A stretch of 26,896 nt of DNA from a virus, in IMG/VR virus record IMGVR_UViG_3300019768_000018, positions 1 to 26,896 of that record. One strand, given 5' to 3'. The notes beneath the pieces are model-generated. The model saw nothing but the letters and a program-made list of their open reading frames with translations. It made no database searches and was not told where the DNA came from. Positions 1 to 26,896 of the stretch are shown here, piece after piece (position 1 is the first letter of the stretch; each line of letters begins with the position of its first letter). A program made the translations under genes and the position numbers.

Positions 1-112
1 ATTTCATTGTATCTGTGTCTATTGGGATGCCAGTTTCACAACCAAACTTTCCAGTTCTTTGGTTGTCTTGTGGATCTTCGCAATATTTACATACTACATC
101 GGCTCTATCCAT
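1..112 (-). CDS. Small CxxC protein, C-terminus cut off by window edge
   Basis: An open frame starts at the ATG at 112 with a good ribosome site (AGGAGGG) about six bases upstream and runs off the left edge without a stop. The 37 visible residues begin MDRADVVCKYCED and hold a CxxC pair (C8, C11) and a third cysteine (C25), suggesting half of a small zinc ribbon. It sits 10 bases downstream of the preceding gene as the last visible member of the early operon. Function unknown; the missing 3' part would show whether a second CxxC completes the metal site. Confidence 0.7.
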   Translation of the reverse strand, partial: MDRADVVCKYCEDPQDNQRTGKFGCETGIPIDTDTMK

Positions 113-122
113 TATATCCCTC

Positions 123-488
123 CTAATAATTATCCTTTAACCCGCCAGATATTTCTATCTTTAAATAGTTTAGTATCGACTGGTAAACTGACATTACATC
201 CCTTAAGGACCTAATGTTTTCACGTTTGTTATCGTATAGCACCTCTTTTGCATCTAATTGTAATTTAAGCGCAGCAACTTCGGGATCGCCTTTTACTAAA
301 TCAGCTATAATTGTAACTGGTGTCTTATCCGCTCTTAGAATCATAATTTTTTTAGCTTTTAAAAGCCTATATTCGTACTCTGCTTGACTCTTTTCGTTCC
401 CTAGCTTAATTATATCGGCGTTGAGTTTGCCAAGCTTAGAACGGAAATTAGTGAGCTCTTCCATTATTTCTTGTGGGTTAAGTTCCAT
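123..488 (-). CDS. Hypothetical coiled-coil protein (121 aa)
   Basis: The 121-residue product starts MELNPQEIMEEL and is mostly predicted helix: an N-terminal heptad-like stretch (about residues 5-45), a short basic middle and a second helical part (about 70-110) ending SGGLKDNY. I recognise no enzyme motif. The start ATG at 488 directly abuts the stop of the upstream gene at 489 and has an AGGTGATT ribosome site, so translation is probably coupled. It lies in the recombination operon. It may be a small accessory or oligomerisation protein; that is inference from composition only. Confidence 0.75.
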   Translation of the reverse strand: MELNPQEIMEELTNFRSKLGKLNADIIKLGNEKSQAEYEYRLLKAKKIMILRADKTPVTIIADLVKGDPEVAALKLQLDAKEVLYDNKRENIRSLRDVMSVYQSILNYLKIEISGGLKDNY

Positions 489-692
489 CTAATCACCTTC
501 TTTAGTTGTATTTTGATGTTCAATTAATTCGTCTGACATTTGTTTAATACAATCATTGCAGATAGTAAAACCAGCTACACTTCCATGTTTCATATGTTTT
601 CTCTCTATCGCTAATTCGTTTAGATCGTTTTTATTGTTGCATATAAGACACGAATAACTAAACTTGCTTTCCTCTATATTCATTATTTTCAT
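489..692 (-). CDS. Small zinc-finger-like protein (67 aa)
   Basis: The 67-residue protein has two CxxC pairs, SCLIC near residue 15 and ICNDC near residue 45, separated by a basic His-containing stretch. That is the arrangement of a single treble-clef or zinc-ribbon domain, with no room for a catalytic domain. The start at 692 is favoured over the ATG four codons later because GGAAGGTG lies seven bases upstream. It begins just after the stop of the HNH-like gene. A role in nucleic-acid or protein contact within the recombination module is plausible but not shown. Confidence 0.75.
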   Translation of the reverse strand: MKIMNIEESKFSYSCLICNNKNDLNELAIERKHMKHGSVAGFTICNDCIKQMSDELIEHQNTTKEGD

Positions 693-696
693 TTAA

Positions 697-1107
697 TCAC
701 CTTCCTATAAAATCTTCAAATTCAATTGATAAATAGTCTTTACCAAATAAACTAATAAATGTTGATTGGTCCATGCCTTTGTCATATAACCGTTGTTGAT
801 GCTTTCTCTTAAGCTCAAAATCAAATTTGCAATCTGATTTACTACCGTGTATGCCTGTTGAACTTTGGTGCGATTGCCAACATAAAGCCTCAACGCACCC
901 ATATTCACTAGACAAATCCCTTTGCCCTTTTCCATAAAATACATGATGGCGACTAAGTCCGAATGATTTACCACACCCACAAGTGCATATATCATTTTCA
1001 GGCTTAGGTGTTGGGACGTGCTTTTTCTTTGGTTTAATATATTGTTTCTTTTTCTTTCTCGGCTTAAACGATCTTACCTGATAGTCTTTACTTAGGTGAT
1101 AAGCCAT
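697..1107 (-). CDS. HNH/NinG-like nuclease family protein
   Basis: The 136-residue protein has a very basic N-terminus (residues 15-35, runs of Lys/Arg) followed by a compact metal site: C41, C43 and C45, then LSRHHVFYG with H54-H55, then C71, C76, H80 and GIHG (H87). The HHVFYG...GIHG pattern and the C-terminal KRKHQQRLYDKG / SLFGKDYL helices match the HNH-like phage recombination proteins near NinG. The usual second CxxC appears as LCWQSH, lacking one expected cysteine, so metal binding may be altered. The ribosome site AAAGGAG precedes the ATG at 1107. Its place directly after the resolvase-like and Erf genes supports a DNA-processing role. Nuclease activity is inferred. Confidence 0.7.
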   Translation of the reverse strand: MAYHLSKDYQVRSFKPRKKKKQYIKPKKKHVPTPKPENDICTCGCGKSFGLSRHHVFYGKGQRDLSSEYGCVEALCWQSHQSSTGIHGSKSDCKFDFELKRKHQQRLYDKGMDQSTFISLFGKDYLSIEFEDFIGR

Positions 1108-1119
1108 TTAATCACTCCT

Positions 1120-1596
1120 TTAGTATTCGTGCCATATAATTTTCATTCCACATTTAGGGCAATAATCCCAACTTTCGTAACCTTCTTCTAGGTTATAATC
1201 ACAATTAATGTTGCCACAATAAACTTCCGCATCATCTTTTGCTTCATTAAAAGGACCTTCCCATCTAGCTGGCATAAAAATTGGATTGTATTCTCTCCAT
1301 AGTTTAAAGAAATCTTCTGCCGACATTGTTACTAACCAGTTATGGTTATTCTTTCGGTGGGCTACAATAGGTATCTCACCATCACGAGAATCCGCTGTAG
1401 CTTGATTTATTGCATCGTAGATGTTAAGCCTCTCTACTCGCTTAACTTCCATGTGTAGTCCATCTATGCCAATTACATCAGCGTCACCATTCGCACCGCA
1501 GTATTGTTGTGACCTTCTTGTATCGTAACCTTGGGATTTGCAGAAGGAAGACCACTCGCGTTCTCCCCTTGTACCCTTTTGTTTGCTATTAACCAT
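1120..1596 (-). CDS. Holliday junction resolvase-like PD-(D/E)xK nuclease with C-terminal zinc ribbon
   Basis: The 158-residue product has an N-terminal nuclease core of the Hjc/archaeal-resolvase type: GTRGEREW (E12/E14), then GANGDADVIGI (D38/D40) and the catalytic EVK (residues 50-52), then NIYDAINQA and a later WLVTMSAEDFF strand-helix. About 105 residues make this core. The tail (about 125-153) carries YCGNINC and YCPKCG, a four-cysteine zinc ribbon not usual in this family, so it looks like a fusion. The enzyme would cut branched DNA during replication, recombination or before packaging. It sits between the Erf annealing gene and the HNH-like gene. The start ATG at 1596 is six bases after the Erf stop. 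Confidence 0.8.
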   Translation of the reverse strand: MVNSKQKGTRGEREWSSFCKSQGYDTRRSQQYCGANGDADVIGIDGLHMEVKRVERLNIYDAINQATADSRDGEIPIVAHRKNNHNWLVTMSAEDFFKLWREYNPIFMPARWEGPFNEAKDDAEVYCGNINCDYNLEEGYESWDYCPKCGMKIIWHEY

Positions 1597-1602
1597 AAAT
1601 AC

Positions 1603-2250
1603 CTACGCTTTCTGTAATCTATTGTAATACTCTTGTTTCTTTTCTTGACTGATAAATTTAACATCATCAGTAGATTTGTTGGTTTCTTTTTTGTAAGTAG
1701 CTAATAATTGTTCTGTAGTTACTCCGTGTGATTTAGCTGCATCAATTAGCATTTGTGTAGTTACCTTGGGCTTGTCTCCAGTAGTTTGGCCTTTTGATTT
1801 GTTTTGATTGCTTGTAGGCGGCTTGTTTCTTCTGTAGTCAGGATCATCTTCGTCAGTAGGCAACCCAAAGTATTTAAGAAGGAAATATCTTTCTGCATAA
1901 GTTAATGCAGTTCCATAAGCCTGTGACATATCATCACCTTGTTGTCCAAAATAAGCGAACGGCACAACTTCTCTTTCTTCGGGGTTCTCTGCATTAATCC
2001 ATGTATAAGAGCCTTGCCCCCAAACTAAAAAGTCAATCTTTTCTTTGCCTTTACTGTTAACGTAATCATGCCTTGCCCACTCACCTGATTGTGTGGATGG
2101 TTGTAGTATCAATTGCAACTCGTTCATTTTGTCTTTTATTTTGTGCAAAATTTGATCGCCGGTTACGTATGAAAATTGATAACCTTCTTTGTCTTTTGAC
2201 AATTTACCTATTGACTTCCTAACTTCTATAATCTTTTGGTAAAGGTTCAT
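1603..2250 (-). CDS. erf: Erf-family single-strand DNA annealing protein
   Basis: The 215-residue protein matches the ERF superfamily: an N-terminal helix (IIEVRKSIGKLSKD), the YVTGDQIL strand-helix, then the family hallmark FGQQGDDMSQAYGTALTYAE and YFLLKYFGLPTDEDD (residues 101-136). The rest is a Lys/Thr/Gln-rich linker and a short C-terminal helix. Erf proteins anneal complementary single strands for phage recombination and genome circularisation or repair. The start ATG overlaps the stop of the upstream DUF1351 gene by one base (TAATG), so the two are translationally coupled. The pairing with DUF1351 and a resolvase is a common Bacillota phage recombination set. Confidence 0.92.
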   Translation of the reverse strand: MNLYQKIIEVRKSIGKLSKDKEGYQFSYVTGDQILHKIKDKMNELQLILQPSTQSGEWARHDYVNSKGKEKIDFLVWGQGSYTWINAENPEEREVVPFAYFGQQGDDMSQAYGTALTYAERYFLLKYFGLPTDEDDPDYRRNKPPTSNQNKSKGQTTGDKPKVTTQMLIDAAKSHGVTTEQLLATYKKETNKSTDDVKFISQEKKQEYYNRLQKA

Positions 2251-3287
2251 TATTCCACCTCAATTCCACTCGCTTCTAAATACTTGTCCAACTTTTCGAA
2301 TTGTTCTTTGGTTGCTTTTAATTCGTAACAACGGAACATTCTTTCTTCTGTTGCTCCGGCTTCTACAGGCATAAAGTTATCAACTATCTTTGTAACACTT
2401 TGTGCAACTGCCATTTTTTCTTCGGCTTGCTCAACCACCTCTTTAGTTTCCTCGGCAACACGCTTGTCAATTTCGGCTTGTTTCTCTGCTTCGATTCTGT
2501 CTATCTCAGCTTGTTGTTTAGCTTTTTCTTGTGCAATAAGTTTTTCAGCTTCTTCTTGTGCTTTGCGTTCTGCTTCTAATCTGATCTTTTCAGCAGCTTC
2601 TTTTTCTTGCTTTTGTCTGCGTTGTGCTAATTCTTCAACTGTAGCCTTTAACTCAGATACGTCAAGATTAATCAAATGTTTAAAGTTTTCGTAAGCCAAA
2701 GGCACTTGCAATTCATACTTGCTGTTAAGGATATCGATAAAAGCCTTAACGGTTTCTACCTTGTTATCGAACGATTGTTGCTCTACCTTCAATACTGACA
2801 GCTGTTGTTCAACGTCCTCCTTAACCTTAGTCAATGTCATTGTAGCGTTTAGATAGCTTGGTTTTAACTCGATACGATCTTTGTATTCGTCTCTGAGTTC
2901 TGATTCTTCTTTGCAAGTCGAAATAAGGATTTTAACGTCATTCTCTTTTTTTTCTTTTCTTTCCGTTTCAAACTTGTCTACCTGTGTACTAATTACCGTT
3001 CTAGCTTCTTTAATCATTGATACAAGTTCCTTAGACTCATTTTCAAACGCCTTGATCTCAGGACTTAATTGTTTTACGGTAGATTTTCTAAAATCGTCAA
3101 TTGCCTTAGCTTGTTTGTTTAATTCTGCCATTGTCTTTTTAGAACCCGCCAACGTTTCTTCGGTAACTACTGTGTTTCTATAAACCTCTAATGCGTTGTC
3201 TAAAGATGCTTTAATTTCTGCGCCATTCCAGTTAATTTCTGCTTTTGCTATTTTGCCTATCTTCAATTCTGTTACTTGTAAACTCAT
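2250..3287 (-). CDS. DUF1351 family recombination-associated protein
   Basis: The 345-residue protein has the DUF1351 layout: an N-terminal domain (KAEINWNGAEIKASLDNAL, then LAGSKKTMAELNKQAKAIDDFRK), a long charged coiled coil (about residues 85-130 and again 230-300, rich in AEEKA repeats), and a C-terminal domain ending FRCYELKATKEQFEKL then YLEASGIEVE. The family lies beside Erf or RecT annealing genes in Bacillota phages; its biochemical role is not established. A coiled-coil scaffold or partner of the annealing protein is plausible. The start ATG at 3287 lies two bases after the upstream stop, with an AGGTAAAAT ribosome site. Confidence 0.85.
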   Translation of the reverse strand: MSLQVTELKIGKIAKAEINWNGAEIKASLDNALEVYRNTVVTEETLAGSKKTMAELNKQAKAIDDFRKSTVKQLSPEIKAFENESKELVSMIKEARTVISTQVDKFETERKEKKENDVKILISTCKEESELRDEYKDRIELKPSYLNATMTLTKVKEDVEQQLSVLKVEQQSFDNKVETVKAFIDILNSKYELQVPLAYENFKHLINLDVSELKATVEELAQRRQKQEKEAAEKIRLEAERKAQEEAEKLIAQEKAKQQAEIDRIEAEKQAEIDKRVAEETKEVVEQAEEKMAVAQSVTKIVDNFMPVEAGATEERMFRCYELKATKEQFEKLDKYLEASGIEVE

Positions 3288-3288
3288 A

Positions 3289-3513
3289 TTATTTTACCTC
3301 CAGGTTTGCGAAATCGCTTAATAGTTTAATTAATAATTCTTCGTTGTAATTTGCTAATGCTGATATAAACTGCTCTGCTGTATGTTCCATGCCTTGTTGA
3401 TCTGTTTGGAAATCTAGCTGAGTCTTTTCATTTTCATTACTCAATGTAAACTCAATGCGGTTCTCCATCAACTCTTTAATGCTTACGTCTAACCCATCTG
3501 TGTAAATAATCAA
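3289..3513 (-). CDS. Hypothetical acidic protein (74 aa)
   Basis: This 74-residue acidic protein (MIIYTDGLDVSIKEL...) has a short beta-rich N-terminus (EFTLSNENEKTQLDFQTD) and a helical C-terminus (AEQFISALANYNEELLIKLLSDFANL). No motif is recognised. A GGAGGAAGAA ribosome site lies before the ATG at 3513. It is in the tight early operon, 12 bases from the upstream gene. Function unknown. Confidence 0.75.
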   Translation of the reverse strand: MIIYTDGLDVSIKELMENRIEFTLSNENEKTQLDFQTDQQGMEHTAEQFISALANYNEELLIKLLSDFANLEVK

Positions 3514-3525
3514 TTCTTCTTCCTC

Positions 3526-3750
3526 CTAATCTAAAGTAACCGAATCTACTGTAAACTCTACCTTTTTAAAATTATCTATGCCATGTTCAAGCGCATATTT
3601 CATTGAAATTAACTCAATCAATTCATTTTCATCGAGTGTCATGTTGCTACATCTGCCAACGCGTTTATATTTAGCGTTTATTTTGTCTTGTTCATCTTTT
3701 TCATAAGATTTAATTACTTCTTCTGTGTGTACCGTTAATTTAATAATCAT
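3526..3750 (-). CDS. Hypothetical protein (74 aa)
   Basis: The 74-residue protein (MIIKLTVHTEEVIKSYEK...) mixes charged helix and strand and ends with the beta-like VEFTVDSVTLD. It shares the start MII and size with its downstream neighbour but no clear similarity beyond that. The start ATG overlaps the stop of the 50-aa upstream gene by four bases (ATGA), typical of coupled phage genes. Function not recognised. Confidence 0.75.
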   Translation of the reverse strand: MIIKLTVHTEEVIKSYEKDEQDKINAKYKRVGRCSNMTLDENELIELISMKYALEHGIDNFKKVEFTVDSVTLD

Positions 3751-3899
3751 CTTCTACCTACCCTTTCCATATGCCCATCTCTAAATAATAAATACATTCT
3801 ATCGTGTATTTCGCCTTTTCTACGCTTGAGCCATATAAACGTTGTTTTATGTTTAGGTTTGTTTGCTGCTGCTACAAGTCTGCTATCTTCGTGTAGCAT
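3747..3899 (-). CDS. Small basic hypothetical protein (50 aa)
   Basis: A 50-codon frame from ATG at 3899 has a clear ribosome site (AAAGGAGT, about seven bases upstream). The product begins MLHEDSRLVAAANK and is strongly basic in the middle and end (WLKRRKGEIHDRM, ERVGRR). Its stop forms an ATGA overlap with the next gene, which supports real translation. No family recognised; the charge is compatible with nucleic-acid binding. Confidence 0.7.
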   Translation of the reverse strand: MLHEDSRLVAAANKPKHKTTFIWLKRRKGEIHDRMYLLFRDGHMERVGRR

Positions 3900-3923
3900 A
3901 GTATCACTACTCCTTTTAAATAA

Positions 3924-4079
3924 CTATTGATTTGCCTTTTGTTTCTTTTTCTCTGCTTTTTCTACAGCTGATTCTAATGCTTGATAGCACCATAATGTTA
4001 AGCTGTAGTTACCTCTTACTTTGTTAATACGTTCTTTTAACTTGTTGCCATTGTCGTTAACTTTAATGTAATTACTCAT
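3924..4079 (-). CDS. Small hypothetical protein with Lys-rich tail (51 aa)
   Basis: The 51-codon frame begins MSNYIKVNDNGNKLKE, starting at ATG 4079 behind a GGCGGTGA ribosome site. The C-terminal half is helical and ends in a Lys/Gln-rich stretch (EKAEKKKQKANQ). It lies between two other short genes with gaps of 15-25 bases in the same operon. Function not recognised. Confidence 0.65.
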   Translation of the reverse strand: MSNYIKVNDNGNKLKERINKVRGNYSLTLWCYQALESAVEKAEKKKQKANQ

Positions 4080-4094
4080 TGTTCACCGCCTTTA

Positions 4095-4259
4095 CTAAAT
4101 TTTTTCTACAATTATCATGTTTGTATGAGTTTTATTTGAACTTATTTCAAAATCGGGGTCAATTCTAATATTTAATGCATTGCCGTTTTGTTCTAGTTTA
4201 AATTTGTCTCCATTGTCTAATTCTACAACATAATGTTCTCTTACTTTAGTTATTTTCAT
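4095..4259 (-). CDS. First gene of early operon, small beta-rich protein (54 aa)
   Basis: A 54-codon frame starts at ATG 4259 behind AAAGGAG, about 37 bases downstream of the predicted start site of the promoter at 4303-4331. The product starts MKITKVREHYVVELDNGDKF and looks like a small beta-sheet protein (alternating hydrophobic residues, DNGDKFKLEQ turn). As the first gene after a strong promoter it is expected to be made early and abundantly. I recognise no family; a host-takeover or regulatory role is possible but unsupported. Confidence 0.75.
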   Translation of the reverse strand: MKITKVREHYVVELDNGDKFKLEQNGNALNIRIDPDFEISSNKTHTNMIIVEKI

Positions 4260-4302
4260 TTTTAACTCCTTTCAATAGTCTGCTGTGTTAATTTGTATCT
4301 TA

Positions 4303-4331
4303 ATTGTATACTAAAAATATACTACTGTCAA
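4303..4331 (-). promoter_or_regulatory. Sigma-A-type promoter of the early/recombination operon
   Basis: On the minus strand a perfect -35 TTGACA (4326-4331) is followed after 17 bases by TACAAT (4303-4308), one mismatch from TATAAT. Initiation would be near 4296, leaving a short leader before the first gene (ATG 4259). It sits just downstream of the tRNA-unit terminator, so it starts a separate transcription unit. Confidence 0.85.
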
Positions 4332-4353
4332 CACTTATTTTAAAATTTATTGC

Positions 4354-4385
4354 AAATAAAAACAGAACCCGGGTAAAGGTTCTGC
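4354..4385 (-). terminator. Rho-independent terminator after the tRNA genes
   Basis: The minus strand shows CAGAACC (4378-4384 arm in plus coordinates GGTTCTG), an eight-base loop and GGTTCTG, a 7-bp stem, followed by TTTTTATTTG. It closes the tRNA transcript before the early promoter. Confidence 0.85.
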
Positions 4386-4432
4386 TTTTAAGGTTGGATA
4401 GAATTGAGATAGGATATAAAACATCCTTATAA

Positions 4433-4507
4433 TGGTGCAGATGGTAGGATTCGAACCCACGACCTCACCGCCCCAAACGGTGTCGCATTCCACTTGCGTA
4501 CATCTAC
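4433..4507 (-). tRNA. tRNA-Pro (anticodon TGG)
   Basis: A full cloverleaf can be drawn: acceptor GTAGATG/CATCTGC with discriminator A and an encoded CCA; D arm CGC/GCG around a GG-containing loop; anticodon stem CACCG/CGGTG with loop TTTGGGG, so the anticodon is TGG; five-base variable loop; T arm GTGGG-TTCGAAT-CCTAC. All stems pair except for G-U wobbles. It is the last tRNA in the array, reading minus. Confidence 0.95.
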
Positions 4508-4508
4508 A

Positions 4509-4582
4509 TGGCTACTCCTCTTGGACTCGAACCAAGACTAATAGGATCAAAACCTATTGAACTACCTTTATTCTAAAGAGTA
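4509..4582 (-). tRNA. tRNA-Gln (anticodon TTG)
   Basis: Acceptor TACTCTT pairs with AGGAGTA, discriminator G and CCA encoded; D arm GAA/TTC with GG in the loop; anticodon stem ATAGG/CCTAT with loop TTTTGAT gives anticodon TTG; T arm CTTGG-TTCGAGT-CCAAG. The start with T and G-U pairs are tolerable. It is only one or two bases from its neighbours on each side, so the tRNAs are surely processed from one transcript. Confidence 0.93.
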
Positions 4583-4583
4583 A

Positions 4584-4667
4584 TGGCATACAAGCAAGGT
4601 ATCGAACCCCTTGTCAATGGTTTTGGAGACCATCTGCAACACCTGTTGCAATTAAGACTACTCGTAC
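4584..4667 (-). tRNA. tRNA-Trp-like (anticodon CCA) with enlarged D region
   Basis: Anticodon stem ATGGT/ACCAT with loop CTCCAAA gives anticodon CCA, and the 3' end CTTGTAT-G-CCA pairs with GTACGAG as acceptor (two G-U pairs). The stretch between acceptor and anticodon stem is 27 bases, about eight more than normal, and contains GCAAC-AGGT-GTTGC, a 5-bp stem with only a four-base loop. The T stem around TTCGATA is also weak (two G-U pairs and one mismatch). It may be a divergent but working tRNA or a decaying one. Confidence 0.75.
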
Positions 4668-4670
4668 ATA

Positions 4671-4746
4671 TGGCGACAATGGGTGGACTTGAACCACCGA
4701 CCGTTAGCTTAACAGGCTACCACTCTACCAACTGAGCTACAAAGTC
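4671..4746 (-). tRNA. tRNA-Asn (anticodon GTT) with acceptor mismatches
   Basis: D arm GCTC-AGTTGGTA-GAGT, anticodon loop CTGTTAA (anticodon GTT), variable loop CGGTC and T arm GGTGG-TTCAAGT-CCACC are normal, and CCA is encoded. The acceptor GACTTTG/CATTGTC has two adjacent T-T mismatches (pairs 4-69 and 5-68), and the anticodon stem has a G-A at its outer pair. It is the first tRNA of the array. Identity is clear; full function is less so. Confidence 0.88.
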
Positions 4747-4750
4747 ATAC

Positions 4751-4788
4751 TGCCGAATTATCGGCATTTACACGAACATACTTTCGTG
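4751..4788. repeat. Two adjacent palindromes upstream of the tRNAs
   Basis: TGCCGA-ATTA-TCGGCA (4751-4766) and CACGAA-CATACT-TTCGTG (4771-4788) are perfect 6-bp inverted repeats. In the minus transcript they would form two hairpins between the structured leader and tRNA-Asn. As DNA, the second lies within the -35/-10 region of the plus-strand promoter and could be an operator. Confidence 0.6.
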
Positions 4789-4795
4789 CTATAAT
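4767..4795 (+). promoter_or_regulatory. Plus-strand promoter facing the tRNA-leader promoter
   Basis: TTTACA (4767-4772), a 17-base spacer and a perfect TATAAT (4790-4795) predict initiation near 4801-4802, precisely the left edge of the structured element. It is the only strong plus-strand promoter I found, and a plus-strand terminator lies 120 bases on. There is no plus-strand protein gene to express, so a short RNA is the expected product. The AT-richness makes a chance match possible. Confidence 0.55.
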
Positions 4796-4800
4796 TAATT

Positions 4801-4882
4801 AACTAAATACAAGCCTTAACTGGTGCTACCAACACCGTTAAGCAAGTCCGATATCAACGCTATCGAAAGAGTGTACTTAGTT
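4801..4882 (-). ncRNA. Three-way-junction structured RNA at the 5' end of the tRNA transcript
   Basis: Read on the minus strand, an 11-bp closing helix (4872-4882 with 4801-4811, one G-U) encloses two hairpins: a 7-bp stem (4861-4867/4847-4853, one U-G) with a 7-base loop, and a 10-bp stem with one bulged A (4837-4842/4815-4820 and 4833-4836/4822-4825) with a 7-base loop. Junction strands are four, four and three bases. Both non-Watson-Crick positions are G-U on the minus strand but A-C on the plus strand, which favours the minus RNA as the folded molecule. It starts about two bases after the predicted start of the promoter at 4891-4919. I do not recognise the family. Confidence 0.65.
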
Positions 4883-4890
4883 ATATAATA

Positions 4891-4919
4891 AGTATACACA
4901 AATTATGTAAAACTTTCAA
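4891..4919 (-). promoter_or_regulatory. Promoter for structured leader and tRNA genes
   Basis: Minus strand TTGAAA (4914-4919), 17-base spacer, TATACT (4891-4896). Initiation near 4884 would place the 5' end of the transcript at the closing helix of the structured RNA. It gives the tRNA genes a promoter independent of the late operon, whose terminator lies at 5203-5230. Confidence 0.7.
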
Positions 4920-4944
4920 GTCTGCGTTTATCGTAGGCTTTTTT
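4920..4944 (+). terminator. Plus-strand Rho-independent terminator
   Basis: GTCTGCG-TTTAT-CGTAGGC forms a 7-bp stem with two G-U pairs, followed by six T (4939-4944). On the minus strand the same positions would be A-C mismatches with no T run, so the terminator works on the plus strand. It would end a transcript of about 145 bases from the plus promoter at 4767-4795. Confidence 0.7.
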
Positions 4945-5010
4945 ATATGGTAGAGGGACGCTCTTTAAACTAGATACTGAAATGTATTGTTATTCCGTTA
5001 GATGGAACTT

Positions 5011-5181
5011 TTATTGTCCAGATTTAATCCCGTCCTGTAGTATTCGTACTGGTAACCTTTGAAAATGTTGTAATGGCAGACCTGGAAACGCTTGATTCAT
5101 TGAACGATTGTGCTGATTGGCTCCGATTGTTGTAGTTACTCTCTTAGTAAGGGTAACTCTCTCTTGTCTAATTTCACCCAT
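5011..5181 (-). CDS. Doubtful small ORF (56 aa)
   Basis: An open frame from ATG 5181 to TAA 5011 would encode a basic 56-residue product (MGEIRQERVTLTKR...QAFPGLPLQHFQRLPVRIL). Codon use is not unlike the neighbours, but there is no ribosome site, no promoter visible after the terminator at 5203-5230, and no recognised family. The surrounding 5202-4945 stretch contains a 12-base direct repeat and a 6-bp hairpin (5133-5157), so it may instead be untranslated RNA or spacer. Low confidence as a gene. Confidence 0.35.
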   Translation of the reverse strand: MGEIRQERVTLTKRVTTTIGANQHNRSMNQAFPGLPLQHFQRLPVRILQDGIKSGQ

Positions 5182-5191
5182 TGTTGTAGTT
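5126..5191. repeat. 12-base direct repeat flanking a hairpin
   Basis: ATTGTTGTAGTT occurs at 5126-5137 and 5180-5191. Between them, starting inside the first copy, AGTTAC/GTAACT (5133-5138 and 5152-5157) forms a 6-bp inverted repeat. If the small ORF is real, the repeats encode a TTT(I/M)G peptide in the same frame. Purpose unknown. Confidence 0.5.
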
Positions 5192-5202
5192 GTTTATCAC
5201 TG

Positions 5203-5230
5203 AAAAAAGCCACTAGCGTAAGCTAATGAC
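5203..5230 (-). terminator. Strong terminator closing the late operon
   Basis: Minus strand GTCATTAGC-TTAC-GCTAGTGGC pairs over nine positions (two G-U) and is followed by six T. It lies ten bases after the holin stop and ends the late transcript. Confidence 0.92.
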
Positions 5231-5239
5231 TTAAATTAA

Positions 5240-5428
5240 TTAATCGTCTCTGTCACCTCTGTCTTTAGTAAAGAAGTAAGTTGCAACACTTGTAGCTATC
5301 ATTAAGAATCCTTGTACTATCTTTTCTGCGGTGTCTGATTCTGTATTAACAAACACATAGATCGATAAAACAATAAATACAGCCAATACTACAAATACCA
5401 TTAACCAATCAGTAACCTTTTTATTCAT
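5240..5428 (-). CDS. Holin candidate (two membrane segments)
   Basis: The 62-residue protein has two hydrophobic segments, LMVFVVLAVFIVLSIYVFV (about residues 9-27) and IVQGFLMIATSVATYFFT (about 37-54), joined by a short polar loop, with a charged tail DRGDRDD. Size, topology and position right after the endolysin (8-base overlap) fit a class II or phi-LC3-type holin that makes inner-membrane lesions for endolysin release. No family signature is certain, and the cassette has other membrane proteins that could share or take this role. Confidence 0.75.
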   Translation of the reverse strand: MNKKVTDWLMVFVVLAVFIVLSIYVFVNTESDTAEKIVQGFLMIATSVATYFFTKDRGDRDD

Positions 5429-6011
5429 TTCTTAACGCCTTCTTTCTTTCAATTTCTAAATAAGTGCCAATGTCTAACGGTTCTAAAGGTTCATGATATT
5501 CACTTATCATTCCAGTTTCTAAACCCCATTGAACAGCCTTCTCTTTCCATAATGGTGCTTTTACTACTGTAGGCTCAGGATCGTAAAACCACTCAGGTCG
5601 TTTGCCGGACCTTATGTCTTTGCTAGATAAACCTTCACCTAATTGAAAATGTGGCCTGTCTACAAATTTAGTCCAATTGCCGCCCCAAGTCAATCCCAGC
5701 TTAACCCCTTCTTCACCAGCTATATTAAACGCTCTAATATCGTTCCAGTTTGGTCTACCTTTAGAATTTAATGGTACTACGTCAAATGCTAAGCCAACCT
5801 TATTGCTATGGAATGTAGGGGTTTTTAAGTAAGTTACAATATTACCCGGTTTAGTACGTCCCTGTGCGTATAATGATTGTTGATATTCATCATCACGGAC
5901 TGTAGAGGTGACTAAAAGTGTAACCCCTCTTTTTTTACAGTTTTCAATAAGTTCCTTGCATTTATCACGCATTTTCCAATGTAATAAATTTACGTCTCTT
6001 GAATTAATCAT
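5421..6011 (-). CDS. Endolysin, M15-family peptidase with C-terminal SLH-like segment
   Basis: The start is set at ATG 6011, eight bases after AAGGAG; a GTG six bases earlier is too close to it. The 196-residue enzyme has the M15 (VanY/CwlK-like) fold: TSTVRDDEYQQSLYAQGR (35-52), then TFHSNKVGLAFDVVP with H68 and D77, and DRPHFQL with the second metal histidine. It would cut the peptide stem of peptidoglycan. H68 to D77 is nine residues, two more than the usual HxxGxAxD spacing. The C-terminal WKEKAVQWGLETGMIS...LEIERKKAL resembles one SLH-like wall-binding repeat. ATGA overlap with the upstream gene couples translation. Confidence 0.88.
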   Translation of the reverse strand: MINSRDVNLLHWKMRDKCKELIENCKKRGVTLLVTSTVRDDEYQQSLYAQGRTKPGNIVTYLKTPTFHSNKVGLAFDVVPLNSKGRPNWNDIRAFNIAGEEGVKLGLTWGGNWTKFVDRPHFQLGEGLSSKDIRSGKRPEWFYDPEPTVVKAPLWKEKAVQWGLETGMISEYHEPLEPLDIGTYLEIERKKALRNE

Positions 6012-6274
6012 TTCCACCGCTCCTTTATACTCTCCAGTCGTTTTTCTCCTATACCTTCCACGTGTATTAAATCTTCGATTGTAGCGTTTTTATTGGTGTC
6101 AAGGTAAGTTAACACCCTCTGTGCTAAAACTTCTCCTATATCGTCAATTTCGAGCAATTCTGTGTATGTTATCTCAGAAAGGGGTGGTCTATATAAGTAA
6201 CACCCCAATGGAATACCTAATAATGCAATAATTAATATTGTGATTACGATTTGTTTCTTAAACTTAGTTCGCAT
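6008..6274 (-). CDS. Membrane-anchored helix-hairpin-helix (ComEA-like) protein
   Basis: The 88-residue protein has a basic start (MRTKFKKQ), one membrane segment (IVITILIIALLGIPLGCYLY, residues 9-28) and then a double helix-hairpin-helix domain: YTELLEIDDIGEVLAQRVLTY and EDLIHVEGIGEKRLESIKERW. The GIG turns and hydrophobic spacing match the ComEA C-terminal DNA-binding domain that holds incoming DNA at the outer face of the membrane in competent Bacillota. The topology here (N-in, HhH outside) is the same. It lies in the lysis cassette, coupled to the endolysin by ATGA, with AGGTGATAAA before its ATG. It may bind DNA at the membrane, or be a spanin-like or adaptor protein that reused the fold. 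Confidence 0.8.
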   Translation of the reverse strand: MRTKFKKQIVITILIIALLGIPLGCYLYRPPLSEITYTELLEIDDIGEVLAQRVLTYLDTNKNATIEDLIHVEGIGEKRLESIKERWK

Positions 6275-6278
6275 TTTA

Positions 6279-6479
6279 TCACCTCATTACAAAACTAGCA
6301 ACTATGCCTATAAGTCCTAATACAGAAGATATTAGAGTGGTTAAAGTTAACATTCGGCTTTCTTTTAATGACTCTTTGATTTCTGTTATGTCGCCTTTCA
6401 TGTGTTCTTGTTCAGTTTCAAGCACTAAGACTCTTTTATCTAAATCTATATACCCTTGGCAAGTAGTGTGGTCATTCAT
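6279..6479 (-). CDS. XhlA-like holin-associated membrane protein
   Basis: The 66-residue protein from ATG 6479 (ribosome site AAGGGGG, six bases away) has the XhlA layout: an N-terminal coiled coil (DLDKRVLVLETEQEHMKGDITEIKE) followed by a single C-terminal membrane segment (TTLISSVLGLIGIVASFVM). XhlA of PBSX associates with the membrane and assists holin-driven lysis. An upstream in-frame ATG at 6497 is less likely because it lacks a ribosome site and overlaps the preceding gene more. It is in the lysis cassette. Confidence 0.8.
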   Translation of the reverse strand: MNDHTTCQGYIDLDKRVLVLETEQEHMKGDITEIKESLKESRMLTLTTLISSVLGLIGIVASFVMR

Positions 6480-6612
6480 GGCGCACCCCCTTAACAAACT
6501 TTGCGTACATCATACTTGCTACAACTAATAATATAGCAGATAAAAACGCACATAATAATAGATGTTGTTCCCAAAAGGTATCCCATGTTTTTATAAGTAT
6601 CAATATTTTCAC
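6472..6612 (-). CDS. Small single-TM protein opening the lysis cassette (46 aa, GTG start)
   Basis: A frame from GTG 6612 follows GGGAGGTGACAG closely and overlaps the next gene by eight bases. The product (VKILILIKTWDTFWEQH...) has one hydrophobic segment, LLLCAFLSAILLVVASMMYA (about residues 18-37), with a basic tail KFVKGVRHE. It is typical of small lysis-cassette membrane proteins and could be a holin, an antiholin or a companion of the XhlA-like protein. No family is recognised. Confidence 0.65.
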   Translation of the reverse strand: MKILILIKTWDTFWEQHLLLCAFLSAILLVVASMMYAKFVKGVRHE

Positions 6613-6615
6613 CTG

Positions 6616-9600
6616 TCACCTCCCAGTTTTATATCCAAAGAATACTTCAAGTATTTGATTCGCTCGATCAACAGGATATCTTCTTTCTATTATTTTAACT
6701 CTTTCTTCCTTAGTTGTAAAATTCTTTGCCTCTTTCAGTGTCTCAAACAACCTTTCGGGATCAAAACCGGCATTAACTAACGTGTCAAAGTTAGCAGTTT
6801 GAGTTTTCCCAAACGGCGGTTTGCCTTCATTATAATACGCTTGTAACTCAGGTATTGCAGATTTACCAAGCAATAATCCTTTTGCAATACTAGTAGGCGT
6901 TGGATCTACTGGTGTAATCAATCTGTCTGTAGAAGTTCTAGCAGATGGAAAACTAGGTAATTCTAAACCTTGTGGTGTAGGTTCTGGAACTAGTCCCAAT
7001 GCCTCTGCACCTTCTAAAGTTTTTCTAGCTTGCTGTCCACCAAACGGTAAAGCTAATGATGATACAGGTCTTTGTAAAGCTCTAACTAATGGTAGTTGAG
7101 TACCAAACCTAGTAGGGTCAGTTTCACCAAATATTTGTTCTCTTGATGGTATTTGAATTGTACCTTCTTCGGTTTGGAATGGGCTAGGCACTATGCCTCT
7201 AATACTTTCAGGTATTTCTATGTCAGTGCCTTTTGAAAATTCGGGAACTAATTGAGCTACCGCTTGTCCACTAGGTATGTTTCCAAGTATTTCTCCTGTT
7301 AGCCTACCAGGTATATTTACCATTGCATCGCCCAAACCCTCGGATTCGCTAGCGCCTTGCATAATTGCTTCTATAGGGTCAAACGTAACTCTAGAACCCC
7401 TTATATCCTCCATAGCCTCATTTAACAAGAAATTAGCACCATACAATATTGCAAGAGCTCCAAAGTCTTTTTTGTCTATAAAATCCTTTTGAACTTTCCA
7501 AAGATTATTGACCTCTAGCGTAAAAGGTGCTACTAGCTGAAAGAGTTTTGACTTTTGTAGAATAGGAACTTCTCCAATCCCTCTACCAGCGACTAAATTT
7601 CGGGTTATATCATCGGCGTACTTGATCGGATTTGTAACACCATCTGCCAAACCTTTTCTGTAAACACTAGACCATATAAATTTAGTACCAGTTTCATCAA
7701 GAGCTCCAAGCATCCATTGTGCAAACTTTTTAGGTTGGTCTATAAGTCTTGTGTCAAATTTGCTAAAACTATCAGTTAACCTTTCTTTTAAAAATCCTGA
7801 TTGTCCATATAGAGCAGCATCACCACTACCAACTAAAGATTTAAAATAACCATCGAGTCCGCCAGCTAACAATCTAGGATCTTTAACTGTAGCAACGCCT
7901 TGTGGAACGTTTGCGATTTGAGATAAAGACGAACTAACATTGCCTAAAACTGCATTGGCTTTCATTCTGCTATTAAGAAGATTTATTATAGCAAATGTTT
8001 TACGCCCGCCAGGTACTAAATCTTGAAATGCCCTATCGAATTTATTTGTTTTACCTGATAAATCATTGGCAAACTCATTGAGAAAACCAATAAAGTTATT
8101 AATATTTTTAGTTCCTTCGGTCGCATTAGATAACTCAGTGTGTAGCTTTCTGAATCTAGGTATTTCGGGATCAATATGTTTAGCATAGGTACCAGCCTTA
8201 ATATAATCCAAGAAACCGCCTACCGCATCCTCTGTAAATTTCCCTTTCCCAGTTCTTCTTTGTTTGAAACTGGCCCATCTTTCGCCCGGTCTTGTAAACT
8301 CTGACAAACCTTCTAATTGTGGAGATATTTGACGATTAGATTCAAATACATTCCTAATACCCTCAAAAGTGTCGCCCATTTCGTTAAAGTGCCTATAGTA
8401 ATTGTCAAGTTTAGGTATAGGATCTTTACCAATTGCAACTCTATTAGCGTTAATATCATCTATAAGAGTGTTGTATTGTTGTCTGAACCATTTATCAGCA
8501 TCTACAATGTTTTGCCAGTTATCCGGTGCTTGTTGCTTTAATTGGTCCAGTGTAATTGTACCTTCACCAAATTGTTGAACTAACGCAGACTCTTTAGTTC
8601 TTTTGCCAATACCTAATTTTTTCACTATGTCATTTTGGAGTGCATCAGTTAATAATATTTCATCCTCAACCCTAGCCTTTTTAGCCGCATCAAACGGATC
8701 AAGAATTTCTCTTTTTACGACATCGATGTCATTACCAAATACTTTTTCAAAGTTTCTATTAACATCAGTGGTCCATCTTTCAAAGTTTCCAAGGTCTTTG
8801 TATTGTGGCGATCTAACAACTACTTCGTCAAATGTAATCGCCTTTGTTGGTTCTCTAAGTTGAAAACCTAACCCTTGCTGTACAACTTCATCAACGCTAG
8901 GGGTTTCTAAAACTTCCCTAACTTGTTGTTCTGTCAATGGTGCTTGTTGCGATGCTACTTGTTGTATTTTTGCATTTTGCTGTGCTATATCATCAGCTTC
9001 TTTTAATGCCACATCAAAATCAATGCCAGTGGTTTCTTTATAAAGCTCTTTTAAAGCCTGTTCATCACTAGGAGAAACTTGTCCAAAGGCTCCGCCAAAG
9101 TTTTGTCGCCTCCACTCGTTAAAATTATCTTGTATCTGTTGAGGTGTTAATTCGAATTGTTTAAAATAATCTTCTATCCTTGTGTCTTTTGCAAATTTCT
9201 CTTGTTGCTTTAAGAATTGTTGAGCTGTTAAATCTTCCGGTAACCCTAATTCTTGTTGTATTGACTGTTTTTGTGCTTGAGGTAACACATCTATTTGCGA
9301 TTCTATAATTGCCCTAGCTCCGTTGTCCCCTGACTTGTAAATCTTGACAAGTTCTTTTGCTCCTTTTTCTAATCCAGCAAACGCTAAGTTGAATGCTACG
9401 TCTATACCTCTGTTAAGCACAAATTGTTTTACATCTTCGCTCGCATCTTTGTCATTAGTAACAAAATCAACAATTTCAAAAGGCGTTTGAGCTATAGTGT
9501 CAATTAAAAGCGCGACTCCTTGTTTTCCAGCTAAACCTTTTGCGCCCTCAAGACCCAATTTATTAACTATTGAACCAGCAGCAGTATAAGCGCCTAAACT

Positions 9601-10395
9601 TCTCAGTATGCTACCAGTTATCTTTCCGGCTGTAAACTTTTTTGGTTCGACAGCTTGCGCTACTTGTTCCTGTTGTTCTAGAGACCTAACACCTTCGAAT
9701 AGAGGAGATTTCTGTTCTTTATCAAAAGCAGTCTCTAGCACCTTCCCTACACCACTTCCAAGAGGTTTTATAAAACCTAGTCCAAATGCTTGATCTGTTC
9801 CGCCTCTAAGGTTAACCGATTGGATATAATCTTGATACTCAGGTTCTCCTTGTTGAGGTGGTCTAAAAGATGGTATGCCACCCTTTAATCCGCTTTGATA
9901 TTCTTCTAGGGTTCTAGCTACTTTTATTTTTCCACCTAACGGGCTATCCTTATCAACTTCTCTAACAGGTCTTGTTAAAGCTCTTGATTCAATATCTTTA
10001 ATCGCTTGTTGGGTTTTGGAACGTACTTCCTCTTGTTCTGATTTTGCTTTTTGCTGTTGTGCTTGAGCTTCTGCCGCAACTTGTTGTTTTACTTGTGGCG
10101 TAACTAAACCAGCAGTTCCTAAAAGTCCACTACCAGTTGACAATTTAGGTGCTGTTATTTTAGACTCTATAGATAAGTCTTTTAATCCAACTCTTTCAGT
10201 TACCAGCTTGTCTCGTGCTACATCTTGCTTTATGGACTCTGGAACGACAGGCAGCGCTCTAGCTTGTGTCAGAGCGCTTGTTGTGCTTCTTTCCATAAAT
10301 CCTTGTTTCGCAGTGTCAATACTAGAGCGGTTTAATCCACTTAGGGGTTTATTAATGTTTTGATTTTTATTTAGTGATCTTAAGTTTAAAGCCAT
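6616..10395 (-). CDS. Giant internal virion (ejection) protein, 1259 aa
   Basis: This 1259-residue protein is the largest in the window. The N-terminal 120 residues are Gln/Ala-rich and disordered-looking; residues about 255-350 hold mildly hydrophobic amphipathic helices (ITGSILRSLGAYTAAGSIVNKL, VALLIDTIAQTPFEIVDF); a mixed middle contains several Gln-rich linkers (QQNAKIQQVASQQAPLTEQQ); a long helical part (about 640-990) includes KANAVLGNVSSSLSQIANVPQ, reminiscent of domains in polyvalent phage proteins; the tail is Pro-rich. No lysozyme or transglycosylase motif is evident. With no tape measure in the genome and its place between the fibre and lysis genes, the likely role is a capsid-internal protein ejected to form a DNA channel. 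The start overlaps the upstream stop (TAATG). Confidence 0.72.
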   Translation of the reverse strand: MALNLRSLNKNQNINKPLSGLNRSSIDTAKQGFMERSTTSALTQARALPVVPESIKQDVARDKLVTERVGLKDLSIESKITAPKLSTGSGLLGTAGLVTPQVKQQVAAEAQAQQQKAKSEQEEVRSKTQQAIKDIESRALTRPVREVDKDSPLGGKIKVARTLEEYQSGLKGGIPSFRPPQQGEPEYQDYIQSVNLRGGTDQAFGLGFIKPLGSGVGKVLETAFDKEQKSPLFEGVRSLEQQEQVAQAVEPKKFTAGKITGSILRSLGAYTAAGSIVNKLGLEGAKGLAGKQGVALLIDTIAQTPFEIVDFVTNDKDASEDVKQFVLNRGIDVAFNLAFAGLEKGAKELVKIYKSGDNGARAIIESQIDVLPQAQKQSIQQELGLPEDLTAQQFLKQQEKFAKDTRIEDYFKQFELTPQQIQDNFNEWRRQNFGGAFGQVSPSDEQALKELYKETTGIDFDVALKEADDIAQQNAKIQQVASQQAPLTEQQVREVLETPSVDEVVQQGLGFQLREPTKAITFDEVVVRSPQYKDLGNFERWTTDVNRNFEKVFGNDIDVVKREILDPFDAAKKARVEDEILLTDALQNDIVKKLGIGKRTKESALVQQFGEGTITLDQLKQQAPDNWQNIVDADKWFRQQYNTLIDDINANRVAIGKDPIPKLDNYYRHFNEMGDTFEGIRNVFESNRQISPQLEGLSEFTRPGERWASFKQRRTGKGKFTEDAVGGFLDYIKAGTYAKHIDPEIPRFRKLHTELSNATEGTKNINNFIGFLNEFANDLSGKTNKFDRAFQDLVPGGRKTFAIINLLNSRMKANAVLGNVSSSLSQIANVPQGVATVKDPRLLAGGLDGYFKSLVGSGDAALYGQSGFLKERLTDSFSKFDTRLIDQPKKFAQWMLGALDETGTKFIWSSVYRKGLADGVTNPIKYADDITRNLVAGRGIGEVPILQKSKLFQLVAPFTLEVNNLWKVQKDFIDKKDFGALAILYGANFLLNEAMEDIRGSRVTFDPIEAIMQGASESEGLGDAMVNIPGRLTGEILGNIPSGQAVAQLVPEFSKGTDIEIPESIRGIVPSPFQTEEGTIQIPSREQIFGETDPTRFGTQLPLVRALQRPVSSLALPFGGQQARKTLEGAEALGLVPEPTPQGLELPSFPSARTSTDRLITPVDPTPTSIAKGLLLGKSAIPELQAYYNEGKPPFGKTQTANFDTLVNAGFDPERLFETLKEAKNFTTKEERVKIIERRYPVDRANQILEVFFGYKTGR

Positions 10396-11696
10396 TACTG
10401 ACCTCCTGTCCCAAATATATCCCTCACCAATTGTGGCCTTGTGCTATTAAACAACTGTTGATATCCGTCAAAACCTAATGTGTTTATAATTTCAGCTTCG
10501 TTATCTTGCAAGAATTGTTGGCCAACCCCTAGTCCTTGTGCTTCTCTAAATGCTTGGAATATTTCACCTTCTGTTGTTGGTTGTGGTGCTGGTTGTTCTA
10601 ATAATCCAGTTTGAAGTCTAGCTTGGTTAACTTGTTCTTGTAATAATTGAAGTCTTAGAGCTTGTTCTTGTTGTTGCGCTGGTGTAACTGTTGGTGTTCT
10701 GCCTATTTGATTAATTTGTCTACGCAATTGCTCTAACTGTAATTGTTGTTGTTGTGGTAAAAATTGAAGATTAGCTTCTGCAAGTTGTAACTGTATTTGA
10801 TTCGCTCTGTTTTGAACGCTATTAGGATCTTGCGCTTGTTGTAGTGCGAATTGTGCCTGTTCGTTACTTATTTCACCAGCTCTTAACGATTGTTCAATTT
10901 GTTGACGTTGTAAATCTGCGTTTTGTTGTGCTATTGCTAATTGCTGTTGTTGTTGCGCTAACTGCTGTTGTTGCAACTGAGTGTTTACGTCAAATTGTTG
11001 TCCCGATAATGTTCTTTGTCCGGCTAATTCACCAGTCAAGCCAGCTACTTGTAATTCTCTTTGACGGTCTAAGTTCTGTTGATTAATAATATTTTGTAAC
11101 GCTTGTGATTCTGCTCCCGCTCTTGCACTTGCTACGTCTGCTTCAAATCCAGTTTGAATATCGCTTCTACGTCTAGCAATATCACCAAAAGCCTGTGTTT
11201 CTTGTTGTCTTAACCGACCTATGTCGCCCTGTTCGGCAACTCTTGAAGCCAATTCAGATTGCGCACCAGCACCACTGCCACCAATACCTCTACTTGCTAA
11301 AAATTCATCAAAGCCACGTCTACCCTTTTGTGCTTGTGTTCTAACGCCAGTTCTAGCTTGCTGGAATTGTGGGGCAATTTGTTGCTCTTCTTGTGCTAAC
11401 GCACCTAGTGAGCGTTCTCTAGCTTTTTCTAAACCTTTAATTGTTGCAGCTTCTTGTTGTTCTTGTAAACGTCTAATCATATCAGCCATGCTTGGTTGTT
11501 GAAGTTGAGGTGTTGGTTGTGTAGTCGCTTGCGGTTTGTCTTGGATTAGCCCTCTTAATTTAGCAAATTGATATACTTCTGAGTCAGGCCCAAACTTTTC
11601 AGCTTGGGTCACGACTTCTCTTTCTGTGTTTTTGCCAGTTTTTAACGCTTCATCTAGTTGTGATACTAGACTACCTCTTAATTTTTGTTTAGCCAT
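10395..11696 (-). CDS. Gln/Ala-rich coiled-coil virion protein, likely internal/ejection protein
   Basis: The 433-residue protein is extraordinarily rich in Gln (runs such as TQLQQQQLAQQQQQLAIAQQ around residue 240), with Ala, Leu, Arg and almost continuous coiled-coil character from about residue 60 to 360. A Gly-rich hinge, GRRGFDEFLASRGIGGSGAG (about 125-145), interrupts it. Such proteins in podoviruses are minor internal virion proteins that accompany a giant partner during DNA ejection. It directly precedes the 1259-aa gene (one-base overlap), which supports a shared complex. No enzymatic motif. The low complexity makes homology searches unreliable. Confidence 0.7.
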   Translation of the reverse strand: MAKQKLRGSLVSQLDEALKTGKNTEREVVTQAEKFGPDSEVYQFAKLRGLIQDKPQATTQPTPQLQQPSMADMIRRLQEQQEAATIKGLEKARERSLGALAQEEQQIAPQFQQARTGVRTQAQKGRRGFDEFLASRGIGGSGAGAQSELASRVAEQGDIGRLRQQETQAFGDIARRRSDIQTGFEADVASARAGAESQALQNIINQQNLDRQRELQVAGLTGELAGQRTLSGQQFDVNTQLQQQQLAQQQQQLAIAQQNADLQRQQIEQSLRAGEISNEQAQFALQQAQDPNSVQNRANQIQLQLAEANLQFLPQQQQLQLEQLRRQINQIGRTPTVTPAQQQEQALRLQLLQEQVNQARLQTGLLEQPAPQPTTEGEIFQAFREAQGLGVGQQFLQDNEAEIINTLGFDGYQQLFNSTRPQLVRDIFGTGGQ

Positions 11697-11806
11697 TACT
11701 TCACCTCTTTTCGTTGCTTTAATGCTTCGGCTTTGGCTTGATCTAATTTTTCTTTTAGGTTTGTGTCGTTAGTATCAAATGTTTTGCCAAATTGTTTAAA
11801 TTTCAT
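11696..11806 (-). CDS. Very small charged protein (36 aa)
   Basis: A 36-codon frame starts at ATG 11806, overlapping the fibre stop by one base, and its stop overlaps the next start by one base. The product is MKFKQFGKTFDTNDTNLKEK followed by a Lys/Ala/Gln helix. The tight chain of overlaps, the GGGGGTG ribosome site and codon use like its neighbours argue it is translated. Function unknown; the position suggests a virion assembly accessory. Confidence 0.6.
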   Translation of the reverse strand: MKFKQFGKTFDTNDTNLKEKLDQAKAEALKQRKEVK

Positions 11807-14202
11807 TATGCAACACCCCCATATATCAACTTAATCTCTACATTGTCAGTAGTCAAATTCTTTGTTAAACTGGCCTTGTAAGTGACTTTTGAATCAGCAG
11901 TTGTTACACTTCCAGTTGATAAATACTCTCTGTCTGTGCCTAAATCTATGTCAGAATTAACTAAAGCTGTGTAACTCTCGTTTGCAAGTTCATCAACTAT
12001 TGATAAATAACCAGTATTTGTTACTCCTGCAATGTCTGTTAGCAAACTCCATGCAACAATTGACTTAACATCATTAAATGGTTCTATGTTCATTCTTAAA
12101 TCAACATCAGTTAATGGTATTCCAACCACATCATCATAAGCGACTGTAGGCGGGGTAAAGTTAGTAGTCCATCGCGCAATACCTTTGGAAATTCTAAACT
12201 CGTCAACATGACCGTTAAAATACTGTCCGTTAAACTCGCCACTTCTTCCTATTGACAATTTCCCGCTAGATTCTTGTGTTGTCAACCCAGTAAAATTAAA
12301 AGTATCTTCTTGCAATCCATCTAAAAACAAAATTAAATCGTTTCCGTTTCTAACTAAAGCTACGTGGTGAAAGTTTGTATCTGTTATAGTTGTTGTAGTA
12401 GCCAAAGTGTTGCCAATCTCGTTTTGAGAATCATAAACAACCGCTTGTATTATATTACCTGTTGTAGTTTTTATATAAAAGCTAGAATCGTTATTGTCAA
12501 AAGCAGCGTTGTTTTTTCCAAGTATAAACCCGTTTACTCCATTGGCTAACTTTTTAAACCAACACTCAACTGTAAAATCTTCATTCAAAAAATTAAAATC
12601 ATTGTCGCTTGGTGTTTCTATCCAATCTGCAACACCGTCAAATAAGCCACTGGCAGTTCCAAATTTTTTAAACGCTGTATCTAATTGAGCATTATTGTTT
12701 GGAGTCCATGTTTTACCACTTTCATCTGTAAAAATAGTTGAACCGTCTACCCCGTCAAAATGAATCAAAGATTTAGTAAAAGCATCCGAACCAAATACTC
12801 CAAACCCCCAATCATCACTTATATTACTTCTGTATACGTTAGCACCAGCTGTGTATGTGCCTGTGATGTTAGTTGTAAATGTAATAGTAGGGTCTGATAA
12901 GGCTTGGATAGTTAGGTTTTCTTTCTGTGTTATTGATGTTTCTGTAAAGTAACCTTGCGCTTGAACTATATCTAACATAAATTGTTTTTGTTGTTCATCG
13001 GTAGTATAACCTAGTATTGTTAAATAGTCTGATATACCGTTTGACATGTTGATTGCAAACACTCCCGCATTGCCGTCTATTTCCAAAGCGCCACCACCAC
13101 CTATAAAATCGGCTTGAAGCAAAATTTTTAAATTATTTGTTGTAGTTATCGATTCAGAAACTTCACTAAGATCATACCAAACATTAATTGTTGGTGATGT
13201 TATGCGTTTCAAAATTGTAGTATCGTCATCTCCATCTCTCAAATAAATGGTAATACTGACACACGATGTATCAACTTTAAATCTTGCATTAGAAAAGAAT
13301 GATTCATTTGTTGCTTTAAATCCCAAGTCTTGTTCCGCTCTTATATTTTGAGTAGACCCTGTGTTAGTGATTTTTAAAATATTATTAGCAACAGACAAGT
13401 TTCCGCCAACACCTACCCACCCAGTAGTACCATCACTAATATCACCATTAGTTACACTATTAGTTACTGTTGTACCATCTTGTAACGTAACCTCTTGACC
13501 AACTTTAAAATCCGCAAATACACCACTATTCATCGATGTAATGTCAAGGTTGTCTGTTGCAGTTGTTACGGTTTCTGCGTAACCTTTGGTAGTGTCAAGT
13601 TCACCGATTGAATATCTTCTCTCAGCACCGTTGTAATCATAGAATGATTCTGTAGACTTTCCTACTCTTGATGATATGCCAGCATCTATTTGTAATTCTT
13701 CAATCATAACTGTATTTTGTAAGCTACGCTTTTGGTTTTGTTCTGACCTAGTCTTGTTATCGTTTGGAATGTCTGAGTATTCAACTCCATCTGCTGTAGA
13801 GTTAGTTTTCAAAAACTGGTCCGCTAACCCTAAAGGAACACCGTTAAAGGCTGCATCATCAACATATTTCTTAGTAGATGGGTGATAGTTTGCTGTAGGT
13901 GCGTATGGTGTTGTGTTGTCTAGCGTTAATACGTTTGTTGGGTTATCTATAGCTTGTCTATTTTCCTCTAATGCTTCTGCTACATTGTCAGCTGTTATTG
14001 ATGCCGAATTGTGGCCTATTCTTTTAGAACCGTCATCTCCGTTTAAATCAGGTATTAAAGTGTTATTAATGTAATCCTTGTCGTCTATACCGTATTTATC
14101 AAACACTTGTTTTAGTATAGTTGACTGATTTTTTACCTGGTCAGGCTGATTCTGAATATTATCAGTAGCAACCGAAGACGGCGTAATTGGTAATTTAGAC
14201 AT
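11806..14202 (-). CDS. Fibre/receptor-binding protein with laminin-G-like domain
   Basis: The 798-residue protein starts with a linker region containing HPSTKKYVDDAAFN (about residue 107), the TKKYVD motif common near the virion-attached ends of phage fibres. Residues about 175-470 are beta-rich, Asn/Thr-rich repeats. Residues about 475-690 form a LamG/concanavalin-type jelly roll: SLIHFDGVDGSTIFTDESGK, FTVECWFKK, FHHVALVRNGNDLILFLDG and YFNGHVDEFRISKGIARW. Such domains bind carbohydrates, so this is the best candidate for host-surface recognition. A short beta domain follows to the end. It lies between the stopper and internal-protein genes. GGAGGGAT precedes the ATG. Confidence 0.82.
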   Translation of the reverse strand: MSKLPITPSSVATDNIQNQPDQVKNQSTILKQVFDKYGIDDKDYINNTLIPDLNGDDGSKRIGHNSASITADNVAEALEENRQAIDNPTNVLTLDNTTPYAPTANYHPSTKKYVDDAAFNGVPLGLADQFLKTNSTADGVEYSDIPNDNKTRSEQNQKRSLQNTVMIEELQIDAGISSRVGKSTESFYDYNGAERRYSIGELDTTKGYAETVTTATDNLDITSMNSGVFADFKVGQEVTLQDGTTVTNSVTNGDISDGTTGWVGVGGNLSVANNILKITNTGSTQNIRAEQDLGFKATNESFFSNARFKVDTSCVSITIYLRDGDDDTTILKRITSPTINVWYDLSEVSESITTTNNLKILLQADFIGGGGALEIDGNAGVFAINMSNGISDYLTILGYTTDEQQKQFMLDIVQAQGYFTETSITQKENLTIQALSDPTITFTTNITGTYTAGANVYRSNISDDWGFGVFGSDAFTKSLIHFDGVDGSTIFTDESGKTWTPNNNAQLDTAFKKFGTASGLFDGVADWIETPSDNDFNFLNEDFTVECWFKKLANGVNGFILGKNNAAFDNNDSSFYIKTTTGNIIQAVVYDSQNEIGNTLATTTTITDTNFHHVALVRNGNDLILFLDGLQEDTFNFTGLTTQESSGKLSIGRSGEFNGQYFNGHVDEFRISKGIARWTTNFTPPTVAYDDVVGIPLTDVDLRMNIEPFNDVKSIVAWSLLTDIAGVTNTGYLSIVDELANESYTALVNSDIDLGTDREYLSTGSVTTADSKVTYKASLTKNLTTDNVEIKLIYGGVA

Positions 14203-14214
14203 TATATCCCTCCT

Positions 14215-16050
14215 TTACTTAGATAAACTCTGCACTTGTGCTTGTAGCAATAGTTTAAGTATTGTTAATGTCTCGTTGTTTGTATCGTTTTCAAGTATAA
14301 TTTGAAGATAAGTAAACTTTTTAACTTTTGACCTTAACCTAATTGGTTGCGGTTGTCTATTTGTTAAGAACGAAAAGTTATTAAAGTCAACATCATTAAA
14401 ATCAGATAAGTTGTAACCCTTAGTAACTGTCTTACTTTCAGACTCGTTCTTTTTATTAGTTACAAATGTAATGTCTACTGTCGTTCTTGTATCTGGTCTA
14501 ATTGATAACCATTCATTACGCATCATTTTTCTGTATTGAAGTGTATCAAAATCGTAATTACCAGTTGCTATTCTGCAAGGTATTGAATCGCCTAACACTT
14601 CATTATCTGCTACATAGGTTTTATCAAATTCAGACACATAACCATCACTGCCGAAATAAATCTTTCCTTGTATCTCAGTTATACACCTTACATCAACATT
14701 TAAATATCTGTAAAATGTATTATTACCATAATTCCAAATATACGTGTAACCCTCAATACTAAGCCAATATTCTTTATCATTTTGGTTATCAAATGTAACC
14801 GCTTGTGACAAGTCCAACTCTTGGAAAGTTAACTTCAATCTATCTGAAATAATTTCCGCGTTTCTTTCGTCCTCTACACCTGTTGCACTGGACCATAAAA
14901 GCATTGAAAAGCCGTCCAGCGACAAAGGGTTGTTCTCTATTAATTGTACCATGTTTGGTGCAATGTTACCAAATGCCTTGTTTAAGTCTCGGTATGGGTA
15001 GTTATAAGGGTTTAGTCCTGTGTTGTTAGCAAAATTAGGGTTTGACTCAGGTGTTACAATCATAGTTCTATCTTCTTTAAAAACTAGCAATGATTGATAC
15101 TGAGGTTCTAAGTCTGTAATTGCGTATTGGTTTGATCCTACATTTACAAATGAATTAACTGGGAAATAATTAGCTTTTAATGTAGCCGAGAATCTAAATG
15201 TATTCTTGTTATTATCATCACCCCAAATAAATAAGTTAGTATCATTTTGCACACCGTATTGAATGGCGTACTTGTTATTTGTGATTAATTCCTTGTGACC
15301 AGCAACAGCTTTAACCCATCTAATAATTACATCAGCATCGGTAGTGGGCGCAACTGTAAATGTTACTTGTCCTAACGTTCTATTAACGGTAAAATCTACG
15401 CCCTCAGTTTTGGAAACACCATCTATTGTAACTATTAATATATCTGCATCGATATTATCTTCTGCTAGCTGGTACAATGTAGAACTGTTGTCCCCTACAA
15501 ATTGTTGTTTTTTAGCACCAGTTAACAGGTTTATTTCTTCGAATAGTGTACCTCCTCCAGCTGGTGGAGTTCCGATCGCTACAGTAGGTTCGTAAGGCGC
15601 TACATCTTGGTATGTTGTCCCGTCATATTCCTTGTAATCAGTTCCGTTAATAAAGTAAATCTTACTGTTAAACCACAAAATAAGCGTTCTAACGTCTGTT
15701 ATTGTCCCTACCTCAGCTACAGTTCCCTCAGTAATTAAATCAGCTAACAGGACGGTATCAGTCGATATATCCATATTGTACTCGTATACTTTACCACCAT
15801 GACAAGTTAATAATATGTTTTTACCGTCAATATCAAACTGTGCTATTCCTCTAACTTCACCACTAGTAAAATCAATAAACTTATGATGTCCAGGTCTTTT
15901 CTGCGCCTTGTAATCTTTAGTAATTCTAAAGTTGTCACATTGGAGAAACTCCCCTATTTCTAGTTCGGTTTCTCCAACTGCTTCATTAATGCCTAGCATT
16001 TTAGATAATTCTATCGGATTAGGTTCTTTTACTGCTTTAAATGTTGCCAT
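14215..16050 (-). CDS. Stopper / tail-hub protein, beta-propeller type (P22 gp10-like)
   Basis: The start is placed at ATG 16050, behind GGAGGTGGGTTTA; an ATG 24 bases upstream lacks such a site. The 611-residue product is almost all beta. Its N-terminus FLQCDNFRITKDYKAQKRPG (36-53) is the usual opening of podoviral 'packaged DNA stabilisation' proteins, followed by blade-like repeats (GIAQFDIDGKNILLTCHGGKVYEYN, TLILWFNSKIYFINGTDYKEYDG, TNLFIWGDDNNKNTFRFS, SLLVFKEDRTMIV, YTYIWNYGNNTFYRY). P22 gp10 and relatives close the connector after packaging. Position after the adaptor gene (14-base overlap) fits. The assignment to this family rests on pattern, not a search. Confidence 0.75.
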   Translation of the reverse strand: MATFKAVKEPNPIELSKMLGINEAVGETELEIGEFLQCDNFRITKDYKAQKRPGHHKFIDFTSGEVRGIAQFDIDGKNILLTCHGGKVYEYNMDISTDTVLLADLITEGTVAEVGTITDVRTLILWFNSKIYFINGTDYKEYDGTTYQDVAPYEPTVAIGTPPAGGGTLFEEINLLTGAKKQQFVGDNSSTLYQLAEDNIDADILIVTIDGVSKTEGVDFTVNRTLGQVTFTVAPTTDADVIIRWVKAVAGHKELITNNKYAIQYGVQNDTNLFIWGDDNNKNTFRFSATLKANYFPVNSFVNVGSNQYAITDLEPQYQSLLVFKEDRTMIVTPESNPNFANNTGLNPYNYPYRDLNKAFGNIAPNMVQLIENNPLSLDGFSMLLWSSATGVEDERNAEIISDRLKLTFQELDLSQAVTFDNQNDKEYWLSIEGYTYIWNYGNNTFYRYLNVDVRCITEIQGKIYFGSDGYVSEFDKTYVADNEVLGDSIPCRIATGNYDFDTLQYRKMMRNEWLSIRPDTRTTVDITFVTNKKNESESKTVTKGYNLSDFNDVDFNNFSFLTNRQPQPIRLRSKVKKFTYLQIILENDTNNETLTILKLLLQAQVQSLSK

Positions 16051-16975
16051 TAAACCCACCTCCAAAATAAACATCAGTTATCTTTTCTTCACTTGCTGGT
16101 TGTTCTCTAAATGCTTCAAACTTTAATTCGTTGGCTTTCTGTTCAAAGAAGTTAACTACGTTAGGGTTCTCATTGACCGCTGCCTTTGCTGCTGCTGAAT
16201 ACTTGATAAACTCCAAGGCTATTGGGTTAGGCACTTGTAAAACATCCGTGTCATTAACCAATGTGTCAGGTCTAGGCTTGTAAATAACTTTAATTGAACC
16301 ATCATAAAAGTAATTAACAACTAAGGTCTTGTGTGCTTCCCATTTATAAGTTGAACTCTTTTCGTATTGTCTAACAGGGTACTCAGCAATAACTTCCTCT
16401 AATTCTACATAATCATCAGGCATATCTACTCTTACCCACGGTTTATAATCAGGTATATCATCAACTTTAAACAAAATGTCATATAAAGCTACGTTTTGAT
16501 ATCTGTAGAACGTTGTGCCACTAAATACTATTCTAATAGGATAACTAGGATCAGTAGGCGTAATAATACCTTTATAGTCCGTTAGTGTTGTAGGTGTCTC
16601 AGTTAACGTTATTAGCGCGTTCCAACCCACCCCGTTGTTTTCCTCTATCCTAACCGAAAAATCATTATCAGCAGTAAAGAAATAAGCTTTAGCACCAACT
16701 ACGCCATTATTTGGATAATTAATTTCATCACCAGTAAATTGTTGTATTTCAAAATTAGTAAGATCACCTAACAAATTAGTAATTCTGTCATTAAGTATAT
16801 TAAATTCTTTAAAATATCTACTCGACGAGTAACTTTCTTGATAAGCCATGTTAATGTATCTGATTAAATTAGTCTCTAATGTGGAAACTTCATCATCAGC
16901 AATGACAATTCCATCCTCGTTGTACTCGTCTAACAACGCTCTAGCATCATATAAAATATCTTTTAAGGTTGACAT
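16037..16975 (-). CDS. Head-tail adaptor/connector protein (312 aa)
   Basis: The 312-residue protein opens with a helical segment typical of connector adaptors (STLKDILYDARALLDEYNEDG, then ETNLIRYINMAYQESY), has a beta-rich insert (residues about 80-210, including WVRVDMPDDYVELEEVI) and returns to helix at the end (NPIALEFIKYSAAAKAAVNENP, FFEQKANELKFEAFR). This resembles podoviral adaptors that dock on the portal and carry the stopper. It overlaps the stopper gene and follows the beta-rich protein gene by one base. GGGAGGGTTAAT sits before its ATG. Confidence 0.65.
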   Translation of the reverse strand: MSTLKDILYDARALLDEYNEDGIVIADDEVSTLETNLIRYINMAYQESYSSSRYFKEFNILNDRITNLLGDLTNFEIQQFTGDEINYPNNGVVGAKAYFFTADNDFSVRIEENNGVGWNALITLTETPTTLTDYKGIITPTDPSYPIRIVFSGTTFYRYQNVALYDILFKVDDIPDYKPWVRVDMPDDYVELEEVIAEYPVRQYEKSSTYKWEAHKTLVVNYFYDGSIKVIYKPRPDTLVNDTDVLQVPNPIALEFIKYSAAAKAAVNENPNVVNFFEQKANELKFEAFREQPASEEKITDVYFGGGFNGNI

Positions 16976-16976
16976 A

Positions 16977-17705
16977 TTAACCCTCCCTGTTGCCCTCTGC
17001 TACAACTTCAAATGTGACAAGAGAACTTAAATCATCTTGAACTAATATTTGTAACTCTTCGTCTTTGTTTAAAATTATTGGAGAGCTTAATTTTTCAAAA
17101 GTAAGCCTTCCACTTAACCCATTTACCGCTTGTGGGTTTCCCCCATCAAAGAAGTCTACATCAAACATTAGCAATTGCAATCTGTTGTTTGTTTTTGCGT
17201 TAAAGTAATTTGTAAAAGTTCCGTCAGCGTTCTTTTTTCTAAACTCTATGCCATTAACAAGCCCCGGGGCCGCTATGTCGCCGAAACCATTAAAAGTTGC
17301 AGGATTTGTAGTGACCATGTTAAATAAAATCCTCGTTACATTTACAGATTTGTCAAAACTGTTTTTATACGCGAATGCTACTGGTGTAACCGAACCGTTT
17401 ACGTTTAATAAAAAATTCTCTCTGTTTACAAGCGCATTAGTTGTAAAGACTCTATCTAAAGGCCTGTCAAGAGTTAATACGTTAGCTACATTAGTTATTA
17501 CTTCGGCATAGAAAGTTGTCGGAGTTTCGTCAAATTCCTCTTCAATTTTTATTAAAGAGTTTGCGATAAAACCTGTTGAGTCTGTTAATTCTACAGTATA
17601 ATTGCCAACAACAGTGTCTACAGCTATCGTGTAACCGTTTTGTAAATCTTCTGCAAGTGGGCCTATCAAAAGCCTGTTTCCGCTATTTTCTATTCTTGTT
17701 CTCAT
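16977..17705 (-). CDS. Beta-rich virion protein of unknown role (242 aa)
   Basis: The 242-residue protein is nearly all predicted beta strand with immunoglobulin or jelly-roll character (GYTIAVDTVVGNYTVELTDSTG, VTRILFNMVTT, LQLLMFDVDFFDGG, DEELQILVQDDLSSLVTFEVV). It lies between the capsid/terminator and the adaptor, where head decoration or head-completion proteins are common. AAGGAGGT is seven bases before the ATG. No family recognised; a minor capsid, decoration or tail-wall protein are all possible. Confidence 0.65.
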   Translation of the reverse strand: MRTRIENSGNRLLIGPLAEDLQNGYTIAVDTVVGNYTVELTDSTGFIANSLIKIEEEFDETPTTFYAEVITNVANVLTLDRPLDRVFTTNALVNRENFLLNVNGSVTPVAFAYKNSFDKSVNVTRILFNMVTTNPATFNGFGDIAAPGLVNGIEFRKKNADGTFTNYFNAKTNNRLQLLMFDVDFFDGGNPQAVNGLSGRLTFEKLSSPIILNKDEELQILVQDDLSSLVTFEVVAEGNREG

Positions 17706-17720
17706 ACATTACCTCCTTCA

Positions 17721-17756
17721 CTAAAAAGGACACCCTACCCTAAAGTAAAGTGTCCT
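17721..17756 (-). terminator. Strong terminator after the capsid region
   Basis: Minus strand AGGACACTTTAC-TTTAGG-GTAGGGTGTCCT forms a 12-bp stem (two G-U) with a six-base loop, then TTTTT. It lies between the 41-aa gene and the 242-aa gene and would reduce read-through after the most highly expressed genes. Confidence 0.92.
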
Positions 17757-17766
17757 ATGGTTTGGA

Positions 17767-17892
17767 CTAATCTTTCTTAGGTGGTCTACCACCCTTAGAT
17801 ACTTCTTTATACCCCGCTCGCTCCCAAACATTTTTTACAAACTCGGTGCATTCGATGGTATGATCGTCTTTTTTCATTTTAATAGTTTTCAT
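17767..17892 (-). CDS. Small protein with basic RPPKK tail downstream of capsid (41 aa)
   Basis: A 41-codon frame starts at ATG 17892 (GGCGGTGACAT before it) and ends just before the strong terminator. The product MKTIKMKKDDHTIECTEFVK ends GGRPPKKD, a short basic tail resembling an AT-hook core (GRP) though without the full motif. It is too short for the usual ORF threshold but is flanked by gene and terminator with little spare sequence. Small basic proteins at this place occur in other phages; function unknown. Confidence 0.65.
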   Translation of the reverse strand: MKTIKMKKDDHTIECTEFVKNVWERAGYKEVSKGGRPPKKD

Positions 17893-17903
17893 ATGTCACC
17901 GCC

Positions 17904-18731
17904 TTATGCGATTAAGTGTTGGTAGCAACCGTTAACCTTTTGTGCTGTTACAAACGCATCATAGATAAATCTACCTTCAATTAACGCACCACTAATACCT
18001 GGAGGGTTGTCATGTGTGTTAATCTCTTCTAATTGCATAGGTGCAACATTGCCCTTAGGTTGAGTAGTAATAAACGCCGTGTTTGCTGGTAAGTATGAAG
18101 TTGGGACCATTACTAACTTAACGCCATCAACCTCACCAACCTGTCCATTAATTAAAGTTTTCATTGCTAAATCAGAAGCTTTAATAAATGAGTTGTCTAG
18201 TTTAATAAACTTGTAGAATGAAGGTGATACAAAAGCAATTCTGCCTTTTCTAGGCACTTTGTCATCATCTAAAGCAACTTGACCATCTAAAAACTTTTCG
18301 TAAGCGTTAGATGCTGTAATTGCTGCTGTAGCTGTGTGACCAGCTGTAACTGCTGCCGCTGCTAAAACCGTTAAGTTGTATGTGTCTTGCTCCGGTAAAA
18401 ATTGTTCTTCCATTTGAATTTTGATAACTTTACCAGTAGTTTTAACAAGGTTACCTTGAATGTAGTTACCCTTGTCTACCGTAATGGAAAATGATCTGTC
18501 TTTAGAAATAGTTAACTCTTGAATTGTGTCTTGCAATTCAGATGGTGAACCGTATCTGTCCGATCCTGTTCTAGTGTAATCTGTTAATGCTTGTGATGTT
18601 AATGTGTAAATAACCGCTGTTTGCGAACCGATAAAATCATATTTACCAGCAAAAGCCGCTTTTGTCATAGACATTAATGTATAAACTTGATCTATTGCCT
18701 TTTGATATTTTTTTGCTAAATTTACTGCCAT
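17904..18731 (-). CDS. Major capsid protein
   Basis: The 275-residue protein follows the scaffold gene by 12 bases and has features of an HK97-fold capsid: an N-terminal arm, an extended E-loop-like strand pair (SKDRSFSITVDKGNYIQGNL, about 72-91), a long spine helix region (LPEQDTYNLTVLAAAAVTAG), Ala-rich peripheral part (AAITASNAYEKFLDG), RIAFVSPSFYKFIKL (a strand-helix typical of the A domain) and a C-terminal beta part (PPGISGALIEGRFIYDAFV). The ribosome site AGGAGGAAT is strong. Position scaffold-capsid-connector and a strong downstream terminator support the call. Confidence 0.88.
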   Translation of the reverse strand: MAVNLAKKYQKAIDQVYTLMSMTKAAFAGKYDFIGSQTAVIYTLTSQALTDYTRTGSDRYGSPSELQDTIQELTISKDRSFSITVDKGNYIQGNLVKTTGKVIKIQMEEQFLPEQDTYNLTVLAAAAVTAGHTATAAITASNAYEKFLDGQVALDDDKVPRKGRIAFVSPSFYKFIKLDNSFIKASDLAMKTLINGQVGEVDGVKLVMVPTSYLPANTAFITTQPKGNVAPMQLEEINTHDNPPGISGALIEGRFIYDAFVTAQKVNGCYQHLIA

Positions 18732-18743
18732 TGATTATTCCTC

Positions 18744-19583
18744 CTAATCGTCTCCTAAAAGACCAGCCAGGAAATCGTCTTGATTGTCTATGCCTGAGTC
18801 AGTAGTTTTCTTAACTACTCCTTTTTTCTTAGATTTAGTATTTTGCTCTTTAGTTTGCACCGCTTTTTCAAGTTCTGCAATCTTTTTTTCTAAATCGCTA
18901 ATTTTAGTATCTTTTTCAGACATTTTAGATTCACTTAAATACTTTTCGTAAGCTTTTGTAGGATCGATACCGTCTCTCATATCCATTAATACTTGTTGTG
19001 GCAAGTCGTCTGCTTTTACATCGGGATATTTCTTTACAAATTCTTTTAACGGTTTGTCCTTTAAGTCTTTAAACTTGCTATCGTATTCAGTCTTTACATC
19101 GTTAACGCTTCTTCCTTCTTGGTCTGCTATTGATTTATAATGGTTGTCTCTAAGATTTTGAAGCATTGTTTTAGTATCCATATTAAACATTTCAGCTGTG
19201 AATGCTATTTCTTGGTCTAGCCCTTTTAACTCTTCAAACTTAGAATGAAATCTTTCTTGGTTCATGCCCACTTGGATGTATTTCTGTACGTCATCTCTTG
19301 GCATGTCTTTTAATAAAGTAGAATTTCCTAAAAACTTAATTTCTAAATCATCTAGAGATTCAATAGTGTTATCATCTGTAGACTCTTCGTTATCAGCTTC
19401 TTCGGTTTCTCCTTCTGTTTCTTCGCCTTCCGTTACTTCTTCCAACTCGTCTGTTTTTAATTCGTCTACAGACTCACTTTCTGTTTCTTCTGATACTTCT
19501 TCATCGATGTAATCATCAGGCAAAATGTATTCTTCTGTTACTAGGTCAACTTTTTCGACTTGGTTATCTTGTAAGTTTTCCAT
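18744..19583 (-). CDS. Scaffolding protein
   Basis: The start is set at ATG 19583, behind GAGGAGGTATA; an ATG 27 bases upstream has none. The 279-residue product is very acidic at the N-terminus (residues about 15-75, Glu/Asp/Ser/Thr repeats), then helical, with a coiled coil SDLEKKIAELEKAVQTKEQ near residue 230 and a short basic stretch KSKKKGVVKK before an acidic end. That profile, a charged helical rod with a basic C-terminal capsid-binding patch directly before the capsid gene, is the standard for tailed-phage scaffolds, which guide prohead assembly then leave. Confidence 0.88.
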   Translation of the reverse strand: MENLQDNQVEKVDLVTEEYILPDDYIDEEVSEETESESVDELKTDELEEVTEGEETEGETEEADNEESTDDNTIESLDDLEIKFLGNSTLLKDMPRDDVQKYIQVGMNQERFHSKFEELKGLDQEIAFTAEMFNMDTKTMLQNLRDNHYKSIADQEGRSVNDVKTEYDSKFKDLKDKPLKEFVKKYPDVKADDLPQQVLMDMRDGIDPTKAYEKYLSESKMSEKDTKISDLEKKIAELEKAVQTKEQNTKSKKKGVVKKTTDSGIDNQDDFLAGLLGDD

Positions 19584-19610
19584 TATACCTCCTCGGCTTG
19601 GTTTAGCCAT

Positions 19611-19645
19611 ATAAAAAACGCCATTAAAATAATATTAATGACGTT
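19611..19645 (-). terminator. Terminator/attenuator just before the scaffold gene
   Basis: Minus strand AACGTCATTAA-TATTATT-TTAATGGCGTT forms an 11-bp stem (one G-U), seven-base loop, then TTTTTTAT. It lies 28 bases before the scaffold start and 14 bases after the Com-like stop, so transcripts reaching scaffold and capsid must read through it or start elsewhere. Confidence 0.82.
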
Positions 19646-19658
19646 CAAGACGTTCTGT

Positions 19659-19805
19659 TTATTTTGGAACTGATTTAAAACTAGTTACAATTCCACATCT
19701 AGGACATTTAATTTCTAATATCGAACCTGGCATCATGAGACTCTTACCCAATAACTTAGGTTTGCCTTTGCCACATTTCTCATTAGAACAACGTAACTCT
19801 CTAAT
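19659..19805 (-). CDS. Com-like zinc-finger protein with apparent ATT start (48 aa)
   Basis: No ATG fits, but AGGAGGT followed by seven bases and ATT gives the same spacing as the neighbouring portal and TerS-2 genes. From there the frame encodes (M)RELRCSNEKC, then LLGKSLMMPGSILEIKCPRCG and a short tail: four cysteines (C6, C11, C34, C37) and the LEIKCPRCG signature of the Com family. Mu Com is a small zinc protein that binds mRNA to activate translation of mom; other phage copies have unknown targets. A GTG at 19814 overlaps the ribosome site and is a less likely start. The gene follows the 66-aa zinc-ribbon gene and precedes a terminator. Confidence 0.7.
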   Translation of the reverse strand: MRELRCSNEKCGKGKPKLLGKSLMMPGSILEIKCPRCGIVTSFKSVPK

Positions 19806-19825
19806 GGTTATCACCTCCTAAACAT

Positions 19826-19867
19826 ATTATAATGCAAAATGTTTTACTATGCAAATTATTGCATTAT
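19826..19867 (-). promoter_or_regulatory. TTGCAT repeats around a -10-like box upstream of the Com-like gene
   Basis: TATAAT is present on the minus strand (19826-19831), ATGCAAA occurs twice at a 17-base period (19832-19838, 19849-19855), and ATAATGCAA/TTGCATTAT (19829-19837 and 19859-19867) is an inverted repeat. A -35 of only TTGCAT is poor, and initiation would fall at the ribosome site itself. It may be an operator-like element or only AT-rich coincidence. Confidence 0.35.
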
Positions 19868-20064
19868 TCTTCTGTTATCTTTGTACATTGGCGATCAATC
19901 TTAACTGTTTTAATAGGGTTGTTTAAATCTTCACCAGCATACATACTACAGTTTGGGTTTCTACACAACATTACCCTTGTCTTACTTGCTCGTGTGCAGT
20001 CTTTTGTTATTTCAGAATCAAATTTACCTATTGTTAACTCTTGTTTGCAGTATGGACAATCCAT
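19864..20064 (-). CDS. Small zinc-ribbon protein downstream of portal (66 aa)
   Basis: The 66-residue protein has DCPYC near its start and MLCRNPNC in the middle, plus two more cysteines (C23 and C60), a one-domain zinc ribbon. The ATG overlaps the portal stop by one base (TAATG). It is followed after 58 bases by the Com-like gene, so two small zinc-finger proteins sit between portal and scaffold. Function unknown; assembly accessory or RNA-binding regulator are possibilities. Confidence 0.75.
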   Translation of the reverse strand: MDCPYCKQELTIGKFDSEITKDCTRASKTRVMLCRNPNCSMYAGEDLNNPIKTVKIDRQCTKITEE

Positions 20065-21749
20065 TATAATCCCTCCTCTGCTTTATATTCTTCAATAAGC
20101 CTTTGTTGTTCCTCTAGTGGTAACTGTTGAAAAGACTGTTGTTGTTCGGGGGTTAATTGTTCCATAAACTCCATTACTGCTGTGTCCCCACCTTTAACCT
20201 GTTCTTGTATCTTGTCTATTAACCCGTTTTTGTTAACTATATACCCATCAGGCATACGCTCAAGGTAATCAATAAACTCTATTAACCCTCTGTCCAATAA
20301 ATTGTCTAGTGTTTGAATAACTGCTAATTCAGACCAATAAGAAGATTGTCCAACATCAATTTTAACCGACTTGTACACGTTTTGTAACTCGTCAAAATTG
20401 TATTCTATAATTTCTTGATCGTCTCCCTCAGAAACTATAACAGGTCTTGTTCCGTACAAATTAGAAATCATATCGTAAAATATACGCATTAAATCTTCAA
20501 TCCAATTATACATATTTGTCTTAGGGTTTTCTAGAGGTATGCCCGCTTGTTTCGATGTTGTCGCTATCGATATACCACTAGCTTGTTCGGGATTGATGTT
20601 ACCTAATAACGCGTCATTTGCTCCTACTGTTTCTTGCATAAAATTTTGGGCCATGTTAATCATATTCATAACATCAGGTGACATTGTGCCAGGTGATATA
20701 TAACCCATAACACTATTTATAGACTCGTTTGGTGCTAAGTTTACACCAAATTGACCACCAGCGCCACCCATAACCCCACTTACCTTGGCTTTGTTATACA
20801 CTAACTTAGGGAAAGTAGTTAATAAAGTGTGATACATAGCACTTGCAAATCCTCTGTTAATAAAAATTTGCGTAGGGATTGCATAAGTAACAAAACTCAT
20901 TCCGTGGTAAGTGTTGCGTTGTTCTTCCCAGTTTCCTAAAGCCACTGGGTATAGACTTATCCCCAAATCCACATCTTTATACACATATGCACCCTCTGTG
21001 CATTTAGAGGCTAACACAGTTTGTCTTTTTTCTCCTGTTTCTTTGTCTTTTATTGTTTTCTTTGTGTACGTAATTACATATGTAGCTTTCTTAGAATCCT
21101 CGCCTTCCATTTCTATGTCACCATAGTAAGATGCTTGTTGAGTAGTATCTCCGTCATCATCTATAATGCCCTGTATTTTGGCTTGTGACTCTTGTTCAGC
21201 TTTTAAGTTTTTAATAAGGTCTCTACCAGCTATTTGAACATAAGGTTGGCTTTGAACGTCAGAAGTGTTGGCATTCCCCATATAAAAATTATTAGGATCA
21301 ATTAATTCTAACTCTATTTGTCCCATTACATCTGATAAATTGCCACCGTACGGTTTTGCATCAGGATTAAATATCATGTGACCTACATAATCACCAGTCA
21401 CAGCACCATCATAAAGTCCACGTTTAATTTTGAATGTAAGTTTTTCTCTTTCGGCAAATTCTTCCCAACAAGCGTTAACAATATTGTCTGTGTCATCATC
21501 TTTGTTAACCACAGGTGCGACAAATTGTCCTTTTGGTTTACTTGCCATAATAGCAGCAACAAAAAAAGTTACAAATCTATTTATGTTATTGAACACCGGT
21601 TGTGGATAATCGGGGTTAAGGTTGGCCCCTCTCCATTGCTTGCCATAGAAAAAATCCCAGTTGCAATCTACCATATCATAATAATTAGGTTCTATCCTGT
21701 TATTGTAACTTATTCCATTTTGGTACTGATCCCATTCTTTAATTTGCAC
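20064..21749 (-). CDS. Portal protein (GTG start)
   Basis: AGGAGGT followed by seven bases selects a GTG at 21749; a GTG nine bases earlier lies within that ribosome site. The 561-residue product shows portal features: KQWRGANLNPDYPQPVFNNINRFV near the N-terminus, a beta wing (ATYVITYTKKTIKDKETGEKRQ), TYHGMSFVTYAIPTQIFINRG, a crown/stem part NEQASGISIATTSKQAG-like motif (INPEQASGISIATTSKQ), and a Gln/Glu-rich helical C-terminus (QLTPEQQQSFQQLPLEEQQRL). Portals are the dodecameric channel where terminase docks. It overlaps the small membrane-protein gene by 11 bases. Confidence 0.88.
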   Translation of the reverse strand: MQIKEWDQYQNGISYNNRIEPNYYDMVDCNWDFFYGKQWRGANLNPDYPQPVFNNINRFVTFFVAAIMASKPKGQFVAPVVNKDDDTDNIVNACWEEFAEREKLTFKIKRGLYDGAVTGDYVGHMIFNPDAKPYGGNLSDVMGQIELELIDPNNFYMGNANTSDVQSQPYVQIAGRDLIKNLKAEQESQAKIQGIIDDDGDTTQQASYYGDIEMEGEDSKKATYVITYTKKTIKDKETGEKRQTVLASKCTEGAYVYKDVDLGISLYPVALGNWEEQRNTYHGMSFVTYAIPTQIFINRGFASAMYHTLLTTFPKLVYNKAKVSGVMGGAGGQFGVNLAPNESINSVMGYISPGTMSPDVMNMINMAQNFMQETVGANDALLGNINPEQASGISIATTSKQAGIPLENPKTNMYNWIEDLMRIFYDMISNLYGTRPVIVSEGDDQEIIEYNFDELQNVYKSVKIDVGQSSYWSELAVIQTLDNLLDRGLIEFIDYLERMPDGYIVNKNGLIDKIQEQVKGGDTAVMEFMEQLTPEQQQSFQQLPLEEQQRLIEEYKAEEGL

Positions 21750-21933
21750 GCTTGTCACCTCCTAATGCCTGTTTGTAATCATAGTTAATCATGTTTTGGT
21801 AATGTTCCTCTACCTCTTTTTGCTTTTTTAGTTCTTCTTCTGTGGCTTTCACCTCTTCTTGGTTTGGTTTTCTAAACCTATCTATTACCAATACTACAGA
21901 TAGACAAATAAAAAACCCTAATGCAAATTCCAT
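21739..21933 (-). CDS. Small membrane coiled-coil protein between TerL and portal (64 aa)
   Basis: The ATG at 21933 follows AGGAGGT right after the TerL stop. A longer frame extends into TerL but has no ribosome site. The 64-residue product begins MEFALGFFICLSVVLVIDRF, a single membrane anchor, followed by a Glu/Lys coiled coil (EEVKATEEELKKQKEVEEHYQ) and a polar tail ending GGDKRAN. It overlaps the portal gene. A membrane protein within the packaging module is unexpected; it could be a superinfection or assembly-site factor. No family recognised. Confidence 0.72.
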   Translation of the reverse strand: MEFALGFFICLSVVLVIDRFRKPNQEEVKATEEELKKQKEVEEHYQNMINYDYKQALGGDKRAN

Positions 21934-21943
21934 ATAGCACCTC

Positions 21944-23437
21944 CTAGTACTGACTCCAGTTGTTAAATGTATTAACATAATTTGTTTTATCTCTGATTTT
22001 GTTTTCTTGTATTTCTTGCTCAACATCATTTAGTGGTTTAATCGGTATAGGATTAATTGCTACGCAAAAATATCTTAACGCATCTACAGAGTGAGTCAAA
22101 TCATGATAATTAGTAACAGTCCCTTCAACTTCGCTTGGAAGAGTTGCGTAGCAGTTTGGATTGTTTTTGTTTTTAACCACTTGCGGTAAGCATCTTATAA
22201 GATTTTCGCAGTTATTAAATATCTTTATCCTTGATTCTAAAGTTTTTGTCCCATCCTCTTTTATAGTTTCGAACACTTTAAACCATTCTTTCATAGCAAG
22301 AGAGCCTATATCTCTTTTGTTGCTGGTTTCTGATAAAAACCAACCTTCTTTAGAAAATAAATTCCATGTAGTTTCACCGTTAGTCTGATGCCTTTTCATC
22401 AAATCAGGTGGCGCATAGTTTATAACAGGCTCTTCTCCAATTGTAATTTCTTTCATTCTTTGAGCGGCAGAACTTATAATTAAGTTAGGTTCATGTACTT
22501 CTCTAGTCACGTACATGTTACCATTATAATCTAATGCAATTCTATAACCCGCTAACATATCAAGTCCATAATCCATAGTAGTGTAAATGTACCAATCATT
22601 CGGGATGACAAAAGGTTCTATAACGTGTATGTTTTTGTCAAATTCTTTGAAGAATGATCCACCCGATTTTATGAACCTAGCTTCTCCTAGTTGCTTGTAT
22701 TTCTCAGGATCAGTGTCCCTATATATCTCAATAGCTGCTCTTTGTATTCCTGTTAAATATGGGTTGTCAAAATGAGTCGATAGAACTACCAATACTTTTA
22801 TTTGTAGCTTCTTTGGTTTGCCTTCTTCGTCCACTGTATCGATGTTAAAATGTTTCTCAAATACTTTAGGTCTTTTGCTGTTGGAAAAATACTCTATAAC
22901 TTTATCAGGTGTTGTTTGTACTAAATGCTCGTTAGCAAAACAATATTCATTTACTGGGTTAAGCAGTATATCAAGTCTACGGTCCTCTTTGACCTTTCCT
23001 CTTAGCTGTTGAATCAAGGCTAGAAAATCATCAAATGTGACCCATTCCCCTTCTTCTACAACTATCTTTGTTACCTGGTCGATGTTTTTTACGTCTTTTT
23101 TCTGCTGGTCCGTCTTGTACCCTCTAAATAATACAGTGTTTCCGTTAATCTTGTTTGTAATCTTAGTTGATGATTCTGTTATATTATAAGCTGGAGTATG
23201 TTCAAACTGTTCTATCTTGTCTACTAGTCCAGCATAGTAACCGTCTGACGACCCCTTGTCAAGTTCTTGTATGATTAGTAATTTGTAATTCTCTTTACTT
23301 GCCAGGTTGCAAGCTTCTTCTATTTGACTGTTGTATGATTTAGCTGAGTATCTACCTCCTATTTCTACAACTGCATCATACTGTGCGCCAAACACATGAT
23401 CGAAATACAATGGGGTCAGCTTTATTTCTTTTTCCAT
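21944..23437 (-). CDS. terL: Terminase large subunit (packaging ATPase-nuclease)
   Basis: The 497-residue protein has the PBSX-type terminase layout. The ATPase has a deviant Walker A GGRYSAKS (27-34) and Walker B KIVVEEGE (124-131), with a coupling stretch FLALIQQLRGKV after it. The nuclease domain begins with YTTMDYGLD (acidic residue near 288), and ends with YHDLTHSVDALRYFCVA (near 450), the conserved C-terminal metal-binding motif. It packages DNA into the prohead and cuts it. The upstream ribosome site is weak (GAAAGAACG), and it starts only four bases after the UBA/TS-N-like gene, so its translation may depend on that gene. Confidence 0.95.
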   Translation of the reverse strand: MEKEIKLTPLYFDHVFGAQYDAVVEIGGRYSAKSYNSQIEEACNLASKENYKLLIIQELDKGSSDGYYAGLVDKIEQFEHTPAYNITESSTKITNKINGNTVLFRGYKTDQQKKDVKNIDQVTKIVVEEGEWVTFDDFLALIQQLRGKVKEDRRLDILLNPVNEYCFANEHLVQTTPDKVIEYFSNSKRPKVFEKHFNIDTVDEEGKPKKLQIKVLVVLSTHFDNPYLTGIQRAAIEIYRDTDPEKYKQLGEARFIKSGGSFFKEFDKNIHVIEPFVIPNDWYIYTTMDYGLDMLAGYRIALDYNGNMYVTREVHEPNLIISSAAQRMKEITIGEEPVINYAPPDLMKRHQTNGETTWNLFSKEGWFLSETSNKRDIGSLAMKEWFKVFETIKEDGTKTLESRIKIFNNCENLIRCLPQVVKNKNNPNCYATLPSEVEGTVTNYHDLTHSVDALRYFCVAINPIPIKPLNDVEQEIQENKIRDKTNYVNTFNNWSQY

Positions 23438-23441
23438 CTAA

Positions 23442-23621
23442 TCACGTTCTTTCTAATGTTGTTAATCCAATTACCTTAGGTTTTTCATGTGTCATAACAT
23501 GTGCAACAGCTTTAGTAAAATCATAGTCGTACTTATTTAGAACGCTTTTACATTGCATTATGCCCCAACCACATTGTTCTCTTAATAGTTTAATTTTATC
23601 AATCTTTTCATTTTTATCCAT
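23442..23621 (-). CDS. UBA/TS-N domain miniprotein (EF-Ts N-terminus-like, 59 aa)
   Basis: The start ATG 23621 follows GGGAG; an upstream frame to 23654 lacks a site. The 59-residue product is nearly only one UBA/TS-N domain: IKLLREQCGWGIMQCKSVLNKYDYDFTKAVAHV (residues 10-42) matches the EF-Ts N-terminal pattern VKxLRExTGxGxMxCKxAL...D...A. That domain in EF-Ts binds EF-Tu; here the rest of EF-Ts is missing. A short tail KPKVIGLTTLERT follows. It sits between the small and large terminase genes. It may bind EF-Tu or another partner; this is inference from the motif only. Confidence 0.72.
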   Translation of the reverse strand: MDKNEKIDKIKLLREQCGWGIMQCKSVLNKYDYDFTKAVAHVMTHEKPKVIGLTTLERT

Positions 23622-23667
23622 AATTGTCTCCCGCCTACGGGCGCCTAGCACCAAACCATTGCAATTG

Positions 23668-23826
23668 CTACTTTGTTATTTTTATGATTGGCATCTTAAT
23701 TTCACCAGAATGTTCTACTTTATCAGTGAATAATTTCAAATGCTTACCTAGTAACTCATTCGCTTTATTTCTACCGTTTAAAGCTGTGTTATCTATATAC
23801 TTCCCATTTTCGCCCTCTAACATCAT
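23668..23826 (-). CDS. C-terminal half of TerS-2 in a shifted frame
   Basis: This 52-codon frame starts at an ATGATG overlapping the TGA of the N-terminal half. It encodes NTALNGRNKANELLGKHL, KLFTDKVEHSGEIK and MPIIKITK, almost the same as the C-terminus of TerS-1 (TALNGLTKNNELYGKHL..., MPVIKISK). Spacing to the DILND helix also fits TerS-1. So it is the end of one small-terminase chain separated by a -1/+2 frame change. It might be made by restart at the overlapping ATG, by frameshifting, or be a genuine break. No ribosome site of its own is apparent. Confidence 0.75.
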   Translation of the reverse strand: MMLEGENGKYIDNTALNGRNKANELLGKHLKLFTDKVEHSGEIKMPIIKITK

Positions 23827-24083
23827 ATTGTCTTTACAGGTGTTCGAGTCTCTAGTATGTCGTTAAGTATATCCTCTGCGTTAATTTCAACCTTCTGTGA
23901 CCTTTTATCCATTAATTCTTGTATTTTTTCCGTTATATAAGGTTTTGAAAGGTTTCCATTTCCTATTACAGTTGCAGTATGTTCACTATATCCAGCCTTT
24001 ATTGCAGCTTGCGTAGCGTTCAAGTCAACAAGATATTCTTTACAAAACATTTCCTGTTTATCTGTTAACTTTTTCTTAGTCAT
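23823..24083 (-). CDS. terS: TerS-2, N-terminal part of a second small terminase
   Basis: The ATG at 24083 follows AGGAGGT by seven bases. The 86-residue product is a Terminase_2 N-terminal domain: LTDKQEMFCKEYLVDLNATQAAIKAGYS, a helix-turn-helix with the hallmark NATQAAIKAGYS, then KPYITEKIQELMDKR and the DILNDILETR helix. It ends abruptly at TGA 23823, right where TerS-1 continues into its C-terminal oligomerisation and TerL-binding part, which here is in another frame (23668-23826). Small terminases recognise DNA packaging sites. Its closeness to TerL suggests it is the main packaging subunit, if the two halves work. Confidence 0.85.
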   Translation of the reverse strand: MTKKKLTDKQEMFCKEYLVDLNATQAAIKAGYSEHTATVIGNGNLSKPYITEKIQELMDKRSQKVEINAEDILNDILETRTPVKTI

Positions 24084-24095
24084 AACTCTCACCTC

Positions 24096-24269
24096 CTATT
24101 CTAGTAAAATCCTAACTTTCTCTTGCTTATTGCATTCATCACATTCTATTACTATATACTCTTCACCGTCGGCTACAAAGCAATTAAAGTCTTGTTCCCA
24201 CAAGCAAGTAATCACATTTCCTTCTACTTCTACCTTGTTACCACAACTACATTCAATCGTTAGTTTCAT
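24096..24269 (-). CDS. Small zinc-ribbon-like protein (57 aa)
   Basis: The 57-codon frame starts at ATG 24269 (GAGAGGATC upstream) and overlaps the previous stop by four bases. The product MKLTIECSCGNKVEVEGNVI has C7 and C9, and later IECDECNKQEK, so CxC plus CxxC could bind zinc; C22 and C30 lie between. It is one of several small cysteine proteins in the late operon before terminase genes. Function not known. Confidence 0.72.
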   Translation of the reverse strand: MKLTIECSCGNKVEVEGNVITCLWEQDFNCFVADGEEYIVIECDECNKQEKVRILLE

Positions 24270-24556
24270 AGTTTGATCCTCTCGTGGTTGGAGTATTGCG
24301 CATTGTCCTCTTCATCTTTAATACCACACTCTTCGCAAATTTCTATTGGTGCATCTGGCGCCTCAGTATTGTATTTACACGTAGTGCACTTTGAAAACCC
24401 TTCTCCGCCACCCTCTATAAGAATAGTGTTATCTTGCATCCACTCTGTTTGTGTGATTTTTACATTGTTTTCATAAGCTTCTCCAAAGTCATCTCTTGAT
24501 ATAACTTTCTTACCTCTATGTTGTTCTAGCATTTCTATTAAATCATCTACTAACAT
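24266..24556 (-). CDS. Small protein with C-terminal zinc ribbon (96 aa)
   Basis: ATG 24556 follows AGGAGGT by seven bases, while the upstream GTG overlaps that site. The N-terminal 55 residues (LVDDLIEMLEQHRGKKVISRDDF...TQTEWMQDNTILIEGGG) look like a small alpha/beta domain; the C-terminal part has KCTTCKYN and EICEECGIKDEED, a CxxC-x16-CxxC zinc ribbon. It is the first gene after the promoter at 24577-24605 and couples to the 57-aa gene by an ATGA overlap. No function recognised. Confidence 0.75.
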   Translation of the reverse strand: MLVDDLIEMLEQHRGKKVISRDDFGEAYENNVKITQTEWMQDNTILIEGGGEGFSKCTTCKYNTEAPDAPIEICEECGIKDEEDNAQYSNHERIKL

Positions 24557-24576
24557 CCTTACCACCTCCTACTCTA

Positions 24577-24605
24577 TTATATCATTTTATGCAAATATAG
24601 TAAAA
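24577..24605 (-). promoter_or_regulatory. Extended -10 promoter inside the late operon
   Basis: Minus strand TTTACT (24600-24605), 17 bases, TGA-TATAAT (24577-24582 with the TG at 24584-24585). It partly overlaps a terminator hairpin, so transcription could end and restart here, giving TerS-2 and TerL genes their own start. Confidence 0.6.
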
Positions 24606-24627
24606 GAGCCTATTACTTAGACTCTTA
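24602..24627 (-). terminator. Moderate terminator after TerS-1
   Basis: Minus strand AAGAGTC-TAAGTAATA-GGCTCTT forms a 7-bp stem with one G-U and is followed by only a short T run (TTTTAC). The 88 bases between it and the TerS-1 stop show no gene. Confidence 0.6.
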
Positions 24628-24715
24628 TTCATTGAATATGCATGTTATTTTGTATATCAGCCGTATATTTTGATACTAAGTGTATTTTTATACATTATTT
24701 ATGCATCATTATTCG

Positions 24716-25171
24716 TCATTTGCTTATCTTTATCACTGGCATTTTGATCTCGCCTGAGTGTTCTACCTTGTCTGTAAATAGTTTAAGGTGCTTACCGTAC
24801 AATTCATTGTTTTTGGTTAGCCCGTTCAATGCTGTTTTGTTTATTCCTGTTATTTCGCCTTTATCGTCCCTTAAAGCTAATTGACTCTCACATAGTGCTA
24901 TTGTGTTGGCTATGCTATTAAGTATGTCCTGAGCCGATAATAACGCCGATTCTTGTACTTTATCAGCCATTTTACCCCTTAGGACTTCAAGCCTTGCCTT
25001 GACCTTGCCAGTCTTTGCCAATCTACAAGCCTTTTCATCAACTGTCTTATCCTTCCACCTTTTGCTCTGCTTAAACGCATTTCTGTAGGCTGTTCTTTGA
25101 CTGTCACCAAGAAACAAGCCTTGTGCGAATTTTTCTTCTTGTTTAGTTAGCTTGTTGGTCTTAGCTGCCAT
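24716..25171 (-). CDS. terS: TerS-1, intact small terminase subunit
   Basis: The 151-residue protein has the small-terminase order: LTKQEEKFAQGLFLGDSQRTAYRNAF (helix-turn-helix, residues about 8-33), a basic helical stretch, SAQDILNSIANTIALCESQLALRDD (a coiled oligomerisation helix, about 85-110) and the C-terminus TALNGLTKNNELYGKHL...GEIKMPVIKISK. The tail is nearly identical in sequence to the split TerS-2, and differences in DNA are mostly synonymous, while N-terminal DNA-binding parts are diverged. AAAGGGTGAT precedes the ATG at 25171. Either copy could direct pac recognition; two in one genome is unusual. Confidence 0.87.
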   Translation of the reverse strand: MAAKTNKLTKQEEKFAQGLFLGDSQRTAYRNAFKQSKRWKDKTVDEKACRLAKTGKVKARLEVLRGKMADKVQESALLSAQDILNSIANTIALCESQLALRDDKGEITGINKTALNGLTKNNELYGKHLKLFTDKVEHSGEIKMPVIKISK

Positions 25172-25184
25172 GGTATCACCCTTT

Positions 25185-25430
25185 CTAATAACTAAATTCT
25201 AATAGTACAGTATCTCTATCTTTAAAGTATTCCTCTAACAAATCATAATCCCTTGCTTGTTCTCTGGTTACAATGTAATCGTCATAGTCATAACAAGTAC
25301 ACATCTTACCACTGCAAGTGCAACCATTTACTCCGTTCTTCATTAATTGAAAATACTTGTCTCTTTCTCCTGGACCAAAGCCACCTAACTCTTTACCGTC
25401 TTGATCTTTAACCGTTATATATAATCCCAT
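25185..25430 (-). CDS. Hypothetical Cys-cluster protein (81 aa)
   Basis: The 81-residue protein starts MGLYITVKDQDGKELGGFG behind AAGGAGT (seven bases) and has a tight four-cysteine cluster, CTCSGKMCTCYD (about residues 37-48), followed by an acidic helical tail. The cluster could hold a metal. It lies in the late operon 14 bases before TerS-1. Function not recognised. Confidence 0.72.
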   Translation of the reverse strand: MGLYITVKDQDGKELGGFGPGERDKYFQLMKNGVNGCTCSGKMCTCYDYDDYIVTREQARDYDLLEEYFKDRDTVLLEFSY

Positions 25431-25442
25431 CCTATCAACTCC

Positions 25443-25673
25443 TTAAAATATATTAGTGTCTCCTTTGAAGCCAATACTTTTCTTTTCGTTTAGCAAGTGC
25501 GATTGAAACTTTTGATTTTGCTCTCTCTTGTTTCTGTACATTGTGCATACGTCACTTTCTGCGTTTTTTATTGTAGAAGAATACCCACTTCCATCCAACT
25601 CACACCCGCCGCTAGTCGTTCCATCTCTATCTTCTCTAAAGCATATAAACATTGCACAGTCTTTGCAATTCAT
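25443..25673 (-). CDS. Hypothetical Cys-rich protein (76 aa)
   Basis: I choose ATG 25673 (M of MNCKDCAMFICF) because GGGAG lies nine bases upstream; the longer reading to 25700 has no site. Cysteines at 3, 6, 11, 24 and 43 suggest a small metal-binding or Fe-S-like fold. The C-terminal half is basic and Gln/Lys-rich. Such CxxC small proteins recur in Bacillota phages near YopX genes. Function unknown. Confidence 0.68.
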   Translation of the reverse strand: MNCKDCAMFICFREDRDGTTSGGCELDGSGYSSTIKNAESDVCTMYRNKREQNQKFQSHLLNEKKSIGFKGDTNIF

Positions 25674-25702
25674 GTTAATCAACTCCCTGTATTGCATCAC
25701 GA

Positions 25703-26077
25703 TTAGCCCAATAGTTCTTTGTTGTCGTGAATGTTGCCTATTACTTTATACAAAGGCATTCTTGATATATGTTGGCTGTTTGCGTTTTTAACCTTGAACA
25801 TTCCATCATTGTAAACTATTAACGCATTTTTGCCACGCTTCATATCTAAAATATCACCCTCAAATATCTTGACGCCATTCTTGTCATTTAATCCAGTATA
25901 TTGACCTACTGTGTTAGGGTTTGCCTCTAAGCATCCTATATCCGGAATATCATCTAGTTCTATTCGGTAATTAAACCAATTGATGATAAAATATATATCT
26001 ATATTACTCCTAACTAAATCACCATACGCCCACTCACCGTTATCTATTCTTTTACCTCTAAACAATATATCTCTCAT
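25703..26077 (-). CDS. YopX family protein
   Basis: The 124-residue product has the YopX signature: RDILFRGKRIDNGEWAYGDLV at the start and NTVGQYTGLNDKNGVKIFEGDIL in the middle (about 55-77), ending with a short beta region (YKVIGNIHDNKELLG). YopX proteins form oligomers and are widespread in Bacillus phages; their role is unknown. It is the first gene after the promoter at 26111-26139, with AGGAGG before ATG 26077. Confidence 0.9.
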   Translation of the reverse strand: MRDILFRGKRIDNGEWAYGDLVRSNIDIYFIINWFNYRIELDDIPDIGCLEANPNTVGQYTGLNDKNGVKIFEGDILDMKRGKNALIVYNDGMFKVKNANSQHISRMPLYKVIGNIHDNKELLG

Positions 26078-26110
26078 GAGAACGCCTCCTGATTAATGTT
26101 CCATATCTAT

Positions 26111-26139
26111 ATTATAGCATTTAATAGTTAATGTTACAA
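26111..26139 (-). promoter_or_regulatory. Extended -10 promoter of the late operon
   Basis: Minus strand TTGTAA (26134-26139), 17-base spacer ending in TGC and a perfect TATAAT (26111-26116). The TGn element strengthens it. Initiation near 26104 gives a short leader before the YopX gene. Confidence 0.75.
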
Positions 26140-26157
26140 AAAGGGTAGTTAAACCCC
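26138..26157 (-). terminator. Weak terminator after the 73-aa gene
   Basis: Minus strand GGGT-TTAACT-ACCC (4 bp, one more possible G-U) followed by about five T, immediately after the stop of the 73-aa gene and overlapping the next promoter. Confidence 0.45.
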
Positions 26158-26158
26158 T

Positions 26159-26380
26159 CTATCTGTTTGTTATTTGAACTTTGTCAATCCCATTAGGAAT
26201 TAAGGCGTTTGCATTAAACCATTGAATTAAATCGCTTTTATCAATCACTAAATGCATTTCGGGTTTTCCGGTATACCCGTCTTGTATTTGGTTTAAATTG
26301 CCTGGTAACTTACCGATGCTTTGTCCTTTTGATTTCAACAGTTCTTGATACTCATCATAATCTATAATTACTTGTGCCAT
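26159..26380 (-). CDS. Hypothetical protein (73 aa)
   Basis: This 73-residue protein starts MAQVIIDYDEYQELLKSKGQ behind GGGAGGGGT; the N-terminal VIIDYDEYQELL segment resembles the antitoxin-like or DNA-binding starts common in phage small proteins, with the rest showing no clear domain (LVIDKSDLIQWFNANALI). It directly follows the stop of the TM protein and is the last gene before the weak terminator. Function not known. Confidence 0.7.
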   Translation of the reverse strand: MAQVIIDYDEYQELLKSKGQSIGKLPGNLNQIQDGYTGKPEMHLVIDKSDLIQWFNANALIPNGIDKVQITNR

Positions 26381-26521
26381 CTACTTACCCCTCCCAAACA
26401 TACTTTTGATTTTGTGCTTAGTAAAAAACCACACCCACGGACCAAGCACAATTAAAAATACAATTATTATTATAACCAGCCACACTTTAAATTCTAACAG
26501 TTTCCAATCACCGTAAGTCAT
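26381..26521 (-). CDS. Small single-TM protein (46 aa)
   Basis: A 46-codon frame begins at ATG 26521 behind GGGAGGTTGAATAA and ends precisely at the next start codon. The product MTYGDWKLLEFKVW has one strong membrane segment (WLVIIIIVFLIVLGPWVWFF, about residues 14-33) and a basic tail (TKHKIKSMFGRGK), so it is a bitopic membrane protein. Function unknown; superinfection exclusion and signalling are possible. Confidence 0.72.
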   Translation of the reverse strand: MTYGDWKLLEFKVWLVIIIIVFLIVLGPWVWFFTKHKIKSMFGRGK

Positions 26522-26893
26522 TTATTCAACCTCCCAACCCAGTTCTTTAACTGCTGCTTTTACTTCTTCTTCTGTTTTGTAGAATGTTACACCACGTTTA
26601 TGCATAAGTTCAATAGATTCTTTGCAATAATTAATACATTTAGCATAGCCTTTTATATCCTCTTCCCATATCTTGTAAAAAGCTTCGCACTCTTTAGGTA
26701 TCCAAGGTAACTTTTTAATTGTGTATGCACCTGTCAACAAGCCAGTTGTTAAAAACTCTCTTTGCCGTCCAGTTTGATCTCTTGTTCCGCAAAAGTCTAT
26801 TGTAAATAAATCGCCTGGTATTTCTAAAACCTCAAATTGTTCGGTTTGAAACTCAATACCTAACATGCTTGCTACTTGTTCCATGTAATTCAT
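26522..26893 (-). CDS. Hypothetical protein (123 aa) at right edge
   Basis: The 123-residue product (MNYMEQVASMLGIEF...) has a beta-rich part (FEVLEIPGDLFTIDFCGT, about 20-37) and a helical C-terminal half with YCKESIELMHKRGVTFYKTEEEVKAAVKELGWEV. The latter is seen at the ends of many Bacillota phage hypothetical proteins. The ATG at 26893 lies three bases from the window end so the ribosome site cannot be judged; the frame might begin earlier. Confidence 0.7.
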   Translation of the reverse strand: MNYMEQVASMLGIEFQTEQFEVLEIPGDLFTIDFCGTRDQTGRQREFLTTGLLTGAYTIKKLPWIPKECEAFYKIWEEDIKGYAKCINYCKESIELMHKRGVTFYKTEEEVKAAVKELGWEVE

Positions 26894-26896
26894 ATC

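What the first reader, a model, noticed from the sequence alone, without database searches (positions are those of the whole stretch)
4801..4882. Compact three-way-junction RNA with no family I recognise, at the head of the tRNA transcript
Seen: an 11-bp closing helix encloses a 7-bp hairpin and a 10-bp bulged hairpin, both with seven-base loops, nearly all of 82 bases paired. Both imperfect pairs are G-U on the minus strand and A-C on the plus strand, which points to the minus-strand RNA. The minus promoter (4891-4919) predicts a transcript starting within about two bases of the closing helix. I found no hammerhead core, riboswitch or tRNA match. Inference: a phage ncRNA or processed leader of the tRNA operon, possibly a regulator, stability cap or decoy.
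Basis: partly seen in the sequence, partly recalled or inferred. Interest (0 to 1): 0.78.

Follow-up and report, generated by a model that had tools for sequence, protein, structure and literature searches.

The report
Orphan phage antisense-type small RNA
Just before a phage's tRNA genes lies a tiny, tightly folded RNA gene whose hairpin cap, spacing and promoter match a recurrent class of phage small RNAs that lie antisense to the starts of integrase and homing-endonuclease genes, but here the gene it should silence is missing.

Summary
The minus strand of 4801-4882 folds into the described three-way junction (-25.7 kcal/mol, z -3.5, 0 of 200 shuffles as good), both wobbles are G-U on minus, and a 10/12 sigma-70 promoter sits at 4919-4891. 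No Rfam family matches.

The element is not wholly without kin. The cap of hairpin 2, GGUGUUGGUAGCACC, recurs in many unrelated phages on stems of different sequence: 33 of 72 non-redundant loci have 5 or more extra pairs, against 4 of 72 for a loop-shuffled control (p=2e-8). Those loci look like small-RNA genes: a -10 box 50-80 nt upstream (the window's is at -60), a terminator-like hairpin, and orientation antisense to the 5' end of integrase, homing-endonuclease or related genes. Two resemble E. coli SymR below the cut-off. Antisense sRNAs upstream of integrases were seen in streptococcal prophages (PMC6431027).

Best reading: an orphan SymR-like antisense-type sRNA, perhaps read through into the tRNAs. 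No target ORF lies opposite; no homologue was found to test the closing helix or hairpin 1.

The parts
4801..4884 (-). Predicted small RNA, about 84 nt, three-way junction; 5' end at about 4884
   Evidence: Fold z -3.5 to -4.0; promoter directly upstream
4891..4919 (-). Sigma-70-type promoter TTGAAA-17-TATACT; -10 lies 60 nt upstream of the hairpin cap, inside the -80..-50 slot used by other loci with this cap
   Evidence: chance of a 10/12 or better site in that slot in this window 0.011
4872..4882 (-). Closing helix, 5' arm AACUAAGUACA
4801..4811 (-). Closing helix, 3' arm UGUAUUUAGUU; also the U-rich tail after hairpin 2
   Evidence: T-rich tails in other loci
4847..4867 (-). Hairpin 1 (7 bp, loop GCGUUGA); occupies the place of hairpin A of the SymR-like loci
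   Evidence: its cap does not recur in hairpins elsewhere (0 of 32)
4843..4846 (-). Spacer CUUG between the hairpins; UUAG, UCAG, CUAG or CAAG in other loci with the cap
4815..4842 (-). Hairpin 2 with the recurrent cap GGUGUUGGUAGCACC at 4836-4822; loop UUGGUAG fits the YUNR U-turn motif
4767..4795 (+). Plus-strand promoter TTTACA-17-TGCTATAAT (11/12, extended -10), TSS about 4802
   Evidence: density of 11/12 sites in the window 6e-5 per nt and strand
4802..4946 (+). Predicted plus RNA fully covering the element; the place of the target mRNA in other loci, but without an ORF of 50 aa or more
4918..4940 (+). Intrinsic terminator of the plus RNA (9-bp stem, then TTTTTT)
4671..4746 (-). tRNA-Asn(GUU), first tRNA downstream on the minus strand
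4433..4582 (-). tRNA-Gln(UUG) 4509-4582 and tRNA-Pro(UGG) 4433-4507
4357..4390 (-). Likely terminator of the tRNA unit (13-nt arms, 92% complementary, then T-run)
   Evidence: sequence

Best explanation
The 82-bp element is a small-RNA gene of the SymR-like, antisense type. From the promoter at 4919-4891 the minus strand is transcribed into an RNA of about 84 nt: hairpin 1, a 4-nt spacer, hairpin 2 with the cap GGUGUUGGUAGCACC, and a U-rich tail that pairs back with the 5' end to close the three-way junction. In other phages the same cap tops the terminator-like 3' hairpin of a promoter-driven RNA lying antisense to the leader (and often the ribosome site and start codon) of an integrase, homing-endonuclease or similar gene. 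There the UUGG loop, a YUNR-type U-turn, would start kissing with the mRNA and limit its expression. In this phage the sense-strand promoter (4767-4795) is still there, but the sense RNA ends at a terminator (4918-4946) without a gene. The RNA is therefore probably an orphan: left behind after the cassette lost its gene, or paired with a non-coding plus RNA, or acting in trans. Partial read-through would also make it the head of the tRNA transcript. Shown by computation: the fold, both promoter matches, and the recurrence, orientation and spacing of the cap class. Inferred: transcription, antisense action, loss of the target, read-through.
For: Fold beats all shuffles, minus strand favoured. 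The cap recurs at the apex of stems of other sequence: 33/72 versus 4/72 for a loop-shuffled control and 0/32 for the cap of hairpin 1. In 44 such hairpins wobbles are G-U in the UUGGUAG sense 55 to 12 (p=1e-7) and that sense is followed by T-rich sequence (p=2e-5), the same strand as here. -10 boxes cluster 50-80 nt upstream in that sense (31 against about 7 expected; the window's at -60). Of 29 genes that begin next to the hairpin in the opposite sense, 12 are tyrosine or serine recombinases and others HNH, GIY-YIG or methylases; none of 19 on the other side is a recombinase. 36 of 46 have an ORF start within 200 nt, with SD-preceded starts clustered at 31-48 and 97-155 nt. Two loci match symR at E 4e-7 and 7e-8, below its cut-off. 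A contig not chosen for the cap carries the same arrangement before a serine recombinase. Precedents: antisense sRNAs upstream of four prophage integrases (PMC6431027); SymR overlaps the symE start and RBS (PMC4147584); YUNR loops (PMC6562991).
Against: No ORF lies opposite the element, so the defining target is absent. The window does not match symR. The spacer is CUUG, not the commoner UUAG, and hairpin 2 is A-T rich below the cap with no clean U-run, so it is at best a weak terminator. No relative shares the closing helix or hairpin 1, so covariation for those is untested. The cap class was collected with an exact 15-mer taken from this window, so the invariance of the cap is by construction; only flanks, promoters and gene context are independent.
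Confidence: 0.55

Rival explanations
1. Structured 5' leader of the tRNA operon: transcription starts at 4884, runs through the tRNAs to the terminator at 4390-4357, and RNase P releases the leader, which protects or matures the transcript.
For: Same strand, no strong terminator between 4801 and tRNA-Asn, plausible operon terminator downstream; no obvious separate tRNA promoter.
Against: Loci with the same cap are not near tRNAs: nearest 693 nt, most have none. A leader does not explain the recurrent cap, its promoter spacing or the opposed plus promoter.
Confidence: 0.2
2. The plus strand is the functional RNA: a 145-nt sRNA from the 11/12 extended-10 promoter to the terminator at 4918-4946, with the minus-strand fold a by-product of the inverted repeats.
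For: Better promoter and a real terminator; the plus RNA folds with z -3.4.
Against: The three-way junction is poorer on plus; wobbles favour minus here and in the class.
Confidence: 0.12
3. The shared cap is coincidental or simply a popular terminator loop, and the window element is an unrelated lineage-specific ncRNA.
For: Only 15 nt of sequence are shared; in cellular genomes the 15-mer is hardly above its reversed control (7 versus 3 hits); no relative of the whole element.
Against: Shuffled-loop control, promoter position (chance 0.011), matching strand polarity, and the same order of promoter, hairpin, spacer, hairpin.
Confidence: 0.13

Closest known systems
SymR antitoxin RNA of E. coli (Rfam RF01809)
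   Same: Promoter, hairpin, short spacer, second hairpin with apex GUGUUGG..CAC, about 80 nt; two loci with the window's cap match its model at E below 1e-6
   Different: The window scores no match; no symE-like or other ORF opposite; closing helix added; loop UUGGUAG instead of UUGGCG
Antisense sRNAs SP119_SR034, SR071, SR086, SR106 upstream of Streptococcus pyogenes prophage integrases (PMC6431027)
   Same: Small RNAs antisense to a phage gene leader, found by transcriptome mapping; the place matches the integrase loci found here
   Different: Their sequences were not compared here; no integrase lies beside the window's element
C4 antisense RNA of P1/P7
   Same: Small phage antisense RNA acting at a ribosome site through hairpin loops (PMC12197685)
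   Different: Encoded in the same strand as its target (own knowledge); Rfam finds no C4 match here
Stable RNAs C and D of the T4 tRNA cluster (from memory)
   Same: Small RNA beside phage tRNA genes
   Different: No sequence or structure comparison made

Membership tests
SymR (RF01809) | Covariance model score at or above gathering (61 bits) | tested here: not met
   No hit in the window at E<=10
SymR (RF01809) | RNA overlaps RBS and start codon of an opposed toxin gene | tested here: not met
   No plus-strand ORF of 50 aa or more at 4736-5676; frames full of stops
SymR (RF01809) | Two-hairpin RNA of about 77 nt with its own promoter and a UUGG loop in the 3' hairpin | tested here: met
GGUGUUGGUAGCACC-capped phage RNA class described here | Cap on a stem of its own sequence | tested here: met
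   Six further pairs CUUAAC/GUUAAG with one bulged A
GGUGUUGGUAGCACC-capped phage RNA class described here | -10 box 50-80 nt upstream in the UUGGUAG sense | tested here: met
   TATACT at -60
GGUGUUGGUAGCACC-capped phage RNA class described here | Terminator function of the capped hairpin | tested here: inconclusive
   Tail GCUUGUAUUU is U-rich (6 of 10) but interrupted; hairpin -12.2 kcal/mol
GGUGUUGGUAGCACC-capped phage RNA class described here | Antisense to an integrase, endonuclease or similar gene | tested here: not met
   No such gene opposite
tRNA or tRNA-like element | tRNA covariance model match | tested here: not met
Known riboswitch or ribozyme three-way junctions | Rfam match | tested here: not met
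Conserved three-way-junction RNA | Compensatory changes in closing helix and hairpin 1 | not testable with these tools
   No homologue of the whole element found

The most novel reading that the evidence does not exclude
A widespread, undescribed class of SymR-like phage RNAs, recognisable by the cap GGUGUUGGUAGCACC, silences mobile-DNA genes (tyrosine and serine integrases, HNH and GIY-YIG endonucleases, methylases) in many phages. In this phage a member has lost its cis target, gained a closing helix, and become a stable trans-acting or tRNA-operon-leading RNA.
Probability: 0.3. Interest if true: 0.75.

Novelty: new variant of a known kind. Interest (0 to 1): 0.6.

Why it matters
If the class is real, one short RNA hairpin marks antisense control of unrelated mobile-DNA enzymes across phages. 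That gives a handle on how integrases and homing endonucleases are kept quiet, and a searchable signature for finding more such genes. The orphan here would show how an antisense RNA outlives its target and may be reused next to tRNA genes.

Tried and rejected
BLAST of the element against phages and plasmids: only chance hits; the best, in a 595-kb phage, looks like coding sequence with no tRNA nearby. Covariance model of the element over capsid- and endolysin-based relatives: none, and those relatives carry no tRNAs. A loop-and-junction pattern in viral and genome collections: fold-inconsistent hits. Exact tRNA-Asn stretch: none. A pseudoknot between the UUGGUAG loop and a downstream CUACCA, seen in some lambdoid phages, is not general. 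The idea that the hairpin works in the sense of the downstream gene was reversed by wobble and T-run counts. Trans targets among the window's own translation starts: best z -2.8 of 36 genes, not significant. Enrichment of the 15-mer in cellular genomes: weak. EGFOA pattern to find syntenic phages: none. Literature on the cap sequence or on hairpins before homing endonucleases: nothing relevant.

Full report
What is there. The window is a whole virus record of 26,896 bases, with tail, head, portal and terminase genes, an ERF recombinase gene and a Terminase_2 gene, all on the minus strand. Between the lysis genes (5240-6017) and the early genes lies a tRNA block: Asn, Gln and Pro by ARAGORN. 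The element 4801-4882 stands upstream of tRNA-Asn on the minus strand. A minus promoter ends 8 nt before it. The element is thus flanked by two promoters facing each other.

Search for relatives. Nothing in Rfam matches it. No close relative of the whole element was found in phage, plasmid, viral-contig or genome collections, nor in 22 records related by capsid or endolysin, which also lack tRNAs.

A recurrent cap. Many hits sit on long stems of quite different sequence. After removing redundancy, 33 of 72 have at least 5 and 29 at least 7 further base pairs. A control with the loop letters shuffled gives 4 and 2 of 72 (Fisher p about 2e-8), and the cap of hairpin 1 gives 0 of 32. In an alignment of 22 such RNAs, four flanking pairs show changes on both sides. 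The invariance of the cap itself is by construction of the search and is not evidence.

What the capped loci are. Read in the UUGGUAG sense, wobbles are G-U 55 times and A-C 12 times, and the stem is followed by a T-rich stretch: terminator-like hairpins with a strand. In that sense -10-like hexamers pile up 50 to 80 nt upstream, 31 against about 7 expected, the window's own TATACT at -60 included; a site of its quality falls in that slot of this window by chance with probability 0.011. Read in the other sense, the next gene is a tyrosine or serine recombinase in 12 of 29 cases, with HNH, GIY-YIG, NUMOD3 and methylase genes among the rest; on the other side none of 19 is a recombinase. 36 of 46 have an ORF start within 200 nt, in two groups, 31-48 nt and 97-155 nt. 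In the first group the RNA would cover ribosome site and start codon (for example L042); in the second it covers only the leader. The simplest account is that these are small-RNA genes antisense to gene starts.

Known kin. Rfam's SymR model matches two of these loci, L042 and L069, with E 4e-7 and 7e-8, below its gathering score. SymR overlaps the start and ribosome site of symE and blocks its translation (PMC4147584). Antisense sRNAs upstream of four prophage integrases were found by transcriptome mapping in Streptococcus pyogenes, and silencing of integrase was proposed (PMC6431027). Of four classic temperate phages that I looked at, the three lactococcal ones show an antisense-oriented terminator at the integrase leader, with promoter-like sites of varying quality, and without this cap. 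In a set of contigs gathered for other reasons, one (L419) proved to carry the same cap, a TACAAT box and a serine recombinase. The UUGG loop fits the YUNR U-turn used by sense-antisense pairs (PMC6562991).

Reading of the window. The element has the order and spacing of this class (promoter, hairpin, 4-nt spacer, capped hairpin, U-rich tail), on the strand the class uses. It differs in two ways: the RNA's ends pair to form a closing helix, and no gene lies opposite. A sense promoter is present, but the plus RNA would terminate at 4918-4946. The simplest account is an orphan member: its target was lost, or it now acts on the plus RNA or in trans. Whether it also leads the tRNA transcript depends on how well hairpin 2 terminates, which the sequence does not settle. 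No convincing trans target was seen among the window's own genes.

Limits. There are no transcription data. The class as a whole is better supported than the membership of this one element, which rests on the cap, the strand, the promoter slot and the order of parts.

Noticed in passing
window 4586-4661, minus: Degenerate tRNA-like gene with a CCA anticodon region (Trp-like) and a long D arm, missed by ARAGORN; matches the tRNA-Sec model at 31.9 bits, below its cut-off.
   Followed up: partly
window 5012-5103, plus: Match to the EGFOA sRNA family, 32.8 bits against a cut-off of 37.7, lying antisense to a 56-aa minus ORF (5011-5181).
   Followed up: partly
L326, L033, L328-L331: Lambdoid phages (mEp460, cdtI, SfV and others) carry a conserved structured region with the same cap, in the gene's own sense, between a small ORF and a DNA methylase in the late region; its loop varies among relatives.
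   Followed up: partly
L462, L463, L464 (bIL285, r1t, TP901-1) at about 1230-1340 or 1500-1610: Integrase leaders of lactococcal phages have, on the antisense strand, a strong terminator ending in a T-run, preceded by a TGATAAAAT box: likely unannotated antisense sRNA genes.
   Followed up: partly
L042 2542-2614, L120, L151 and E. coli genomes: Icd-like 'host cell division inhibitor' genes appear to have a SymR-like RNA antisense to their start.
   Followed up: partly
window 4747-4789, minus: Two more perfect small hairpins (CACGAA/TTCGTG and TGCCGA/TCGGCA) between the element and tRNA-Asn.
   Followed up: no
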